Of a stretch of 64,000 nucleotides of DNA, positions 1-64,000 are shown piece after piece; positions within the stretch are counted from its first letter, which is position 1, and each line of letters begins with the position of its first letter. This DNA comes from Robertmurraya dakarensis. Its GTDB lineage: Bacteria; Bacillota; Bacilli; Bacillales; Cytobacillaceae. The notes under the pieces are model-generated. The model made no database searches. It was given only the letters and a program-made list of their open reading frames with translations, and had not been told where the DNA came from. Position numbers and translations under genes: made by a program. The DNA is taken from contig NZ_LT707409.1 in the NCBI RefSeq assembly GCF_900156875.1, positions 3,156,909 to 3,220,908 of the forward strand, written 5' to 3'.

Positions 1-1
1 G

Positions 2-67
2 GTAGAAAACGAAATGGGCCTAGCGTTAATGGCAGTGAATTTAAGAAAATTAACTGCCATTAACTAA
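2..67 (+). CDS. IS1182-type transposase, C-terminal end only (cut by window edge)
   Basis: The reading frame entering from the left edge encodes ENEMGLALMAVNLRKLTAIN and then stops. A short ending with '(M/L)G..LMA.N.RK' is typical of IS1182-family DDE transposases. It is followed by a strong hairpin and by a GTTATGTCCCAGCCTC motif of the kind seen at IS1182 ends. Only 21 residues are visible, so the family is a recognition call and completeness cannot be judged. Confidence 0.6.
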   Translation, partial: VENEMGLALMAVNLRKLTAIN

Positions 68-100
68 AGTAATAGAAGAATTTACACGTAAAAATAGAAA

Positions 101-137
101 AAGGTGAATTTGAGTGTGCTCAAATTCACCTTTTTTA
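101..137. terminator. Bidirectional hairpin terminator
   Basis: A perfect 14-bp stem (AAGGTGAATTTGAG and its complement) with a 4-base TGTG loop is followed by T6 on the plus strand, with an A-rich flank on the other side. It can end the transposase transcript (plus) and the tctCBA-rraA transcript (minus). Confidence 0.8.
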
Positions 138-148
138 CTATTTGAAGC

Positions 149-166
149 TAGTTATGTCCCAGCCTC
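149..166. repeat. Probable IS1182 right end
   Basis: The complement reads GAGGCTGGGACATAAC, which resembles terminal inverted repeats of IS1182-like elements in Firmicutes. It lies about 85 bp beyond the transposase stop codon. The left end is outside the window, so the inverted repeat cannot be confirmed. Confidence 0.45.
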
Positions 167-191
167 GTTTTAATACCTTTCACCTAAAATC

Positions 192-872
192 CTATTTGGA
201 TGGCACCTGACATCCTATGCTTCGAAGCGTTTCATCGATCCAGGATCGATCTAGGCATTCCTTTTCGATGTCTTCGAAGATTTTCACTTCCTTATTGACG
301 GTTTCAATGGACTTTTGGAACAGTTCCTCTGCCAGCTCTTTTGGGACCACCGCAATCCCGTCCTGATCACCGACAATAATATCGCCAGGATTCACAATCA
401 CACCCCCGCACGATATTGGAACATTAATCTCTCCTGGTCCAGTTTTATGAGGTCCCCTCGGACTAACCCCCTTTGCAAAAACACTAAAGTCTAACTCGCG
501 AATGCTATCAACATCTCGAATCGCCCCATCCACAACGAACCCAGCAATTTTCTTTTTCATCGCATACCTAACCATAACTTCCCCACAAACCGCATTCGTA
601 CAATCTCCCTGTACATCAACCACAATCACATCTCCCGGTTTTGCCAAATCCAACGCCTTATGAAAAAATAAATTATCGGCTGTATTCGACTTCACTGTTA
701 CAGCTGTTCCTACTAAATTAAATTGATTATAGGGGGTCAATTCACTATCCATTGCATAAAATCTTCCCATATTATCAGCAATAATTGATGTTGGCATACC
801 TCTAAACTTGTTTACAAGTTCCAGATCGGCTCGCTCTATCTCTTCAATGATTCGATATCCTACCTTTGGCAT
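192..872 (-). CDS. RraA-family protein (HMG/CHA aldolase or oxaloacetate decarboxylase-like)
   Basis: 226 aa, about the usual size of the RraA/HMG-CHA aldolase family. The glycine-rich core GDVIVVDVQGD is followed by the family's active-site loop, with VVDGAIRD (Arg-Asp) near residues 113-120 and the PRGP stretch after it. Members cleave 4-hydroxy-4-methyl-2-oxoglutarate-type acids or decarboxylate oxaloacetate with a divalent metal; the RNase E inhibitor role belongs to a Gram-negative subset and is unlikely here. It starts 23 bp after tctA stops and is the last gene of the tctCBA-rraA operon, so it probably acts on the imported carboxylate or a product of it. The exact substrate is unknown. 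Confidence 0.85.
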   Translation of the reverse strand: MPKVGYRIIEEIERADLELVNKFRGMPTSIIADNMGRFYAMDSELTPYNQFNLVGTAVTVKSNTADNLFFHKALDLAKPGDVIVVDVQGDCTNAVCGEVMVRYAMKKKIAGFVVDGAIRDVDSIRELDFSVFAKGVSPRGPHKTGPGEINVPISCGGVIVNPGDIIVGDQDGIAVVPKELAEELFQKSIETVNKEVKIFEDIEKECLDRSWIDETLRSIGCQVPSK

Positions 873-895
873 CTCCTTACCTCCTGCTTCAGTTA

Positions 896-2404
896 TTATA
901 GTGCCACTTCTTCCTCTTTTTTCTTCTTTCTATAATTTAAGATAATCGGTGATAAGATAGATAATAAAATCATGATGATCAACACAACACTTATTGGTCT
1001 TTGAAATAAATATAATAGAAAATCACCCTTTGCCATGACCATCGCTCTTCTCAATCCACCCTCAGCAAGCGGTCCAAGTATAATGGCAAGGACAACTGGA
1101 GCAGGATGAAACCCTGTTTTCTTCATTAAATAACCCACAACCCCAAAGAACACCATGACATAAACGTCAAACATACTATTATTAATCGCATACGATCCTA
1201 CTAATGAAAAAACAATAATCACAGGAATTAATATCGAAAATGATATATTTGTTACTTTTACAATATGCTTCGCTGCCAGCAATCCAATAATCCCCATAAG
1301 CAGATTTGCAAAAATAAGCCCTACAATAACGGAATATGTAGTTGTCGCATGTACGGTAAAAAGGTCACGCCCTGGAACCAATCCCTGAATCATAAGTCCC
1401 CCTAATAAGACCGCTGTCACCGCACTACCAGGAATACCCAAAACCAACAACGGAATTAGAGCTCCACCCGTTACCGCATTATTAGCCGCTTCCGGTGCTG
1501 CGACCCCTTCGATGCATCCCTTTCCAAACTTTTCTGGATTTTTAGATAGTTTTTTTGCTTCATTATATCCTACCCACGAACCGATATCTCCGCCGGCTCC
1601 CGGTAGCATTCCCACGAATAGCCCAATCACAGATGACAATGTGATAGTGGGACCAATTTTCTTTAGGCTTGTCCAAGACGGCAACACTTTTCCATCTACT
1701 TTATTAATCTGGTTCCGCTTAGCGTCCCTTATTGCTTCCATTTGCGAAAGCACTTGAGAAATGGAGAATAATCCTATCATGGCAGGTACGAGAGAGATAC
1801 CCGATTCAAGCTCTGATATACCAAAGGTGAACCTTGGAAATCCTGTTAAAATATCCGTACCAATTAAACCAATTAATAATCCAAACACACCTGATAGTAG
1901 TCCTTTTACCACTGAATCAGACGCTAAGCTTGAAATAATCGTCAATCCAAAAATAGCAATTAAAAAATATTCCGGTTCACTAAACTTCAAAGACACTAAT
2001 GATAGTGGAGGTGCTAAAAATAATAATACAAGGGCACTGAATACTCCACCAATCATCGATGAAATCGTTGAAATTCCAATGGCTTCAAGGCCCCGTCCCT
2101 GCTTTGTCATTTCATACCCATCCAAAGCAGTTGCTGCGGATGATGGTGTTCCGGGCGTATGTAGCAAAATAGCAGAAATCGACCCCCCGTACATCGCAGA
2201 AGTATAGAGTCCAGTTAGCATCACAAGCCCTGCAATCGTTCCCATACTAAAAGTTAACGGGAGCAATAAGGCAACAGCCATCGTAGCACTTAACCCAGGC
2301 AAAGCTCCTACAACCATTCCGCCCACCACCCCTATCAATAAGGCGACAATGACCTCTAGAGTGAACAACTGTGCAAAAACACTTGAGAGAATCTCTATGT
2401 TCAT
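896..2404 (-). CDS. tctA: Tripartite tricarboxylate transporter, large permease TctA
   Basis: 502 aa with about 11-12 hydrophobic segments, the usual size of TctA. Hallmarks are the early glycine-rich GGMVVGALPGLSATM segment (about residues 27-41) and the internal repeat GMLPGAGGDIGSW (about 265-277). TctA is the large membrane subunit that couples import of citrate-like carboxylates to an ion gradient, using a periplasmic-type binding protein (TctC) and a small subunit (TctB). An AGGTTATTTC-type ribosome site (GGAGG) precedes the ATG. It lies between tctB (41 bp upstream) and the rraA-like gene (23 bp downstream) on one transcript. Confidence 0.93.
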   Translation of the reverse strand: MNIEILSSVFAQLFTLEVIVALLIGVVGGMVVGALPGLSATMAVALLLPLTFSMGTIAGLVMLTGLYTSAMYGGSISAILLHTPGTPSSAATALDGYEMTKQGRGLEAIGISTISSMIGGVFSALVLLFLAPPLSLVSLKFSEPEYFLIAIFGLTIISSLASDSVVKGLLSGVFGLLIGLIGTDILTGFPRFTFGISELESGISLVPAMIGLFSISQVLSQMEAIRDAKRNQINKVDGKVLPSWTSLKKIGPTITLSSVIGLFVGMLPGAGGDIGSWVGYNEAKKLSKNPEKFGKGCIEGVAAPEAANNAVTGGALIPLLVLGIPGSAVTAVLLGGLMIQGLVPGRDLFTVHATTTYSVIVGLIFANLLMGIIGLLAAKHIVKVTNISFSILIPVIIVFSLVGSYAINNSMFDVYVMVFFGVVGYLMKKTGFHPAPVVLAIILGPLAEGGLRRAMVMAKGDFLLYLFQRPISVVLIIMILLSILSPIILNYRKKKKEEEVAL

Positions 2405-2445
2405 GAAATAACCTCCAATCCTAAAAAACTATAAATCTAAAAAAA

Positions 2446-2868
2446 TTAAGGTAATGGGACATTCAACTGATAAACAAACAAGACATATAAAAAGGCATCC
2501 AATAAAACTGCAGTTAAGACTACTTTCTTGAATGATTTTTCTTTAAACACCACCATGAAAACAACGACAAACATAGTAGTGGCGATAAAGAATCCAATCA
2601 AATTGATGAGTATGACGTAAACAATTAGTAATCCCAATGCCTTTGATGGGTCTTTTAAGTTTTTCATACTAAAGCTAGATTCTTTAGATTGTTCCCTTTT
2701 ATTCTTAAAACTTTGGAAAAACAAGATGACTCCTAACACTCCAAACAAAATAATCAAATATTTTGGAAAGAACGCACTCTGTTCCGGCAGATCATTCGTT
2801 AAGAAATACAGGAATGCAGACAATATAATTACGATAATGCCTATAAAATCATCCAATTTCAAACTCAT
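2446..2868 (-). CDS. tctB: Tripartite tricarboxylate transporter, small permease TctB
   Basis: 140 aa with four hydrophobic segments, matching TctB in size and topology. The sequence is weakly conserved as usual for TctB; the call rests on its place between tctC and tctA and on the N-terminal DDFIGIIVIILSAFLYF helix. A GGAGGGATGAC ribosome site precedes the ATG. It is needed with TctA to form the membrane part of the carboxylate importer. Confidence 0.88.
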   Translation of the reverse strand: MSLKLDDFIGIIVIILSAFLYFLTNDLPEQSAFFPKYLIILFGVLGVILFFQSFKNKREQSKESSFSMKNLKDPSKALGLLIVYVILINLIGFFIATTMFVVVFMVVFKEKSFKKVVLTAVLLDAFLYVLFVYQLNVPLP

Positions 2869-2940
2869 GTCATCCCTCCTTTAAAAAGAAGGTGAAATAA
2901 CAACTTACGTCCTATTCCACCCATGATTACAAAGCTATCA

Positions 2941-3945
2941 TTACCAGCCTAGAACATCTTTAATTCCAATAATGGATGCTTCATCTTCTTCTAAGAAGGT
3001 TCTATATTCTTCTCCATTGACTGGATACACCTTATATCCTAAATCTTCAATCTTCTTCACTTGTTCTTCGTTTTCAAGTGCTTTGACAAACGCTTCTTTA
3101 ACAATCGAAACTTTCTCGGCATCTACACCCGCAGGGAAGGCAATCCCTCTCGCGGAGAATGAATAAATATCTGGATATCCGCTTTCTTCTAATGTCGGAA
3201 CATCTGGGATGAACTCACTTCTTTCAGGTGCCAATACAGCAAGAATTTTGATTTCACCATTCTCATAAGCTGTTTTCGCCCCACCTACATTATCAAACAA
3301 TACATCAACATGACCACCTAATACCGATGCTAACATTTCATTACTTCCAGCCTGGTGGACAGCAACGAAATTCGTTCCAGCAGTTTGATTAATGCGAAGT
3401 TGAGAAATATGGTCATCCCCAGCGTATCCTGTTGTTGTTGCCGTCACTTCATTTTCTTTCGCATACTCAATTAATTCATCAATATTATTAAACCTTTCGT
3501 CATCCGCTTTCACAGCGATAATGCCATAGTCCATAACATGGTTTGCGATAGGCTCAAAGTCATTTAAGCTGTTATCTCTATTAAACTCTGGATTCAAATA
3601 CCCAGTCATCAAGTTAGGTGTATTTATGTAACCGATGGTATACCCGTCCTTTTCTGCATTTAACAATTCAGTCCAGCCAGTCCAGCCGCCACCGCCTGGT
3701 TTGTTAATGACGTTAATTGGAACACCTAATTCCTCCTCCACATAAGGGACAAGGATCCTTGCAGCAATATCTGTATTTCCACCTGCAGAATATGCTATTA
3801 TTAAATTAATGGGTTTATTGGGATAGGTCTCTGATTTAGCTGCACTATCTGTGCTCTCATTACTTGTTTCCTCTGAACCACATCCAACTGCAAGAACAAG
3901 TATAAGCGCTAACATGATAAATCCCGAAAGCATTTTCTTAAACAT
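2941..3945 (-). CDS. tctC: Tripartite tricarboxylate transporter, solute-binding lipoprotein TctC
   Basis: I place the start at the ATG at 3945, preceded by AGGAGTGG, rather than at an upstream in-frame codon at 4008. The 334-aa product then begins with a normal lipoprotein signal: MFKKMLSGF, a hydrophobic stretch, and the lipobox LAVGC. The mature part opens with YPNKPINLIIAYSAGGNTD, the binding signature of the TctC/Bug family, which closes like a Venus fly-trap on di- or tricarboxylates. It is first in the operon and well separated from tctB. In a Gram-positive cell it would be tethered to the outer face of the membrane. Confidence 0.92.
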   Translation of the reverse strand: MFKKMLSGFIMLALILVLAVGCGSEETSNESTDSAAKSETYPNKPINLIIAYSAGGNTDIAARILVPYVEEELGVPINVINKPGGGGWTGWTELLNAEKDGYTIGYINTPNLMTGYLNPEFNRDNSLNDFEPIANHVMDYGIIAVKADDERFNNIDELIEYAKENEVTATTTGYAGDDHISQLRINQTAGTNFVAVHQAGSNEMLASVLGGHVDVLFDNVGGAKTAYENGEIKILAVLAPERSEFIPDVPTLEESGYPDIYSFSARGIAFPAGVDAEKVSIVKEAFVKALENEEQVKKIEDLGYKVYPVNGEEYRTFLEEDEASIIGIKDVLGW

Positions 3946-4079
3946 ATTCACCACTCCTATTATCGTAATATTCTTTCTAGTTATCATTATAAGTATAACT
4001 ATTTTCACAGGACATATTTACTTTACCAATAGCATTATTTACGCACCAATAACCTTATAGCCTGACGAGTCGCACTATT

Positions 4080-4093
4080 TGCAAACGCATTCA
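4080..4093. promoter_or_regulatory. Possible CcpA cre site in the tctC / two-component divergent region
   Basis: TGCAAACGCATTCA fits the cre pattern TGNAANCGNNNNCA. It lies about 135 bp upstream of the tctC start and about 90 bp upstream of the sensor kinase start, so it could give carbon catabolite control. A TTGACA-like element starts at about 4106 in the plus direction. Seen by eye only. Confidence 0.4.
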
Positions 4094-4178
4094 ATATTTT
4101 TAAAATTTGACATATTCATTATATCCGGTAGTTTTTACTCAAGTTGTCAAAATACAACTTAAGAAAGGGATGGGCATT

Positions 4179-5855
4179 TTGAATGGATTAATTGAAAACT
4201 CAAAAATTGTTGCCTTAATTATCTTAATGACCTATCCATTAATAAAGCACCCCAGCCTACAGAGGGCTATTCTAAGAGTAGCCTCAACAGAAGAAAAAAT
4301 ATTTCTTGGTATATATTTTGGTGCACTATCGATCATTGGTGCTTTAACCGGTGTTACGGTCTTTAATGGAATCGGTATTCAAAGTCACTTAATCGGACCG
4401 ATTGTGGGTGGCATGATTGGTGGACCGGTTGTTGGAATGGTTGCTGGGGCGATTGGTGGTCTTTATAGGCTGTGGATGAATAATCCAACGAGCCTGGCAG
4501 ACTTCATATCATTGATTGCTACTGGTCTTGCAGGTTCACTCTTTTATCTGACTAATCGTCGAAAAGGTTTTAATTTACTTAAAATCTATTTATATACTCT
4601 TGCGTGTGAAGCCTTCTCTATTTTAATGATCTACATATTAATCGAGCCACATATTATTGCAGAGGTCTATTATTCTATGATTGGGATAAATATGTTAATC
4701 ATTAACCCAGTTGGTGTGATGCTTCTAGTGTCACTGATTAAGGATATTCAATATAATCAAAACCTTGTTGGGGCGAATTATGCGGAGAAATCATTAGAAA
4801 TTGCCAAGCACACACTAGACATTTTGAAGGACGGCTTCCATGAAGACTCTGCTACCAAGGTAGCAAAATTTATTAATCACTATATTGATGGAGTAATAGG
4901 TGTAGAAATAGAAAACAAATACACCTTCCATGTTTTTGAAGGTGACGTAAGCTGCAGCAATCTCTTTGATCAACCTTTTTCCTATAAAAGCTTGAATCGC
5001 CAAACATATGAGATGATAAGCGAAAATGATCTTTCTGTCATTCGTTCACCATTGATAATTAATAAGACTTTTATCGGGTATATCGGATTTTACAAATGGA
5101 CAAGCCATATTGTTCCAACCGATATTAAGATGATAGAAGGGATTACGGGACTCTTAAGCTTGCAAATCCAAAATACATACTTGGTTGAACAAGAAAAACT
5201 ATTAATTGAGACTGAATATAAAGCGCTCAAAGCACAAGTTAATCCACATTTTCTATATAACACGCTAAACGCTATCAAAACAATGATTCGAATTGATACC
5301 ACGAAAGCTCAAGGTTTGATTATTAAACTCGGAGATTTTTATCGAAGAAGTTTAAGTGAACATGGAGATATTATTCCATTCATTGAGGAATTGAAGGCGA
5401 TCAAAGTCTATTGGGACATTCAGCAAGCACGGTTTGGCAATCGAATCGAACTTGACATTCATATTGATGAAGAATTATATAATCTTCCTATTCCAACGTT
5501 TATCGTTCAACCATTAGTAGAAAATGCTATCATTCATGGCTTCACGAATACAGATGAATATCATCATTTAAGGATTAAGATTTATGGAAAAGTAATTGAT
5601 GAACAGATCCATATTGATGTAATGGATAATGGAAAAGGCTTTCATGAGGAGATTATTGATTGCACGAACAATCTAAAGAAGGCAAAAAATGTCGGTATCG
5701 GTCTAAACAATATCAATCGCCGATTAAAAAGCATTTATAAAAATCAACACACCTTTAGGATCTCAAATACAAAGGATGGAGCAAAAGTTTCCATTGTCAT
5801 TCCAGTAGCTAAAGGAGGATTAGAGGAAAATGAGCATCAAAGTATTGCTCGCTGA
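4179..5855 (+). CDS. LytS-family sensor histidine kinase (5TM-5TMR_LYT type)
   Basis: About 558 aa from the TTG at 4179, which has AAAGGGATGG at good spacing; the ATG at 4170 lies inside that ribosome site. The N-terminal ~190 residues form 5-6 membrane helices with GGMIGGPVVGMVAGAIGG, the 5TMR-LYT signature. A GAF-like region follows, then a LytS-type kinase core: KAQVNPHFLYNTLNAI with the phospho-accepting His, VQPLVENAIIHGF (N box), MDNGKGF and GIGLNNINRRL (G boxes). Relatives sense pyruvate or other small metabolites. It is divergent from tctCBA and its gene overlaps the response regulator by 26 bp, so the natural inference is that it senses a carboxylate and controls the transporter. Confidence 0.9.
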   Translation: MNGLIENSKIVALIILMTYPLIKHPSLQRAILRVASTEEKIFLGIYFGALSIIGALTGVTVFNGIGIQSHLIGPIVGGMIGGPVVGMVAGAIGGLYRLWMNNPTSLADFISLIATGLAGSLFYLTNRRKGFNLLKIYLYTLACEAFSILMIYILIEPHIIAEVYYSMIGINMLIINPVGVMLLVSLIKDIQYNQNLVGANYAEKSLEIAKHTLDILKDGFHEDSATKVAKFINHYIDGVIGVEIENKYTFHVFEGDVSCSNLFDQPFSYKSLNRQTYEMISENDLSVIRSPLIINKTFIGYIGFYKWTSHIVPTDIKMIEGITGLLSLQIQNTYLVEQEKLLIETEYKALKAQVNPHFLYNTLNAIKTMIRIDTTKAQGLIIKLGDFYRRSLSEHGDIIPFIEELKAIKVYWDIQQARFGNRIELDIHIDEELYNLPIPTFIVQPLVENAIIHGFTNTDEYHHLRIKIYGKVIDEQIHIDVMDNGKGFHEEIIDCTNNLKKAKNVGIGLNNINRRLKSIYKNQHTFRISNTKDGAKVSIVIPVAKGGLEENEHQSIAR

Positions 5856-6570
5856 CGATGAAGAACATGTTAGACAAGAACTTGAGCATATCATTAATCA
5901 AAATGAACATTTTCAAATAGAAGGATTAGCTGCTACAGGAACAGAGGCTTTACAATTGTTAACCACGTTAAAACCAGATGCCGTGTTCCTGGATATTGAA
6001 ATGCCTGGGTTAACTGGCATTGAAATTGGAAACATTATTAACCAAATGAAGGAACCGCCCATTATTGTGTATGTGACAGCCTATGAAAATTATGCCTTAG
6101 AGGCTTTTAAAGTCAATGCACTAGGCTATATTTTGAAACCCATTTCTTCAGAGGATGTCTTATCTAAAATCGGTCTTATTCAACAATTATTAATTAAATC
6201 ACCTCCTGAAAATCAAATACACGAGCAGAAATCCCAAAGCGAGATTATCACATACAAGGATCAAAACAAGTTTCATATATTTGAACAAAGGGATATTATT
6301 CTTGCTTATGCCAAAGACCGTTCTGTCTATCTGAGAGTAAAGGGGAAGGATTATCTTTACAATCAGACCTTAACAACACTGGAGAGCAAATTAAATGCAG
6401 CTGATTTTTTCCGATGTCATCGAAACTATCTCATTAACATTCGTGAAATTAATGAAATCACCTCCTGGTTCAACGGAACCTACCTGGTGACCATGAAAAA
6501 CGCAGAAGACCTAAATATTATTGTTAGTCGAACCCGAATGAAGGAATTCAAGCAAAAGATTAACTTGTGA
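5830..6570 (+). CDS. LytTR-type response regulator
   Basis: 246 aa. A receiver domain (LLADDEE, phospho-accepting Asp in VFLDIEMPG near residue 56, Lys in LGYILKPIS) is followed by a C-terminal LytTR DNA-binding domain (about 145-245, with RCHRNYLINIREI). AAAGGAGGAT precedes the ATG inside the kinase gene, giving translational coupling. LytTR regulators bind paired direct repeats near promoters; the 160-bp gap between the kinase gene and tctC is the likely target. Confidence 0.93.
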   Translation: MSIKVLLADDEEHVRQELEHIINQNEHFQIEGLAATGTEALQLLTTLKPDAVFLDIEMPGLTGIEIGNIINQMKEPPIIVYVTAYENYALEAFKVNALGYILKPISSEDVLSKIGLIQQLLIKSPPENQIHEQKSQSEIITYKDQNKFHIFEQRDIILAYAKDRSVYLRVKGKDYLYNQTLTTLESKLNAADFFRCHRNYLINIREINEITSWFNGTYLVTMKNAEDLNIIVSRTRMKEFKQKINL

Positions 6571-6611
6571 ACATGGGCGATTCCTTGATTCTGTTTTTTT
6601 TACTGGCTTAT

Positions 6612-6851
6612 AAACATCGGGACGGTTCTCCTGTTTCTATACTTTTCAAACCTCGGGTAAACATCTGTTTCTATAACCTTTTCTAATAATGGGGAATACT
6701 TGAAATTAAGTTTATCAGATTGATGTTTCCATGGTTCATAAAAAAGCCTTGCAAAGATTTCTCTCTGGCTACTAAATCCTATTTAATTAATCGGTCGGAC
6801 TTTAGGCCGCAAGAACCGACATATTTCGGGTCGTCACAGTGACTGCGGTTT
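6612..6851. repeat. Composite REP-like element with terminator hairpin and GTCACAGTGAC palindrome
   Basis: Contains ATCGGGACGGTTCTCCTGTT (6616-6635), a partial second copy near 6657, the conserved minus-strand hairpin AAAAGCCTTGC...GGCT (6741-6771), and a palindromic module from 6805 (CCGCA...TGCGG outer stem, GTCACAGTGAC core at 6833-6843). The same parts occur in several other gaps of this window. It ends right at the start of the next ORF. Confidence 0.8.
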
Positions 6852-6856
6852 AGCAT

Positions 6857-7321
6857 GTGAAAAATCCTACAGCTCAAAAAGCATTAATGAAGAACATTCA
6901 AAAGTCTTTTGCTAAATTAGATAAAAAACTTGCAAAGTTGGAGAGAAAAGCTGAGAAATTTGCTGCTAAAGAAAACGAAGAAACTGAGGAAATTGGATTA
7001 GAACCAATTAAAGAAACAACAGTAGAGCAAGAGACTGAAGAAACAACTGTATATGATTCTATTGAAGATGAATCTACTGAAGACGTTCAACAAGAAGCTG
7101 TAGCTCCAATTTTTGTTGAAAAGAAACAAAATGCTGCAGAAAATAAGCTAGCAGCTCAAGTGAAAAAAGAAGAAAAGCAGCAAAAAGCTAAAGAAAACAA
7201 GCAAAACGCACAAAACAAGAACAATGAAAAGAAGAATCATAATGAAAACAAAGGCAACGGACAAAAGAATAATAATGAAAATAAAGGCAATGGAAACGGT
7301 AACGGAAACGGTAAAAACTAA
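6857..7321 (+). CDS. Low-complexity charged protein, probably the C-terminal remnant of a secreted DUF5667-like protein
   Basis: 154 aa from a GTG at 6857. The composition is extreme: Lys/Glu/Asn-rich, with a predicted helical charged start (KLDKKLAKLERKAEKF) and a tail of NGNGNGNGKN type. Such Asn/Gly/Lys tails are common at the end of DUF5667-type secreted proteins. There is no ribosome site, no signal peptide and no membrane segment, and a repeat module finishes 6 bp before the start codon. I infer that the repeat replaced the 5' part, leaving a fragment. It may not be expressed. Confidence 0.5.
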   Translation: MKNPTAQKALMKNIQKSFAKLDKKLAKLERKAEKFAAKENEETEEIGLEPIKETTVEQETEETTVYDSIEDESTEDVQQEAVAPIFVEKKQNAAENKLAAQVKKEEKQQKAKENKQNAQNKNNEKKNHNENKGNGQKNNNENKGNGNGNGNGKN

Positions 7322-7344
7322 GTAAATAGTTTAACAGACATAGT

Positions 7345-7378
7345 AAGGGTGAAGCCATAATGGTTTCATCCTTTTTCT
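7345..7378 (+). terminator. Rho-independent terminator
   Basis: AGGGTGAAGCCAT, a short loop and ATGGTTTCATCCT form an imperfect stem followed by TTTTTC. Confidence 0.75.
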
Positions 7379-7524
7379 ATTTGGTTTTCCCTAGCTTAGA
7401 AATATTATTGCAATATAAATGCCATGAATGTAACCCATTTAATACCTCCCTGTTCTTTTTCTCAGAAAAATCTATGATACGATTTATTTAATATTATCGG
7501 ACAAAGAACATGGAGGATTTAAGA

Positions 7525-8262
7525 ATGATTAAAAAAATGATATCGATTATAGCAGTTGGTTTACTCTCAGTCTCAGTTAGTGCTAATGTACAAGCTGCAA
7601 CCATTACCGTACAAAAAGGAGATACCCTTTGGGGGCTGGCACAAGCAAATAATACATCTGTAGGGAATATCCAAAAGTTGAATAAACTTACTACAGACCT
7701 CATTCACCCCGGTGATGAGCTGGCACTTGCACCGAAAAAGCAATATACCGTTAAGCAAGGTGACACATTATGGGGCGTAGCTAGGGATTATCAGGTAACC
7801 GTCTCACAAATTAAAAGTTGGAACGGACTAGAAACTGATATCATCCACCCAGGAACAACTCTAGTAATCTTTGAAGGTACAAAAACTACTGTAACCGTAA
7901 ATTCAAAGCAGTCAGCAGCACCGGCTCCAAAGGAAAGTGCACCAACTGCCCCAACAACAAGTAATGCAACTGCAAAGGAAATTACAGTAGAAGCGACAGC
8001 CTATACGGCTACTTGTGAAGGATGTTCTGGTATCACTTCTACCGGAATTAACCTAAAAGAAAATCCGGATCAAAAGGTCATCTCAGTTGACCCGTCCGTT
8101 ATACCGCTAGGCAGTAAAGTTTATGTAGAAGGCTATGGCGAAGCAATCGCCGGAGATACTGGTGGAGCCATTAAAGGGAATAAAATTGATGTGTTTATCC
8201 CATCTAAGCAAGAAGCTATTAATTTTGGTGTAAAAAAGTTAAAAGTAACGATATTAGACTAA
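7525..8262 (+). CDS. Secreted LysM - 3D domain protein (YocH/YorM-like cell-wall hydrolase)
   Basis: 245 aa from the ATG at 7525, which follows GGAGGATTTAAGA; the upstream ATG at 7510 lies in the ribosome site. A signal peptide (cut near ANVQA) is followed by two LysM repeats (ITVQKGDTLWGLA and YTVKQGDTLWGVA, each about 44 aa), a Pro/Ala/Thr linker and a C-terminal 3D domain (about 155-245) with the Asp-rich signature SVDPSVIPLGSKVYV and AGDTGGAIKGNKIDVF. LysM binds peptidoglycan and the 3D domain resembles MltA-type lytic transglycosylases. It fits cell-wall remodelling and stands alone with its own terminator. Confidence 0.92.
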   Translation: MIKKMISIIAVGLLSVSVSANVQAATITVQKGDTLWGLAQANNTSVGNIQKLNKLTTDLIHPGDELALAPKKQYTVKQGDTLWGVARDYQVTVSQIKSWNGLETDIIHPGTTLVIFEGTKTTVTVNSKQSAAPAPKESAPTAPTTSNATAKEITVEATAYTATCEGCSGITSTGINLKENPDQKVISVDPSVIPLGSKVYVEGYGEAIAGDTGGAIKGNKIDVFIPSKQEAINFGVKKLKVTILD

Positions 8263-8290
8263 GATGTAAGATAACCTATTTGGGCTTTCT

Positions 8291-8330
8291 AAGGCATGAT
8301 TCAATCGAATTTTGAATCATGCCTTTTCTC
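8291..8330 (+). terminator. Rho-independent terminator
   Basis: AAGGCATGATTCA and TGAATCATGCCTT form a 13-bp stem followed by TTCTC; it ends the LysM-3D gene. Confidence 0.85.
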
Positions 8331-8397
8331 ATATCCTTATACAGATATACAACCTGGTATGAAAAATTAGGAAGGTTTTTTATTTTAAATTTGGAAG

Positions 8398-8495
8398 GAA
8401 TCAGGTAACGCGAGTACCGCCCCTCTGTCCCTCATGCTTTCTGGTACTTTTGGAAGTAATCAGGGGAACCTGCGAACCGTCACTATGTTTCAATT
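8398..8495. repeat. Degenerate REP-like copies
   Basis: Two decayed right-half copies: GGTAACGCGAGTACCGCCCC near 8404 and GGAACCTGCGAACCGTCAC near 8465. They match the AACGCGAGAACCGTCCC pattern found elsewhere, with several changes. They lie between the LysM gene terminator and the 3' end of the PIN gene. Confidence 0.6.
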
Positions 8496-8516
8496 TCCTT
8501 TCCCGTTGGTTGTTTA

Positions 8517-8927
8517 TTACCTTAGATCATCGGGACTATAAAACTCGCAATTAAGCTTTTTAAAATCCTTTTTGTCCCAGGTCAATACAGGGATCCGATT
8601 ACTGGACTTAACACTTAGCAAAGAATCAGCAAAATCTACATTCTTTTCTCCATAAATCTTTAATATTTCGACCGAATCTTTATCCTCCGCTTCCACATTT
8701 TCAGATTCAAGAATATCAATTAAATATTTAGCGATAATAGACTTGTCCAATTTGTAAAATGATTCAAACAACCAGCAGCATTCAGCAATGGTAATCGTCG
8801 GAATTATTAGGGTCATCTCACCCTTATCAACCCTTTCAACAAGCTGCAGCACCGATTGAAATTTCTTTTTATCATCTTTAGCTATCAATCGCACAAGGAC
8901 ATTGGTATCTACTAAAAACTTGTTCAT
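8517..8927 (-). CDS. PIN-domain toxin (VapC-like)
   Basis: 136 aa, full length for a PIN domain. Acidic catalytic residues are visible: Asp in FLVDTNVLVR (residue 7), Glu in IAECCWLFE and Asp in DFADSLLS. PIN toxins are metal-dependent RNases that cut tRNA or rRNA. It overlaps the AbrB-type gene upstream by 4 bp (ATGA), the usual antitoxin-toxin arrangement. Confidence 0.88.
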   Translation of the reverse strand: MNKFLVDTNVLVRLIAKDDKKKFQSVLQLVERVDKGEMTLIIPTITIAECCWLFESFYKLDKSIIAKYLIDILESENVEAEDKDSVEILKIYGEKNVDFADSLLSVKSSNRIPVLTWDKKDFKKLNCEFYSPDDLR

Positions 8928-9199
8928 TGTTCACTTATTTCCTTGTTGTATTTTTTGGCCATTTCTTCTTTTGCGACTTGTCTCATTTTCGTAATATTAA
9001 TCGGTTCATCCACCTGAAATCTTCCAACCACATCACTCAATTTCTTCTTCTTTACAGGTTCTACTTTTATCAGGTTATCTTCAATAAAAAATCTAAGTTG
9101 GTCCCCTTCTCCAACTTCAAGTTTTTCTCTAAGCTCTTTAGGAATGGTAATTTGCCCTTTGCTTGTCATTTTGCCGCTTAATAATTCCACCACATTCAC
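8924..9199 (-). CDS. AbrB/MazE-fold antitoxin (VapB-like)
   Basis: 91 aa from a GTG at 9199; nearby in-frame GTG codons (9193 or 9190), which follow AGAGGTGAAT, are also plausible starts. The swapped-hairpin AbrB domain is clear: GKMTSKGQITIPKELREKL then GDQLRFFIEDN. The C-terminal ~40 residues probably wrap the toxin. Overlap with the PIN gene supports a VapBC-type module that represses its own promoter. Confidence 0.87.
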   Translation of the reverse strand: MNVVELLSGKMTSKGQITIPKELREKLEVGEGDQLRFFIEDNLIKVEPVKKKKLSDVVGRFQVDEPINITKMRQVAKEEMAKKYNKEISEQ

Positions 9200-9287
9200 C
9201 TCTTACCTTTTCCTTAGTATTACCTTTATTTTAAGTAATACACTTTATATAGTCAACTTGCAATCACTAAGCAAACATCGAGCAATC

Positions 9288-9520
9288 CTCGGGACGGTTC
9301 TCTTATTTTATAATTTCTTTTGATATGGGAGAATATTTGAAATTAGATTTATCAAATTAATGTTTTCGTGGATCAAAAAAGCCCTGCAAAGGTTTCTCTT
9401 TACAAGGCTACAAGAAGTCTGCTAATCATTGAGTTTTGAGGTAATTAGGGAAACGAGCAAACCGTCACCATGTTTTTTATCATTGGATTAGTATGAATCA
9501 GGGAAACACGAGACTCCCCA
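9288..9520. repeat. REP-like composite element with embedded minus-strand terminator
   Basis: Left arm CTCGGGACGGTTCTC (from 9299), internal hairpin AAAAAAGCCCTGCAAAG ... AAGGCT (9374-9408) and right arm GGAAACGAGCAAACCGTCACC (9448-9468), then a third partial arm near 9497. It fills the gap between the VapB gene and the lactonase gene. Confidence 0.75.
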
Positions 9521-9540
9521 GCGTTCCCCAAGCCCTTGAA

Positions 9541-10431
9541 TCAACTCCTTACCGCCGGCCTTACAAAGCCAGGCACCGACACCCGGACCGTTTCAATTCT
9601 TGCTGACGAATCCCAATTATTTCCCAACCGTTCGACATTTGTGTCTGCGATCAGCATGAAAAGAGTTTGCATATCTTCCCCCCCTAGAGCACAGTCAACA
9701 CAATAGTTTCCTCCTTCTGGCGGTATTGAAATGACGTCCGTCACCTCTCCTCCTTCTAGTACCCGCCAGAATTCCCCACGACGGCAGATACCTACCCAAA
9801 CCGCTCCCTCAGAATCAATACAAATCCCATCAGGAACAACTTTTTCAGCTGTATCAAATTCAGCGAAAACCCGCTGGTTACATAGAGAACCATCTGTTCG
9901 GATATCGAATGCGGTTAATTTCGTACACGGTACCCCGAAAGATTCAGCCACGATGAGTGTACGGCCGTCCGGAGTAATTCCAATTCCATTCGGAAATGTA
10001 AGTCCTTCTCCGCTTTGTTCCACTCTACCATCAGGGTGTCTAATAAGCAGCCGGGTTTGTTTCGGAGACTCGCCTCCGAATAAATCATAGCCAAATTGAC
10101 TAATATACGCTCTCCCACTTGAATCTACCACCATATCATTGATGAACAGAGAATCGCCGCCGAAATCTACAAGCATCTCCTGCCTTCCGTCTTTCAAACG
10201 CAGCAGTCTTGAATCTTCCATAGAGACAATCTGAGGCGTTCCATCTTGTTCAAAGCCTAGGCCGGATGGCCGTGCCTCAACTGTTGTCACGATGGTATGT
10301 TCTCCAGTAGGAGATACACGATTTACCGTTTTATTTTTGATGTCAGAAAACCACAGGGCACCGTCATACCAGCGGGCTGCTTCTAGATAACCCAATCCAG
10401 TCAAAAGTATATTTCGTTTAGATGATTCCAT
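9541..10431 (-). CDS. SMP-30/gluconolactonase/LRE-family hydrolase
   Basis: 296 aa, a six-bladed beta-propeller family of usual length. Metal-binding positions are recognisable: Glu in GYLEAARWYDGALWF near residue 17, Asn in FPNGIGITPDG and Asp in VPDGICIDSEG. Family members hydrolyse sugar lactones or related esters with Ca or Zn. A ribosome site (AGAGAGGTAAC) precedes the ATG. It stands alone between repeat-filled gaps, so the substrate cannot be inferred. Confidence 0.85.
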   Translation of the reverse strand: MESSKRNILLTGLGYLEAARWYDGALWFSDIKNKTVNRVSPTGEHTIVTTVEARPSGLGFEQDGTPQIVSMEDSRLLRLKDGRQEMLVDFGGDSLFINDMVVDSSGRAYISQFGYDLFGGESPKQTRLLIRHPDGRVEQSGEGLTFPNGIGITPDGRTLIVAESFGVPCTKLTAFDIRTDGSLCNQRVFAEFDTAEKVVPDGICIDSEGAVWVGICRRGEFWRVLEGGEVTDVISIPPEGGNYCVDCALGGEDMQTLFMLIADTNVERLGNNWDSSARIETVRVSVPGFVRPAVRS

Positions 10432-10617
10432 GTTACCTCTCTCCTTTTCTACTAAACTTAATGGTAAGGCCGAATATTTTATGCAGAACTATTGTTGTTT
10501 TTGATCTATATATAGAAAAAACAGAAGATGGTCAGTTTATGAATGCTTATTGTAGAAAACATGTTGATATATACTTATCTATACTTTGATAGGAGAATTA
10601 ATATTACCAAAATCATG

Positions 10618-10680
10618 AAAATATTAGGGCAGTTCTCCTACTTCTATAGTTTCAAAAACAAAGTGACAGTTCCACTGTCT
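10618..10680. repeat. Degenerate REP-like copy
   Basis: ATTAGGGCAGTTCTCCTAC followed by CTATAGTTTCAAA matches the GGGACGGTTCTCCTGTTTCTATA left arm with substitutions. Confidence 0.5.
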
Positions 10681-11221
10681 TCAATATTGGATGTCATTCT
10701 AGCCTAACGGAAAAATTTGGGCACGGTACTCAACTACTTCGTATCGCCTTACCCGAGTTATTCCACCCGCTTTCGTATAGGTCTCTAAGAGAAATTTCTC
10801 ATGGTTTTGGTTGAAGTTCCGCCTTTAATAATGGAAATGGATGATGAGGCATGCTGAGGGTTTCGATAAGGTGCTATTTGAGGGAAACTTGTTTTTCTTT
10901 TGCTAGATGCTACATACTCATTAAGACATTATGTTCGGCCGCATCGGCAATTTCAACGCTAGCTCGGCATGTTTATGCCAAATTATGTCACAGAAATCCA
11001 TAGAGTTCATATGTACTAGTAGGAATTACGATAGAACCCGTGAACCTTCAAGTGAGAAAAATCTTTGTTATTGTAGGAAAAAGGAGAAACAGCGAGAGAA
11101 ATAATAATTGATGAGGGATTAAGTAGTTTTTGTGAGTCTATATTTATATATTCCATGCTTAGGTCTAAAATCCTGTAAGCATCCGTGGCAAAAATAAAAA
11201 TAATTCCCCAGTAATTATTGG

Positions 11222-11266
11222 GTTTGGAAGGAATTAGGGAAACATGAGAAACGTCCCCATGTTATA
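11222..11266. repeat. REP-like right arm
   Basis: TTTGGAAGGAATTAGGGAAACATGAGAAACGTCCCCATGTT (11223 onward) matches the standard right arm with one inserted base. Confidence 0.65.
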
Positions 11267-11371
11267 TTAGTATGGTACCCTTTTAAGAGAAGAAGTCAAA
11301 AAAAGGGAAAATTGTTGCAGAGATAATATGATTTTATAGAACAGCTTCTGCATTTCTAGAGGTGAAATCAA

Positions 11372-12943
11372 GTGAATATCCAAAAAATACATAGTAAGAA
11401 TATTTTGTTAATCCGTATTTTATGGGGATGTTTTATCCTATGTATGGTAGTCCAAATATTAAAACATAAAGACCCTGTTTTTATCAGCATCCTCTTTGGC
11501 AGTGGAATTTTAGTATGTGGAACTATAACCATTTTCGTTTATAGGAAACTGTTTATTAAGCAAACTATGTATTTATGTGTTCTGGGGATGTCATTTGTAA
11601 CTTTTGTACTTATTGACAACGAACCTGTAATATCTAATTTCTACCTCATTTTTTTAGTCATTTTTATTTTATCTTTATATCATGATTACCGTCCCATAAT
11701 TTTAATGGGCATAATTAGTATTTTTATAGGCGCCCATTTTTATAAATACGGAGAACGTCTTAATTATTTCTATCAAAAAGGTGACTTTTTCTACTTTTTA
11801 TTTACTCTATCTGTCACCTTTATAGTAGCCTTCCTGCAAATTCGTTATAGCAGAGCAGTACAAAGATATGATGATGCTAAAAAAGAGGAAGTAAAAAAGG
11901 ACAATGAACAACAAATTTTAGCCCTTATAAATTCAATGCCCGATTTAATTTATATTCAGGATGGAGCAGGAAGATTTATTGAAATGAATCAGTATGCTAA
12001 ATCTTTATTTAAATTGGAAGATATTGATTATAGGAATAAACATCTTGATGACCTTTTTTCTCAAAATGAATGGTTTAGAAACTTTCAAGATTGTTTTTCT
12101 AATGATGAAATTTCATGGGAGAAGGGCATACCTTATAGATTTGAATTAGATATTTCTATAGAAGATCAATACTCTGCTACCTTTGATATGATGAAGGTTC
12201 CAACTTTTTTTGCAGACGGCCGCAAAAAAAATTTATTGGTTATCGGACGTGATATTACAGAACAAAAGAAGGCGTTTGACCTATTTTTAAAATCAGAAAA
12301 ACTTTCTGTCGTTAGTGAGCTGGCTGCTGGGGTTGCACATGAAATCCGAAACCCTCTAACTTCCATAAAAGGATTTATGCAGCTAGCTAAACAAAATGGA
12401 GATTTTAATAGTCAGCACGTAGAAATAATGCTAAGTGAAATTGTGAGAATGGAGTCTATTGTTTCCGAATATTTAACTTTAGCAAAACCACATCATAACA
12501 CACCAAAGTCACGGCAAAATATTGATACTCTTGTTAGAAATGTCATTACTCTTTTTGAGAGTCAAGCAAACCTGAAGAATATTACTATTCGTTCGGAATT
12601 AAATCGTACTAACCAAATAATGTGTAATCCGGGTGAAATTAAACAAGTATTTATCAATATATTTCAAAATGCAATTGAGGCAATTGAAAGTAATGGGGAA
12701 ATTTTTATAAATTTGAAGAATTCTAAAGACGGGGTAGAAATTATCTTTATTGACAATGGATGTGGTATTGAAAAAGATCGATTAATGAAGATAGGCGAGC
12801 CATTTTTTTCAACAAAGGAAAAGGGAACTGGACTGGGATTACTAACGTCCAACCGGATCATCGAAAATCATAATGGAACCATAAAAATTGAAAGTGTAGT
12901 AAATAAAGGGACCAAAGTGACAGTATTTATACCCACTAGCTAA
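11372..12943 (+). CDS. Orphan PAS histidine kinase (sporulation KinB/KinD-like)
   Basis: 523 aa from a GTG preceded by AGAGGTGAAATCAA. About six membrane helices (residues 10-165) are followed by a PAS domain (about 180-290, SMPDLIYIQDGAGRFIEMN), a HisKA dimer region with phospho-accepting His in ELAAGVAHEIRNPLTSIKG (about 310-330) and an HATPase domain (NIFQNAIEAI, FIDNGCGIE, GEPFFSTKEKGTGLGL). No response regulator is adjacent. In Bacillus, orphan kinases with this HisKA sequence feed the Spo0F-Spo0A phosphorelay, so a role in starvation or sporulation signalling is likely. The signal sensed is unknown. Confidence 0.9.
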   Translation: MNIQKIHSKNILLIRILWGCFILCMVVQILKHKDPVFISILFGSGILVCGTITIFVYRKLFIKQTMYLCVLGMSFVTFVLIDNEPVISNFYLIFLVIFILSLYHDYRPIILMGIISIFIGAHFYKYGERLNYFYQKGDFFYFLFTLSVTFIVAFLQIRYSRAVQRYDDAKKEEVKKDNEQQILALINSMPDLIYIQDGAGRFIEMNQYAKSLFKLEDIDYRNKHLDDLFSQNEWFRNFQDCFSNDEISWEKGIPYRFELDISIEDQYSATFDMMKVPTFFADGRKKNLLVIGRDITEQKKAFDLFLKSEKLSVVSELAAGVAHEIRNPLTSIKGFMQLAKQNGDFNSQHVEIMLSEIVRMESIVSEYLTLAKPHHNTPKSRQNIDTLVRNVITLFESQANLKNITIRSELNRTNQIMCNPGEIKQVFINIFQNAIEAIESNGEIFINLKNSKDGVEIIFIDNGCGIEKDRLMKIGEPFFSTKEKGTGLGLLTSNRIIENHNGTIKIESVVNKGTKVTVFIPTS

Positions 12944-13011
12944 CCACTGAGCCGGCAGCTGCCACATAAGTTATGAGGTCTGTCCCCCCACACAATTGCA
13001 AATTCTTTAGA

Positions 13012-13052
13012 GAACCACCCTTTTGCACGCGACGGCGTAGGGTGGTTTTCTT
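13012..13052 (+). terminator. Rho-independent terminator
   Basis: GAACCACCC ... GGGTGGTT with a 19-base loop, followed by TTCTTG; it ends the kinase gene. Confidence 0.8.
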
Positions 13053-13084
13053 GTTATCTTATACGTTTTTTCGAAAGACATGTA

Positions 13085-13167
13085 CAACAGAAACGAAAGA
13101 ACCGTCCCCATGTTTTAGGAGCCCGCAAGAATCGACATATTCCGGGTCGTCACAGTGACTGCGGTTT
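13085..13167. repeat. REP-like arm plus GTCACAGTGAC palindrome that ends the alcohol dehydrogenase gene
   Basis: GAAACGAAAGAACCGTCCCC (13090-13109) is followed by the CCGCA...TGCGG module with core GTCACAGTGAC (13149-13159). The minus-strand gene reads into it and takes its stop codon (13150-13152) from it. Confidence 0.8.
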
Positions 13168-14268
13168 ATAATCCTTATCCATGATAACGACCGGTTTGAC
13201 TACATTTCCTGAAATGGAGGCTTTTTCGGCTTCATTGATATCTTCAAAATCAAAGAACTTTATTAATTTATCAAAAGGGAATTGTCCATTTTTATAGAAT
13301 TGGATTAATTTTGGAATATAGTACTGAGGGATATCGTCTCCCATAATAGAACCATAGATTCTTTTATTTTTTGCATTTAGATCAGAGGGGTTAAATTCTA
13401 TATTATTATTTGTAACTGCTAATGCAGCTAATCCACCATATGCACTTAAAGAATCTAACGCATCTTTCATAACCTTAGTAATCCCAGTTGTATCTACTAC
13501 ATTATCTATCCCATCGCCATCTGTTAATTGTAATAAAAATTCTTTTGGATCACCTTCGGAATTATTAAATGTGTGTGTCGCGCCTAGTTCTCTCGCTTGT
13601 TCTAATCTTTTATCATTAATGTCAATCGCCACAATTGGATAACATCCAGCTATTTTTGCAGCCATAATAGCCGCAAAACCTACAGCCCCTGTACCATATA
13701 CTGCAAAACTTTCTCCTACTTTTGCTTTTAATGAACTTAAGACAGCTCCTGAACCTGTTGTGAAACCACAACTTAACGGCCCAAGCAAGCGTAAATCGAG
13801 ATCTTTATCAACTTTAATAATGTTTGTTTTATCAGTCAAACTATAAGTAGCAAAGGAAGATTGATTATAAAAGCCACTTATACCTTCGTTATTTTCATCT
13901 TTAAATATATACTCTCCCTCTTTATTTCTACCGCCAAAATTATATGGTCCCCAGTGTTTACAAGCAGAAGGATGTCCATGATTACATTGTTTACATTCAT
14001 CACAATATGCGTAGGATAATAGAACATGATCTCCCGGCTGAACTTCATTTACATTTTCTCCAACTTTCACTACGATTCCAGAACCTTCATGTCCAAGAAT
14101 AACCGGATAGCTTGGCAAACCACTATGTCTAAGCGAATAATCAGAACGGCATAAACCTGAAGCTACTAATTTAACCAAGACATCATTGGGCTTAACTTCG
14201 TCAACTAATTCAACATCTCGAACGACATATTCTGTTCCTTGCTCAGCTACTGCTGCTTTAATTCTCAT
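13150..14268 (-). CDS. Zinc-dependent alcohol dehydrogenase (medium-chain, aryl/acetoin type)
   Basis: 372 aa. Catalytic zinc ligands lie in ASGLCRSD (Cys) and GHEGSG (His-Glu); the structural zinc site is the four-Cys run CDECKQCNHGHPSAC. The Rossmann motif is GTGAVGFAAIMAAK with DIN after strand 2, suggesting NAD. An internal stretch (GFYNQSSFATYSL) is typical of aryl-alcohol/XylB-like members. It oxidises alcohols or reduces aldehydes in the cytosol. Its last residues (KPQSL) are encoded by a dispersed repeat, so the native C-terminus may have been replaced. A cre-like site lies 63 bp upstream. Confidence 0.9.
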   Translation of the reverse strand: MRIKAAVAEQGTEYVVRDVELVDEVKPNDVLVKLVASGLCRSDYSLRHSGLPSYPVILGHEGSGIVVKVGENVNEVQPGDHVLLSYAYCDECKQCNHGHPSACKHWGPYNFGGRNKEGEYIFKDENNEGISGFYNQSSFATYSLTDKTNIIKVDKDLDLRLLGPLSCGFTTGSGAVLSSLKAKVGESFAVYGTGAVGFAAIMAAKIAGCYPIVAIDINDKRLEQARELGATHTFNNSEGDPKEFLLQLTDGDGIDNVVDTTGITKVMKDALDSLSAYGGLAALAVTNNNIEFNPSDLNAKNKRIYGSIMGDDIPQYYIPKLIQFYKNGQFPFDKLIKFFDFEDINEAEKASISGNVVKPVVIMDKDYKPQSL

Positions 14269-14330
14269 TTAAGACACCCCTTTAATTATTAAAATTTTCA
14301 CAATTATACAAATATTATTTTACGAGGTTA

Positions 14331-14344
14331 TGAAAGCGTTGTCA
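14331..14344. promoter_or_regulatory. Probable CcpA cre site upstream of the alcohol dehydrogenase
   Basis: TGAAAGCGTTGTCA matches the cre consensus TGAAARCGYTWWCA except for one G. It lies 63-76 bp before the start codon, suggesting carbon catabolite control. Confidence 0.55.
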
Positions 14345-14482
14345 AAGAAAACATCGGGACGGTTCTTCTATTTCTATGTTTTTTGTTGATAATGGATAGC
14401 ACTTAAAACAAGCCCTGCAAAGATTTCTCTCCACAAGGCTGCTATCATTCTCCTACTCACTTCTCAGAAACCATCCCCGCGT
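14345..14482. repeat. REP-like composite element with embedded minus-strand terminator
   Basis: Left arm AAACATCGGGACGGTTCTTC (14347-14366), internal hairpin AGCCCTGCAAAG ... CAAGGCT (14410-14440), and a decayed right arm (CAGAAACCATCCCCGCG, 14464-14480). The hairpin followed by Ts on the minus strand would end the enoyl-CoA hydratase transcript. Confidence 0.75.
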
Positions 14483-14484
14483 AA

Positions 14485-15261
14485 TCACTTCCCTTTAAAA
14501 TTCGCAGACCGTTTTTCTAAAAACGCAGATGTTCCTTCTATCTTGTCTTCTGTTGTATACAGAATACTCTGAGCCAGCTTTTCGATTAGAAGACCGGTGT
14601 TAATATCTGTTTCAGATGAAGCGTTGATGGCGATTTTCGAAAGTTTTAAAGCCAATGGCCCTTTTTTAATCATTTTACTCGCCATAAACACCGCTTCCTC
14701 TATTAATCTATCAGCGGCAACCACTTTATTAGCCAATCCAATCTTTTCAGCTTCTTCCGCATCAATAATATCTCCAGTAAAAACGAGCTCCTTTGTTTTC
14801 CCTTTCCCAATTAACCGCGTCATTCTTTGAGTTCCACCCGCCCCTGGGAGGACGCCTAAATTGAGCTCAGGCAAACCAAATTTAGCTTTTTCAGAGGCAA
14901 TGCGGATATCACAAGCCATCGCGAGCTCGCAGCCGCCACCTAAAGCATACCCATTCACCGCTGCGATCGTTGGCTTATCATAGTTTTCCACTTCCGTATA
15001 AAGGACTTGCATTTCTGCAGCCAGTCCATCCAGAAATGTTTTTTGCCTCACTCCGTTAATATCAGCTCCTGCCGCAAAGGCTTTTTCCCCTGCCCCTGTA
15101 AAAATAACGGCCAAGACATCCTCGTTTGTTCGAAGGCTGGTAAGACATTCTCTTATCTCTTTCACCGTTTCGGCATTCAGGGCATTTCTAAGTTCAGGCC
15201 TATTAATGGTAATGATTGCGATTTTATCTTCTAGTGACAATTTAAGATTTTGATATTCCAC
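14485..15261 (-). CDS. Enoyl-CoA hydratase/isomerase (crotonase family)
   Basis: 258 aa, normal length. The first oxyanion-hole segment is AFAAGADI (about 62-69), the second NGYALGGGCELAMACDIRIA (about 107-126), and the catalytic Glu lies in FGLPELNLGVLPGAGGTQR (about 134-152). It hydrates 2-enoyl-CoA in beta-oxidation or aromatic-acid pathways. It lies 24 bp downstream of the 3-hydroxyacyl-CoA dehydrogenase gene, which would oxidise its product. Confidence 0.92.
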   Translation of the reverse strand: MEYQNLKLSLEDKIAIITINRPELRNALNAETVKEIRECLTSLRTNEDVLAVIFTGAGEKAFAAGADINGVRQKTFLDGLAAEMQVLYTEVENYDKPTIAAVNGYALGGGCELAMACDIRIASEKAKFGLPELNLGVLPGAGGTQRMTRLIGKGKTKELVFTGDIIDAEEAEKIGLANKVVAADRLIEEAVFMASKMIKKGPLALKLSKIAINASSETDINTGLLIEKLAQSILYTTEDKIEGTSAFLEKRSANFKGK

Positions 15262-15285
15262 GTTTCTCTCTCCTTCATTGAAAAA

Positions 15286-16443
15286 TTAATAAAATATTGA
15301 TTCAGGCTTTTCTTTTAGCAGTGCTGTCGGTTTCAATACGGCTTTGTTTAGCTGTTCTGCGATTGACTCCAACCGCGCAATGGCATTATTGATATTTATT
15401 CCCTTGCTGCCCTCAATCGGACCAATCTTATCGCCCGTCCCGAGTACCATGGCGAGATCAATGTCCTTAGGGGATGCAACTCCCTCTTCTATCAGCTTAG
15501 CTGCTTCATTTAATTTGATTAGCTCTAAATCACTTATGTTGATTTTATCTGTTCTTCTATCAAGATCGATCGCCGGCCGCCCGTTAGACCAATCATAAAA
15601 GCCTTTCCCTGTTTTCTTTCCTAATTCCCCTGCTTTCACCTTTTGCGTTAGCAATTGAAAAGAAGCATAATCAGGGTGCAGCACCCTCTCGCGATACTGA
15701 CAAGAATCATAAAGCACATCTAGTCCTACATAATCTGATAGTTCAAAATGCCCCATTGGATGGCCATGGAACCTCATCAAAGCGTCAATCTCTTCTGGTT
15801 CGGCGATTTTTTGATCAACAACCCCACCCAAAAAGACCCGGATTGGTGCATTTACGCGGTTAACGATAAAGCAAGGGCTGTCCTTTTCAACCCGAACCGG
15901 GACCTTATTCATTTTCAAACATAAGTCATAAGCGATCCTCATTGTTTCCTCACTGGTGTCTTGACTTCTTATTACCTCAGCCAGCTTCATCATGACAACA
16001 GGATTAAAGAAGTGTACACCGACCACTCTTTCCTTATGTTGTACGTGTTCAGCTATCTCTGAAATACTCATATTTGATGTGTTTGAGGCTAAAATGGTGT
16101 CGCTGGAGGTCAGTGCTTCCATATCTTTAAATAAGGTTTGCTTGATCTCTAAAATCTCTGGCGCAGCTTCAAATACAAACTGTGAATTTGAAACAGCATC
16201 TGAAAAATTCAAGGTTGGATGGAGATTGCTCCTGTATTCGTTCCATTCTTCTAAACTAATTTTGTTCTTTGAATAGAGCTTTTCAAAACTTTCATTCATC
16301 TTTTTGACTCCGCGCTGCAGCGATTCCTCGTTCACATCGTACAAATAAACGATCAGTCCGCCTAAAAGAGCAGCCTGCGCAATACCATGTCCCATATCAC
16401 CCGCGCCAATCACCGAAACAACTGAAATCTCTTCTTTTCTCAT
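15286..16443 (-). CDS. 3-hydroxyacyl-CoA dehydrogenase
   Basis: 385 aa. The NAD-binding motif is VIGAGDMGHGIAQAALLGG (about 11-29), followed by SNTSNMSISEIA and VVGVHFFNPV with the catalytic His of the family. The C-terminal domain (about 190-385) has HGHPMGHFELSDYVGLD. Its size fits the PaaH/Hbd group with an extended C-terminus. It makes 3-oxoacyl-CoA with NAD and forms a two-gene unit with the enoyl-CoA hydratase; no thiolase or CoA ligase is near, so the acyl substrate is not evident. Confidence 0.92.
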   Translation of the reverse strand: MRKEEISVVSVIGAGDMGHGIAQAALLGGLIVYLYDVNEESLQRGVKKMNESFEKLYSKNKISLEEWNEYRSNLHPTLNFSDAVSNSQFVFEAAPEILEIKQTLFKDMEALTSSDTILASNTSNMSISEIAEHVQHKERVVGVHFFNPVVMMKLAEVIRSQDTSEETMRIAYDLCLKMNKVPVRVEKDSPCFIVNRVNAPIRVFLGGVVDQKIAEPEEIDALMRFHGHPMGHFELSDYVGLDVLYDSCQYRERVLHPDYASFQLLTQKVKAGELGKKTGKGFYDWSNGRPAIDLDRRTDKINISDLELIKLNEAAKLIEEGVASPKDIDLAMVLGTGDKIGPIEGSKGININNAIARLESIAEQLNKAVLKPTALLKEKPESIFY

Positions 16444-16547
16444 AAAATAACCCTCTTTATTAGTTTATTAATCTATTATTATTTATTATTTCTAATAATT
16501 AATAATATTCTAAATATTTTTGTTAACTATGTCAAAGGATGGTAAGG

Positions 16548-16718
16548 AAAACATTAAAACATCGGGAAGGTTGAAGGTCACTGGAAACGCAAGAATCTTT
16601 TCCGTATCCCCATATGAGTAAAGCCCTGCAAAGATTTCTCTCCGCAAGGCTGCTATAATTCTCCTAATCATTGTATTTGGAAGTAATTAGGACGACACGG
16701 GAACCGTACCTAGTTTTC
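16548..16718. repeat. REP-like composite element with embedded minus-strand terminator
   Basis: Left arm AAAACATCGGGAAGGTT (16556 on), hairpin AAAGCCCTGCAAAG ... CGCAAGGCT (16619-16651) and right arm GGACGACACGGGAACCGTACC (16690-16710). Lies in the 430-bp gap before the DUF2187-like gene. Confidence 0.75.
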
Positions 16719-16869
16719 TTTTACCTACCATCTATTATAGTACCCGCGTTCCTACACGCGCCTTGACCATCAATGTACAAAACAACTGCAATTGCACATT
16801 GTCTTTGTACCCAACTCCATTATTACCGTAAGAAAATAGATTTAGCTTTTACTCCTCCCACCTATTTCC

Positions 16870-17055
16870 CTATCTCACAATACTATAATTCCCGTGCCTA
16901 ACAACTGTATTTGGTTGTTCGTAACCTAAATTTTTAGCATCTGTATTCGAAATCTCAACCAATACACTACTAGTTCGCACATGGTATACTTTTCCTTCAT
17001 ATAGGTTGTTATTTCTCTCAAAAAGAATACGACCCCCTGTATTTGCTTTTTGCAT
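16870..17055 (-). CDS. Small YkvS/DUF2187-like protein
   Basis: 61 aa from the ATG at 17055, which follows AGGATGG; an upstream in-frame TTG (17091) has no ribosome site. The sequence KANTGGRILFERNNNLYEGKV ... VEIS ... TVVRHGNYSIV resembles the Bacillus DUF2187/YkvS family: a small beta-rich protein ending in V.H.NY.I. Function is unknown in the family. Recognition by motif only. Confidence 0.6.
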   Translation of the reverse strand: MQKANTGGRILFERNNNLYEGKVYHVRTSSVLVEISNTDAKNLGYEQPNTVVRHGNYSIVR

Positions 17056-17103
17056 TTCTGTTAACCATCCTATCTTTTTTATCAATCTCAAGTACTGATT
17101 ATT

Positions 17104-17409
17104 TCATTCAAAGACAAAATCGTATGATTTAATTCTTGGTCTGCATTTAAAAAACCCTATAACAATCTGATTATCTTCAGTTAAAGTGATGTATCTAAAA
17201 CAGATACTGTTTAATATTAACCAATTCGTTTCTGTTGAAATTTCCATTTTCGCAAAAACTTCTTCTGTGTATTCCAGTAAATGGGGATCATATTCATTCA
17301 TAGGTTTGCTGGGTATGATCCATTTAAAAAGTAAATTTTTTAGGGTAACCTGTTCAATAATTGATAAACTTCTTCTAAACTTTAACTTATCTACTGTTAC
17401 AGTTTTCAA
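17104..17409 (-). CDS. Small protein of unknown function
   Basis: About 101 aa from a TTG at 17409, with AAGGAG eight bases upstream; an in-frame GTG (17418) overlaps that ribosome site. No family recognised. It is mildly basic, with aromatic and hydrophobic clusters (LKNLLFKWIIP, NWLILNSICFRYITL) and no membrane helix or signal. It precedes the DUF2187-like gene by about 50 bp on the same strand. Low-GC, isolated and small, it may belong to the accessory cassette that follows. Confidence 0.55.
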   Translation of the reverse strand: MKTVTVDKLKFRRSLSIIEQVTLKNLLFKWIIPSKPMNEYDPHLLEYTEEVFAKMEISTETNWLILNSICFRYITLTEDNQIVIGFFKCRPRIKSYDFVFE

Positions 17410-17753
17410 CGAAATCACTCCTTGATATTACGTAAGTTTATCTATTGAACCTGCCAACATCAAGGACAGAAAGATAACATAGTGTTACATTTTTATTACT
17501 TACTGTGTAATAGATACGCGTCCATGATAAATGACTCTTGTCACGTTATGCAGCATATAATAAGGTTAAAATGACTTCATTCGACAATTTTATATTTGCA
17601 TTGGAAAAGTGCAGCGGCTTACGAAAAGATTAGTTTAAGAGATTATTAAAAAGACAATATGCTTCAATTTGAATAAAACAACTTTTTGGTAGAAGCAAGA
17701 TAAGGTTTTCTTGCAATGCTTGAAAATGTTTTTTAAGGAATGGGGAAGGAAGA
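17410..17753. other. 340-bp gap with nothing recognised
   Basis: AT-rich divergent region between two small genes of opposite strand. It should hold both promoters, but I see no clear sites, repeats or hairpins. Confidence 0.4.
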
Positions 17754-18179
17754 ATGCTATATATTTGGCATATCGAGAAGATAATTAAAGATACGTTAGA
17801 AGAACTCAAACTAAATATAAATGTAGAATCCAGCGATAAACTCACAGCACCGATGAGTTATAACGTATCTACAAATACGATAAAGTTTAACTACTTACAA
17901 ATTAACGGATATAGCGCTAAAATTAATTTGAAAATTAAAGAAACAGAAAATAACTTTGTGAAGCTTATTCTTTATCGTGAGCTTGGTTATTATTTAGAAT
18001 TCAGGAAAAATTCACGAGTTTTAAAGACTCTTATTTATGGTGAAGAACAGGAAAAGGAACAGCTCTTAGCAGAAATCGAAGAGAATGCTTGGGAATATGG
18101 AAGAACATTGGTACCTGAAAATCTATTAACAGCATATGATCAAGTACGTGAATTGGATAAGTTTCTGTTAAAAGACTGA
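17754..18179 (+). CDS. Unknown protein with a degenerate HExxH-like helix
   Basis: 141 aa; GGGGAAGGAAGA precedes the ATG. The segment FVKLILYRELGYYLEFRKN (about residues 64-82) looks like a zinc-peptidase helix of the 'HELGHxxEF' kind, as in ImmA/IrrE-type or phage proteins, with both His replaced (Arg and Tyr). A zinc-binding role is therefore unlikely if the resemblance is real. The rest is beta-rich at the start and helical at the end. It precedes the MerR-type gene on the same strand by 120 bp. Function unknown. Confidence 0.6.
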   Translation: MLYIWHIEKIIKDTLEELKLNINVESSDKLTAPMSYNVSTNTIKFNYLQINGYSAKINLKIKETENNFVKLILYRELGYYLEFRKNSRVLKTLIYGEEQEKEQLLAEIEENAWEYGRTLVPENLLTAYDQVRELDKFLLKD

Positions 18180-18222
18180 AAGAATCAAAAGGACCGGTAT
18201 TAACGCTCCTATTCCAATATTT

Positions 18223-18246
18223 TATATCGTATCGTCGGGCGATATA
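18223..18246. promoter_or_regulatory. Palindrome upstream of the MerR-type gene (possible operator)
   Basis: TATATCG, a 10-base centre and CGATATA form an inverted repeat 56 bp upstream of the MerR-type start. A cleaner version, TATATCGCCGGGCGATATA, lies in front of the decayed duplicate of that gene. Confidence 0.5.
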
Positions 18247-18301
18247 ACACTTGCAAATAACTCTAAAAGCCTTCATATTAAATAGAAAAAGGAGAAACGA
18301 T

Positions 18302-19009
18302 ATGCGACGTGATATACAACCTAATGAACGAGCTTTCTCTTCTAAGGAAGTGGCAGAAGAAGTGGGGATAGCAACACCCACTGTCCGAAAATATGGCCAA
18401 ATCTTAGAGCGGAACGGATATGAGTTTTTAAAAGATGGCGATCGGCGTATTTTTGTTCAATCTGACATCGAAGTGCTTATAGCGTTACGCGATACGGACA
18501 AGCCTCTAGACGATACAGCTAAAGACCTTGTGAATCAACAAAAAGAAAGATTAGAAGAGTCCAACGAAATAGAGATTGCGCTAACCAATACATATGAAAA
18601 CTTACCTAATGACCCTAATCAATTAAAAGAGGTCTTAATGTTTTTAGTCAAGGAACTCGCAGCCACACGTGAAATGAATGTCCAACTGACAAACGATATG
18701 TTAGAGCTTAAAACAAAGGTTTCTCGACTTCAGCAAGATCATCATATTATAAGTTCTACGATTGGAAATTCAGCGCAAAAAACGAATGCTAAAATTGAAA
18801 AATTAACTGAACAGCAAAAGAACCATTACGAAACATTGCTACAACAAGAAAAACATAAGAGTGAACTCTTACAAAAAGAAATACAGAGTATGCGGGAAGA
18901 ACAGAAAAAAGAGTGGAATTCACAAAATGAATTCAATAAACGTTTAGAAGAAGCGATACAAAAACCTAAAGAAAAATGGGGAGGGCTCTTCTCTATTTTT
19001 CGAAAATAA
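18302..19009 (+). CDS. MerR-type HTH protein with coiled coil and DUF3967-like tail
   Basis: 235 aa from the ATG at 18302 (AAAGGAGAAACGAT ahead of it). An N-terminal winged HTH of MerR/RacA type (AFSSKEVAEEVGIATPTVRKYGQILE, about 10-35; DRRIFVQSDIEVLIALRD after it) is followed by a long coiled coil (about 110-220) and a short amphipathic basic tail, KEKWGGLFSIFRK. This layout matches Bacillus plasmid and phage proteins with a DUF3967 C-terminus and recalls RacA, which tethers DNA to the membrane. I infer a DNA-binding, possibly membrane-associated or partition-like protein. A decayed copy lies 250 bp downstream. Confidence 0.72.
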   Translation: MRRDIQPNERAFSSKEVAEEVGIATPTVRKYGQILERNGYEFLKDGDRRIFVQSDIEVLIALRDTDKPLDDTAKDLVNQQKERLEESNEIEIALTNTYENLPNDPNQLKEVLMFLVKELAATREMNVQLTNDMLELKTKVSRLQQDHHIISSTIGNSAQKTNAKIEKLTEQQKNHYETLLQQEKHKSELLQKEIQSMREEQKKEWNSQNEFNKRLEEAIQKPKEKWGGLFSIFRK

Positions 19010-19138
19010 GGTGCCTGTTTAGTGGATAATTCAAGTGATATATATCTAAACGATATACACAACTTGAAGCAAGTAAAAAAGAATGATTGATATAATGGGA
19101 GTTACGGCGACTAAGAATCTTAATAAAAAACATAAATC

Positions 19139-19186
19139 GGCCTTAATAGAGTTCCCTAGAGAAGGTTGAAGGCCCTTTTTTGTTTT
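19139..19186 (+). terminator. Terminator of the MerR-type gene
   Basis: GGCCTT ... AAGGCC with a 24-base loop region, followed by CTTTTTTG; its T-tract runs into the palindrome at 19186. Confidence 0.65.
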
Positions 19187-19204
19187 ATATCGCCGGGCGA
19201 TATA
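19186..19204. promoter_or_regulatory. Perfect 19-bp palindrome ahead of the decayed MerR copy
   Basis: TATATCGCCGGGCGATATA has nine paired bases around a single central G. It sits 52 bp before the pseudogene start, in the same relative place as the imperfect palindrome at 18223. It is a candidate operator for the MerR-type protein. Confidence 0.55.
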
Positions 19205-19255
19205 CCGTGCGCTTAAATCTCCAGAACCTTTATCTTTAAGAAAAGTATGGCTGAT

Positions 19256-19553
19256 ATGCGACATGATACACATTCGATATATGACCCATTTTCTTCCAAC
19301 CAAATAAAAATGCATTCCCCTCCGTTTCAAAAGTATGGCTGCATTTCAAAGTGAAAAGTATGATTTCTTAAAAGAAGCCAATCCACTTTGTTAAATCCGA
19401 CATCGGAGCCTTATAGCGTTACGCGATACGGTCAAGTCCCTGGATGATACAGCTTAAGACCTTGTTTATCAATAAAAAGAAAGATTAGAAAGAATTGATG
19501 ACACAGAAATTTCTATAGCTGATACATTTGAAATTCCACCCTGCCCCCCCAAT
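19256..19553 (+). pseudogene. Decayed duplicate of the MerR/DUF3967-like gene
   Basis: Starts ATGCGACATGATACA like the intact gene (ATGCGACGTGATATA) and keeps landmarks in order: PFSS, KYG, FLK, a conserved block 'IALRDT-KxLDDTAxDLVxQxKERLE' (about 19415-19490), then DTEIS. It has several in-frame stops and shortening before the conserved block, and breaks off before the coiled coil. This is a direct duplication with the putative operator, now dead. Confidence 0.8.
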
Positions 19554-19624
19554 GAATATCACTATTTTTCAAACTCCAACAAATTCCCCGGGAAATTTCT
19601 ACAAATTATGAGTAGATATTGACA

Positions 19625-19803
19625 AAAAGTTTAGGACGGTTCTCCTCTTTTGACGGGTTTCACCAATAATTGTTATTACTAAAAATTTTATCTTTTAGAA
19701 AAATCCCCTTGATTCTTCAAAAAAAGCCCTGAAAAGATTTCTCTCCCAAGGCAAATTTATTTCTATTATTCACTAATTAGGAAAACACGAGAACGGTCCC
19801 CTT
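19625..19803. repeat. REP-like composite element with embedded minus-strand terminator
   Basis: Left arm TTTAGGACGGTTCTCCTC (19630 on), hairpin AAAAAGCCCTGAAAAG ... CAAGGC (19720-19752), right arm GGAAAACACGAGAACGGTCCCC (19780-19801). It directly precedes the stop end of the aldolase gene. Confidence 0.75.
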
Positions 19804-19809
19804 TTTTCC

Positions 19810-20646
19810 TTAATTGTTCTTATACACTTCAATAATCCTAACCATTTGCTCTGTCATGTGGTCTTGTGCTGCTGTCATGAGGTTGCTTAGGTGAATAGTT
19901 GGGTTTTCGTTTAGTTGTTCCCTGATTGTTTTGACTGCGGCTAACGAAATTTCGGTGTTGACATTGATTTTGCGAATCCCTCGGTCAATGGCCTTTAGGA
20001 TTTGGTCTTCGGGCGTGCCGGAACCACCATGAAGGACTAGAGGGATTTCAATGCTGTTTGCAATGTCATGTAAGAGATCGAGTTGTAAATTCGGTTCACC
20101 TTTATACATTCCGTGCACAGTTCCAATCGATGCAGCTAGAAAGTCAACGTTTGTTTCTTTCACAAACCAAGCAGCTTCGGCTGGATCCGTAAGTTTCCCG
20201 TCCCCCTCTTCTTCGTCAGAGAACTCACCTTTTTGCATCGATCCAATTTCTGCTTCTACAAAAACTCCTTCTGCATGTGCTAGTTCTACTACATGCTTTG
20301 TCGTTTTCACATTTTCCTCCATCGGCAGTGCAGAACCATCATACATAACAGAAGAAAACCCGGCAGAAATCGCTTTCTTGATCGTTTCAAGTTGATAACT
20401 ATGATCAAGGTGAAGGGCAACAGGAATAGAAGCCTGTGCTGCTAGGGCTTTTGTAAAAGCGGCAAACGCTTCGATATTCATATAATCTTGATAGCGTTCA
20501 CCGTAGGCAATAATCACTCCTTTATTGGCTTTTTCACCTGCAGCAATCGCAGCTTGGATGGTCTCAGCGTTATAACAATTGAAAGCAGCAATGGCGCTGT
20601 TAGTCTTTTCAGCTTGGGCAAGCAGTTCTTTTGTTGTAGTAATCAT
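19810..20646 (-). CDS. Class II fructose-bisphosphate/ketose-bisphosphate aldolase family
   Basis: 278 aa, normal for the GatY/KbaY/FbaA family. Zinc and substrate motifs are in order: VALHLDHS (Asp and His, about 76-83), MYDGSALPMEENV, EAEIGSM, GTVHGMYKGEP (His), LVLHGGSGTPEDQI (His and glycine loop) and INVNTE. It cleaves phosphorylated keto-sugars to DHAP plus an aldehyde. It is divergent from the RpiR-GntP-dehydrogenase-DUF1537 kinase genes, so it probably handles the phosphorylated acid-sugar product of that pathway rather than glycolytic FBP. Its partner pathways usually use a class II aldolase/adducin-type decarboxylase instead. Confidence 0.88.
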   Translation of the reverse strand: MITTTKELLAQAEKTNSAIAAFNCYNAETIQAAIAAGEKANKGVIIAYGERYQDYMNIEAFAAFTKALAAQASIPVALHLDHSYQLETIKKAISAGFSSVMYDGSALPMEENVKTTKHVVELAHAEGVFVEAEIGSMQKGEFSDEEEGDGKLTDPAEAAWFVKETNVDFLAASIGTVHGMYKGEPNLQLDLLHDIANSIEIPLVLHGGSGTPEDQILKAIDRGIRKINVNTEISLAAVKTIREQLNENPTIHLSNLMTAAQDHMTEQMVRIIEVYKNN

Positions 20647-20775
20647 ACAATCGTCTCCTCTAGTAATGTAGTATTCTTACATTTTATTCATATATTAAGG
20701 GCAAAGATAGAGAATAACAACCACTTTTTGTCGAATTCGTGTCGAAATTATGTAGTTTTTTTGAAAAAATCATTG

Positions 20776-20789
20776 TGTAAGCGTTATTA
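20776..20789. promoter_or_regulatory. cre-like site in the rpiR promoter
   Basis: TGTAAGCGTTATTA matches TGWAARCGYTWNCA except near the end. It lies in the spacer of the predicted promoter (TTGAAA at 20761, TATTAT at 20785). Confidence 0.4.
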
Positions 20790-20790
20790 T

Positions 20791-20808
20791 TGTAGTAAAC
20801 TTACTACA
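20791..20808. promoter_or_regulatory. Operator palindrome of the acid-sugar locus
   Basis: TGTAGTAA-AC-TTACTACA is a perfect 8-bp inverted repeat directly after the predicted -10 (TATTAT, 20785-20790). A related partial site, TGTAGTATTCTTACA, lies near 20666 just upstream of the aldolase gene. Both fit binding by the RpiR-type regulator encoded next door, controlling both directions. Confidence 0.65.
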
Positions 20809-20830
20809 CAAGCAGGAGGTGGTCACACTT

Positions 20831-21679
20831 TTGACAAGTTTTCAAGAACGTTTAATTTTAAAAAAGGAAGCACTCACAGCTTCTGAACTAAAAATAGTAG
20901 AGCAATTAGAAAAGAATGAAAAGCCTTTTCTATTATCGATGAACGAACTTTCATCATTAAGTAATGTTAGTGAACCAAGTGTTGTTCGTTTGTATAGAAA
21001 GCTTGGATATACCAGCTACCAAGAATTAAAAGTTGCGCTTGCTCAAGAGCTTGCGGGCACCAATTCCTCGCAGCCGTCGAATTCGATAGAGATTCATAAA
21101 GATGACCTGGCAGATGTTGTATTTGAAAAGATTGCCGATCAGCTCTCGACCGCCATGTCCATGACGAAAGAACAACTCAATGTCGAGCAGATTGAAGAAG
21201 CTGTTCATAAAATTTCAAAAGCAGACAGGCTTTTCTTTTTCGGTCAAGGACTTTCAGGGACCATCGCTGAAGACGGGGCTCATAAATTTATGAGGATCGG
21301 CGGGACGACGTTAGCGGTTAAAGATCCTCATTATCAAGCAATCTATGCAAATCATATGAACAAAGAGGATGTCGTGATCGCCATCTCGCATTCTGGGGAA
21401 ACCGTCAATATTATCGAAGTAGTAGACATGTGCCAAAAAAGCGGAGCAACCGTGATCATCATTACTTCTAATCCTAAGTCAACACTGGCGGAGATGGCTG
21501 ATATCCTGCTGCTCACGCAGGCACAGGAGACGGAAAAGCGTTCAGATGCAATGGTTAGCCGTATCGTTCAACTAGCTCTAATTGACATGTTATATACAAG
21601 AGTTTTTTCCGTTGGGGGAAAAGATGTCGAGGAAGCAGTAAATATATCAAGGTTAGCAGTTACAAAAATGAAAAGGTAA
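20831..21679 (+). CDS. MurR/RpiR-family transcriptional regulator
   Basis: About 282 aa from a TTG at 20831; AGGAGGTGG lies upstream and an in-frame GTG (20819) overlaps it. The N-terminal RpiR helix-turn-helix (about 1-76, LSSLSNVSEPSVVRLYRKLGYTSYQELK) is followed by a SIS sugar-phosphate-binding domain (about 115-250, FFGQGLSGTIAEDGAHKFMRIG, ISHSGETVNIIEV, ITSNPKSTLAEMAD). It probably senses a phosphorylated intermediate of the acid-sugar pathway and binds the palindrome at 20791. First gene of a four-gene plus-strand operon. Confidence 0.9.
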   Translation: MTSFQERLILKKEALTASELKIVEQLEKNEKPFLLSMNELSSLSNVSEPSVVRLYRKLGYTSYQELKVALAQELAGTNSSQPSNSIEIHKDDLADVVFEKIADQLSTAMSMTKEQLNVEQIEEAVHKISKADRLFFFGQGLSGTIAEDGAHKFMRIGGTTLAVKDPHYQAIYANHMNKEDVVIAISHSGETVNIIEVVDMCQKSGATVIIITSNPKSTLAEMADILLLTQAQETEKRSDAMVSRIVQLALIDMLYTRVFSVGGKDVEEAVNISRLAVTKMKR

Positions 21680-21719
21680 TAGATTTTTTGAAAACGGATA
21701 CTTCTAGGGGGAAGAGATT

Positions 21720-23084
21720 ATGTTAACAGGTAATGCACTCATCATTGGATTTGTTGTTGCCTTAATTTTACTGTTTGTATTTATTATCAAATTTAAATGG
21801 GATGCTTTTATCTCGCTTTTGGTTGTGGCTCTTGGACTGGGATTAGTTTCAAGTATTCCCGCTAAAGATGTACCCGGCATTATTGCAGGAGGCTTCGGGA
21901 GCACATTAACCGGTGTCGGGATTCTAATCGGACTCGGAATTATTTTTGGTCAATTTTTAGCAGAATCAGGTGCGATTAGTAAGATCGCTTCAGGAATGCT
22001 TCGCGCTTTCGGTGTAAAAAAATCACCGTATGCAATGGGTGCGACGGCGGTCACAGTTTCGATTCCAGTATTCTTTGACGCCGCTTTTATCATTTTACAC
22101 AAATTAATTCAAAACTTATCGATTAAAACAAAGATTTCACTTTCAACGTTCGTTGCGATCTTAGCCATCGGGTTAATCACAGCGCATAGCTTAATCATCC
22201 CAACTCCAGGACCTCTCGTTGTCGCTGACCAAACAGGTTCAGACCTTGGAATTTTCTTCATCTATGGTTTGCTGGTTGCCATACCGGGTGTACTTGTAGG
22301 TGGGATTATTTACGGAAAGTTTATTGGAAAACGTATTACGAATGAAGGACGTCTTGATCCGTCGGAAGTAACGGACTTCGAAAACGATTCAAAAACAGGC
22401 GGTAAGGAAATTTCTACAGCCCTTTCTTTCGGGATGCTGATTCTTCCGATTGCCTTAATTTTATCAAACACAGTTGTGAATTTAATTTTCAAAGATAATC
22501 CAGAACACTTTATTGCGACTTTCTTCTCAGTCATTGGGGACAAAAACGTCGCGCTTCTAATCAGTGTCATTGTCGCTATGTTTGCGTTGAAGCCTTACAT
22601 CAAACACGATAGCAGCAAGATCTTTGCAGATGCTTTTGATCAGAGTGGAATGGTAATTTTAATTACTGGTGCAGGTGGAGCATTTGGTAAAGTCGTTCAG
22701 GAAACAGGAATTGGTGATTTGATCATTGATTTGATGCAAGGAGTTAGCATGCCTGCTTTACTGCTAGCGTTCTTATTCTCACAAATCTTGCGTGCATCAC
22801 TTGGTTCAGCAACGGTGGCACTAGTTACCACTTCGGCGATCATGGGGCCAATGGCGATGGAACTTGGCGTATCCCCTGTCCTATTAGGTCTTGCGATTTG
22901 TGCCGGTGGTGTTGGTCTATCTTTACCGAACGACTCAGGTTTCTGGGTAGTGAGCAAATTTGGCCGCTTATCGATGACAGAGACATTAAAAGTTTGGTCA
23001 ATTGGTGGTTTCTTATCAGGAGTAACGGCGTTAGTATTCGTCTACATCCTTAGCATGTTCCAAGGATTTTTACCAGGATTATAA
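21720..23084 (+). CDS. GntP-family gluconate/acid-sugar:H+ symporter
   Basis: 454 aa with about 12 hydrophobic segments, the standard GntP size. Typical motifs are GGFGSTLTGVGILIGLGIIFGQ near residues 58-79, IPVFFDAAFIIL near 119 and LPNDSGFWVVSKF near 403. It imports an aldonic or four-carbon acid sugar. A GGGGGAAGAGATT site precedes the ATG. It lies 40 bp after the regulator and 45 bp before the dehydrogenase. Confidence 0.92.
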   Translation: MLTGNALIIGFVVALILLFVFIIKFKWDAFISLLVVALGLGLVSSIPAKDVPGIIAGGFGSTLTGVGILIGLGIIFGQFLAESGAISKIASGMLRAFGVKKSPYAMGATAVTVSIPVFFDAAFIILHKLIQNLSIKTKISLSTFVAILAIGLITAHSLIIPTPGPLVVADQTGSDLGIFFIYGLLVAIPGVLVGGIIYGKFIGKRITNEGRLDPSEVTDFENDSKTGGKEISTALSFGMLILPIALILSNTVVNLIFKDNPEHFIATFFSVIGDKNVALLISVIVAMFALKPYIKHDSSKIFADAFDQSGMVILITGAGGAFGKVVQETGIGDLIIDLMQGVSMPALLLAFLFSQILRASLGSATVALVTTSAIMGPMAMELGVSPVLLGLAICAGGVGLSLPNDSGFWVVSKFGRLSMTETLKVWSIGGFLSGVTALVFVYILSMFQGFLPGL

Positions 23085-23129
23085 TACTTGATTACTAAAC
23101 ATATAGACAGAAATGGAGATGCAGCTAGA

Positions 23130-24029
23130 ATGAAAAAACGTATTGGATTTATTGGACTCGGAATTATGGGAGCACCGATGGTACGCAACCTTTTGAAAAA
23201 TGGAAAAGAAGTGACTGTTTTTGATCTTAATCAAGCATCCGTGGACGCTTTGGCAAAAGATGGAGCAAACCCTGCAGCATCTGGTAAAGAAGTAGCAGCG
23301 GCAAGTGAAGTTGTAATTACAATGCTTCCAAAAGGCGTACATGTTCGCTCAGCGGTTTTTGGAGAAAATGGAATCATGGAGGGAGCTCGTGAAGGATTAG
23401 TGATCATCGACATGAGTTCCGTTACTCCTGTTGAGTCAAAGGAATTCGCAGAGCTTGCGGCTAAAAAAGGCGTCTACTTCCTTGATGCACCAGTTAGCGG
23501 CGGAGAACCGAAAGCGATTGACGGTACCCTCTCTATCATGGTCGGCGGAAATAAAGATGTCTTTGAAAGTGTGAAAGACGTTCTAAGTGATATGGGACAA
23601 GACATTGTTCTTGTTGGGGAGTCTGGCTGCGGAGCAACAGCAAAGCTAGCTAATCAGATTATCGTGAACTTAAATATTGCTGCTGTTTCAGAAGCTCTTG
23701 TACTTGCTTCTAAAGCTGGAATCGATGTCGAAAAAATGTACCAGGCCATCCGCGGCGGACTTGCAGGCAGCACGGTAATGGATGCAAAAATCCCGATGAT
23801 TCTGGACCGTAACTTCAAAGCGGGCGGACGCATCGATATTAACATGAAAGACATTACAAATGTGATGAATACTGCTCATGACCTTGCTGTTCCACTTCCA
23901 TTATCAGCGCAGCTGCTTGAAATTTTCCATTCATTAAAAGCGGACGGAAAAGAAGCGCTTGATCATGCAAGTATTGTTCAACATTATGAGAAACTAGCAA
24001 ATGTGGAAGTATCCCGAAAGGAGCAGTAA
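23130..24029 (+). CDS. NAD-dependent beta-hydroxyacid dehydrogenase (LtnD/GarR-like)
   Basis: 299 aa from the ATG at 23130, aligning with the family start (MKKRIGFIGLGIMGAPMV); the 14 codons upstream are not needed. The Rossmann motif GLGIMG, substrate motif DAPVSGGEPKAIDGTL and catalytic Lys in TAKLANQIIVN (about 172-182) define the 6-phosphogluconate/3-hydroxyisobutyrate-dehydrogenase-like family. Next to a DUF1537 kinase, such enzymes oxidise L-threonate or D-erythronate-type acids to the 2- or 3-keto acid. The stop is 2 bp before the kinase ATG, so the two are probably translated together. Confidence 0.9.
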   Translation: MKKRIGFIGLGIMGAPMVRNLLKNGKEVTVFDLNQASVDALAKDGANPAASGKEVAAASEVVITMLPKGVHVRSAVFGENGIMEGAREGLVIIDMSSVTPVESKEFAELAAKKGVYFLDAPVSGGEPKAIDGTLSIMVGGNKDVFESVKDVLSDMGQDIVLVGESGCGATAKLANQIIVNLNIAAVSEALVLASKAGIDVEKMYQAIRGGLAGSTVMDAKIPMILDRNFKAGGRIDINMKDITNVMNTAHDLAVPLPLSAQLLEIFHSLKADGKEALDHASIVQHYEKLANVEVSRKEQ

Positions 24030-24031
24030 TC

Positions 24032-25453
24032 ATGAATAGTAAAGAATTATTAGCGAATCTGAAAGAGCCTAATACAGCAGGAATTAAGGCAATGCTAAAA
24101 GATGAGCTTGCTGATTTTAATCATAAAATTGTTGTTTTAGATGATGACCCAACAGGTGTTCAAACGGTTCATGGCGTGTCTGTTTATACGGATTGGACAA
24201 GAGAAAGCATTGAGCAAGGTTTCCGTGAAGATAATCGAATTTTCTTCTTGTTAACCAACTCTCGCAGTTTCACAGCACAGGAAACAGCTGTGGTTCATCA
24301 AGATATCGCGAAGCGTGTGCAAGAGGTTTCTGAACAAACGGGAATCCCATACGTATTAATTAGCCGCGGCGATTCTACGTTAAGAGGACACTACCCACTA
24401 GAAACAGAAACAATGAAAAATACAATCGAAGAGTTGTCCACTAGCAAGATAGATGGCGAGATCATCATGCCATTTTTTAAAGAAGGCGGCCGTTTAACGA
24501 TCGATAACATTCATTATGTTCAGTATGGTGAGGAGCTTGTACCTGCTGGCGAGACGGAGTTTGCGAAAGACCGTACCTTTGGCTATGCCTCCTCTCATTT
24601 AGGGGAATGGATTCAAGAAAAAACAAATGGTGATTTTACCAAAGAAGAGTCAGTATACATTAGCCTTGAAGATCTGCGTTCTGAAAATATCGCGGGCATT
24701 AAGCAGCAATTAATGAACGTTTCTGATTTTAACAAGGTCGTTGTGAACGCTGTAGATTATGTGGATGTAGAAGTGTTTGTCGCAGCATTTCTTCAGGCTT
24801 TAAAGGAAGGGAAAACGTTCATCTGCCGCAGTGCAGCAGCTTTAACAAAAGTGATGGGCGGTATTTCGGACAAGCCGCTTTTATCAAGAGAAGAGCTTGT
24901 TACCGAAGAGACATCCCACGGCGGAATTGTTGCTGTTGGTTCACATGTACAAAAAACGACAGAGCAGCTTTCTATATTGCTAGAGAGCGGTTTGGTTACA
25001 GGCGTTGAGTTTAATGTACATCTTGTGCTTGATGAGGCGAAGTTCCAGCAGGAAATCGACCGTGTCCGCACTACTTGTGAAGAATTAATCAGCGAAGGAA
25101 AATCTGTTGTTTACTATACTCGAAGAGAAAGACTTGATCTCGGTGAGAACCGTGCAGAAGAAGAATTAAAGCTTTCTGTCAAAATTTCTGATGCTGTAAC
25201 AAGCATTGTCAAAGACTTAAAGGTTCGTCCGAAATATATCGTTGCAAAAGGAGGAATTACTTCCTCAAGCATCGGAACAGAAGGATTATCCGTTAAGCGT
25301 GCCGACGTAGCCGGTCAGATTAAACCAGGCATACCAGTTTGGAAAACGGGAGAAGAAAGCAAATTCCCAGGTTCCGCCTACGTGATCTTCCCAGGTAATG
25401 TAGGAACAAGCACCACTCTTAAAGAAGTTGTTGAAGTATTAGAAGGAAAATAA
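24032..25453 (+). CDS. DUF1537 four-carbon acid-sugar kinase (OtnK/DtnK family, long form)
   Basis: 473 aa. The N-terminal acid-sugar-binding domain shows VVLDDDPTGVQTVHGVSVYT (about 31-50) and ISRGDSTLRGHYPLE. The C-terminal nucleotide-binding domain shows AKGGITSSSIGTEGL (about 409-423) and FPGNVGTSTTLKEV. The family phosphorylates 3-oxo-tetronates and similar acids with ATP; this one is about 50 aa longer than typical OtnK. Position after an LtnD-like dehydrogenase and GntP permease fits the uptake-oxidation-phosphorylation scheme known for threonate and erythronate. The exact acid is not determined. Confidence 0.88.
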   Translation: MNSKELLANLKEPNTAGIKAMLKDELADFNHKIVVLDDDPTGVQTVHGVSVYTDWTRESIEQGFREDNRIFFLLTNSRSFTAQETAVVHQDIAKRVQEVSEQTGIPYVLISRGDSTLRGHYPLETETMKNTIEELSTSKIDGEIIMPFFKEGGRLTIDNIHYVQYGEELVPAGETEFAKDRTFGYASSHLGEWIQEKTNGDFTKEESVYISLEDLRSENIAGIKQQLMNVSDFNKVVVNAVDYVDVEVFVAAFLQALKEGKTFICRSAAALTKVMGGISDKPLLSREELVTEETSHGGIVAVGSHVQKTTEQLSILLESGLVTGVEFNVHLVLDEAKFQQEIDRVRTTCEELISEGKSVVYYTRRERLDLGENRAEEELKLSVKISDAVTSIVKDLKVRPKYIVAKGGITSSSIGTEGLSVKRADVAGQIKPGIPVWKTGEESKFPGSAYVIFPGNVGTSTTLKEVVEVLEGK

Positions 25454-25524
25454 AGCAAAGCACGGGGACGGTTCTCATGCTTCCTAAATTGAACGAGGAA
25501 GCGTAAGAACCGTTTCCGTGTTTT
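25454..25524. repeat. Inverted pair of REP-like units (BIME-like), after the acid-sugar operon
   Basis: GCACGGGGACGGTTCTCATG (25458-25477) and, inverted, GGAAGCGTAAGAACCGTTTCC (25498-25518) face each other about 20 bp apart. The head-to-head layout starts 4 bp beyond the kinase stop codon and could fold into a large hairpin acting as a terminator. Confidence 0.8.
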
Positions 25525-25738
25525 CTTGTTTTAATCACGAAATTGGATAAAAGCGGAAAAAGGGTGTTTATATCTATAAATTTTAATTGCCATTTTTCCA
25601 TTTTCAGGAACTTAGCGACCCATATTTGGATTTATCCTTAACAAAATTACATTTACCGGTAAATACTGCATCATATCGAGACCGAGAGTTCTTTGAGGTC
25701 CCCTCATCAAGATGGTTTATAACATTTTTCAAAAAAAA

Positions 25739-25796
25739 TTTTCCTCCCCCCTATCCTTTCCCGCTCATTCTCCCTATATAGAGAATGAAGGGAGTG
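25739..25796 (+). promoter_or_regulatory. Leader repeat, copy 1 (before the 282-aa gene)
   Basis: A stretch with a pyrimidine tract (TTTTCCTCCCCCC), then CCCTATATAGAGAATGAAGG, which ends in the ribosome site. It is about 75% identical to 26657-26715. CATTCTC and GAGAATG also pair across the CCTATATA centre. Confidence 0.6.
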
Positions 25797-25803
25797 CAGA
25801 ACT

Positions 25804-26652
25804 ATGAATATTAAATCGGGCACTATGGAGCAGTTTCAATCTTTTTCCCAGTTTCATTCTCTAAAGGAGTTCAACACCCATATGGAAATGTGGTTAGCGT
25901 TACATAAATTTGAATTTACGAAGGGAGAGCTAGTTGGCTTAAAGCGACTGGTTCGTTTTGCTGCGAAGATTCCTGGGGTTGCGAATGCCAAGATTGGCAC
26001 TTTCTTAAAAGCCATTCATGAGGAGTATGAGGGCAACGGGATCTCTCGTTCTACTTTTAAAAGAATGGTCCAAAAGGCCATTTCGCTCGGCATCCTGACT
26101 GTTTACGAAACAGAAAGAAAAAATGGTTCGCAATCCAGCAATCTTTATGTGTTCAATCGCTTTCCTAAAAATGAACCACCTAACGAGGAAATTTCGAACC
26201 ACCATAATAAAACTATTAATCTTTCTAAAACTATTAAAGATAATAAAAAACGTACAGAAACGATTCCTGCAGAACAAAAGGATTCTCAATCTTCTGTTCT
26301 AGACCATACATTTACAAGCGATCGTGTGCCATCTCCTTTTACCAATCTAGTAAAATGCTTCTTTTCTGATGCGAAAATGATCGAGGATTACTGGAGAATG
26401 GCGAGCATTGCTGCGTTCCTTCACAACTGCGAACAGGATGCTGAAAAAGTTCTAGCCATCTCCATTCATGCATTTAAACAATTTGTACGAAAGCTGAAAT
26501 CAAATGCAATCCATAATCCTATTGCCTATTTCTATGGAATTGTGAACAAGAAGTTTGAAGAGCTCTACTTTGAAGAGTTATTTGACATGGGCTTCTCTGC
26601 AGATGAGATGGCCGATCTTCAAGCAAATCCTCTTCAACTCCCATTATTTTAA
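25804..26652 (+). CDS. HTH-type cytosolic protein of unknown function upstream of DUF1659/DUF2922
   Basis: 282 aa; GAAGGGAGTGCAGAACT precedes the ATG. The N-terminal ~110 residues look like a winged HTH (FTKGELVGLKRLVRFAAK ... ISRSTFKRMVQKAISLGILTVYETERK). This is followed by a polar linker rich in Asn, Lys and Ser (about 120-170) and a helical C-terminal region (NLVKCFFSDAKMIEDYWRMA ... AYFYGIVNKKFEELY). The plan resembles replication-type or phage DnaD/RepA-like HTH proteins, but I cannot name a family with confidence. It shares a duplicated leader with the DUF1659 gene downstream. Confidence 0.65.
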   Translation: MNIKSGTMEQFQSFSQFHSLKEFNTHMEMWLALHKFEFTKGELVGLKRLVRFAAKIPGVANAKIGTFLKAIHEEYEGNGISRSTFKRMVQKAISLGILTVYETERKNGSQSSNLYVFNRFPKNEPPNEEISNHHNKTINLSKTIKDNKKRTETIPAEQKDSQSSVLDHTFTSDRVPSPFTNLVKCFFSDAKMIEDYWRMASIAAFLHNCEQDAEKVLAISIHAFKQFVRKLKSNAIHNPIAYFYGIVNKKFEELYFEELFDMGFSADEMADLQANPLQLPLF

Positions 26653-26656
26653 AAAA

Positions 26657-26715
26657 TTTTCTCTCCCCCCTGTCCATTTCGCCCCTTTTTCCCTATATAG
26701 AGAGTGAAGGGGGTG
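26657..26715 (+). promoter_or_regulatory. Leader repeat, copy 2 (before the DUF1659 gene)
   Basis: TTTTCTCTCCCCCC ... CCCTATATAGAGAGTGAAGG, ending in the ribosome site of the DUF1659 gene. It starts 4 bp after the stop of the 282-aa gene. Compare copy 1 at 25739. Confidence 0.6.
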
Positions 26716-26720
26716 AGGAA

Positions 26721-26939
26721 ATGGCAGAAGCGATCTTAACGAAGTCGAGTCTCGTATTATCGTATGAAACTGGCTTTAATGAAAAAGGTGAACCGATTTA
26801 TAAAGGAAAATCGTACAGCAACATCAAGCTGGAAGCTACAGCTGACCAGCTATTCCAAGCAGCCAATGCTCTTGGAGGATTGTCTTTGAACACACTTGTC
26901 GGCGTGGACCGAAACGACAGCTTTGAAATCATCGCCTAA
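26721..26939 (+). CDS. DUF1659 family small protein
   Basis: 72 aa; GAAGGGGGTGAGGAA precedes the ATG. The pattern LSYETGFNEKGEPIYKGKSYSNI and the end GV.R.DS.EI are typical of DUF1659, a small Bacillus family of unknown function usually followed by DUF2922 and YvrJ, as here. It lies 25 bp before the DUF2922 gene. Confidence 0.85.
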   Translation: MAEAILTKSSLVLSYETGFNEKGEPIYKGKSYSNIKLEATADQLFQAANALGGLSLNTLVGVDRNDSFEIIA

Positions 26940-26964
26940 CTAAAATAGAAAGGAGAGAAAACAA

Positions 26965-27183
26965 ATGGCGAAAGTATTAGAACTTAATTTTACAACGGCT
27001 CTTGGAAAAACTGCGAAGCTAACCGTCGATCAACCTGTTGAGCCAATTGATCCAGCCGCTATCAAGACAGCGATGGAGGCCATCATTGCATCCAATGCCT
27101 TCAATTCAACAAGCGGTGATTTAGTCGCAGTTGAAGGTGCACGTGTCGTCGAACGAAATGTAACAGATTATGAGATTATCTAA
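26965..27183 (+). CDS. DUF2922 family small protein
   Basis: 72 aa; AGAAAGGAGAGAAAACAA precedes the ATG. LELNFTTALGKTAKLTVDQP ... A.E.I.....F ... GA.VVERNVTDYEII is the DUF2922 pattern. It partners DUF1659; the function is unknown, and the pair has weak similarity in length and fold class. A terminator follows. Confidence 0.87.
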   Translation: MAKVLELNFTTALGKTAKLTVDQPVEPIDPAAIKTAMEAIIASNAFNSTSGDLVAVEGARVVERNVTDYEII

Positions 27184-27193
27184 GTAGGAAAAG

Positions 27194-27223
27194 GCCGGTT
27201 TCCCGAGGGAACCGGCTTTCTCC
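27194..27223 (+). terminator. Rho-independent terminator after DUF2922
   Basis: GCCGGTTTCCC-GA-GGGAACCGGC, an 11-bp stem and tight loop followed by TTTCTCC. Confidence 0.85.
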
Positions 27224-27250
27224 ATAATAATAGAATAGTAGGAAGTGAGT

Positions 27251-27371
27251 ATGCAGGAGCTCATTCCACTCATCAGTGCATAGGGTATTGCACAAAAGTA
27301 CCCTTACGTCGAACAAGCACCTTCTCTTCTACGTATATAATCTCCGAACTGTTACAAAACAAAGTGTAATA
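27251..27371 (+). pseudogene. Probable remnant of a yvrJ-like gene
   Basis: GGAAGTGAGT precedes ATG, giving MQELIPLISA and then a stop (27281). Intact YvrJ proteins begin M(Q/E)E(L/F)IPL(I/V)S and normally follow DUF2922. Beyond the stop, other frames contain YPYV and a weak LL.Y/R.....L pattern, as expected for a broken 45-50-aa membrane protein. A call from a short match and gene order. Confidence 0.5.
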
Positions 27372-27505
27372 ATAAATATTAGTTCGGTTGGAACAATAAT
27401 ACATACAAAGAACATCATCAACATAAGGGGTTCTATACATGCATTTGCAAAGTTAATGCTTAGGCTTGCTATCGCCTTCATAACATTGGATAGGAGTATT
27501 CTATA

Positions 27506-28189
27506 ATGAATATATCGTCTTTAACAATTGAACTCATTACAGGTTTTTTATTCCTGTTTGTCATTATTATGTTTATTGGCAGAAAGGTCATTAATCAAAT
27601 AACCCCCTTTACATTTATTGGATCCATTGTGTTAAGCGAGTTATTAGGAAATGCCTTATACGATGATAAAGTTGGAACTTTCTACATTATTTACTCTATG
27701 AGTTTGTGGGCAATATTACTTTTTACAGTTGAATATCTCGGAAGAAAGTCTTTATTTTTTCGTGGCATTTTTCAGGGGAAACCGTCAGCTCTTATTAAAA
27801 ACGGATTGGTTGATCGGGAGATATTACTGAAAAATCGAATGAATCTAAATCAATTACAAAGCTTGCTTCGACAAAGCGAAACCTTTTCGATTCGGGAAGT
27901 TGCTTTTTGCTATTTAGAGCCAAATGGTTCGATCAGTATTTTAAAGAAGCCACAATACCAAAAAACAACGTTAGAAGATTTTAATATTCAAGGAAAGCAT
28001 GCCTACGTCCCTGTCACACTCATCAGAGATGGCAAAGTATTAAAGGACGAATTAAAAGATCTAGGGTATGATGAATCTTGGTTAAAAGAGCAGCTATTAT
28101 CACAGAATGTAACTAATTATAAAGAGGTTTTTTTAGCCGAATGGTTAGAAGGTGACGGTATTTTTGTACAAACCTATTTAAACAAGTAA
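27506..28189 (+). CDS. DUF421 (YetF-like) membrane protein
   Basis: 227 aa with three N-terminal membrane helices (about 7-80) and a soluble C-terminal part. FIGSIVLSELLGNALYDD, PSALIKNGLVDREILLKNRMNLNQLQSLLRQ and VAFCYLEPNGSISILKK are characteristic of the DUF421/YetF/YrbG family, often linked to spore or stationary-phase membranes. GGATAGGAGTATTCTATA precedes the ATG. It stands alone. Confidence 0.88.
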   Translation: MNISSLTIELITGFLFLFVIIMFIGRKVINQITPFTFIGSIVLSELLGNALYDDKVGTFYIIYSMSLWAILLFTVEYLGRKSLFFRGIFQGKPSALIKNGLVDREILLKNRMNLNQLQSLLRQSETFSIREVAFCYLEPNGSISILKKPQYQKTTLEDFNIQGKHAYVPVTLIRDGKVLKDELKDLGYDESWLKEQLLSQNVTNYKEVFLAEWLEGDGIFVQTYLNK

Positions 28190-28467
28190 ATAACTTGTAT
28201 TTAAATAAAGAGTTTATATTAATTTTGCCCTGATTGAAAGCAGAGTGGTAGAAACTACAAATTTGAAAAACTAATTTTCTCAAGACATTCCTGCGAAGTG
28301 AGTATACAAGTCATTTTTTTGATTACTCATTTTCTTCCGATATCAACTAATAATACTGCTTTCAGCCATCGATAAATCCCATTCCAACTCCACTCCACCC
28401 AAAAATTAAAGAACTATTCATATTTTGATTACATATCCTATAGGAAAATATGGGGAGGAGAAGAGGA

Positions 28468-28845
28468 ATGTTTGTACCTATAAGTGGTTATTTGTATGAT
28501 TCGGGTGATATAGGGGAATCAGTACATTCTCACAACTTACGTATTACTTCATGGGACGGTAATCCAGTCCATATTCACCAATTCTCTGGGGAAACTTCAT
28601 ATGATATAGGACATAGTCATATGTTTGCTGGGACAACGGAACCTGCCCCTGGAAGAAGACAACACACTCACAGATATTTTGTATATACATCTATTTCAGA
28701 TGGACACATCCATCAAATCAGAGGTGTTACAGGTCCAGCCATTTATCTTCCAAATGGTAGACATTATCACGAATTTCAAGGTGTTACAACAGTTGATGGA
28801 TTAACTCAACATTCACATGTATACAGAGGACGGACAAGTGGGTAA
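28468..28845 (+). CDS. YmaF-family His-rich protein
   Basis: 125 aa from the ATG at 28468, which follows GGGGAGGAGAAGAGGA; the ATG at 28450 is inside that leader. Repeated H.H motifs (SVHSHNLR, PVHIHQFSGETSYDIGHSHMFAGTT, QHTHRYF, DGHIHQIRGVTGPA, HYHEFQGVTTVDG, QHSHVYRGRT) match YmaF of B. subtilis along the whole length. The regular His pairs suggest metal binding, but the function is not known. Probably soluble, with no signal peptide. Confidence 0.85.
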   Translation: MFVPISGYLYDSGDIGESVHSHNLRITSWDGNPVHIHQFSGETSYDIGHSHMFAGTTEPAPGRRQHTHRYFVYTSISDGHIHQIRGVTGPAIYLPNGRHYHEFQGVTTVDGLTQHSHVYRGRTSG

Positions 28846-28917
28846 ATAAACAAAGGCCATCGGGGTACATTCATACATCTTGTAGACTTGTTTAACAATG
28901 CTTGTCTACAAGATGAA

Positions 28918-28952
28918 GAGAATGAACCATCCCCATGCTTCCCGCTCTTTAC
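28918..28952. repeat. REP-like right arm at the 3' end of the M20 peptidase gene
   Basis: GAGAATGAACCATCCCCATGCTTCCC matches the GAGAACCGTCCCCATGCTTCC arm. The peptidase stop codon lies at its edge. Confidence 0.6.
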
Positions 28953-30097
28953 TTCAATAACCCTAAAATTAACTCTTTATAAATATCGAAGAATGCAAAG
29001 TAGTAATCTTTATAGACATATTCATCTGTCTTGTGTGCCATTTTTGTTTCGCCTGGACCAAACATCATGAATGGGAAATGGTCATCCTTACCTCGTAATA
29101 AGTTTGATGCATCTGTCACCCCTGGAGAGCCTTTCACGGAAATTTCCAAACCTAAATGTTTTTTACCGAGTTCTTTAGTAAGATCAACCATTTCAGACTG
29201 TCCTGAAGTGAAGACACTTGGTAATGACATGGTCACTTCAACATTAATATTAGAGCCTTCTTTATTGTATTGGTTAGCTGTTTTGTTGAATAAGTCAATC
29301 ACTTCATCGTTATCAAACTCCGGAATCGTACGCACGTTTATTTCAGCTGTTGCTTTTTCTGGAACGGAGTTTACTTGGTTCCCTGCATTAAAAATAGTTG
29401 TACTCATAGCCAATTTATCTAGAACCTCATTTTTACGATCATCACCATTCAGTTTTTCGTCTACTTCTAATAGATATTTCATTAATGGATTAATTGCGTT
29501 ATAACCTTGGTCAGGCATAGAACTGTGTGCTGCTTCACCAACAGACGTAACACGCAAGTTAAGTGATCCTTTGTGAGAGTAAATAATCGTGTCATGAGAA
29601 GGTTCAGCTACCCATAGATACTCTACATCATCCATATAGCCTTCTTCGTATAATTTTTTCGAACCTGCGCCGCCGACTTCTTCACCAGTCGTTGCCATAA
29701 AACGGACAGTACCATTTTTTAGTTCATTATTTTCTTTGAGTTCAATCATGACTAAAGCAAGGTTTACTAAACCTGCTTTCATGTCATTTGTTCCACGTCC
29801 GTATAATTTTCCGTCTCTTTCTGTCAATGTGAACGGATCTGAAGTCCACTCGCTTTCATCACCAGGAGAAACAACATCCATATGACCAGAAACGCCAATG
29901 ACTGGACTCCCGCTTCCAATTTCAGCCACTAAGTTAACACGAGTGTCTGTAACCGGAACAATTTTAGATTCAATACCGTATTGGGCAAATAAATCTTTTA
30001 AGTAGTTGGCCACATCGATTTCGTTATCATTAATGGATTTAATCGCTATAATGTCAGATAAAATCTTTATCTTTTCTTCTTCTGTAAAATGTTTCAT
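28949..30097 (-). CDS. M20-family metallopeptidase (ArgE/DapE-like deacylase)
   Basis: 382 aa from the ATG at 30097, preceded by GGAGGACTTAAGT; an upstream in-frame ATG at 30121 is less likely. Metal ligands are seen in GHMDVVSPGD (His, Asp), GRGTNDMKAG (Asp), TTGEEVGGAG (Glu-Glu, catalytic) and AEPSHD. The dimerisation domain follows HKGSLNLRVTSVGEAAHSSMPDQG. Such enzymes remove acyl groups from amino acids or act as dipeptidases. Solitary, so the substrate is not inferable. Confidence 0.9.
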   Translation of the reverse strand: MKHFTEEEKIKILSDIIAIKSINDNEIDVANYLKDLFAQYGIESKIVPVTDTRVNLVAEIGSGSPVIGVSGHMDVVSPGDESEWTSDPFTLTERDGKLYGRGTNDMKAGLVNLALVMIELKENNELKNGTVRFMATTGEEVGGAGSKKLYEEGYMDDVEYLWVAEPSHDTIIYSHKGSLNLRVTSVGEAAHSSMPDQGYNAINPLMKYLLEVDEKLNGDDRKNEVLDKLAMSTTIFNAGNQVNSVPEKATAEINVRTIPEFDNDEVIDLFNKTANQYNKEGSNINVEVTMSLPSVFTSGQSEMVDLTKELGKKHLGLEISVKGSPGVTDASNLLRGKDDHFPFMMFGPGETKMAHKTDEYVYKDYYFAFFDIYKELILGLLK

Positions 30098-30164
30098 ACT
30101 TAAGTCCTCCAAAAATTTCATCTGTCTATCCTCAATGAATGAGCATACAACTGTATTTTACCCA

Positions 30165-30373
30165 AAACATCGGGAGTGTTCTCCCAGAAACATCGGGACG
30201 GTTCTCCTGTTTCTATACTTTTCCCTACTAATTGGTATTACTTGATATCAGGTTACCCTTGTTTCAGAAAAAAGCCCTGCAAAGATTTCTCTCCGCAAGG
30301 CTACATTAATTCTACTAATCATTGGGTTTTGGAAGTATTTAGGGAAACGCAAGTACCGCCCCCATGTTTCACG
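30165..30373. repeat. Best-preserved REP-like composite element, abutting the IS256 end
   Basis: A duplicated left arm (AAACATCGGGAGTGTTCTCC, then AAACATCGGGACGGTTCTCC at 30188-30207), CTGTTTCTATACTTTT, the hairpin AAAAAAGCCCTGCAAAG ... CGCAAGGCT (30268-30302), CTAATCATTGGGTTTTGG, and right arm AGGGAAACGCAAGTACCGCC ending CCCATGTTTC (30342-30370). The IS256 left end begins within a few bases of it. Confidence 0.85.
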
Positions 30374-30473
30374 ATTAAGTCCGTATAATTGTGTAAAAAG
30401 AAAATGAGTCATTTTATTCCTTCTTGTCTACAATGTTTAACAACCACGAAAAACAAGGAAGAGAGGAATAAAA

Positions 30474-31640
30474 ATGACTCAATTACAGTTTAACCTAGAT
30501 ATGGAAGTTTTAAAAGATTCTGTGATAAATTCAAATATTGATACTGTCATGAAATCCGCGATTATTTTGGTCTTAAATGAATTCATGGAAAAAGAAAGAG
30601 ATGACTATTTACAAGCTTATCCTTATGAGCGCACTGATGATCGTCGTGATTACCGCAATGGATATTATGAACGTGAATTAACAATGAGTATAGGGAAAAT
30701 CAAACTCAAGGTGCCTAGAACTCGAAATGGGGAGTTTTCTCCGTCTATTTTTGAAAAATATGCTCGCTGTGATCAAGCTTTAGTTCTATCTATGTTAGAG
30801 ATGGTAATTAATGGTGTCTCTACAAGAAAAGTAACACATATTGTTGAGCAGCTCTGTGGTGAAAACATATCCAAATCATTCGTATCTTCACTTACACAAA
30901 AACTAGACCCAATTGTAAATGATTGGGCAAAACGACCTTTAAATACTATCTATTATCCTTATGTCTTTGTAGACGCCATGTATATAAAAGTACGTGAACA
31001 TCATCGTGTCGTCTCTAAAGCCGTTTATATTGCCACTGCCCTTACTGAAAAGAACCAACGTGAAATACTGGGATTGAGTGTAGATCATACTGAAAGCTAC
31101 GAGAGTTGGAGTCAATTTTTAAAGCACCTCAAATCCCGTGGTTTACAATCCCCTAAACTGGTTATTTCTGATGCACATCAAGGTCTACAAAAAGCTATAC
31201 AACGTGAGTTTATTGGTACTAGCTGGCAGAGATGTAACGTCCATTTTAAGCGTAATATTACTGAGAAATTACCTAAAAAGGATTCTACTGAAATCCGAAC
31301 GATGATAAAACGTGTGTTTGAAGCCGTTACCATTGAAGATATTAGAACATTTAAAGATGAACTAATGAGTCGATTTGGAGATAACTCTAAATACGAAAAG
31401 GCATTAGAAATATTAGATGAAGGTTTCGAAGATACCATCCAATACATGACTCATCCAGAGTCTCTTCGTCCTCATATTCGAAGTACTAACTCACTAGAAC
31501 GCTTAAACCAAGAAGTAAGGCGAAGAGAAAAAGTGATAAGGATCTTTCCTAATACACAATCTGCTTTCCGCCTGGTAGGAGCTGTCTTAATGCATTATCA
31601 AGAGACTGTCTACGCAAAGAAAAAATCTCTAACAAAATAG
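30474..31640 (+). CDS. IS256-family (mutator-like) transposase
   Basis: 388 aa, full length and intact. DDE residues are visible in order: VFVDAMYIKVRE (first Asp, about residue 164), VISDAHQGLQKA (second Asp, about 231) and STNSLERLNQEVRRREKVIRIFPN (Glu, about 340). The N-terminal part has ERTDDRRDYRNGYYERELTMSIGKI, typical of IS256. It should be active in principle, with a ribosome site (GGAAGAGAGGAATAAAA) before the ATG. Confidence 0.95.
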   Translation: MTQLQFNLDMEVLKDSVINSNIDTVMKSAIILVLNEFMEKERDDYLQAYPYERTDDRRDYRNGYYERELTMSIGKIKLKVPRTRNGEFSPSIFEKYARCDQALVLSMLEMVINGVSTRKVTHIVEQLCGENISKSFVSSLTQKLDPIVNDWAKRPLNTIYYPYVFVDAMYIKVREHHRVVSKAVYIATALTEKNQREILGLSVDHTESYESWSQFLKHLKSRGLQSPKLVISDAHQGLQKAIQREFIGTSWQRCNVHFKRNITEKLPKKDSTEIRTMIKRVFEAVTIEDIRTFKDELMSRFGDNSKYEKALEILDEGFEDTIQYMTHPESLRPHIRSTNSLERLNQEVRRREKVIRIFPNTQSAFRLVGAVLMHYQETVYAKKKSLTK

Positions 31641-31671
31641 GCTATTTTTCAAACTTCCATCATGGATTATC

Positions 31672-31731
31672 CCATAATCAGTAAAGGCTATCAAAGGGAA
31701 AAGCGTCTTTGACAGCCTTTACTGATTATGG
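31672..31731. repeat. 25-bp-stem hairpin in the IS256 3' region
   Basis: The left arm 31672-31696 (CCATAATCAGTAAAGGCTAT plus CAAAG) pairs with 31707-31731 across a 10-base loop, with one G-U-type mismatch. A second, outer pairing TTCCAT/ATGGAA lies around it. Very stable; it lies between the transposase stop and the right end. Confidence 0.8.
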
Positions 31732-32012
31732 AGCTGTAGGGCCATGGAAGTTTCGCCAAAAAAAACATAGGGGGCAACACCCCCTTGCCACTTAACGGGT
31801 TGGTAAACATTGTATAGGAATTTTACACAATATTATGGACTTGACTCAAATAAGAGGAATTTTTCCCTTTATTTAAGATGATTTCAATGCTACTTTCCAA
31901 ATAGGGGTAATTTTTCCCGCTATTTATCAACCTGACACTTAAGGATAGGCATTGGTCTAAATCTCATTTTACTTATGGTACGGTTCATCTTGATTAAGAT
32001 AAACATATCCTC

Positions 32013-32945
32013 CTATAAATACGCCCAAAGAAGAAACACAGCAATCAGAACTAAGCCTACCCAGAACATCATGATGACAGTATAGCTCATGACATCTTTT
32101 AATTTTAACTTTGAGAGAGCTAAGATCGGTAGAATCCAGAATGGCTGCACAAGATTGTTCCACGTATCACCCATCATTACCGACATCGCTGTGATATTAA
32201 TGGATGTTCCGATTTGATTGGCCGCTTCAATCATGATAGGACCTTGAATCGCCCATTGTCCGCCTGCAGAAGGTGCTAGAATATTAATAAAATAAGCACT
32301 GATTAATCCCCACAAAGGGAGTGTTTTGTCTGTTGAAAAATCAACAAATACCTGTGCAAACGATGATGCCAGACCTGTACCAGCTAAAATTCCCATGATC
32401 CCTGCATATAAAGGATATTGCAGCACAATGCCAGTAACACTTTTAATCCCCTCACCCAATGTTTCTACATAACGTGAAGGCGAACCCATCAATAATACCC
32501 CTAGGAATAAAATGATCGTATTAACGATAAATAAATTGAATGAACCTCCATCCATAAAATAAGCCATGACATAGATTACCCCAATTATCCCTAAGGCCCT
32601 GCCAATAAACGAATTATTATTCAACTTTGAAGCAATGTTAGAATCAGTTGCCTCTATTGATGTTGCTATTTCTTCCCTTGCCTCACTTAAGAGGGACGCA
32701 TCAAATTCAATAATTTCATCTTTTGCCTTTGGATGTAATAGTGAGTTAGTAATTGGCAAAATGATTAATAAAAGTACTGTCGCTAATAACATAGGGAAAG
32801 AAAAAATGGTTTCACTTAGTGGGACAATCCCCATCAATTCCTCAAGGAAATGTCCTGGAGTTGCGATAACTAATGGAACACTACTTGATAATCCCAAACC
32901 GTATAAAGTGAATCCACTATACGCTGCAGCAATAATTAAAGGATA
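32013..32945 (-). pseudogene. atoE: 5'-truncated short-chain fatty acid transporter (AtoE/TIGR00366)
   Basis: The visible protein matches AtoE from its HYPLIIAAAYSGF segment onward (E. coli has DYPLLIACAYIGF), through LSSSVPLVIATPGHFLEE, APSAGGQWAIQGP (the conserved GG.W..QGP motif) and MGDTWNNLVQPFWILP. About 125 N-terminal residues are missing: the frame runs into an inverted REP-like pair at 32945-33024. The annotated TTG start at 32897 would be an artefact. It would have carried acetoacetate or short fatty acids; now probably inactive. Confidence 0.85.
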
Positions 32946-33024
32946 GTGAAGAAGCGCGGGGACGGTTCTAATGCTTCCTTAAATATAATGGAAGCACAAG
33001 AACCGTCCCCATGCTTCCTTGTGT
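32945..33024. repeat. Inverted pair of REP-like units that truncates atoE
   Basis: GAAGCGCGGGGACGGTTCTA (32952-32971) and, inverted, GGAAGCACAAGAACCGTCCC (32989-33008) CATGCTTCC. Each unit is a palindrome (GGAAGCA ... TGCTTCC) around the GAACCGTCCCC core, and the pair is head-to-head, a BIME-like layout. Confidence 0.85.
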
Positions 33025-33269
33025 GAGTTTATATTATATAGCTTGCAGCTTGCTCAAAGGTGTCTTTGTACTGGTAAACAGTTCACCCACTTATACAAAT
33101 TCCTTTGATCAGTTTTTATTAACCCTTTGTAGGGATTCTTCTTTTTCTTAATTTTGTAACTAGAGTGATTGTCTTATATCTGATTGGTAATATCCGACAT
33201 ATATCTTAGAAAGTCATCTAAATTGTTAATAGAGAACAATACAAATAAAGAACAAGGAGTTTGGTATAC

Positions 33270-33782
33270 ATGGTACCAGTTAAGAAAAAAATAAATTGGA
33301 ATACAGAAATAAAAGATTCATTAAAATATTTGGCTATAGTAATAGCCGTAATTGGAAGTTTTGCAATAATAGCAAATATTGCAGCTGAAGGAAATGAGAA
33401 AGTTAAAGCAGACGTAAAAGCACAAGAAGAGGTATCAGTAGAAGAAGAAGCGCGGGGACGGTTCCAATGCTTCCGTGTACCCCATTATGGTCAATCCGAT
33501 CAACCAAGCATGAAGAAAATATTTGGTTTAACCCACAACATATCAAAAGAACCGCCAGCAGTAATCGAAACACAATCATTCAGTTCAGCAACGGCTCCAC
33601 CCTTTTCATTCCAACAAGATTAACTTCCTTCAACCATAAAACTACAAACAGCAGAGCAGCTAGAAAAAATGACGATCGGAGAGAATGACAAATCTTTAAC
33701 CTTTATCCTGAATCCTGAAAAGAAAAGAGGGGTATGGGTGAAGGTTGTAAAGAGGAAAATGCATAAAGAGCAAGACAAGTAA
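33270..33782 (+). pseudogene. Disrupted small membrane-anchored protein gene with REP insertion
   Basis: AAGGAGTTTGGTATAC leads to ATG at 33270. The product starts MVPVKKKINWNTEIKDSL, then has one membrane helix (LAIVIAVIGSFAIIANIAA), then an acidic/basic linker. At 33446 a REP unit is inserted in frame (encoding EARGRFQCFR). The frame stops at 33621 (TAA) but resumes in the same frame as a well-formed segment (TAEQLEKMTIGENDKSLTF ... KKRGVWVKVVKRK) to a TAA at 33780. I read this as one gene broken by the repeat and a nonsense change. Function unknown. Confidence 0.6.
33446..33476. repeat. REP-like unit inside an ORF
   Basis: GAAGCGCGGGGACGGTTCCA (33450-33469) ATGCTTCC, nearly identical to the first unit at 32952. 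It is translated in frame in the surrounding ORF. Confidence 0.85.
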
Positions 33783-33995
33783 AATAGTCAATGCATGTTC
33801 GGAAAATCCCCGCAATTAAACCTTGTTGCAGAGGATTTTCTGGATATTTAATTTACTGCACAATAGTATTAGACGATTTTATATTCCTAATTTCATAGAG
33901 GATTAAAATAAAGGTTCTATTATAACTGGTTGTGTTTGTTTTGGATCATCGTGAGGAGTAAATTTATTGTATATTATTGTGATTTTAGAGAGGGA

Positions 33996-34266
33996 TTAGA
34001 GGTGTTTGTAGACGTCACCACGACTATCAATATCTTGAATGAAGATAATTAATTTTTCATTTAATACTTGATATAATATCCGGTATTTTCCGACTCTTAT
34101 ACGATAGACATCTTCAAATCCAGATAACTTTATACTTCCGTTATACGAGTATGGATTTTCAGTTAATGAATGTATAACATTGATCATACGAGCTTTTGTT
34201 ACCCTATCACATTTATCAAGAAACTTTTTGGATGATTTGGATAGTTCAAATCTTGTATTTAATCAT
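33996..34266 (-). pseudogene. RelE/ParE-type toxin with 5' frameshift
   Basis: The proper start should be the ATG at 34266, overlapping the antitoxin stop (ATGATTAA). It gives MIKYKI and then TGA at 34246. One frame over, a normal toxin continues: FELSKSSKKFLDKCDRVTKARMINVIHSL ... GFEDVYRIRVGKYRILYQV ... IIFIQDIDSRGDVYKHL, with the Arg/Tyr/His residues usual in RelE-like RNases. A single-base indel near codon 5 separates the frames. No alternative ATG, GTG or TTG lies upstream of Met at 34187, so the toxin is probably dead or made only by frameshifting. Confidence 0.75.
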
Positions 34267-34489
34267 TTTCCAAAAATTCCTTACGTAATTCATCGATGGT
34301 GTACGAGTAGGTTTCTCCATTCTCATACTCCTTACGAGCAGTTTCGATTGCCTTCATTTCATCCTTAGTCGGTTCATCTTCAGGTATTGACAGTATCTCA
34401 ATTAATTTTATAAGATCAGGCAGTTTTTCATCTGGTATTTTTTCAATTAATTTATGAACATCTTCTCTACTGATTGCCAACTTTATCAA
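34259..34489 (-). CDS. RelB-like antitoxin of the RelE-type pair
   Basis: 76 aa; a TTG at 34489 is possible, but the TTG at 34480 has better spacing from AAAGGGG. MAISREDVHKLIEKIPDEKLPDLIKLIEIL is helical and acidic, followed by a Glu-rich stretch and ELRKEFLEND. This acidic helical type is common upstream of ParE/RelE toxins in Bacillus. Its stop overlaps the toxin start. With the toxin frameshifted, the antitoxin is an orphan. Confidence 0.7.
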   Translation of the reverse strand: MIKLAISREDVHKLIEKIPDEKLPDLIKLIEILSIPEDEPTKDEMKAIETARKEYENGETYSYTIDELRKEFLEND

Positions 34490-34597
34490 CCCCTTTGTTT
34501 TTAGTATACCCTATTTCTTATAGGTGCAGAAGGCTGTTACGCTACCGTAAACTCAATTTTACCACTGTTTTTTAACCATCCCTACTACATAAATCTT

Positions 34598-36132
34598 TTA
34601 TTCCCTCACTCCCTTCCTCTCCTTTTCCTTTCGATAATTTACATTCGACCTGCACAATGACATCGCTTCCCACACCTCTTCTTCTGTTATTAGTTCTTCA
34701 CCGCACAGGTCGGAAATCGTTCGTGCAAAGCGGATGATTTTGATTTGGACACGATTGCTCCATTCTCTTTTCATCGCCATCTGCTGCAGCAACTGTCTAA
34801 TTTTCTCTTGCGGAGGACTCGTCTTTGTTAATAATTCATACGGAACCCGGCCATTGCATACTTCATCCCGTAGCGCTCATATTGGCGATTTCTAGCCTCC
34901 ATCACACGGTCTCTTATAACATCGAATTTTTCCCGTTTCGTCTCACTTTCCCTTTCCAGATTCACAGATTGCAAGGAAAGCGTGATGTCGAAGATCACGA
35001 ATTGGTCCTGAGATTCGATTTTGGTAGGACTGAATTTGTTTTGGGGTGCAGGTGCAGTAATAGTTGTTGGATCCCAAATAGCCACATGGACATGGGTTCA
35101 TCGCACCGATTAACAGGAAGGAAGCTGGATACGTAACAATCGACTGAACACGGCTGATCGTCACTTTCCCTGTCTCAATCGGCCGCCTAAGCATATCCAA
35201 TGTTTTCTTAGAAAACTTGGCCATTTCGTCTAAAAATAGTACCCCGCGATGAACTAATGAAATTTCACCTGGTTTGGGATTTTGTCCGCCGCCAATAACC
35301 GAGACACTTGAGGCTGAATGATGCGGGCTTCTGAATGGAGGGATATTGGTTACGCCCGCTTCACTGCCAGCTAATTGATAAAGGCTTATTTTTTCTAACT
35401 GTGCCTCGTTTGATAGTGGCGGTTAAATAGAGGGAAAGGTTTCAGCTAGCAAGCTTTTTCCGCATCCTTCCTGGTGGACCTGTCTAAAAACATGATGCTC
35501 ACCCGCTGCTGCAATTTCCAAGGCACGCTTAGCCAGATCATGGCCAATAATATCGCTGCAGTCTTTACTGAATTGATAAATGGAGTGATCTGACTCAGGA
35601 AGGATATGAAACGGGAGAAGCATTTGTCCTGATAAATGCTGGATGACATCGTGCAAAGAAGAAACATAGACAATCTCTAATCCTTCCATACTGATTTTAG
35701 GAAGACTCGCATCAAAGGGCATATATACACGTTTAAATCCAAGCTTGTTGGCTGTCAATACTGCTGCCAGCAAGCCATCAAAGGGAAGAATCGATCCGTC
35801 TAATGATAAGGCGCCAATAAAACAAGACGAAGCTGGTATGTTTGAAGTGATCACCCCGATACTCTTCAGGATGCCGATCGCCATGGGCAGGTCAAAAATC
35901 GGTCCATTCTTTTTCTGTTCGGACGGTGTAAGATTAACAATCGTTCTTACATCGTTAATTTGGTGACCTAACGAATGCAATGCAACGGTTACGCGCTCCT
36001 TCGATTCGTTCACAGACGCATCGGGCAGCCCACAATGAGAAATGCATCAATTCCTTCCACCGTCTGAACTTCTACTTGAACTCGGTAGCCTTCTACCCCC
36101 TTTAAACCAATACTCATTATTTTTGAAACCAT
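34598..36132 (-). pseudogene. Broken YifB/ComM-family Mg-chelatase-like ATPase
   Basis: The gene begins at ATG 36132 (GGAGCAAAAA ahead) with MVSKIMSIGLKGVEGYRVQVEV, then a frameshift near 36033 and again in the Walker A region near 35470 (remnant GCGKSLLAETFPSI), and others near 35100 and 34830. Pieces align in order to the ~510-aa family: ATSNIPASSCFIGALSLDG region, PHHSASSVSVIGGG and GEISLVHRGVLFLDEMAKF (Walker B), MNPCPCGYLGS zinc-like motif, and the C-terminal lid NRVQIKIIRFARTISDLCG. Intact homologues unwind or branch-migrate DNA during transformation; this copy is clearly dead. Confidence 0.9.
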
Positions 36133-36177
36133 TTTTTGCTCCTTTCAAAGGAAGTACTAGACAAATGTGCGTGTTTG

Positions 36178-36960
36178 TTATGCTTTAAAAATGAGATTTG
36201 GTGATACACCAAAAATTCTTGCCATTTGGCGTTGAGTGAGCCCATTAACGCCTTTTAATTGTCTAAGGAGTTGGTCTCTCTCAATTTTAGGTAGAGTTTT
36301 CACTTGGGGGATTTTGATAGATCCAAGAACTCTTTTTATTTCTTCTCTTGCCTCGTCATCGCTTAATTTTCGACGATTCTCTTCCCATGCTTCAAGACAT
36401 TGATCATGATTGTTCTTTTCATTAAACTCTCTGAACCTTTCCTTTGCTGACAACATGTCCGAGGCAAACATTCTTAAGATAAACTCCTTATCTAGTAACT
36501 GAGGTGGGTACAGAGTCTTGTCATAGTAACCTAAGCAACTGCTCCACTTCCAGTCCTCCATGCAGCTGACCATTCTAGCCTTCAATGGATTTTGATGGAT
36601 GTATCTGATAACGGTTAATAAGTAGGAAACATCTTCGACATTTTCACTTTTAAACCGGTCTTCATATAGATGGCCTGTTGTTCGGTATTTCCAGTTATAG
36701 TAAGATGCATAACTAACAGAGATCCGTTGCATCGTAACGGAAATCGATTCGTCGCCTTCTTTCAATAGGAGATGGACATGATTATTCATCAAACACCAGC
36801 CAAAGACTGTTAGTTCTACTTTCCATTTATATTTCCTAAGGGTATTAAGAAAGGTCTGAAAGTCTTCCACATCGTGAAATATTTCTTGTCTGTTTGCTCC
36901 TCTATAAATAATATGATAGATTCCCGTGCTGCTTTTCAATCGGGGGCCACGAGGCATCAT
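36178..36960 (-). CDS. RAYT: REP-associated tyrosine transposase (Y1_Tnp/HUH family)
   Basis: About 260 aa; ATG at 36960 or 36957 after AGAGGTGATT. The Y1 transposase domain (about 1-140) has YHIIYRGANRQEIF, the HUH-type pair in CLMNNHVHLLLKEG (His-Val-His, about 68-70), and the region around the catalytic Tyr (YASYYNWKYRTTGHLYEDRFKS, VIRYIHQNPLKARM). The C-terminal tail is a helix-turn-helix (GLTQRQMARIFGVSPNLI). RAYTs nick single-stranded REP hairpins and are single-copy, domesticated relatives of IS200 TnpA. REP-like palindromes of one family surround it across 30 kb, including one 380 bp upstream. Appears intact. Confidence 0.88.
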   Translation of the reverse strand: MMPRGPRLKSSTGIYHIIYRGANRQEIFHDVEDFQTFLNTLRKYKWKVELTVFGWCLMNNHVHLLLKEGDESISVTMQRISVSYASYYNWKYRTTGHLYEDRFKSENVEDVSYLLTVIRYIHQNPLKARMVSCMEDWKWSSCLGYYDKTLYPPQLLDKEFILRMFASDMLSAKERFREFNEKNNHDQCLEAWEENRRKLSDDEAREEIKRVLGSIKIPQVKTLPKIERDQLLRQLKGVNGLTQRQMARIFGVSPNLIFKA

Positions 36961-37338
36961 AATCACCTCTTTTTCTAAAAAGATTTGGAGTGGTTAAGGA
37001 AATATGGTTATTCGTATCGATGGAATGAAAAATGAAATGTTAGATAGTAATTGTGAGGATTTTTTTAATATTACAAGAGATTAACAGTAAAAGACAGAAG
37101 TTAGCAGATCAATTAAAGATAAGAACGGTAAGAGTACCAAGTGGTTTGTAGGATTGAGAGGTAGTTTGCCATTTGAAGTCATTATTGTGGGTCGAAGGAT
37201 TGGGATTAAGACCATCATATACCTATCTGCTACATTTTTCACTACTTTTATTTTAAAAATGGTAAGGATGCTTGCTCATCATAACATCAGAAGTGACCTT
37301 TATACAGTAACCCTAAACAGGACTGTTTAATTCTGTTG
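36961..37338. other. 380-bp gap with nothing recognised
   Basis: Between the RAYT start and a REP unit. No frame with a ribosome site and no hairpins. It may hold the RAYT promoter and decayed sequence of the truncated nucleosidase gene. Confidence 0.4.
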
Positions 37339-37371
37339 AAGGAAGCATGAGTACCGTCCCCATGCTTCCCA
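37339..37371. repeat. REP-like unit next to the RAYT gene
   Basis: GGAAGCAT-GAGTACCGTCCCC-ATGCTTCC: a perfect 8-bp palindrome around the conserved core, the cleanest single unit in the window. It sits at the broken 5' edge of the nucleosidase remnant. Confidence 0.85.
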
Positions 37372-37499
37372 TTGTAATCCGCTCCGCTTCCGATGATGCA
37401 AGTGAAGGAGCTGTCATGAAATGGGAAGATTTCAAACAACTGGCCGTAACGAACTCTTCTTCCATCATTGAAAATATGCTTGAAAACATGGATAAATAA
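37368..37499 (+). pseudogene. C-terminal remnant of an MTA/SAH nucleosidase-like (MtnN/Pfs) gene
   Basis: An open frame runs out of the REP unit: PIVIRSASDDASEGAVMKWE, DFKQLAVTNSSSIIENMLEN, then MDK and stop. This fits the last ~43 residues of MtnN/Pfs proteins (…VIRSISD.A….F..F…A…S…M…), including the conserved Arg-Ser-x-Ser-Asp that binds the nucleobase. It has no start and is followed by a terminator. A match from memory; related phosphorylases have similar ends. Confidence 0.6.
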
Positions 37500-37502
37500 T
37501 TT

Positions 37503-37540
37503 TTGAAGTCGCTCACTTCCTGGGAGCGGCTTCTTTTCAT
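37503..37540. terminator. Hairpin terminator after the nucleosidase remnant
   Basis: GAAGTCGCTC ... GAGCGGCTTC with a short loop, then TTTTCAT. Confidence 0.75.
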
Positions 37541-37553
37541 ATGCGCTAAATTT

Positions 37554-37858
37554 TCACCTTTCTGTTCCACGTTGGTTACAATTTAGCTCGCCATGTACAG
37601 CAAACTTATAGCCAAACTCAATGTTTTCAGCAGCCTCCAAAAAAATCCCTTCTGTATCCAACGGTCTTTCTACATAAAAGGTACGACTCACTCCTTGAAC
37701 ATCCTTCAATAAAAAGATTCTATGATGGGCTCTAATTCAACCCCGAGCACGCCGGACATGTATTGGTTGTAGCAATCCATACATAAATGCTTGCTCTCCA
37801 CTTCCCCATTAAAATGAACCTTCACCTCATGACTTCCACAGTGATCACATTTAATCAT
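37554..37858 (-). pseudogene. Small Zn-ribbon protein gene with a frameshift
   Basis: AGGTGAAGTT leads to ATG at 37858: MIKCDHCGSHEVKVHFNGEV, then ESKHLCMDCYNQYM with a CxxC...CxxC zinc ribbon like those of McsA/UvrB-associated proteins, running to a stop at 37706. The next frame continues without a gap: FLLKDVQGVSRTFYVERPLD ... IEFGYKFAVHGELNCNQ to a stop at 37554. The two halves form one ~100-aa protein split by a one-base indel near 37715. Function not known to me. Confidence 0.65.
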
Positions 37859-38113
37859 AACTTCACCTACATTTTTTCTTCTATTTTAACATTCCTGTAC
37901 CAGTCTCTTTCACAAATTGGCCCCATCGACTTCTTACTACCTTGAATATGTTTCAATATGAGATACGCCATCGTTTTCATCTACTGAGTAAAGATAGGGA
38001 CGGTACTATGAATATATAATAGAAGAAACACAGTACGAGTACAGCGTCTAACCACGCCGAAAATCTATATCTCTTAACCTAGAAAATTTACATTTTATTT
38101 TCAACCTATTTAC

Positions 38114-38142
38114 TTGGCAAATGCCATATATCATAGTATGAT
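38114..38142 (+). promoter_or_regulatory. Promoter of the TetR-RND operon
   Basis: TTGGCA (38114-38119), 17 bp, TATGAT (38137-38142): a good sigma-A promoter. The operator at 38151 covers the expected start point, and the leader to the tetR gene is about 275 nt. Confidence 0.65.
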
Positions 38143-38150
38143 TTACATGG

Positions 38151-38165
38151 TGACCGACTGGTCGT
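38151..38165. promoter_or_regulatory. TetR-type operator, RND operon copy
   Basis: TGACCGACTGGTCGT, with GACC-GACT-GGTC as a palindrome, lies just after the -10. A near-identical site (complement of 47511-47525) precedes the TolC-family gene. Confidence 0.7.
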
Positions 38166-38281
38166 TTTTTTATACTTTAAGAAAGTTTAACTTCTCTAAA
38201 GGATTAAAGTATAAGAAAAGACATAGATTTCCACCATTATTGGTGACAAATCGTGTTTTTCTAATGAGAAAAATGAATTGT

Positions 38282-38352
38282 CAGTTGGTATGCTTGAGCA
38301 AGCCTTTATTCCTGTTCTTTGGAATAACAGCGAAGGGAAAGTGTACCAACTG
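38282..38352 (+). ncRNA. Structured leader element before tetR (unknown RNA)
   Basis: CAGTTGGTA (38282-38290) pairs with TACCAACTG (38344-38352). Inside are GCTTG-AG-CAAGC (38292-38303) and TTATTCC-TGTTCTTT-GGAATAA (38307-38328). Together they form a closed three-way-junction-like fold within the predicted 5' leader. I recognise no known riboswitch. It could also be a DNA-level palindromic insertion. Confidence 0.4.
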
Positions 38353-38424
38353 CTATTCTGCATTATTTTAATAGGTTTGACACGCATGATTAGATACAAC
38401 ATTCATCATAAGGAGGGTTGATTC

Positions 38425-39294
38425 TTGACTGATAAGAGACTCATGATTTTAGAGCAAGCGATGATCCTGTTTGCAACGAAAGGCTATCATTCTACTTCGA
38501 TGCAGGAAGTGGCTGAGCAGGCTGGTGTCTCGAAAGGCGGTCTTTATTCCTATTTTTCTTCTAAAAATGAATTATTAATTGAAATCTACCGCTATTATTA
38601 TCAAAGCATCAGAGAGCAAATGAATCATTACGAAAATATGAAACTTTCTGACCCGAGAGAACGTCTGCAATTACAGCTAAAGGTTTATATCGAAGGACTA
38701 TTGAGCAGGAAAGAGTTCATTCTCATGCATTTGCGTGAAAATGTGAATCATAGTGCCGAATTAGGAGACTTTCTTACTGCAATTTATATCGAGACGTTCG
38801 AATGGTATGAGAGAACATTTAAAGATATCTATGGAGAAAGAATTGCTCCATATACGACAAACCTCGTCATCATCTTTAGTGGAATGATCGAATCCTATTT
38901 AAAGACATTGTTTGTCAGCACGGCTGATCATGATATCGGTGATCTGACGACATTTCTTATTTCACGATTGGACGACCTTGCAGAAGGGATGATTGCGAAA
39001 AAAGAAAGTTTGCCTATTCCCCCTCTTCAGTTCGTAACAGATCCGATGCATTGCAGAGATTCTTCTTTAAAGGACCAGCTTCAAGGTTTATTAGATAAGA
39101 TTGAAAAGCTCGTCGGACATGCCAAGCTTGATAAAGATACGAAGAAAGACTGCATGGATTCGGTTGAATTTTTAAAAGAAGAAGCGAAGCAAGAACGCCC
39201 AAAGAGAGTCGTCTTTCAAGGATTATTGAACTTTCTTGAGGTAATTCCTGAAACAAAGCCTGTTTCAGATAAAATAATGAAACTATTAGACTAA
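38425..39294 (+). CDS. TetR/AcrR-family regulator of the RND efflux operon
   Basis: 289 aa from a TTG, with AAGGAGGGTTGATTC ahead. The N-terminal TetR HTH is clear (ILEQAMILFATKGYHSTSMQEVAEQAGVSKGGLYSYFSSKNELL, about 8-51). The ligand-binding part is longer than usual, with an extra helical C-terminal ~75 residues (KDQLQGLLDKIEKLVGHAKL ... VVFQGLLNFLEVIPETKP). It starts the operon with the fusion protein and RND pump and probably represses it through TGACYGACTGGTCR-type sites here and before the TolC-family gene. Confidence 0.9.
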   Translation: MTDKRLMILEQAMILFATKGYHSTSMQEVAEQAGVSKGGLYSYFSSKNELLIEIYRYYYQSIREQMNHYENMKLSDPRERLQLQLKVYIEGLLSRKEFILMHLRENVNHSAELGDFLTAIYIETFEWYERTFKDIYGERIAPYTTNLVIIFSGMIESYLKTLFVSTADHDIGDLTTFLISRLDDLAEGMIAKKESLPIPPLQFVTDPMHCRDSSLKDQLQGLLDKIEKLVGHAKLDKDTKKDCMDSVEFLKEEAKQERPKRVVFQGLLNFLEVIPETKPVSDKIMKLLD

Positions 39295-39327
39295 GAAACC
39301 ATTCCTATAAGGAGGAAAGACATATTA

Positions 39328-40731
39328 ATGAAGAAGCGAAATCGTAATTTGGTGATTACTGCCGCCTTATCATTTGCTATTGCGTTGAGTGGCTGCTCAT
39401 CCAAGGATGCTGCAGGTGATGCGAAGGTTGAGAAAGAAACCCCTGTGCAGGTGGAGAACATCACCAAAGGAAACTTAACGGTTAAAAATGAAATCATTGC
39501 AAAAGCGATGTCTGACTCATCTGTAGATGTGATGCCAAAGATGATCGGCGAGATTACAGAAATCAATGTTAAAAAAGGCGACAAGGTGAAAAAAGGCCAA
39601 GTGTTAGCCGTGCTGGACAACACCGACCAACAGCTCGCTGTACAGATGCAGCAAACAGCTGGAAGAAACGCGCAAAGTCAATATGAGCAAGCATTAGTTT
39701 CGAAAAAGCAAGCCGAAACAGCGATCAGCAATGCGAAGTTGGCGCTGAAGAACGCTGAATTGAATTTGCAAAAAGCGAAGGATGGCCAGGCAACTGGAAT
39801 CGATAATTCTGATTTCGGGTTAGAGCAAGCGCAAATCAGCTTACAAGATGCGCAAGTGAACTATGACCGCATGAAAGCCTTGTTTGATTCTGGTGCTGCT
39901 TCGAAACAGCAGGTTGAGCAGGCGAAAACAGCTTTAGATCAAGCAAAAATTGGACTTGAGCAAGCGAAATTGCAAAAAAGCAATGCTGAAAAGCAGACAG
40001 ATATCGAACTTGCCGAGCAAGGTGTCAAGCAAGCAAAAGTGGGCTTAACGAACGCACAGCAGCAATTAGAGCTTGCCAATGTCAGCGTCAAGCAGGCACA
40101 AGTTGGTATTGACTCTAACAAATTGCAGGTTCAGCAAGCACAGCTTCAATTAGATGATTCGAAAATTGTCGCCACTGCTGCCGGAGAAATCACTGATATT
40201 AATCATGTCGTTGGTGATGTTGTTTCAAACAGCGCACCATTCACAACGATTGTAGACTTAAACAAAATGGTCGTAGAAGCAAAGATCAGTGCAAATCAGC
40301 TTCCTGCTTTTAAAAATGGCCAAAAGATTCAAGTGGAAATCCCCTCTTTAAATGAAACGTTAACAGCGACTGTTTCTTATATCTCTAATATGGCAGATGA
40401 AGGCGGATTCTATTTAATGGAAGCAACTCTTCCTAACAAGGATGGGAAAATCAAGCACGGGATGATTGCGAAAGTGATTAATGAGTCTACCGTTGTTCAA
40501 GATTCATTGATTGTGCCTACGAATGCTGTGATTGAAAAAGGTGATGAAACGTATATTTATGTCGTGAAGGACGGAGTTGCCGTTCAGACAGACGTCACGA
40601 TTATCCGCGCGCAGACTGATTTTACCGCGATTGAAGGAGAAGGCTTGTCTGAAAGTACGGTAATTGTTTCGAAAGGACAAAATACATTAAGCGATGGCAA
40701 CAAAGTTAAGATCATTGAGGAGGAAGAATAG
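39328..40731 (+). CDS. RND efflux membrane-fusion lipoprotein (AcrA/HlyD-like adaptor)
   Basis: 467 aa. A lipoprotein signal ends in IALSGCSS (Cys about 24), so it is anchored outside the membrane. Barrel and lipoyl parts (ITEINVKKGDKVKKGQVLAVLDN, about 73-95) flank an unusually long alpha-helical hairpin (about 110-285) rich in Gln, Ala and Lys, with heptads such as VNYDRMKALFDSGAASKQQVEQAK. The beta-barrel follows (KIVATAAGEITDINHVVGDVV). It links an RND pump to an outer partner in Gram-negatives. Its stop codon abuts the pump's GTG. Confidence 0.92.
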   Translation: MKKRNRNLVITAALSFAIALSGCSSKDAAGDAKVEKETPVQVENITKGNLTVKNEIIAKAMSDSSVDVMPKMIGEITEINVKKGDKVKKGQVLAVLDNTDQQLAVQMQQTAGRNAQSQYEQALVSKKQAETAISNAKLALKNAELNLQKAKDGQATGIDNSDFGLEQAQISLQDAQVNYDRMKALFDSGAASKQQVEQAKTALDQAKIGLEQAKLQKSNAEKQTDIELAEQGVKQAKVGLTNAQQQLELANVSVKQAQVGIDSNKLQVQQAQLQLDDSKIVATAAGEITDINHVVGDVVSNSAPFTTIVDLNKMVVEAKISANQLPAFKNGQKIQVEIPSLNETLTATVSYISNMADEGGFYLMEATLPNKDGKIKHGMIAKVINESTVVQDSLIVPTNAVIEKGDETYIYVVKDGVAVQTDVTIIRAQTDFTAIEGEGLSESTVIVSKGQNTLSDGNKVKIIEEEE

Positions 40732-43700
40732 GTGAAAATTATTGAAACAGCCGTCAAACGCCCCGTAGGCCTAATCATGATCTTCCTCGGGATCTTGGCG
40801 CTAGGCTTTGTTTCACTTCGAAGTCTTGCTATCGACCTTTATCCTGAAATTGATCTTCCGATTGCGGTTGTCGCTACGACCTATCAAGGGGCAGCTCCCG
40901 AGGAAGTTGAAAAACTGGTCAATGAACCGTTAGAAGGTGCGTTGTCGTCGATTCAAGGGATTGATAGTATTCAATCACAGGCGATGGCCAACTCTTCTAT
41001 GGTTATTATGATGTTCCAATCTGGAACCAATTTAGATAACGCGCTTTTAGAGGTACGGGAAAAAGTCGATGGCGTAAAGAGCATGCTGCCTGAGAGCGCC
41101 AACGACCCTTCCGTCCTCCGCTTCGATCCACAGCAAATGCCCGTGATGTGGATCAGTTTAACGGGTGATGATCCCGAGCGTTTAATGAATATTGCGGAAG
41201 ATACAGTTTCCCCTTTGTTTGAACGTTCTGAAGGTGTTGCCTCTGTAACGATTGAAGGCGGAAAAACGCGTGAAATTCAAGTCGAGCTGAACCAAGCGCT
41301 CATGGCCCAGTACGGCGTTTCGACTTCACAGGTCATCCAAGCCTTGAATTCAGAAAATAGTTCTGGTTCTGCCGGATCGATTACAAAAGGATCACAGGAT
41401 TTACAGATCCGTATTGATGGAGAATTTGAATCGGTTGAAGACATTGCCAATATGGCGATCAAATTGCCTTCCGGTTCTGAAATTACACTGAACGACATCG
41501 GCGTGATTAACGATACGTTCAAGGATGAAACGACAAATGCTTATGTAAACCAGCAGCAAGCACTTGTGCTTTCGATCATGAAGCAATCTGACAGCAATAC
41601 GATTGCCGTTGCAGATGGCATGTACAAAGCGATGGAAGATGCGCAAGAAGTTCTTCCTGAAGATGTTCATCTTGAGATGGTTATGGATACGTCCACGTTT
41701 ATCCGCACATCGATCAGCTCGGTTACACAAAGTATGGTTCTGGCTGCATTGATTTCGATTGTCGTTGTGTTTGTGTTTTTACGAAGCATTCGTTCTTCGA
41801 TTATTATTGGTGTGGCGATTCCGATTTCACTTATTTCCACGTTTGTGATGATGTATTTCTCAGGACAAACGTTAAACATCCTCTCCATGGGTGGACTTGC
41901 ACTCGGAGTTGGGATGATGGTGGATAACTCGATCGTTATTTTGGAAAACATCGTAAAGTATCGAAAAGAAGGTCATTCGATCCTCGATTCAGCGATCAAG
42001 GGTGCGAAGGAACTGTCAGGAGCGATATTGGCTTCGACGTTAACAACTGTTGTTGTATTTTTACCGATTGTCTTCTTAGAAGGTATGGCGTCGGATTTAT
42101 TTAGACCGTTGGCATTATCAGTATCGTTCTCGCTGCTTGCTTCCTTAATTGTGGCGATTACCCTCGTACCGATGATGACTTCAAAGCTTTTAAACAAGGA
42201 AAAAGAATTCCAAGAGAAAAAGCAGACTGCGTTTGATCGACTATTTGCTGGCTTTGAGAATTTTTATAAAAAGATGTTGAATTTCTCGTTAAAGCATCGT
42301 AAGTCTACGGTTGGGATTGTATTTTTATCAATGGTAGCAGCGGTGTTAATGGCAACACAAATTGGGGCAACATTCGTTCCTGATTCAGACCAAGGTCAGT
42401 TGAATATCAATGTCGAGACACCAAGTGGTTCATCGATTGAGGAAACGGAAGCAACGGTTGCTGCGATTGAAAAGAAAATGGAACCTTTTAAAGACAGCAT
42501 TCAGATGAACTTTGTCTCTGTCGGATCAAGCGGCATGGGAATGAGCTCTGGTTCTAATACAGCGAGCTTCATGATTCAGATGGTACCGAAAGCAGAACGT
42601 GAAATTACTACAGCTGAATTAGCGAAGGAACTAGCTACAGCTGTTGAGGATATTCCTGGTGCTGAGATTACTGTTTCTGAAGCATCAGCAGGCTTGGGAA
42701 CAGGTTCCCCTATCCAGGTCAGCATTAATGGACAGGATCAAAAAGTGTTAGAAGAGCTTTCACAGCAAGTCGTTTGGCTGCTTGAAGATGTGGATGGACT
42801 GCAAAATATTGAAACAAGTGCATCTGATACACAGCCGGAGATTCATGTCGAGGTCAACCGTCAAGTGGCTTCACAGTACGGCTTAACGTATCAGCAAATC
42901 ATGTCTGAAGTACAGCTTGCTTTCAATGGACAAACGGCGACACGATTCCGTGAAGCTGGAGATGAAATTGATATTAAGGTAATTTTACCTGAAGAACAGC
43001 GTACTTCCATTAGCGACCTTGAAACGATGTTATTGACTACTCCATCTGGAGCTACGGTGCCATTGTCATCAGTGGCCGATCTTGTTCAAGTTCAAGGACC
43101 GTCTGTGATTTCACGTGACAATCAGCAGCGTCAAGTGAACGTAACAAGTGATATTGAAGGTTCTGATATTCGCGGTGCAAGTCTCGCTGTATCAGAAGCG
43201 TTAAGCACGATGAACTTCCCTGATGGGTATACGTACAGCTTTGGCGGACAATCTGAGGATATGATGGAGGCCTTCGCAGATTTAGCGATCGCGTTAGTCT
43301 TCTCGATTTTCTTAGTCTACACGGTCATGGCGGTACAGTTTGAGTCATTCTTGTATCCGTTTGTTATCATGTTCTCGCTGCCAACAGCGATGGTTGGGAT
43401 TTCGTTTGGATTATTCGTTACGGGAGTTCCATTGAGTGTGCCCGCCTTCATTGGGATTATCATGCTCGCCGGTATTGTTGTAAACAACGCGATTGTGTTA
43501 GTTGACTATATCAACATTCTGCGAGCACGCGGTATGGAACGGACTGAAGCAATCTTGAAGGCCGGGCCTTCTCGTTTGCAGCCGATCTTAATGACGACAT
43601 TAACAACCGTGCTTGGGATGGTTCCGCTGGGCTTAGCGCTTGGTGAAGGTGCCGAGGCACAGCAGCCGCTCGCGGTTGTGATTATCTTTGGTTTATCGAT

Positions 43701-43839
43701 TTCGATGTTCTTTACCCTTCTCTTCGTACCAGTGATGTATACGTATTTGGATGGGCTGTCCAACCGTATGAAGAACTTTAAATGGTTTAAGCGTAAGAAG
43801 AAGAAGGTTGACGTGATTGAAGAAGATGTAACGATGTAA
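40732..43839 (+). CDS. RND-family efflux pump (AcrB/SwrC-like)
   Basis: 1035 aa from a GTG (GAGGAGGAAGAATAG ahead), full length, with 12 membrane helices in two repeats each followed by a large extracellular loop. Proton-relay region in TM4: GGLALGVGMMVDNSIVILENI with Asp-Asn in place of the AcrB Asp-Asp. TM10-12 include FIGIIMLAGIVVNNAIVLVDYI and LTTVLGMVPLGLALGEGAEAQQPLAVVIIFG. SwrC of B. subtilis, which exports surfactin, is the closest well-known relative. It works with the adaptor next to it; substrates here are unknown. Confidence 0.93.
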   Translation: MKIIETAVKRPVGLIMIFLGILALGFVSLRSLAIDLYPEIDLPIAVVATTYQGAAPEEVEKLVNEPLEGALSSIQGIDSIQSQAMANSSMVIMMFQSGTNLDNALLEVREKVDGVKSMLPESANDPSVLRFDPQQMPVMWISLTGDDPERLMNIAEDTVSPLFERSEGVASVTIEGGKTREIQVELNQALMAQYGVSTSQVIQALNSENSSGSAGSITKGSQDLQIRIDGEFESVEDIANMAIKLPSGSEITLNDIGVINDTFKDETTNAYVNQQQALVLSIMKQSDSNTIAVADGMYKAMEDAQEVLPEDVHLEMVMDTSTFIRTSISSVTQSMVLAALISIVVVFVFLRSIRSSIIIGVAIPISLISTFVMMYFSGQTLNILSMGGLALGVGMMVDNSIVILENIVKYRKEGHSILDSAIKGAKELSGAILASTLTTVVVFLPIVFLEGMASDLFRPLALSVSFSLLASLIVAITLVPMMTSKLLNKEKEFQEKKQTAFDRLFAGFENFYKKMLNFSLKHRKSTVGIVFLSMVAAVLMATQIGATFVPDSDQGQLNINVETPSGSSIEETEATVAAIEKKMEPFKDSIQMNFVSVGSSGMGMSSGSNTASFMIQMVPKAEREITTAELAKELATAVEDIPGAEITVSEASAGLGTGSPIQVSINGQDQKVLEELSQQVVWLLEDVDGLQNIETSASDTQPEIHVEVNRQVASQYGLTYQQIMSEVQLAFNGQTATRFREAGDEIDIKVILPEEQRTSISDLETMLLTTPSGATVPLSSVADLVQVQGPSVISRDNQQRQVNVTSDIEGSDIRGASLAVSEALSTMNFPDGYTYSFGGQSEDMMEAFADLAIALVFSIFLVYTVMAVQFESFLYPFVIMFSLPTAMVGISFGLFVTGVPLSVPAFIGIIMLAGIVVNNAIVLVDYINILRARGMERTEAILKAGPSRLQPILMTTLTTVLGMVPLGLALGEGAEAQQPLAVVIIFGLSISMFFTLLFVPVMYTYLDGLSNRMKNFKWFKRKKKKVDVIEEDVTM

Positions 43840-43897
43840 GGATTTATGGCTATTACAACCGAGATTAGATAGAGAGAGATTTTTATAGAGAAAAGGA

Positions 43898-43934
43898 AGA
43901 TCCTGTGGAGGTTGACTCTGCGGGGTCTTTTTTG
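43898..43934 (+). terminator. Terminator of the TetR-RND operon
   Basis: AGATCCTGTGGAG ... CTCTGCGGGGTCT followed by TTTTTTG. Confidence 0.7.
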
Positions 43935-44135
43935 TGTTTGGAGAGGGTGAGGACACACTTTAAGCCCACCAAAAGTAGGTTTATAATGTTGTTTTTTCCA
44001 TAAAATCACATATTAATGTCTAATACTTTCGTTATAGTTATGGTTTTTCCAATTATTATAATAAATTAAACTAAAAGTAGTTTTTTAGAGCTATAATAAC
44101 CATTTATTGTAACTCCCGCCCTTAAAAACCTGCGA
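43935..44135. other. 200 bp of AT-rich intergenic sequence between convergent genes
   Basis: Lies between the RND operon terminator and the SLH gene terminator. No frame, repeat or site recognised. Confidence 0.4.
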
Positions 44136-44142
44136 TCAATAT

Positions 44143-44170
44143 AAAAAGCCCCGTTCCTCAGAACAGGGCT
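44143..44170 (-). terminator. Terminator of the SLH protein gene
   Basis: On the minus strand, AGCCCTGTTCT-GAGG-AACGGGGCT followed by TTTTTAT. Confidence 0.85.
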
Positions 44171-44176
44171 CCTCTC

Positions 44177-45778
44177 TTATTGAACTTCAGCCGCTTCGAT
44201 CTCGGCTTGCATTTCTGCTTCCATTAATTCCATGAATTCTGCATAAGTGATAACATCGGCCTTATTTGGCTCAGACACCTCTACATCTCCGTTGATATTT
44301 GATTTTTTCAAATCATATAGTAAAGATAAGCCTAACTTTTCTTCTTCCATTTTAAAATCAACGTTTAAATCCATAACATCATAAACAATGTAATCATCTT
44401 CATTGATGAACACATACTCGTCAAATGCGTTAATGCTGAATGTACTGTTAAGTCCTACAAGTACTTCATCGATGTTAATTAAAGCTAGCTGCTCTTTGAA
44501 TAGCGCAACATCTTCAGCTGTTAAGCCTAATGCTTCAGCGTACTCTGGGTCTTCAAGCAATTCAACCAATTGCGGTAATGTGCTTGCGAAAAGAGTTTTT
44601 ACAAATGGCTCTAAGCTTTCATTTGTTAATTCGAATTTCACAACTGTTTCTGCATCCACATCAGATGGGACTTCAACTTCACTTGGGTCAACCACTTTAT
44701 AGTATTGGTTTGCAAAATCATCTAAGAATAGGTTGTTGATTGCTAGACCTAGTTCGTTTTGAAGGTTCATGTTCATGGTTGGAACCACTGGCTGTCCTTC
44801 AAGCTCAGCTAACTCTTCAAAATCAAACTCGATGAACTTCCCGTTGATATCTTCTGGTAATGGGAAAAGAGGACTTTGCGGTAGCTTAATCCACATTTTT
44901 TCTTCTGTCATTACCATTGGCATGTTGAATGTTGCGCCAACCTCACCTTTTAATGTCAAACCAAGGTCTGCTTCCATCACCATTGGGTCTTTCTGATATG
45001 TACCAGAAATATCAATTTGAATGTCTTCTAAAAGTGACACAAGTCCAGTTGCTTCTGGATCATTTTTCAAAGAAGCTGGTAAGTTAATACCTAGGTTCAT
45101 GTTGCCTTCGTACTCATATGTTTCGATTGCTACTTCGTTCGCATATACTTCTTTTAAGAAGTCAGCCAACGGACCGTCTTCAACATTGTCTAGTGCTCTT
45201 GCAAGGAATGTTACAAATTGTGCTCTCGTTGTTGGCTTAAACGGTTGGAACGTATGGTCTTCGTAACCTGTTGTGATTTGATAAGCTAAAATCGCATCAA
45301 TTTCCTTGTATGCATAGAAGCTCTTTTTTACATCTTTAAATGATGCTGAACCATTTCCTTCAAGTTCAAATGCGTTGGCAATGATGATCGCCATTTGCGC
45401 ACGAGTTAACGGCTTGTTCGGCTGGAACTTCCCTTTGTTACCTTGCATGATTCCCGCTTCTGTAATCGCGGCAATTTCATTGTAAGCATGGAAGTTCTTA
45501 TTAATATCTTTGTAGTCTACTGGCTTTGGATTTTCCGTGTCCAGGTCAAGGCCTCTAGCTAAAATAATCGCAGCTTGTGCTCTTGTAACGGGTTTGTTCG
45601 GACGGAATGTTCCATCGTCATACCCATTAATGACACCTTCATCGGTAAAACGGTAAATTTCTTCAGCAGCCCAGAAGTCCTTCGACACATCGGTAAATGA
45701 CTGAGCAGCGCTTGCTGTTGGAATCATTAATGCAAAAATAACTGCAAAAACGATTGCCATCAATCCTGATTTCTTCAT
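44177..45778 (-). CDS. S-layer-homology (SLH) surface protein with a lipid-carrier-like C-terminal domain
   Basis: 533 aa from the ATG at 45778 (AGAGGAGGAGAACC ahead). A signal peptide ends at ASAA. Three SLH repeats follow (about 25-205): FTDVSKDFWAAEEIYRFTDE, FHAYNEIAAITEAGIMQGN and FYAYKEIDAILAYQITTGY, each with (P)TRAQ.A..(L/I)AR. SLH domains bind pyruvylated wall polysaccharide. The remaining ~320 aa is a beta-rich region (DIQIDISGTYQKDPMVMEADL, MTEEKMWIKLPQ) resembling DUF6612/LolA-type folds. It lies between the RND operon and the TolC-family gene, though it reads from its own promoter. Confidence 0.88.
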   Translation of the reverse strand: MKKSGLMAIVFAVIFALMIPTASAAQSFTDVSKDFWAAEEIYRFTDEGVINGYDDGTFRPNKPVTRAQAAIILARGLDLDTENPKPVDYKDINKNFHAYNEIAAITEAGIMQGNKGKFQPNKPLTRAQMAIIIANAFELEGNGSASFKDVKKSFYAYKEIDAILAYQITTGYEDHTFQPFKPTTRAQFVTFLARALDNVEDGPLADFLKEVYANEVAIETYEYEGNMNLGINLPASLKNDPEATGLVSLLEDIQIDISGTYQKDPMVMEADLGLTLKGEVGATFNMPMVMTEEKMWIKLPQSPLFPLPEDINGKFIEFDFEELAELEGQPVVPTMNMNLQNELGLAINNLFLDDFANQYYKVVDPSEVEVPSDVDAETVVKFELTNESLEPFVKTLFASTLPQLVELLEDPEYAEALGLTAEDVALFKEQLALINIDEVLVGLNSTFSINAFDEYVFINEDDYIVYDVMDLNVDFKMEEEKLGLSLLYDLKKSNINGDVEVSEPNKADVITYAEFMELMEAEMQAEIEAAEVQ

Positions 45779-46063
45779 GGTTCTCCTCCTCTTTACTAAG
45801 TAATCCTCAATAACCCTATTCATTTAATATTAGGAAAATGCTAGAAAAATAGAATTCTAGTTATTATTTTCCATTTATGGGATATTCCATAGAAAATTAT
45901 AGCATTCTCTAGGCTATTTTGAATGTGAAAAGCAGTCTTTTTTTGGAAAATAGTATTTAACTCCTATATTTTTCCCCTAATATGGCTTTTTAATTACTAT
46001 TTTTGTAGGGGAAACTGTAAAAGGTGAGCAGGATTTTCATGTACCTGCCCACCTCTCTAGTTA

Positions 46064-47398
46064 TTATGCACCTGTCTGAATGACCCCTGCTTCAAGCATT
46101 TCAACTTGCTTTGTTAGCAAGAAGTAAGATTGCTTCGCACCTTCATAAGCGATTCTTGCCTGGTCTACCGATGTTGATGCCAATTCGTAATTAATACGTG
46201 AAATCAGCCCTAGTTCATACTGCTTTCGTAAAATCTCGTAATCTTCTTTTGCATATTGATAATCAAGCTCAGCATCTTCTAAAGCCTGGTACCCGACTGC
46301 TACGTCATGGTATAGGGTGCGGATGGCTTCTTCGAGATCAAGTTTGAGTTGTACTAATTTTTCCTTTTCTAGTTCAACATTAAGGTCTTGCTCTGTTTTT
46401 TGAAATGAAGTAGAATCGTCATCCTCGTATACTTGGTCGCGCGTATACTCAGCCAGTGAGATCGTTTCTAATTGCTTTTTGTAGACAAATGAATTTTCTA
46501 CAAGTTCACTAGTTTCTGTTTCTTGTTCTAGTAATTCAAGGTTATCTAGTTCCATGGGTTCAAGCTCGAAGGCAGCATGGTAGCCAATTCCAAGGTCTAA
46601 TGTGTACTCCACCATATCCTTTGTATATTGCTCTTCGGCTTTTTTAAGATCTGTTTTCTGTCTTAATAGATCGCGTCTATTCTTATTGTAATCGTCAAGA
46701 GAGACCATCCCTAAGTCATATTGCAGCTTCAGTACAGCCATTTCTTTTTCTTTAGACTGATATGCTTGTCTTTGCAGGCCAAGCTGGTCTTTCGTCATGA
46801 GTAATTGACTGAAGTTGGCTGTTGCAGTCATTTTTACGGATTCTTCAAATTCAGCTTCGTTATAAGCGAGTGTTGCTTTACCGGATTTTAAGTTTTCAAG
46901 AGCGTCTTCTAACCCTTTGATTTTATCATCAATTAGTTCCAGCTGATTTTGAATGGCTAAACGTTCTTGAAACGTTCTGCCTCCTCCACTACTTTGCATA
47001 TCCCTAAGATCTTCTCTAGTATCCTCTAAATCTTTAATATCTCTTTCCAGGTCACGGAAGTTATGATTAGCGTCCCCATACTGACTTTCTAATATCTCAG
47101 TTTGATATTTCATTTCGATCAACATTGGACTATTGTTTAATGCACGTTCAACCGCTTCTTCCAGTGAAAGACTGTCGAGTTCCTCTAATTCCAAACCTGT
47201 GCCTTCTTCAGTGGTTTCCTCTGTAGTATCTTCTGTGGTCTCCTCATTCTCAACGTTCTCATTTTCGTTCTCGTTTTCGTTCTCAACCACTTCTTCGATT
47301 TCAGTTTCTTCCGGTTCCGTCCCATCTGCCAAAGCAGCAGTAGACATAGCCGGCATCGCTAACATAAATGCTAGCCCTAACGCAGTATATTTTTTCAT
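46064..47398 (-). CDS. TolC-family (outer-membrane-factor-like) exported protein in a monoderm
   Basis: 444 aa from the ATG at 47398 (GGAGAAGATAAT ahead). A signal peptide ending near AALADG is followed by a Glu/Asn/Thr-rich low-complexity segment (ENENENENENVENEE), then SLEEAVERALNNSPMLIEMKY, the standard opening of TolC repeats. Long coiled-coil helices follow, with paired TolC-type motifs such as LKLQYDLGMVSLDDYNKNR and LRKQYELGLISRINYELAS. TolC normally forms the outer-membrane duct of RND pumps; this cell type has no outer membrane, so its place is presumably in the wall. It shares an operator with the RND operon. Confidence 0.87.
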   Translation of the reverse strand: MKKYTALGLAFMLAMPAMSTAALADGTEPEETEIEEVVENENENENENVENEETTEDTTEETTEEGTGLELEELDSLSLEEAVERALNNSPMLIEMKYQTEILESQYGDANHNFRDLERDIKDLEDTREDLRDMQSSGGGRTFQERLAIQNQLELIDDKIKGLEDALENLKSGKATLAYNEAEFEESVKMTATANFSQLLMTKDQLGLQRQAYQSKEKEMAVLKLQYDLGMVSLDDYNKNRRDLLRQKTDLKKAEEQYTKDMVEYTLDLGIGYHAAFELEPMELDNLELLEQETETSELVENSFVYKKQLETISLAEYTRDQVYEDDDSTSFQKTEQDLNVELEKEKLVQLKLDLEEAIRTLYHDVAVGYQALEDAELDYQYAKEDYEILRKQYELGLISRINYELASTSVDQARIAYEGAKQSYFLLTKQVEMLEAGVIQTGA

Positions 47399-47473
47399 AT
47401 TATCTTCTCCTATGTAACTACCAATTGGAAAACAATATCTATCTCCAAAGGTAAATATTAGATTCATAGCATT

Positions 47474-47502
47474 ATTTTATCATATTTACCTATCCAATAA
47501 GA
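47474..47502 (-). promoter_or_regulatory. Promoter of the TolC-family gene
   Basis: On the minus strand, TTGCTT, 17 bp, TATGAT, about 80 bp upstream of the start codon. The TetR-type operator lies just upstream of the -35. Confidence 0.5.
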
Positions 47503-47510
47503 AGCAATAA

Positions 47511-47525
47511 GGATGACCAGTCAGT
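47511..47525. promoter_or_regulatory. TetR-type operator, TolC-family gene copy
   Basis: On the minus strand TGACTGACTGGTCAT, matching the RND operon site TGACCGACTGGTCGT at 13 of 15 positions. Confidence 0.65.
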
Positions 47526-47553
47526 CATTTTTTTGTGGTAAATTAAACCAAAA

Positions 47554-47650
47554 GGTACCAGGTACCGCAAAAGCGGTACCTGGTACCATCCGTGGACAGT
47601 GTCCTTTTGGAACGGACAAATGCCCCGCTTTCAGCGGGGCATTTGTTCGT
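47554..47650. repeat. GGTACC-type palindromic repeat, copy 1, with adjoining GC-rich hairpin
   Basis: GGTACCAGGTACCGC-AAAA-GCGGTACCTGGTACC is a perfect 15-bp stem (47554-47587). It is followed by CCGTGGACAGTGTCC and a second hairpin, AAATGCCCCGCT-TTC-AGCGGGGCATTT (47619-47645). The GGTACC/GTGGACAGTGTC parts recur at 53616. It lies between the lipoprotein gene end and the TolC-gene promoter. Confidence 0.8.
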
Positions 47651-47683
47651 AAGTATGTGTGGAGAATTTATATAATTTATAAT

Positions 47684-48109
47684 TTAATCTAATGTTGCTT
47701 GCTGTTGGATTTTTCCGTCTTTGACGACGATGATGTCGATGGTGTGGTCTGTGTATTCTTCTTTAATCACTGCACCGTACTTTTCGATGACTTCTTTAGC
47801 AGATAATTCCTGTTCTTCGTTTATTTCGATGTCGACGTTAACTGCTTGCTGATCTCCTCCTACAACTTGAACCATCACGCTCTCAATCCCTTTTTCTGCT
47901 TCAAGTTTCTGAGTTAAATCTTGGTCGCTTTCTAAAGTTGTATCAGACTTTTGATCATTTTCCTCTTGTTCTTTACCTTCCTCTGCCGGCGTTTCTTGTG
48001 CTGGATCTTCTTCCGCAGCGTCCTCGGCGCCGTCGTTCCCACAGCCTGAAATCATAATTAATGCCAGCAAAGCCACCAACATCATCATCCATTTATTCTT
48101 ATGTAACAT
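47684..48109 (-). CDS. Lipoprotein of unknown function
   Basis: 141 aa from the ATG at 48109 (AGAGGATATGAG ahead); an upstream in-frame start (48163) would spoil the signal peptide. Signal KWMMMLVALLALIM with lipobox ISGC, then an acidic linker (about 25-65, rich in Glu, Asp, Ala), then a compact alpha/beta domain (VMVQVVGGDQQAVNVDIEIN ... AKEVIEKYGAVIKEEY ... IDIIVVKDGKI). This resembles small Bacillus spore or membrane lipoproteins in layout, but I recognise no family. A TTGATCAA palindrome lies 150 bp upstream. Confidence 0.7.
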   Translation of the reverse strand: MLHKNKWMMMLVALLALIMISGCGNDGAEDAAEEDPAQETPAEEGKEQEENDQKSDTTLESDQDLTQKLEAEKGIESVMVQVVGGDQQAVNVDIEINEEQELSAKEVIEKYGAVIKEEYTDHTIDIIVVKDGKIQQQATLD

Positions 48110-48260
48110 CTCATATCCTCTTTTCTTCCAATTTTTGTGCAACTCTAGATTGGATTTTAGCAAAGGAGCTGGTTGAAGTAAAGAGACTACTTGCCTCTTA
48201 AAGAGGACCTATGAAGAAGGTTGGGGGGCTTTTGGCCAGCCTAAAATACGAACATAGCCC

Positions 48261-48283
48261 TTGATCAAACGATTGATCAAACT
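48261..48283. promoter_or_regulatory. TTGATCAA palindrome, copy 1 (upstream of the lipoprotein gene)
   Basis: TTGATCAAACGATTGATCAA: TTGATCAA and its complement around ACGA. An identical site lies at 59092. No T-tract of a terminator follows. Confidence 0.6.
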
Positions 48284-48351
48284 AAAAATACTTCGGAATA
48301 TACCCTTTTCTTTACCCAATGGTCATACCATTCAAACCTCGATCTAACAAT

Positions 48352-48390
48352 AAAAAAGAGCTATCCACGTTTTATGGTCAGCCCTCTTTT
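48352..48390 (-). terminator. Terminator of the Spo0E-like gene
   Basis: On the minus strand, AGAGGGCTGACCAT ... GTGGATAGCTCT followed by TTTTTTA. Confidence 0.75.
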
Positions 48391-48399
48391 GCATGTTAT

Positions 48400-48624
48400 T
48401 TAGTTTTGCGCCGATTCTTGCTCTGGTACGTAATTGTCTTGGATCAGAATCATTTTTTCATCGATGTACTCTTTGACAAGTAAATCTAACTTAATGGAAA
48501 GTGATATATAGTCTGAGCTGTTAGGCCCATGTTCTTGATAGAGTTTTTTCAAATTTTCTTTGAGATTAAAGATCTCGACTAAGAGCTTCATGTTCTCCCT
48601 TTGAATCTGTTCGTACTCTTCCAT
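48400..48624 (-). CDS. Spo0E-like aspartyl-phosphate phosphatase
   Basis: 74 aa. Two predicted helices: EQIQRENMKLLVEIFNLKEN and, after a short loop, the signature SLSIKLDLLVKEYID (about 42-56), which fits the Spo0E motif SxxLDxLxxxY. Family members dephosphorylate Spo0A~P and so delay sporulation. The N-terminal helix fits the two-helix fold. GAGGTGTAAGAAGGA lies before the ATG. Confidence 0.8.
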   Translation of the reverse strand: MEEYEQIQRENMKLLVEIFNLKENLKKLYQEHGPNSSDYISLSIKLDLLVKEYIDEKMILIQDNYVPEQESAQN

Positions 48625-48970
48625 TCCTTCTTACACCTCGTATAATGAATTTTTTGCCGATCATTTTGGAACGTATGATCACTGAACCTTTTATCATTGG
48701 TGTAAATATTAATTACTTCCAAAACCATTACGATATTATCACAACCATACGGGCAAAGAAACTATAAAGGAATAAATAGAAAGATTCTAAAAAGTCACGC
48801 AAACTACTGGTATAATAGTTTTCTTAGTGCATACCTATTTGCACAAGAGGTCGAACGTCTGATAACTAGGCAGAATGCGTAGTTTAACCGATTTTAGTTT
48901 TGCTGTGAATACTTTTTTATCATAATAGTGAGGGAAGAAGAAGTAATTTTCAGAAAAGTACCTGTGATTA
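48625..48970. other. 345-bp gap with nothing recognised but a promoter-like box
   Basis: A TATAAT box occurs near 48811 (CTGGTATAATAG) without an evident gene behind it. No repeats except the iteron-like array that starts at 48974. Confidence 0.35.
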
Positions 48971-48973
48971 GCT

Positions 48974-49075
48974 GTTTCGCGAATAAATGGTGTTGAACGA
49001 GAATATATCCGTGGTTTTCGCGAATAAAACTCATTTATCGCGATTATCTTTTGCGGAACGAGAATATCCATCGCC
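48974..49075 (+). repeat. Phased ~20.5-bp repeat array, copy A (downstream of the NERD gene)
   Basis: Units with core (T/A)CG(C/A)GAATA start at 48977, 48997, 49018, 49038 and 49058, i.e. 20, 21, 20, 20 bp apart. They alternate TCGCGAATA and ACGAGAATA types. The array is about 70% identical in the same order to 50169-50280. It ends 35 bp from the NERD stop codon. Confidence 0.8.
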
Positions 49076-49109
49076 TAAAGAGATTAACCCCGTTTCCACT
49101 ACTTTCATT

Positions 49110-50069
49110 CTACTTCTGAAAGTAGATTCTTCCCTTTTTTGTACCAGAGTAGGAGAGATTCATAGAGTTTAGTATCCGAGTCGCGGTATGTATAGAGGAT
49201 AATTGAAGAAATTCTCGGCATTGCTGGTTGGTCATCGTGGGACCTAGCAGGGAAAAGTAATCTTCAAGTGCTTCTTGATGTGCATTCTTATCAAAGCAGC
49301 CGCAAGTGGGGCAAAACCATTTCCTTTTTTCACGAACCATCTTGAAGCTTTTGCATTCCGGACAGCGCACTCCTGTTATAAGATCAGATTTTGATATTCC
49401 ATACTTTTTTAATACATCCCTATCTTCCGGAACATGACTCTTCATTAAAGTCTTCGAGAGCCTCCGCAGCATCTTATCATCAAGATGATATTGTTGATAC
49501 CTTTCGGCTAGATGTGTATACCTTTCTATAAAAATTTGACTATGAATAATATGTTCTCGAGCTTCTTTATTATTTGCGTCCGTTCTTAAGATGGTAGAGG
49601 GGTTGCTAAAAACAACTAAATAGTCTATTGGATGGGAAGGAAAGTGGTGTTTTTTTAACCAGGCCGTCAATTGAATACGATGCCATTTAGCTTGAGAGAT
49701 TGGATCCGGGAAGCATTCTTCAAGATTGTTAGCATTTCGGATTAATTGTTTGAAGGCGTCGTCAAAAAACAGAGTTCCATAGAAATTTTTACATTCAATG
49801 ATTAGTGTAAATGTAGTGGTTAGAATTAAAAAATCAATTTGAAAATGGTAATTTCCATTAGGAAGGCGGAGATTATGGAAGATGAGGCAATTCTTTTGCG
49901 GGAGAAAGTTTAAATAATAGGCAAGGGCTCGTTCCCCTTTATAGCCGGCAAGACCTTTAACTAATTCTTGTTCAATTTCTGGTCTAGCAGGATCTCTAAT
50001 TGGCAAACGCCGCAGCAGAGCTTCTGTTTTCAGTAAGGTTACTGGCTTTTCAATCTGTTTTACTATCAA
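49110..50069 (-). CDS. NERD-domain (nuclease-related) protein with zinc ribbon and C-terminal HTH
   Basis: 319 aa from a TTG (AAAGGAGTGATCAAAC ahead). The NERD domain (about 38-150) has GYKGERALAYYLNFLP, QIDFLILTTTFTLIIECKNFYGTL (the Asp and Glu-x-Lys nuclease-like residues) and SQAKWHRIQLTAWL. A zinc ribbon (CPECKSFKMVREKRKWFCPTCG, first part about 235-253) and a C-terminal HTH-like segment (LSSIHTATRILNSMNLSYSG) follow. NERD proteins are thought to act on nucleic acids and are often found on plasmids. Its gene is bracketed by identical-order repeat arrays. Confidence 0.85.
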   Translation of the reverse strand: MIVKQIEKPVTLLKTEALLRRLPIRDPARPEIEQELVKGLAGYKGERALAYYLNFLPQKNCLIFHNLRLPNGNYHFQIDFLILTTTFTLIIECKNFYGTLFFDDAFKQLIRNANNLEECFPDPISQAKWHRIQLTAWLKKHHFPSHPIDYLVVFSNPSTILRTDANNKEAREHIIHSQIFIERYTHLAERYQQYHLDDKMLRRLSKTLMKSHVPEDRDVLKKYGISKSDLITGVRCPECKSFKMVREKRKWFCPTCGCFDKNAHQEALEDYFSLLGPTMTNQQCREFLQLSSIHTATRILNSMNLSYSGTKKGRIYFQK

Positions 50070-50168
50070 GTTTGATCACTCCTTTTGCTTATTTAGTTCT
50101 GTATATATAGGGAAAGTCCTGCCTAATTTGTTAATAAAAATTTTGGTGGCAGGACACTGAATTGGGTC

Positions 50169-50285
50169 GTTTCGCGAATATATTTGTTCGAACGAGAATA
50201 AACCTGTAGTTTTCGCGAATATAAACAATTTATCGCGAATATCTCGGTAATGAACGAGAATATCTACCTCATAAACGCGAATAAT
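50169..50285 (+). repeat. Phased ~20.5-bp repeat array, copy B (upstream of the NERD gene)
   Basis: Six units with core (T/A)CG(C/A)GAATA start at 50172, 50192, 50213, 50233, 50254 and 50275, spaced 20-21 bp. It is in the same orientation and order as the copy at 48974. It lies 100-215 bp upstream of the NERD start and abuts the stop of the next gene. Confidence 0.8.
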
Positions 50286-50286
50286 T

Positions 50287-51354
50287 CTATAAACTAAGTC
50301 TTCTATTCACCCAATCTACATTAAACTCTGCATACCCATTAGACTTACCCCAGTTTTTCACCTCTTTGTGATCCGGATGGAGCTCATCCGCTAGAATACG
50401 GAGGAATTCTTCGTACCCCGCAGTGCCGCCGACATCTTCAGGAGGAGTATTTCCTTCCCCATCCAAGCAAACAGGGTGATTTTTATCAAAATCGTCGATT
50501 ATTCTTTCCACTTCGATGTCATGTTCCCAGCTATCCCCGAAATCGTAGATGTATTTGATTTTTGCAGGAAGGATTTCGCTTATTTTAAAATCATTCTCAT
50601 GCATCCTCGGTACTTTTTGCGGGAATTGAAATATAGTCGGGTCCTCCACTAAGGAAAGTTTATGGCCCGTTTCGTCATAGATATAGAACTCATGGAGATG
50701 ACTATCACTCCAGCCGAAAACTACTTGTAATGCTTCATGGAGATCAGAAAAATTCATATTCAATGGAACAATCAGTTTCCGCCAACTTTGAGTTTCCCCG
50801 AGGAGGAGATTTACCTTGAGCACGGCCGCTTGACTTTCAAAAATAGCCCCGCCATAAAAAGTCTCTAAATTTTTATACAGTTCTTCGTTCGGTGTTATGT
50901 AGTTATTCTTTCCTTGACCGGCCAGCATCTTGCTAATCTTAAGGCTCATTCCACTATTAATAAGAGAATCTGCAGACAGATATTCCTCAAAGTACTCCAC
51001 ATTTTCACATTGTTTATTCATCCTAGCCACAGTGGTCCGGTCCTTTGTTTTTGTATAAGTGATGCTCTCTGCATGTGCAATATACTGCTGAATGACCTCA
51101 TCCTTAATGCCCTCACGCTGAAAGGTTTCGCGGATGGCTTCGATAATCAATTCATCCAGCTTTTTAAAATCCTTGGCTTTCAAGCCATGAAGTACGATTG
51201 GGTAGAGGCTTTGATCATTCACAATCACGACCGTCTTTTTCCGGTTTACCGTAATCAAATTCGCATGCCAGGAAAATAGCGGATCCTCGCTTGGCTCGGT
51301 TTCCGGTTTGATTTTCAATTCATCTAGTAATTTCTTTGTACATTGCAGCAGCAT
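50287..51354 (-). CDS. Plasmid pRiA4b ORF-3-like protein with DUF6933-type N-terminus
   Basis: 355 aa from the ATG at 51354 (AGAGGTGTTAACG ahead). The N-terminal ~130 residues (LLQCTKKLLDELKI ... VVIVNDQSLYPIVLHGLKAKDF) match the DUF6933-type domain. The C-terminal part (about 185-355) has LLGETQSWRKLIVPLNMNFS, ALQVVFGWSDSHLHEFYI, KIKYIYDFGDSWEHDIEVE and PPEDVGGTAGYEEFL, the pRiA4b ORF-3/TnpR-like signature. The family is common on mobile elements and has no proven activity. Confidence 0.85.
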   Translation of the reverse strand: MLLQCTKKLLDELKIKPETEPSEDPLFSWHANLITVNRKKTVVIVNDQSLYPIVLHGLKAKDFKKLDELIIEAIRETFQREGIKDEVIQQYIAHAESITYTKTKDRTTVARMNKQCENVEYFEEYLSADSLINSGMSLKISKMLAGQGKNNYITPNEELYKNLETFYGGAIFESQAAVLKVNLLLGETQSWRKLIVPLNMNFSDLHEALQVVFGWSDSHLHEFYIYDETGHKLSLVEDPTIFQFPQKVPRMHENDFKISEILPAKIKYIYDFGDSWEHDIEVERIIDDFDKNHPVCLDGEGNTPPEDVGGTAGYEEFLRILADELHPDHKEVKNWGKSNGYAEFNVDWVNRRLSL

Positions 51355-51524
51355 CGTTAACACCTCTTTTTCTTTTATTTTACTAAAAAAGAGTGCGGGA
51401 TGATATTCATATCGACTAATGTTTAAAGTCAGTTCAATAATACTTGTTAAATGGAAAATGTTGTATAATTAGAGCTAAGATACTTAATTAGCGTAGTTGT
51501 TGAAATAGAAAAGGGGGTAATTTA

Positions 51525-52088
51525 TTGGAATTAAATGAGGTTAGAAATGAACTGTCAGTTAGAGGGAAAAACGGGATCGGATTTTTATTATCAGCTGTTG
51601 TCATTTGGTCAATCATTACATTCATATTTTTACAGTCATTTGACGTTTATCAGAAAAACATCTATATGTTGTTTTCAACAGGTTTAATGTTCCCATTATC
51701 CGTCGGAATTTCTACTTTAATAAGAGCTGATTGGAAACTTAAAAACAATCCATTAGGTAATCTAGGTTTATATTTAAATCTCGCTCAGCTTATCTATTTC
51801 CCTATCCTTTTTTGGGGAATTATAAAAAGTCCGAATGATGCTATCGTATTTTTTGCCATTATAACAGGAGCTCACTTTTTTCCTTATGGCTGGTTTTATA
51901 ATGCTGCAGCATTTTATGTAATGGCACCCGTGATTTCGGTCTCCATTATGTTTTTGGGCTTGCATCTCAAAGGAAATCATCTATGGTTGATACCCATTTC
52001 TATTATCATTGGTTTGTTCGTTTTAATTTTTTGGCTTTACTTAGACTATAAGAAGAAAAGTAAAGTAAACGTCGAGGAAGACCATTGA
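51525..52088 (+). CDS. Multi-spanning membrane protein (DUF7010-like)
   Basis: 187 aa from a TTG (AAAGGGGGTAATTTA ahead). Five or six hydrophobic helices with short loops, an early NELSVRGKNGIGFLLSAVVIW and ADWKLKNNPLGNLGLYLNLAQL, then GAHFFPYGWFYNAAAFYVMAP, which I associate with the DUF7010 family of Bacillus. Basic C-terminal tail. No known function; isolated between convergent neighbours. Confidence 0.7.
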   Translation: MELNEVRNELSVRGKNGIGFLLSAVVIWSIITFIFLQSFDVYQKNIYMLFSTGLMFPLSVGISTLIRADWKLKNNPLGNLGLYLNLAQLIYFPILFWGIIKSPNDAIVFFAIITGAHFFPYGWFYNAAAFYVMAPVISVSIMFLGLHLKGNHLWLIPISIIIGLFVLIFWLYLDYKKKSKVNVEEDH

Positions 52089-52205
52089 AATGATGGTCTG
52101 TTTTTAAGCAAAAGAGCAGGAATTCCTGCCCTTTTACTTAAGTATTATTTTGCAAGTCTTAAAAGTTATGAAGGCTCCCTCTAAAAAGAGCACCCCTTCT
52201 CCCTA

Positions 52206-52589
52206 CTAAGATTGAAAAAGCTCGATCCACTCGCCGTCCGGGCCGTTAAAGAAAATGTACTTCGCACCGCTTGGCAGTGTCGTTACGGCTTCGTCGATGA
52301 ATGTTACATTGAGTTCTTTCAGTCTAGCGATCTCTTCATCAATGTTATCAACGGTGAAGGCGATGTGGTGTACCTTCCCTTCCGTTGGCAAATTGGGATT
52401 GTACCCTGAGATTAACTCAATGATCGGTTCCTTCGTGTCCTTTAACCCTAGGAATGCTAGTTTTAGGCTTGGATCGACATGGTCTTGCTTTTCGATAAAC
52501 TCTAAGCCTAGCACCTCTGTATAAAATTGAATTGATGCTTCTAAATCCTTTACCTGCAGGCCGACATGTTCGAATTTTTTAAGAGCCAT
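52206..52589 (-). CDS. VOC-family glyoxalase-like protein
   Basis: 127 aa, a single vicinal-oxygen-chelate domain of normal length. Metal-ligand positions: His in FEHVGLQVKDLEAS (residue 8), Glu near IIELI, His in HHIAFTVDN (about 77-78) and Glu in DGEWIELFQS. It starts directly after the mtnD stop codon (TAA-ATG), so it is translated with it and shares the SAM riboswitch. It may remove reactive carbonyls linked to the acireductone step; other roles are possible. Confidence 0.82.
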   Translation of the reverse strand: MALKKFEHVGLQVKDLEASIQFYTEVLGLEFIEKQDHVDPSLKLAFLGLKDTKEPIIELISGYNPNLPTEGKVHHIAFTVDNIDEEIARLKELNVTFIDEAVTTLPSGAKYIFFNGPDGEWIELFQS

Positions 52590-53126
52590 TTACTTCGCTG
52601 CCGCTTGTTCGTCAGAGTAGATTGGCACCCAGCCTTCAGTTGTAATGAAGATACGAACTGCAACTGTTTTGCGGTCTTCAGCAAGTGTGAAGTAGTGCTC
52701 GATATTTTCAGGAACAGAGATAAGGTCACCTGGGTTTAGATGCACTTCAAAGAAGTTGCCGTCCTTGCCTTTGATGATGAAAACACCATGGCCGCTAACG
52801 ATAAAGCGAACTTCATCATCTGTATGGATATGCTTTCTTTCGAAGTTCTTTAATAGTTCGTCCAAGTTTGGAGTAGCATCTGACAACGAGATAACATCAT
52901 AAGCCTTGTAGCCGCGGCGTGCAGAGATATCTTCAATTTCAGCCTTGAATGTATCTAAGATTTCAGCTTTTTCGTCTTCGTCTAGTAAGTATTTCTCTTG
53001 AAGATGTTCTGGAAGCTTCGCAATATCCCACTGTTCGTAAATAACGCCTTGCTCTTCTAAGAAAGAAATCACTTTCTCTTGGTTATCGATGATTTCGTTT
53101 GTTCCTTGAATTTTAATAGTAGTCAT
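52590..53126 (-). CDS. mtnD: Acireductone dioxygenase (methionine salvage)
   Basis: 178 aa. Cupin with metal ligands in KHIHTDDEVRFIVSGHGVF (His-x-His, Glu about 96-102) and His in NIEHYFTL, as in ARD enzymes. It oxidises acireductone to the methionine precursor 4-methylthio-2-oxobutanoate and formate, with Fe or Ni choosing on- or off-pathway products. AAGGAGGAATTACC precedes the ATG. It sits behind a SAM-I riboswitch about 250 nt upstream, consistent with sulfur control, and is not next to other mtn genes here. Confidence 0.93.
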   Translation of the reverse strand: MTTIKIQGTNEIIDNQEKVISFLEEQGVIYEQWDIAKLPEHLQEKYLLDEDEKAEILDTFKAEIEDISARRGYKAYDVISLSDATPNLDELLKNFERKHIHTDDEVRFIVSGHGVFIIKGKDGNFFEVHLNPGDLISVPENIEHYFTLAEDRKTVAVRIFITTEGWVPIYSDEQAAAK

Positions 53127-53238
53127 GGTAATTCCTCCTTGAGTTGAATAAATAGCGTGTCTGTATCAGCCCTTACCTTTGCACGTAAAAATTGAAATCA
53201 CCACAATGCAGCAGATTTATTCCCGTATAGTGAAACTT

Positions 53239-53275
53239 CCATCAGTGGGGGTTTCCCTTCACCCCCCACTGATGG
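53239..53275. repeat. CCATCAGTGGGGG hairpin in the mtnD leader
   Basis: CCATCAGTGGGGG (53239-53251) and CCCCCACTGATGG (53263-53275) form a perfect 13-bp stem with an 11-base loop, between the SAM riboswitch and mtnD. No U-tract follows on the minus strand. It looks like an inserted palindrome or a mobile-element end. Confidence 0.75.
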
Positions 53276-53298
53276 TTAGTTGAACCAATCGGATCTTT

Positions 53299-53369
53299 AC
53301 AGACAGTTGATCTCCCACTTATCCATCCTGGATTCTCCCAAGTCTTGAAGTGGGAGTCTTACTGTCTGT
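53299..53369. repeat. Three-tier hairpin in the mtnD leader (possible IS200/IS605-type remnant)
   Basis: ACAGACAGT/ACTGTCTGT (outer), CTCCCACTT/AAGTGGGAG (middle) and ATCCA/TGGAT (inner) nest in 71 bp. CTCCCACTT...AAGTGGGAG resembles subterminal hairpins of IS605-type elements. An alternative pairing of CTCCCA with TGGGAG is also possible. It lies directly after the riboswitch terminator. Confidence 0.7.
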
Positions 53370-53379
53370 TAAGATGGGA

Positions 53380-53536
53380 AAAATAAATAAAACCTCTTCA
53401 AGTAAGAAGAGGTTAATAGATTACTAACAACTTCTTATCTCTCAGCTCACGCGCTGTAAGAATTAGCACCGTACCCACTTGGGCCGGTTGCCGGGTATCA
53501 TAGGGCTAGTCCCTCCACCTGCTCTTGATAAGAAAA
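53380..53536 (-). promoter_or_regulatory. SAM-I (S-box) riboswitch with terminator, controlling mtnD-VOC
   Basis: On the minus strand: CTTATCAAGAGCAGGTGGAG, GGACTAGCCC, GATACCCGGCAACC, then GGTACGGTGCTAATTC and the closing GAGATAAGAAG. These are the conserved S-box blocks (P1, the GGTGGAGGGA kink-turn strand, CCGGCAACC, and the GGTGCTAA-type block). Behind it, AACCTCTTCTTACTTGAAGAGG followed by TTTTATT is the terminator (53380-53414). High SAM should end transcription. Confidence 0.93.
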
Positions 53537-53615
53537 ATTTCAAATTTTTAAAATGCAATAAACGGTTGACCTAATCATATCGCACTCATTTTTACTATGT
53601 CAATAGTATTTTTAC

Positions 53616-53665
53616 TGTCCACGAGCGGTACCAGGTACCACTCGTGGACAGTGTCTTTCTGAGAC
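53616..53665. repeat. GGTACC-type palindromic repeat, copy 2
   Basis: TGTCCACGAG-CGGTACCAGGTACCA-CTCGTGGACA: a perfect 10-bp outer stem (53616-53625/53641-53650) holding GGTACCAGGTACC, then GTGTCTTTCTGAGACG. It shares both the GGTACC core and the GTGGACAGTGTC block with the copy at 47554. It lies just upstream of the SAM riboswitch. Confidence 0.8.
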
Positions 53666-53775
53666 GTACATTTTTTTCTGCTTACCCTTAAAATCAGATA
53701 GGTTTTTTGTAAGATAAGAAAGCCCTCTACGCTTTTACTACACAAAAATGCCACATACCAATCATAGAGACAAAA

Positions 53776-53812
53776 GCAAAGGCTGATGATCAAGTTGATC
53801 ATCCGCCTTTGC
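53776..53812 (-). terminator. Terminator of the 39-aa gene
   Basis: On the minus strand GCAAAGGCGGATGATCAA-CT-TGATCATCAGCCTTTGC followed by TTTTGTC; 17-bp stem with one mismatch. Confidence 0.8.
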
Positions 53813-53917
53813 CCATAGTGAAATATATTAGGGCGAAAAAAATATTGTGGTATTTGAGTTGTCTTGGTGGGGAATTCTTTCTGCGGGTAGTATGATAGAC
53901 TTTTTTATCGGAAGCTT

Positions 53918-54037
53918 TTATTTCATAAAAGTTGGATCCCAGTACTCTTCAATTCCTGTAAACGATTCCGCAATGTTACATGCAAACTCTGCACCATTAT
54001 GTGTGAATAGTTCTTTTAAATATGTAAAAAGGTTCAT
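53918..54037 (-). CDS. Small ORF (39 aa) with good ribosome site
   Basis: AAGGAGAGTTGACC precedes ATG at 54037. The product is MNLFTYLKELFTHNGAEFAC followed by NIAESFTGIEEYWDPTFMK. Composition is normal for coding sequence and a terminator follows 105 bp after the stop. No family recognised. It might also be the start of a gene truncated near 53918, because weakly coding-like sequence continues past the stop. Confidence 0.5.
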   Translation of the reverse strand: MNLFTYLKELFTHNGAEFACNIAESFTGIEEYWDPTFMK

Positions 54038-54255
54038 GGTCAACTCTCCTTATTTGATGTTAGCTTAGTTAACATGATAATGGGTATTTTTTAGAATGTC
54101 AATAATTTTCTGTCAATTATTCATTTCAATGTTATATAAAGTAACACAGATAAACGAAACATAAGCTGTTGAAAAATTTTTTCATGATCGTTACAAACAG
54201 AAATCTCACTCGTTTTTATCATCGGAAAACATTTCAACAACATTGACTCCATGAT

Positions 54256-54296
54256 AAAAAAAGCTCGGGACATGTGCACCCCATGTCCCGAGCTCA
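54256..54296 (-). terminator. Terminator of the amidohydrolase gene
   Basis: On the minus strand GAGCTCGGGACATG-GGGTGCA-CATGTCCCGAGCT then TTTTTTA; a 13-14-bp stem. Confidence 0.9.
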
Positions 54297-55580
54297 TTAA
54301 CCTGCAACCAGCTGCTTTAAAGTTTCACTAAGCACCTTGCATCCAGCCATAATATCATCCAATGTTGTCCACTCTTTTGGGTTATGACTGATGCCGTCTT
54401 GGCTTCTGACAAAGATCATGGCCGTTGGGACATGTCTTCCCATGATCATCGCGTCATGCGCTGCCCCGCTTGGTAGCAACACCGGCTGAAATCCGGAGCT
54501 TTCAACCGCATCCTTAACAATCTCTTTCATCCCATCCTGGATTAACACCGGATCGACCCTTAATTTTCTATCCAACACTACTTGCAGACCGCGGCGTTCA
54601 GCAATTTTCAACGCAAGCTCCTCAATCGTCGCTAGCAAGCTATCTCTGCTTTCTAAGTAAATATCGCGAACATCCACAATTAACTCTACACGCCCTGGAA
54701 TAACGTTGCTCCCGCCAGGATAGACATCTATTTTACCGACTGTAGCTACCGCTGTTTCACTGAACCTGCCCGGCATTTTTTCTAGCTCCGTCATGAACTC
54801 ACTAGATGCAGCCAAAGCGTCTAATCTTTGCCCCATCGGCGTGTTCCCGGCATGCCCCGCTTCGCCGTTGAACTGAACCCACAAGTTAACAGGACCTGCA
54901 ATTCCAGTGACAATTCCAACCGGACAATCTTGCCTTTCCAGCACTTTTCCTTGTTCAATATGCAGCTCCACAAAGGCATGAATTTCTTTTGGGTTTCGAA
55001 CAGCCTTGTCAAGGAGATCAATATCCAATCCGTCGGCTCTTAAGGCCTCAGCAAAGGTCACCCCATCTTCATCTTTATCCTCACGCAGTGACCCAGCATC
55101 GGCCTCCCCCATCATCACCCGGCTGCCCGTTAAACCACCGTCAAAACGAACCCCTTCTTCATCTGAAAAAATAACAATTTCCAAATTTCTATCAGGGATA
55201 AAGGCTTCTTCGGTCCAAGTCTGCACAACCTCGAGGGCAGTTAAAACGCCTAAAGTCCCATCAAAATGTCCGCCATTCGGGACTGTATCGACATGCGATC
55301 CAACTAAAACAGCCGGTAGTGTTGTGTCCTTACCATTTAATCGTCCGAACACATTTCCAGCTTCGTCTTCATAGACCTCTAACAGAATTTCCTTTATCCA
55401 TTTTTTAACCATTTCTTTTGCTGCTCGTTCTTCTTTTGTATAGGCGATACGGTTTGAACCGCCCTCTTCGGTCAGTCCAATACTAGCTAATTGCGAAAGC
55501 CGTTCCGCAATCCTTTCTTCATTAAAACCAACCTCATACTTATTTTGAAACCCATTCAATAATTTTGCTTTAAGATTCAT
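54297..55580 (-). CDS. M20 Zn-dependent amidohydrolase (allantoate amidohydrolase / N-carbamoyl-amino-acid hydrolase)
   Basis: 427 aa. Metal ligands: VGSHVDTVPNGGHFDGTLG (His and the bridging Asp, about 93-110), FSDEEGVRFDGGLTGSRVMMG (Glu-Glu, about 139-159), VELHIEQGKVLE (His) and the C-terminal His in GISHNP. The lid domain is GHAGNTPMGQRLDA. These match the AllC/HyuC/beta-ureidopropionase group, which splits N-carbamoyl or ureido groups. Its nitrogen role fits the urea carboxylase-allophanate hydrolase genes further right, but the two are not one operon. AAAGAGGGGGACACC-type site before the ATG. Confidence 0.9.
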   Translation of the reverse strand: MNLKAKLLNGFQNKYEVGFNEERIAERLSQLASIGLTEEGGSNRIAYTKEERAAKEMVKKWIKEILLEVYEDEAGNVFGRLNGKDTTLPAVLVGSHVDTVPNGGHFDGTLGVLTALEVVQTWTEEAFIPDRNLEIVIFSDEEGVRFDGGLTGSRVMMGEADAGSLREDKDEDGVTFAEALRADGLDIDLLDKAVRNPKEIHAFVELHIEQGKVLERQDCPVGIVTGIAGPVNLWVQFNGEAGHAGNTPMGQRLDALAASSEFMTELEKMPGRFSETAVATVGKIDVYPGGSNVIPGRVELIVDVRDIYLESRDSLLATIEELALKIAERRGLQVVLDRKLRVDPVLIQDGMKEIVKDAVESSGFQPVLLPSGAAHDAMIMGRHVPTAMIFVRSQDGISHNPKEWTTLDDIMAGCKVLSETLKQLVAG

Positions 55581-55669
55581 GGTGTCCCCCTCTGTTTTTA
55601 CCTCTTATTATACCTCCAACCATACTAAAAAGAGCCAGCCACTTAACTGGCTGACTTCCATTTCTTTTT

Positions 55670-56935
55670 TTAACAGAACGAATCCTTCGATTTAGGATTA
55701 CTCAATCCAAACAGCGGGCGAATAAGCAAGGCCGCACCTGTTCCGATCATTGCCATCAACATCCATACCCAACCGTGCAGGCTGAATGATGAAATCCCAC
55801 CGAAGTATGCGCCAATGTTACAGCCGAATGCAAGGCGTGCGCCGTAACCCATTAAAAGTCCGCCAAGAATGGATGCCCACGCAACTCCTGGCTTAATTTT
55901 CTTAGGCTTAAACGTACCTTGGAAAGCAGCTGCCGTAAAGGCACCGATTAAAATCCCAAAGTTCATGACACTCGTAGAATCAGCAAGAACCGTAGTGGTT
56001 AAAGCCTCTCCCTTTGATCCTGCAAAATATCCCCAAGATGCAACATCAACACCGAAGAACTGAATGACTTTCGCTCCCCAAAGTGCGAAAGCAGAGGTGA
56101 TTCCCCAAGGTGATCCTTTAACCGTTAACGTTATTGCATTTAGGACAGCCAAAATTACTGCCGCTGCAAACAATGGCCAAGAACCGCGGATTACCTTTTT
56201 CCAACCAGTCGTTGTTGGAAGTGGCTTCATCATTGGCGGACGTTTCTTTTTCGCAATCATAATCGTAATTCCGTAAATCGCTGCAAAAATTAATAATTGA
56301 ACAACCCATGCCCCAAAGTAGCCAAGGCCCGTTGATTCAGCCAATGAAAATGATCCAAAGCTAGGCATGTCTTCCATCCAGAACGGCGCATGATAAGCAC
56401 CAAGTACTGAACCGACAATGAAGAACGTCAGCGTCAACACCATCGATGAAGAACCGCCGCCTAAATTATAAAGTGTTCCAGATGCACATCCGTTTCCGAG
56501 CTGCATCCCGATCCCGAATAGAAAAGCACCGACGATGATACTAACGCCAACAGGATTAACAGAAGCTGATGGTGCTCCCCCGGTAAAAGTGAACCCAGTA
56601 CCAAGGATAAGTGCGAATAAAGTCGTGGAGACGACAAACATCAGCAGATGCGCTTGAATTCCCTGAACATTTCCGACAGAAACAAAACGGCGGAATGCAG
56701 AGGTAAAACCAAAACGCGCATAAAGCAAAGTAGCGCCAAGCAGCAGACCTAAAATAAATAGAGTCCCTTGTTTCCAGCTGGCTACATTCACAATGGCAAT
56801 TAAAAGAATAATCGCAGCAATAATACCAGCCCCAACAAAGTTCTTTTGCATTGGGCTTAAATTTGTAATAAAAGTAGTTGATTTATTGTTCCACTGTGGT
56901 GTGGTAGTTTCTAAAACTGGTTGTGGTTTTGCCAA
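55670..56935 (-). CDS. YeeE/YedE-family sulfur-compound transporter (TsuA-like)
   Basis: 421 aa from a TTG (GAGGTGAAAAAAT ahead) with about 10 membrane helices. Two halves each carry the signature Cys motif: MQLGNGCASGTLYNLGGG (about 150-167) and GARLAFGCNIGAYFGG (about 370-385). In TsuA these Cys residues line the path for thiosulfate. It starts with a soluble ~30-aa stretch. The likely role is uptake of thiosulfate or a similar sulfur compound. A sulfur-carrier TusA-like gene (TsuB) is not adjacent. Confidence 0.87.
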   Translation of the reverse strand: MAKPQPVLETTTPQWNNKSTTFITNLSPMQKNFVGAGIIAAIILLIAIVNVASWKQGTLFILGLLLGATLLYARFGFTSAFRRFVSVGNVQGIQAHLLMFVVSTTLFALILGTGFTFTGGAPSASVNPVGVSIIVGAFLFGIGMQLGNGCASGTLYNLGGGSSSMVLTLTFFIVGSVLGAYHAPFWMEDMPSFGSFSLAESTGLGYFGAWVVQLLIFAAIYGITIMIAKKKRPPMMKPLPTTTGWKKVIRGSWPLFAAAVILAVLNAITLTVKGSPWGITSAFALWGAKVIQFFGVDVASWGYFAGSKGEALTTTVLADSTSVMNFGILIGAFTAAAFQGTFKPKKIKPGVAWASILGGLLMGYGARLAFGCNIGAYFGGISSFSLHGWVWMLMAMIGTGAALLIRPLFGLSNPKSKDSFC

Positions 56936-57191
56936 ATTTTTTCACCTCAAAACAGATAGTTTTAGTCTGATTTACAACTTGTATTATGATATTACAAGAA
57001 TGCTAGAAAGTAAAGAGTCCATCTATTTCCATAGTGTAAAAGGAAGTAATCTTGATTAATTAATTCTTTTAAAATACCATATCTCTTTGGTCGTAGTTCT
57101 AAGCGCACATTATGACAAATTTGGGCTATTGTACAGTGAGTACAGCGGTTGTATAATTAGTTTGAATTTTCAGATAAAAGGAGTTGGGATA

Positions 57192-57935
57192 ATGAAAGTT
57201 TTTAAGAAAAAGCTGTACACCGTACTAACCATTCTGTTAGCCTTCTGCTTCATCGTACCAGCGTTTGGGGCGGCCGAAACGGTCAGCAAGGAGGTAACGG
57301 TGCAAATTAATGGAGTGGACATTAAAGGAAGCGCTACTCACTGGACCCCAGGGAAGGTTTGGGTTGATGCAGTTGCTTATGCTGAGACTTTAGGGGTAGA
57401 GTACGAAGTGGTTGATCAAACTTTTGTTATTAACGGACAGCAATTAGAAATGAAAATGTACGATGGGAAGCCTGCGGTACATATTCGTGCAATTGCTGAT
57501 GCTACTGGTGCCGAAAATGTGGATTGGAACTTCCAGGCAGGTCTAGCTTATGTACTGGACCTTCCAGATGGATCGATTTCTCTTGAAGGAACTACAGACG
57601 TATATGCACCAGGTGTGCCGGGCATGGGTCAGCATTGGGGACTTCCAGATGAACTTCCATTGGGGCCAATTTATGGGGTTGAGCAAGGTAAGCTTGTCTT
57701 TATCGAGCAAATGGTATCACAGGAAGATTTTATCAATGGGGTAAATCATGTTGACATTCCGGGCATGAAAGGACTTCCTTCTCCGCCAATCGTGCACACT
57801 GACATCGAATATTTGGACGCCGGACACCCTGGATTTGAAGTAGCTCATTTTGATATCCATCATTATTTTGTCACACACGAGGAACACTTGACATTCAGCC
57901 CTGTTGAAAGCGGAGAAGTTGGCCACGGCCACTAA
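57192..57935 (+). CDS. Secreted protein: copper-amine-oxidase-type N-domain plus DUF5602-like domain
   Basis: 247 aa from the ATG at 57192 (AAAGGAGTTGGGATA ahead). The signal peptide is cut near FGAAE. The first ~110 residues (VTVQINGVDIKGSATHW ... VHIRAIADATG) are the copper-amine-oxidase-like stalk domain seen in Firmicute exoproteins. The second part (GMGQHWGLPDELPLGPIYG ... GHPGFEVAHFDIHHYFVTHEEH) matches a DUF5602/TTHB210-like domain with a cluster of His residues that could bind metal. A free-standing secreted protein of unknown function. It ends in a His-rich tail. Confidence 0.78.
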   Translation: MKVFKKKLYTVLTILLAFCFIVPAFGAAETVSKEVTVQINGVDIKGSATHWTPGKVWVDAVAYAETLGVEYEVVDQTFVINGQQLEMKMYDGKPAVHIRAIADATGAENVDWNFQAGLAYVLDLPDGSISLEGTTDVYAPGVPGMGQHWGLPDELPLGPIYGVEQGKLVFIEQMVSQEDFINGVNHVDIPGMKGLPSPPIVHTDIEYLDAGHPGFEVAHFDIHHYFVTHEEHLTFSPVESGEVGHGH

Positions 57936-57945
57936 TAAAATAAAA

Positions 57946-57986
57946 TGAACGCGGAGGCATTTTTTTGTGACCTCCTCGTTCTTTAT
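57946..57986. terminator. Bidirectional terminator between convergent genes
   Basis: GAACGCGGAGG ... CCTCCTCGTTC with a T-rich loop and TTTATT after it. Confidence 0.75.
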
Positions 57987-58003
57987 TAGAAACATATTTT
58001 ATT

Positions 58004-58909
58004 TTATAAAAGAAACAATGTAAATGGTATCGTCCCCAAACTAAGCAGTGTCGTCACCAATGTTGTAAACGAAATTAAATCCGGCTCGACATCGAATTGC
58101 ACCGCAAGCATCGTCGTGTTCGCTGCCACTGGCATTGCTGCTAGTAAAATGAATACCGCTTTTATTAAATCATCGACTGGCATAAAACTGACCAGCCCCG
58201 CGGCAATTAACGGCGACACCGCCATCCTCACTAAAATCACCGTGTTCACATATCTCCATTGAAATTTTTGCGCCTTGATTTCAGCCAGCTGCATCCCAAG
58301 AATCAACATTACCGTTGGAATCGATGCCGATCCAACTAAATGGATGCCATCAATGATCGTCGATGGCAATTCTATCCTCATTAGCTGCAGCGCCACCCCA
58401 AGGATAACTCCATAAAGGACTGGAACTTTTAAAACACTTATCAGTGCATCTTTTGCGGTTGAAGACTTTGCACTGCCCTTTGAAGCAATAAAGATACCGA
58501 TGGAGTTGATCAGGAAAGCGTGGATGACCATAATGATGACTGCATAATTAAAGGCCACCTCGCCAAAGGCAAACAGTACGACGGGTGCTCCGTAATTTCC
58601 GCTGTTTGGAAAAATTGTCCCTAATAACATGGCGGACGTATGGGTTCGGTCAGACTTGATGATTTTTCCGATGATAAGTGTTGTTCCGATTAGAATCACA
58701 ACAAGTAAAGCTGAAAAGATAAACATGTAAAAATAATTCATGTCCAGTCTATTATTGTAGAAAGTATCAAATGTTAAAAATGGCATCATCAAATAAAGTG
58801 CCATCGTCGAAATCGATTTGATCTGGAATTTAAAAACCTTTTGTCCAATAAACCCAGTAGCGAAAATAAGAAATGCAGGCAGAACAATTAAAAATAAGTC
58901 CAATTTCAA
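58004..58909 (-). CDS. AEC-family (auxin efflux carrier-like) transporter
   Basis: 301 aa with 9-10 membrane helices, the usual size of bacterial AEC proteins. The conserved central motif is LGTIFPNSGNYGAPVVLFAFG (about 96-116), containing the substrate-binding Asn-x-Gly-x-x-Gly-x-P. The C-terminal half has MPVAANTTMLAVQFDVEPDLIS. In bacteria these carry malate, malonate or other organic acids. It faces the secreted protein across a shared terminator. Confidence 0.88.
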   Translation of the reverse strand: MKLDLFLIVLPAFLIFATGFIGQKVFKFQIKSISTMALYLMMPFLTFDTFYNNRLDMNYFYMFIFSALLVVILIGTTLIIGKIIKSDRTHTSAMLLGTIFPNSGNYGAPVVLFAFGEVAFNYAVIIMVIHAFLINSIGIFIASKGSAKSSTAKDALISVLKVPVLYGVILGVALQLMRIELPSTIIDGIHLVGSASIPTVMLILGMQLAEIKAQKFQWRYVNTVILVRMAVSPLIAAGLVSFMPVDDLIKAVFILLAAMPVAANTTMLAVQFDVEPDLISFTTLVTTLLSLGTIPFTLFLL

Positions 58910-59090
58910 GGCATCCCTTCAAAACAGAATATGATAGTTTAATATTCTGAAAAAATAACTCTATGGAAAAAGGATACAATAGTTGGAAAGAAAAAGGAAT
59001 TGATATTTTTTAAAATATTAAGATTACTTTTTGTGATTTTGGGTATATATACTGGTAAAAGTCCGCTTCCTTCACTAGTAAATCCCCTTT

Positions 59091-59112
59091 GATCAAACGA
59101 TTGATCAAATTT
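59091..59112. promoter_or_regulatory. TTGATCAA palindrome, copy 2 (upstream of the coiled-coil gene)
   Basis: TTGATCAAACGATTGATCAA, identical over 20 bases to the site at 48262. It lies about 105 bp before the start of the coiled-coil gene. Confidence 0.6.
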
Positions 59113-59217
59113 TTTCATCAAATCTCCTCTATTATGTCTCTACTTCATCGTGATTTTTCAGTTGAATTAAAGTATAATTTCTATGTAAGAATAAGCATAT
59201 TAGGAGGTGAACGAAAA

Positions 59218-59670
59218 ATGGAAGAAATTACATTAAAAACCATTTTGCAAGCTTTGAATGAACACTCCGAGCGTATTGAAAGTAGAATCGATAAGCTAGA
59301 CGGTAGAATGGATAACATTGAATCCAGGATGGACAACCTTGAATCTAGAATGGGTAATATCGAATCTAGGATGGACAACCTTGAATCCAAAGTGAGTAAT
59401 ATCGAATCTAAGATGGACAACCTTGAATCTAAAGTGGGTAATATCGAATCTAAGATGGACAACCTTGAATCTAAAGTAGGTACCATTGAATCCAGAATGG
59501 ACCGCATGGATAACAAAATAGAAACACTTGAACACAATATGAATTACCGCTTTGACCGTATTGAAACTAAATTGGATGGGCTGCGTCAAGAGTTGTCAGA
59601 TACTCAGGAAACCCTTGATTTTGTATCGAGCAAGACCTTAAAACACGAGAAAAAACTTCGACAGCTCTAA
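59218..59670 (+). CDS. Coiled-coil protein with tandem 14-residue repeats
   Basis: 150 aa from the ATG at 59218 (AGGAGGTGAACGAAAA ahead); longer frames upstream have no support. Almost the whole protein is one coiled coil built from 14-residue units (NIESRMDNLESKVG type, about 33-92) with hydrophobic residues at regular positions. A shorter heptad tail follows (ETLEHNMNYRFDRIETKLDG ... ETLDFVSSKTLKHEKKL). No signal or membrane segment. Function unknown; such proteins can act as scaffolds or bind nucleoid or cytoskeletal partners. Confidence 0.85.
   Translation: MEEITLKTILQALNEHSERIESRIDKLDGRMDNIESRMDNLESRMGNIESRMDNLESKVSNIESKMDNLESKVGNIESKMDNLESKVGTIESRMDRMDNKIETLEHNMNYRFDRIETKLDGLRQELSDTQETLDFVSSKTLKHEKKLRQL
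59314..59481 (+). repeat. Tandem 42-bp DNA repeat coding the coiled coil
   Basis: Four units of 42 bp (AATATCGAATCTAAGATGGA plus 22 more) in tandem, each encoding NIES(R/K)MDNLES(R/K)(M/V)(G/S). Units 3 and 4 (59398-59481) differ by a single base, suggesting recent copy-number change. Confidence 0.85.
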
Positions 59671-59863
59671 AGAGCTTTTCCTTCATTTTTATATCATCAA
59701 AATTTTTTCCCACATATTAAGAATATACAGACATAAAAACTAATCATCCGCCGTATAGTATGAGCATAAGACTTTGGTTGACAAGTCATGATATGGGCTA
59801 CCTTCCGTTTCCATAAGACTTGTACAATAGATTTACCAGCATGACATCCTTATTCTTTCTTAC

Positions 59864-59896
59864 CCCCTATCTATTTGAGGTAGGGTCTTTTTTTGC
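59864..59896 (+). terminator. Possible terminator of the coiled-coil gene
   Basis: CCCTATC-TATTTGA-GGTAGGG (one mismatch) followed by TCTTTTTTTGC. Confidence 0.6.
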
Positions 59897-59984
59897 TTTT
59901 CTTTCTTTTCTTTTTTGGCCCTTTTTTTGCCTGACAATCAAATTAGCTCTGTGGAAATCACCACAGAGCATCATCATTTCCCTT

Positions 59985-60032
59985 CGACAAAATCCGAGCA
60001 AATACGGGTCGTCACAGTGACCGCGATTTTAG
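59985..60032. repeat. GTCACAGTGAC palindrome module that ends the M28 peptidase gene
   Basis: CGACAAAATCCGAGC, ACGGGTCGTCACAGTGACCG (60004-60023). The M28 gene reads into it on the minus strand and takes its stop codon (60012-60014) from it. Same core as at 6830, 13146 and 61870. Confidence 0.8.
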
Positions 60033-60974
60033 TAGGTCGGTGAGCAATGTACTAAAAGTAGATAGATGTTCTTCTATTCTACCTGGGTACTCCTCTTCAA
60101 TAAACTCGATGGTGTCATTTTCTGTATGCCATACTCCCCCGTGCTTTTCTGTTTGGGTATATCCATCTTGATCACCGATTTCCCAGTTTGTTGCTTCAAG
60201 GTATCCGTATGGAATCCCTATCCCCTTAAACGGTGCATGGTCACTCCATTCTCCTGTTGTCCCTTCTGGGTATTCAGGGTTGAGACCTGGGTTCGTTCCG
60301 ACATCAAGTTTCTTCTTCTCAGCGATTTCCAGTGCTTGGTCACGAATAAATCCATCTTCACCTTCGCCACCATAAACATACATCTTGTCTCCAACTGCTA
60401 AACTGTCTAAATTGATCATGCCAACTGTGCTTTCAATATCCTCTTCAGACATATTTTCCGCATAATACTCCGACCCTGTTAACCCAACCTCTTCCGCCCC
60501 AAAGGCGATATAGACAATAGAGTATGGTGTTTTAATTTTCTTCAAGACTTCTGCTACCTCAAGCATTACACCGACCCCTGATGCATTATCATCAATGCCC
60601 TTGCCGACAGATACGGAGTCATAATGTGCCCCAACAATAATCTGTTTACTTGATTTTCCCGGCTTGTATGCAATGATGTTAGAAGAATCATAGGTTGAAC
60701 CTCTTCTCGTATAAGAAAACTCTTGTACCTCCGTTTCCAAGCCCATTTGTTCAAATTGATCTTTAATATATTGAGCTGCCTTTTCCTCATTCTCGGAACC
60801 CGCTACTCTCGATCCAATTTCATTAGCAAGATATTTCATATGCTCATACGCCAAAGCACCATTTTTATGCGCCAGAGAAGGATGGTATGTAACGGTTTGA
60901 GCTAAAGCACCCCCTACTAGTGAAAGAAAACCAAAAACCACTGCGACAATAAGCAAAGAGAATTTCTTTTTCAT
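60012..60974 (-). CDS. Secreted M28-family aminopeptidase
   Basis: 320 aa with a signal peptide (KKKFSLLIVAVVFGFLSLVGGALAQ). Zinc-site motifs: IIVGAHYDSVSVGKGIDDNASG (His, Asp, Asp, about 115-135), AFGAEEVGLTGSEYY (Glu-Glu), INLDSLAVGD (Asp) and the late His in HGGVWHTENDT. It is close to the Bacillus extracellular aminopeptidases that release N-terminal residues from peptides. The last residues (KSRSL) come from a dispersed repeat that supplies the stop codon, so the natural end may have been altered. Confidence 0.9.
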   Translation of the reverse strand: MKKKFSLLIVAVVFGFLSLVGGALAQTVTYHPSLAHKNGALAYEHMKYLANEIGSRVAGSENEEKAAQYIKDQFEQMGLETEVQEFSYTRRGSTYDSSNIIAYKPGKSSKQIIVGAHYDSVSVGKGIDDNASGVGVMLEVAEVLKKIKTPYSIVYIAFGAEEVGLTGSEYYAENMSEEDIESTVGMINLDSLAVGDKMYVYGGEGEDGFIRDQALEIAEKKKLDVGTNPGLNPEYPEGTTGEWSDHAPFKGIGIPYGYLEATNWEIGDQDGYTQTEKHGGVWHTENDTIEFIEEEYPGRIEEHLSTFSTLLTDLLKSRSL

Positions 60975-61105
60975 TGTATTGCCCCTTCCAATTTTGATTA
61001 TTAGCCACGAATACTTTATTCAAAGCAAATTCAAAATAGAATACTCTAAATTGGAAGATTTTGTGGGGGTTCTAACAGCTAACTTTAAAATAAAACAGAA
61101 AATTA

Positions 61106-61138
61106 AAAAGCCTCACAGAACACATTCTGTAAGGCTTG
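61106..61138 (-). terminator. Terminator of the glutathione peroxidase gene
   Basis: On the minus strand AAGCCTTACAGAA-TGTG-TTCTGTGAGGCTT then TTTAATT. Confidence 0.85.
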
Positions 61139-61151
61139 TTTTAACTTTTCC

Positions 61152-61688
61152 TTATATTAGTTTTTCAATATCCGCAGAAATTTCCTCTGGTGCAGTGCTA
61201 GGTGGATATCGCTTAACAATGTTCCCATCTTGGTCGATTAAAAACTTCGTAAAGTTCCATTTAATATTCGATCCTTCAAGATTTTCCGGGAAGTTCTTTT
61301 GTAGAATTTGATATAGTCTTCCGTTTGGATCCATTGCTTCTTCTTCCGGTCCTTGCTCCTTTAAATATTGGTATAGAGGATGGGTATTTTCTCCGTTCAC
61401 CTCAATCTTTTGAAAAAGCGGAAATGTTACATTGTAATTTAATGAACAGAATTCGCTGATTTCCTCATCTGTTCCAGGCTCTTGACCTGCAAATTGATTA
61501 CAAGGAAAGGCCAATACGGTGAAGCCCTTATCCTTGTAACTTTCATATAGCTTTTCCAATCCTTCGTATTGTGGAGTCAACCCGCATTTACTGGCAGTGT
61601 TCACAACCAATGCTACTTTACCTTTGTAATCTTCTAAACTAATCTCATTTCCATTTGATAGATTTGCTGAGAATGTATGTACAGACAT
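61152..61688 (-). CDS. Glutathione peroxidase-like thiol peroxidase (BsaA-like)
   Basis: 178 aa; catalytic Cys in VNTASKCGLTPQYEGLEKLY (about residue 35), then FPCNQFAGQEPG with the second Cys and Gln, and KWNFTKFLID with Trp-Asn, completing the tetrad. It is longer than classic BsaA (160 aa) by an insert near EQGPEEEAMDPNGRLYQILQ. Reduces peroxides using thioredoxin or similar in bacteria. The ATG is preceded by GAGGGAGTTGCGCT. Single-gene unit. Confidence 0.9.
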   Translation of the reverse strand: MSVHTFSANLSNGNEISLEDYKGKVALVVNTASKCGLTPQYEGLEKLYESYKDKGFTVLAFPCNQFAGQEPGTDEEISEFCSLNYNVTFPLFQKIEVNGENTHPLYQYLKEQGPEEEAMDPNGRLYQILQKNFPENLEGSNIKWNFTKFLIDQDGNIVKRYPPSTAPEEISADIEKLI

Positions 61689-61807
61689 AGCGCAACTCCC
61701 TCTTCATTGAATTTTAAGAATATTATAACATCTTGTTTCAATATTCAAAACAAAAGCGACTCCGCTTTCCCTATTCAAAGAGAAAAAGTAACACCAAAAC
61801 AGAAAGG

Positions 61808-61845
61808 AAAAGCCCCATAGAGACCACACTCTCCATAGGGCTTTA
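61808..61845 (-). terminator. Terminator of the urea-amidolyase operon
   Basis: On the minus strand AAAGCCCTATGGAG ... CTCTATGGGGCTTTT; downstream of the allophanate hydrolase stop. Confidence 0.8.
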
Positions 61846-61851
61846 CATTCG

Positions 61852-61898
61852 ACAAATTCCGAGCTTTTCCGGGTCGTCACAGTGACGACCCGACGTTT
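61852..61898. repeat. GTCACAGTGAC palindrome module that ends allophanate hydrolase
   Basis: GGGTCGTCACAGTGACGACCC (61871-61891) is a perfect 21-bp palindrome around one central base; the flank CGACAAATTCCGAGC matches the module at 59988. The gene stop codon (61877-61879) lies inside it. Confidence 0.85.
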
Positions 61899-63637
61899 GA
61901 AGCACCAACGTGACGCCAGCTACCAATGTGCGAAATATCTTCTCCTTCTGCATTTCCTTCACAAATGAACCCCGAAACTTCAGAACCATCCTCCAGCAAT
62001 ACTTTTCCGATTCCCAACGGAGATGGAATCAGCGTCGCAAAGGATCCTAACTTAGCTAACGGCATTTCCCAGATTTCCAGTTGAATAGAAGCACCGCGCT
62101 CCTGCCGGATTAACCCTGGCTTAGGCGGGTCGGATGGCAGTTTAATCATTTTATACACAGGAGCTGTTTTTGCTTCCCGGACAAACACCGCTCCGTGTTC
62201 AAGCATCTGCTTTTCTAATGGAAACCCGCGCATATGAAGCCCGCATACCGCTATCAAGGTCGTTTCCGCTTCCCCCTTCGGACGGCGTCCATTCAAAAAC
62301 AAATCAGCCAAGCCGGTAATATAATGCTCATTATCACTGCTTGAGAACAGCGTTATCCCAAATGGCAAGTCCTCACCAGCATCCTCTCCCGGCACCGCTA
62401 AAGCACAAAGATCAAGCAAATTACAGTGATTCGTATAAAGCCCCATATCACTATTGGTTTTTATCGGATTCTCCCTTACTTCATCGCGCGTCCATGTCCC
62501 GCCGGAAGTCGGCATAATCAGTACGGCATTTTTCAACTGCCCATGAGCTTTTTGCTTAAAAGCCTGCAGCTGATGCATCGCTTTAAAAACAGATGCAGCA
62601 TCATATTCCGAATTAGCACCAGAACGCAGCACCTTTTCGGTTACAGGAAATGCCACGTTTTCATTCGCTGTAATAAACTCTCCCAAACTAGCCCATCGTT
62701 CAGCAACCCATGGTCCATCATAAAGAGTAGCTGCCGCCTCAGATAAATAGCTTCCCTTTATATACTCAATCGGAATTCCGAGTTTTTCCACGCGTTCAAC
62801 AGCCGCTTCCCATGCCCTCTTATACTGTTCAGCAAAGGGACCAAAGAAAGTAAGAGGTTCTTTTACTAAAAGAATCTTCTCCGGCAATGCATCGCCCCTA
62901 CGCTTCACTTTTTTCGACCAAGGATCTTTAGCATCAAATCCCCGTACCACTTCATCAACCAGCATGGCATCACCCAAACCATTAACGAAAACCGTCACAC
63001 AGTCCAAGCTCGCACATGCCGGCACAACCCCTTTCACCGGCCATGCTCCTAAACTTGGTTTGTAACCAACAAGGCGATTTAGTGCAGCAGGCACACGTCC
63101 GGACCCGGCGGTATCTGTACCAAGCGCAAAAGCCACTAATCCGCGGGCGACGGAGACCGCTGAGCCGGAGCTCGACCCGCCGCTTATTAATTCAGGATTC
63201 AAAGCATTTCTCGCCTCACCATAAGGACTACGCGTTCCAACCAAGCCTGTAGCAAATTGATCTAAATTTGCTTTGCCTACCGGAATCGCTCCAGCATCGA
63301 TCAAACGCTTAACGACCGTCGCATGTTCATCCGGAGTATAAGCGTATTCAGCACAGCCTGCCGTTGTCGGGACTCCTGCAAGATCAATATTGTCTTTAAT
63401 CGCGAACGGAATGCCCCATAGCGGCTTCTGCCCTGGATCCATCTCCCGCAAATCCTCTAAATAAGGCTGAATCAACTCCATCGTCGGCGGCGTAATCCAT
63501 ATATTGAAATCCTTATCCTCTTCAGCACGCTTCACAATCTCCTCAACCACATCTACCGGGGTCCATTCACCAGATTCATATTTTTCCTTCAGCTCAGCTA
63601 TGGACAACGTTTGTGGCAGATTCAACACCTTCATCAT
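61877..63637 (-). CDS. atzF: Allophanate hydrolase (AtzF-like)
   Basis: 586 aa from the ATG at 63637 (AGAGAGGTGTTT ahead). The amidase-signature domain (about 1-450) has the triad Lys in IPFAIKDNID, cis-Ser in ISGGSSSGSAVSVARG and nucleophile Ser in FALGTDTAGSGRVPAALN. A distinct C-terminal domain (about 470-586, GLHMRGFPLEKQMLEHGAVF, then KMIKLPSDPPKPGLI) is the AtzF-type domain. It splits allophanate to ammonia and CO2, the second step of urea amidolyase. The ATG overlaps the end of the urea carboxylase gene by about 44 bp. The final SL comes from the dispersed palindrome. Confidence 0.93.
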   Translation of the reverse strand: MMKVLNLPQTLSIAELKEKYESGEWTPVDVVEEIVKRAEEDKDFNIWITPPTMELIQPYLEDLREMDPGQKPLWGIPFAIKDNIDLAGVPTTAGCAEYAYTPDEHATVVKRLIDAGAIPVGKANLDQFATGLVGTRSPYGEARNALNPELISGGSSSGSAVSVARGLVAFALGTDTAGSGRVPAALNRLVGYKPSLGAWPVKGVVPACASLDCVTVFVNGLGDAMLVDEVVRGFDAKDPWSKKVKRRGDALPEKILLVKEPLTFFGPFAEQYKRAWEAAVERVEKLGIPIEYIKGSYLSEAAATLYDGPWVAERWASLGEFITANENVAFPVTEKVLRSGANSEYDAASVFKAMHQLQAFKQKAHGQLKNAVLIMPTSGGTWTRDEVRENPIKTNSDMGLYTNHCNLLDLCALAVPGEDAGEDLPFGITLFSSSDNEHYITGLADLFLNGRRPKGEAETTLIAVCGLHMRGFPLEKQMLEHGAVFVREAKTAPVYKMIKLPSDPPKPGLIRQERGASIQLEIWEMPLAKLGSFATLIPSPLGIGKVLLEDGSEVSGFICEGNAEGEDISHIGSWRHVGASNVGSSL

Positions 63638-64000
63638 AAACACCTCTCTTTTCCTTCGTCATCGAAACAATCAATTGCCCTGCATGCACTTCCTCCCCTG
63701 GTGCTACATGAACGGAGTGAACATATCCATCGAACGGCGCAACCTGCGGGAATTCCATCTTCATACTTTCTTCTATTATAAGTGTATCGCCTTTCTTCAC
63801 TTCATCACCCTGTGCCACCAGGACCTTCCAGACACTTCCAGGCAGTGTACAGCGGACCGCTTCAGCACCTTCTGAAAGTTCTTCCTCCACCGGTTCTGCC
63901 GCTTCATGCTCAGAAATATATTCATCAAGCCCCAACTCACGCCATCTTTCCCTCTCAGCATCAAAGGCTGTTTGCTGTGTCTTTTTAAAAGCATCCGCAC
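63594..64000 (-). CDS. Urea carboxylase, C-terminal part (cut by window edge)
   Basis: The last ~135 residues are visible: DAFKKTQQTAFDAERERW leading into a biotinyl-lipoyl domain with the biotin-carrier site ESMKMEFPQVAPFDGYV (Lys in MKM). The rest lies beyond 64000. It makes allophanate from urea, bicarbonate and ATP and is directly followed, with overlap, by allophanate hydrolase, making a two-step ATP-dependent urea degradation operon. No urease gene is seen here. Confidence 0.85.
   Translation of the reverse strand, partial: ADAFKKTQQTAFDAERERWRELGLDEYISEHEAAEPVEEELSEGAEAVRCTLPGSVWKVLVAQGDEVKKGDTLIIEESMKMEFPQVAPFDGYVHSVHVAPGEEVHAGQLIVSMTKEKRGVYDEGVESATNVVHS

Follow-up and report, generated by a model that had tools for sequence, protein, structure and literature searches.

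The window analysed here, the whole 64-kb stretch of DNA, probably encodes a TetR-controlled RND efflux system of an SLH-bearing monoderm member of the Bacillales, whose exit duct is a TolC-family protein devoid of beta-barrel. A stronger form of this proposal—a dedicated trans-wall machine of S-layer monoderms, in which an RND permease and a long-hairpin, lipid-anchored adaptor work with a purely helical duct held by an SLH protein and a lipoprotein, the whole being switched by TetR at two separated operators—is possible, and we put it forward tentatively. In the TetR-controlled system as we read it, the TetR protein would keep the promoters of the tetR-adaptor-RND operon and of tolC repressed, and the binding of a toxic amphiphilic ligand would lift this control. 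With its lipid anchor, the adaptor would then couple the RND trimer tip-to-tip with a helical TolC-like trimer, a conduit that might carry the substrate across the inner wall in the direction of the S-layer. The duct is likely held or oriented by two helper proteins, the SLH protein and the lipoprotein.

Genes and operator-like sites of the locus

The tetR, adaptor, RND and TolC-family genes of the original prediction are borne out by profile matches, and all frames of the locus are open; an Rfam search of 38000–48300 returned nothing. On the forward strand the TetR-family regulator (38425–39294, 289 aa; TetR_N, E 4.2e-19), with a TTG start and AAGGAGG upstream, is followed by an adaptor (membrane fusion) lipoprotein of 467 aa (39328–40731; RND_mfp, 183 bits; lipobox LSGC) and by an RND permease of 1035 aa (40732–43839). 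The permease is of the HAE type and matches ACR_tran over its full length (residues 3–1006, E 1.4e-267, 891 bits); its closest solved chain is MdtB (E 6.2e-135). The reverse strand carries an SLH protein (44177–45823, likely start 45778) made of three SLH domains and a C-terminal domain, a secreted TolC/OEP-family protein of 444 aa (46064–47398; OEP, E 2e-11; AGGAGA upstream of the start), whose gene we call tolC, and a lipoprotein gene (47684–48163, likely start 48106; lipobox ISGC).

Two operator-like sites accompany these genes. O1 (TGACCGACTGGTCGT, 38151–38165, + strand) lies 8 nt past the -10 of a candidate tetR-operon promoter, TTGGCA-17-TATGAT (38114–38142, + strand, 10/12 in a consensus scan that gave 3 promoter-like sequences in this stretch versus 1.9 expected by chance); it abuts the expected start point, which it had been predicted to cover. 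O2 (TGACTGACTGGTCAT, 47513–47527, - strand) lies 115 nt 5' of the tolC start, two bases off the position 47511 first proposed. Compared directly in the window, the two sites share 13 of 15 positions, exactly the match that had been claimed. Both match TGACYGACYGGTCA, the consensus operator of tetR relatives: O1 has one mismatch, and O2, identical to the consensus over its first 14 bases, is the better site.

O2 is indeed upstream of tolC; its predicted place just before the tolC promoter is less certain, as the promoter itself is. A strict scan between tolC and the terminator-like hairpin of GGTACC repeats which separates it from the lipoprotein gene (47554–47587, - strand) found no promoter, 1.2 being expected by chance. 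A loose scan, run without chance control, proposed two candidates on the - strand: P1 (TTGCGG-17-TTTAAT, 47542–47570, TGn before the -10), from whose -10 O2 would sit 14 nt downstream, and the alternative P2 (TTCTTA-18-TAAAAT, 47474–47503, TGn), from whose -35 O2 would sit 10 nt upstream. With no consensus promoter in the strict scan, O2 may serve activation instead of repression.

The operator motif in relatives and in the genome

Relatives of the TetR protein (E≤1e-20) are encoded in 133 of the 151 family genomes. Upstream of tetR, a sequence that differs from TGACYGACYGGTCA at one position at most is present in 23 of the 27 top-matching relatives that were examined, the 30 tetR loci being the best-scoring and not a random choice, with L034 and L045 left out for their cut flanks. 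Twenty further tetR regions of relatives carry such a site in 17 cases, some of them having it two or three times over in the interval that separates tetR from an RND gene of opposite orientation; 8 of these 17 also have an RND gene, and 9 show no RND match in the stretch read. When four of the RND-less loci were inspected by eye, an MFS exporter was found to adjoin tetR in one, and an ABC-type permease to lie nearby in three. The operator motif is therefore not confined to TetRs that are linked with an RND gene. Of 19 more distant relatives of the TetR protein, taken from genomes that bear tolC, only 6 possess a site within one mismatch (L110, with cut flanks, being left out of this comparison). 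The regulator of the window combines a TetR_N domain with an operator at its own promoter, and the comparison as a whole supports that O1 and O2 are putative operators of one TetR type which includes this regulator.

Dinucleotide shuffles of the window produced at least two matches at ≤3 mismatches in 10 cases out of 100, and this is a weak test of chance. In the whole genome (5,481,671 bases) O1 and O2 are the only exact matches to TGACYGACTGGTCRT, and also the only ones to TGACYGACYGGTCR; allowing one mismatch in TGACYGACYGGTCR adds a single match, within a coding gene, whereas the reversed control pattern gives three. We also scored the DNA with a weight matrix built from 29 distinct tetR-associated sites of relatives, the window left out, these training sites having been pre-selected at ≤2 mismatches from the consensus. 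In the 64-kb window the matrix ranks the stretch of O2 first (47511–47530, - strand, 24.8 bits) and that of O1 second (38148–38167, + strand, 20.8 bits); 2 Mb of Markov sequence yielded no score above 17.4 bits. Eight other stretches of the genome reached at best 17.5 bits, at L008, between divergent genes, so that a third, weak site may exist. Mononucleotide shuffling of 370-bp upstream regions, with 5,600 shuffles in all, never produced a sequence within one mismatch of the consensus.

At other tolC genes the site is missing: 0 of the 18 examined has one within one mismatch, a single gene (G224) having one at two mismatches, and G069 and G030, the two nearest relatives, have the site at tetR only. 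The O2 wiring thus looks lineage-specific. Conserved co-control of tolC through O2 was accordingly rejected as a general rule; what stands of the predicted co-control by TetR is the operator-like site shared by the operon and tolC in this window.

The TolC-like protein, the adaptor and their partners

The TolC-like protein consists of a signal peptide, an acidic linker and a helical body. Its structure model is all-helical, with no beta strands (mean pLDDT 71), and suggests a duct without beta-barrel; this reading is provisional because the alignment behind the model has three rows and the pTM is 0.35. CmeC, OprM and TolC are the top Foldseek matches of the model (probability 1.00, E from 3e-4, TM ≤0.35). 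Among the OEP repeats only the second scores alone (residues 359–455 of the long ORF); the paralogue scores both. A wider contig scan for named relatives returned none with the window protein alone as query and two with five aligned relatives. As a monoderm should show, and in keeping with the claim that the host has no outer membrane, no Omp85 match was found in 18 genomes, its own and those of 17 relatives.

The adaptor has what is expected from the adaptor of a tripartite pump: lipoyl and barrel domains, a helical hairpin and an RLS motif. The hairpin is predicted at residues 99–278 (model helices 99–151, 161–187, 193–222 and 225–278), in a model of low global confidence (pTM 0.29) whose pLDDT is ≥75 in 14 of the 18 ten-residue blocks between residues 101 and 280. 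Each arm counts about 87 residues in this model, the hairpins of MexA and AcrA being shorter. The TolC-docking RLS motif, RMKALFDSGAAS at residues 181–192, is placed by alignment at the hairpin tip; it is present in 13 of 15 long adaptors versus 0 of 3 short ones.

Both partners were then counted across the order, in 397 genomes, an adaptor relative being taken as hairpin-bearing when its frame reaches 370 aa. Such a frame exists in 63 genomes, of which 27 have a TolC-family gene—within 15 kb of the adaptor in 21 and farther away in six—though in at least one of the 27 (G244) the supposed TolC-family gene may itself be another adaptor. The 24 genomes with adaptors of only 288–307 aa have no TolC-family gene (Fisher p 4e-5 for long versus short, uncorrected for shared ancestry). 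Among the 310 genomes without adaptor at E≤1e-18, seven have a TolC-family gene, several of these being doubtful, in frames of 378–1153 aa that may not be TolC; G458, counted here, has an adaptor detected locally only. The count takes in neither second pieces of the same gene nor certain additional rows from genomes that were already represented; 20 of 68 OEP-type matches were dropped as lying inside the adaptor, those below the cut-off were left out, and five strong profile matches were added. Matches of G130 in the family scan, and of G407, G307 and others in the order scan, were judged spurious because they fall in other proteins or span short stretches. Of the 151 family genomes, five have a long adaptor, four of these with TolC, and six have a short one, none of these with TolC. 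As 36 of the 63 long-adaptor genomes, and G047 of the family, have no detected TolC gene, either the hairpin serves other purposes or the search overlooked the duct.

Of the 19 TolC-like genes examined, 16 have an adaptor-RND pair no farther than 15 kb away; the 19 are all strong matches (E 2.7e-11 or better; weaker ones, e.g. in G347, G210 and G166, were left out). Examples are Niallia endozanthoxylica (G069), where the order is tolC-[operator]-tetR-adaptor-RND, and G272, where it is [palindromic operator]-tetR-adaptor-RND-tolC. This gene neighbourhood supports a functional link between the TolC-like protein and the adaptor-RND pair. Together with the co-occurrence with long adaptors, it is in line with the pump-duct part of the predicted tripartite-like assembly, which would span the wall. 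The OEP match, the linkage and the shared operator-like site all point to an OEP-family duct co-encoded, and perhaps co-regulated, with the pump.

Two further proteins recur near these genes. An orthologue of the SLH protein (E 1.7e-207, 57% identity in the C-terminal part) adjoins the adaptor-RND genes of the relative G138. SLH-protein matches occur beside the window tolC, in 10 of 18 tolC regions (18.5–20 kb), and in 0 of 20 tetR regions of relatives (13.8–20 kb; 19 from TolC-less genomes and one from G138), a contrast that we do not press because the compared genera may lack S-layers. Homologues of the lipoprotein lie beside tolC or downstream of the RND gene in six relatives of one family. 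A family search gave no match above the curated cut-off for the SLH C-terminal domain or the lipoprotein, and the former has no significant solved relative; the G138 orthologue alone shows a weak, below cut-off match to DUF6612 (E 0.0025). Read from the genes, the absence of Omp85 and the SLH protein adjoining tolC place the locus in an SLH/S-layer context.

Rival readings and known systems

The TolC-like protein might partner the pump while O2 arose by chance, or serves a different TetR whose specificity is similar; we hold this unlikely, yet not to be neglected. It would agree with the 18 other tolC genes devoid of the site, with the lack of a strong promoter adjoining O2, and with the motif found in relatives beside TetR genes near other kinds of exporters. 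The genome moreover encodes a second TetR relative (G000:C10, E 3.5e-22), whose region includes a weak site of 13.3 bits, and a perfect 10-bp inverted repeat (47449–47458 and 47482–47491) flanks the tolC -10 region and could serve another regulator. On the other hand O2 matches the consensus exactly and scores above O1, the cognate site; the 5.48-Mb genome has no exact site besides these two, and the only other TGACYGACYGGTCR site at one mismatch is inside a coding gene.

It appears rather improbable that the TolC-like protein is a secreted coiled-coil protein of the wall or S-layer, or a polysaccharide or protein exporter, brought near the pump by chance or by a shared envelope-stress control. 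Its predicted lack of barrel would suit such a role, as would the six long-adaptor genomes where the TolC-family gene is remote from the adaptor, the TolC-like gene of G295, with no pump nearby, and the second TolC-like gene of the genome itself, whose neighbours are genes for wall polymers and sugars (ORFs recognised by eye as like UDP-glucose 4-epimerase and glycerophosphotransferase), the 20 kb read showing neither adaptor nor RND gene. The frequent linkage to adaptor-RND pairs, the occurrence with long adaptors and in none of the 24 genomes with only the short form, and the RLS motif kept in the long adaptors argue against it. Very improbable, finally, is an unused acquisition from another bacterium retained by chance: tolC is absent from six further genomes of this genus (about 80% complete in two cases) and patchy in the family, with matches in 5 of 151 genomes including one spurious partial match, but the frames are all open, O2 is consensus-perfect, the protein relatives found belong to other members of the order, and none of the 18 genomes tested has Omp85. 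The reading we retain is a TetR-controlled RND system with a barrel-less TolC-family exit duct.

The shared operator-like site gives a regulatory ground for treating duct and pump as a single system, and the 24 genomes with only short adaptors, where no duct was found, provide a one-way comparative rule; the locus is compact and open to testing. Should the duct prove to lack a barrel, it would matter for the evolution of TolC and for the question whether efflux can get past a thick wall and S-layer. If the trans-wall machine is true, the tripartite principle needs no outer membrane and the barrel would be a dispensable add-on.

The pumps AcrAB-TolC and MexAB-OprM have a local repressor of the TetR family, to which the TetR-family regulator of this locus would correspond. 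An RND permease, a lipoyl-hairpin adaptor with RLS motif and an OEP-family duct are also common to them and to the present system, which differs by having neither outer membrane nor predicted beta-barrel. In Gram-positives a TetR gene adjoining an RND gene is known from YerO-YerP (SwrC) of B. subtilis, a surfactin exporter. The divergent layout of YerO-YerP is seen in six tetR regions of relatives (L124–L126, L131, L132 and L134), each with the operator and none with an adaptor or TolC match. YerP is named as involved in surfactin secretion in the accessible part of PMC8277102. An analogy for the accessory lipoprotein, not drawn from sequence, is YbjP, described in the accessible part of PMC13082787 as a lipoprotein bound to E. 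coli TolC in the outer membrane. In some adaptors of Gram-positives the hairpins are very large, and a 2015 review (PMC4446572, accessible part) found them hard to rationalise as mere bridges.

The view of the original prediction that TolC ducts belong to outer membranes is outdated: Stubenrauch et al. 2022 (PMC8809574) described TolC-like proteins from monoderm Firmicutes, many of them encoded in operons together with the other two pump components. According to the accessible text, S-layer or putative S-layer genes are always present in the examples given, and the authors note an omission in the barrel of the C. difficile protein. The OEP-family secreted protein, the absence of Omp85, the adaptor/RND linkage and the SLH/S-layer context are common to that description and to our locus. 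Unlike it, tolC here forms a unit apart, preceded by a TetR-type operator-like site of its own, strands are wholly absent from the model, and lipoprotein and SLH partners recur; the word “TetR” does not occur in the accessible main text, where the legend of the gene-order figure names a regulatory-protein class. Ducts of the TolC type in single-membrane bacteria are thus already known, and the new detail is the apparent shared switch and the extra partners.

Operator-like sites and candidate promoters

The original prediction placed one type of TetR operator at two points, at the tetR-adaptor-RND operon (O1) and at the separate tolC gene (O2), with 13 of 15 positions identical. Both were found by sequence match with this identity, O1 as stated, at 38151-38165 (+), and O2 at 47513-47527 (-). 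Taken alone, this resemblance is a weak test: at least two matches at three mismatches or fewer arose in 10 of 100 shuffles of the whole window. The strong test comes from the genome, where the degenerate patterns TGACYGACTGGTCRT and TGACYGACYGGTCR have two exact matches in 5.48 Mb, namely O1 and O2. With one mismatch TGACYGACYGGTCR gains a single genomic site, within a coding gene that by eye resembles one for aspartyl-tRNA synthetase, the reversed control giving 3 matches; the looser TGACNNACTGGTCRT with one mismatch shows no enrichment (5 matches versus 13 for the control). A weight matrix built from 29 distinct sites of relatives, the window left out, ranks O2 (24.8 bits) and O1 (20.8 bits) first and second in the window, while the top score is 17.4 in 2 Mb of random sequence and 17.5 in eight other stretches of the window genome; this matrix is not independent of the consensus, because its training sites were pre-selected by it. 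O2 thus matches better than the cognate O1. Elsewhere in the window genome two divergent genes flank a weaker site of 17.5 bits (L008, G000:C11:3441062), possibly a third target or chance.

O1 starts 8 nt past the -10 (TATGAT) of a promoter-like sequence that agrees with the consensus at 10 of 12 positions; the corresponding gap, counted on the sequence by hand, is 11 nt in G069 (Niallia endozanthoxylica) and G030. The tolC gene probably starts at 47398, as judged from a ribosome-binding site and a signal peptide. Between it and the lipoprotein gene upstream lie a terminator-like hairpin (47554-47587) and another inverted repeat (47612-47650), so that the tolC promoter is expected in the approximately 155 bp that include O2. 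A strict promoter scan of this stretch found none; a looser scan, run with no chance control, gave two alternative candidates. With the one at 47542-47570 (-), O2 lies 14 nt past the -10, which would mean ordinary repression, and the -35 would fall within the terminator-like hairpin. With the other, at 47474-47503 (-), O2 lies 10 nt ahead of the -35, a placement that would be compatible with repression or activation. Around the likely -10 region of tolC we also observe AGGTAAATAT, a perfect 10-bp inverted repeat (arms 47449-47458 and 47482-47491, 23 nt apart), possibly the site of a second regulator.

Other features of these regions deserve mention. The tetR operon has a 275-nt leader, 38150-38424 (+), that folds strongly into a long hairpin (-72.6 kcal/mol, z -3.8 versus shuffles) and matches no Rfam family; it may act in regulation or be a small element inserted there. 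The hairpin upstream of tolC is built of GGTACCTGGTACC repeats, also present at 53627-53639. Of 145 loci compared, 7 carry exact copies, all of them in the window genome and five representing a single place; the Y1 (IS200-like) transposase at 36178-36966 might be their mover. The Mg-chelatase/ChlI (YifB/ComM-like) gene at 34828-36013 (-) appears split into several frames and is likely a pseudogene.

The motif and the pump genes in relatives

Among the 30 best-scoring family relatives fetched for tetR, 28 were analysable, the window among them. With no more than one mismatch, TGACYGACYGGTCA occurs in the 350 bp that precede tetR in 24 of these 28 (23 of 27 without the window; 18 exact), and 5,600 mononucleotide shuffles of the upstream regions gave none. 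For 19 further, less closely related TetR proteins of tolC-bearing genomes, the count is 6 within one mismatch and 12 within two. Twenty further tetR regions, 19 of them from genomes without a TolC match, yielded 17 with a site within one mismatch; 8 of these 17 have an RND gene, while the stretch read around the other nine gave no match to RND. Five divergent tetR/RND regions carry two to three copies of the site, placed between the two genes or at their starts. Four of the nine RND-less loci (L129, L133, L135 and L138) were inspected by eye: in one, an MFS exporter directly follows tetR, and in the other three, ABC-type permease genes lie a few kb off. The motif is therefore not confined to RND regulators. 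Read from sequence, it is the mark of a TetR group adjoining exporters of several kinds, hinting at a wider set of exporter regulators that share a DNA code. In G047 (L144, G047:C26) an adaptor-RND pair, with a long adaptor, is accompanied by a one-mismatch operator, and the 20 kb read contain neither tetR nor tolC.

The window encodes a full-length RND permease, a lipoprotein adaptor of the RND_mfp subfamily and a TolC-family protein with an OEP match (E 2e-11), whose relatives stand at 25-36% identity. Regions were fetched around 18 further TolC-like genes, the strong matches of the family and order searches; counting the window, 16 of 19 have an adaptor-RND pair within 15 kb. The order is tolC-tetR-adaptor-RND in G069, tolC-adaptor-RND in seven genomes (G195, G420, G459, G498, G306, G331, G520), adaptor-RND-tolC in G154, adaptor-RND-tetR-tolC in G458 and tetR-adaptor-RND-tolC in G272; tolC is divergent from adaptor-RND in G187, 6 kb away in G152 (Halalkalibacter nanhaiisediminis) and about 12 kb away in G030 and G138. 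The three without a nearby pair are G224 (adaptor on another contig), G295 and a second TolC-like gene of the window genome (G000:C11:2722704-2723993). The latter sits amid sugar and wall-polymer genes, and the 20 kb read around it (L083) contain no adaptor, no RND and no operator within two mismatches.

Shared TetR-type control of pump and tolC, as predicted, is supported in part. Two matching sites exist in the window, O2 being the best-scoring; on the other hand the tolC site is unique to the window genome, none of the 18 other tolC genes having an O2-type site within one mismatch and one having it at two. In G069 and G030 the site is at tetR only. Any co-control in relatives would operate through a common operon. 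It seems that the window lineage either acquired a tolC operator for itself or retained one lost elsewhere.

Adaptor hairpin, duct and accessory proteins

An alignment of 18 adaptors separates 15 long ones, all from tolC-bearing loci and all with a helical hairpin, from three short ones (285-295 aa) of relatives without a TolC match, in which the hairpin is entirely missing. The RLS motif R-x3-L-x6-S, a proposed TolC-binding element with exceptions (PMC4446572, in the part available), lies within the hairpin of 13 of the 15 long adaptors and in none of the short. The window adaptor is modelled (pTM 0.29) with helices 99-187, broken once, and 193-278, the motif (181-192) being at the tip; at about 87 residues per arm and 1.5 Å per residue, such a hairpin would reach about 13 nm in the predicted wall-spanning assembly. 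In the order (397 genomes), 63 genomes have an adaptor relative 370 aa long or more and 27 of them a TolC-family gene, within 15 kb in 21; 24 have a short adaptor only and none of these a TolC-family gene; of the 310 with no adaptor at E<=1e-18, seven have one, several doubtful. In the family (151 genomes) TolC accompanies 4 of 5 long-adaptor genomes, G047 being the exception, versus 0 of 6 with short adaptors. The order counts ignore shared ancestry, and no duct was detected in 36 of the 63 long-adaptor genomes. By sequence, the association of hairpin with duct runs in one direction only.

The lipoprotein encoded upstream of tolC has homologues in 6 of 18 tolC regions, all from genomes of one family (G459, G420, G224, G498, G306, G331), immediately downstream of RND or of tolC. 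A full-length orthologue of the SLH protein encoded downstream of tolC adjoins adaptor-RND in G138 (E 1.7e-207; C-terminal parts 57% identical); around other tolC genes, SLH matches are domain-level in strength. We read both as putative accessory envelope proteins. The SLH orthologue (L145:1756-3327) gives a weak C-terminal match to DUF6612 (E 0.0025, below the cut-off), and to read lipid binding from it would be guesswork.

The mature TolC-like protein, modelled from a three-row alignment (mean pLDDT 71, pTM 0.35), is all helices with no strand. Among solved structures, Foldseek ranks CmeC, OprM, TolC and their kin highest (probability 1.00, E from 3e-4); the global superposition is poor (TM <=0.35). 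In TolC, barrel strands join the helices, whereas the model predicts helical hairpins there. Omp85 has no match in any of 18 tolC-bearing genomes tested, the control being positive in 7 of 14 named genomes; with the strandless model, a membrane barrel is therefore neither predicted nor insertable in the usual way. As far as the available part of PMC8809574 goes, TolC-like proteins occur in S-layer-bearing monoderm Firmicutes, many of them encoded in an operon together with the two remaining pump components, and that of C. difficile is modelled without part of the barrel; the premise that TolC ducts belong to outer membranes had thus already been overtaken by publication. The window lipoprotein may be likened to YbjP, a partner of E. 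coli TolC (PMC13082787, in the part available), as a functional analogue with no homology claimed. Among the titles and abstract beginnings listed from the open-licence literature, in part the first 8 to 10 of 63 to 370 papers, none deals with a monoderm in which an RND operon shares its operator with a tolC gene standing apart. Monoderm TolC-like ducts being already known, we rate this putative shared operator as a new variant.
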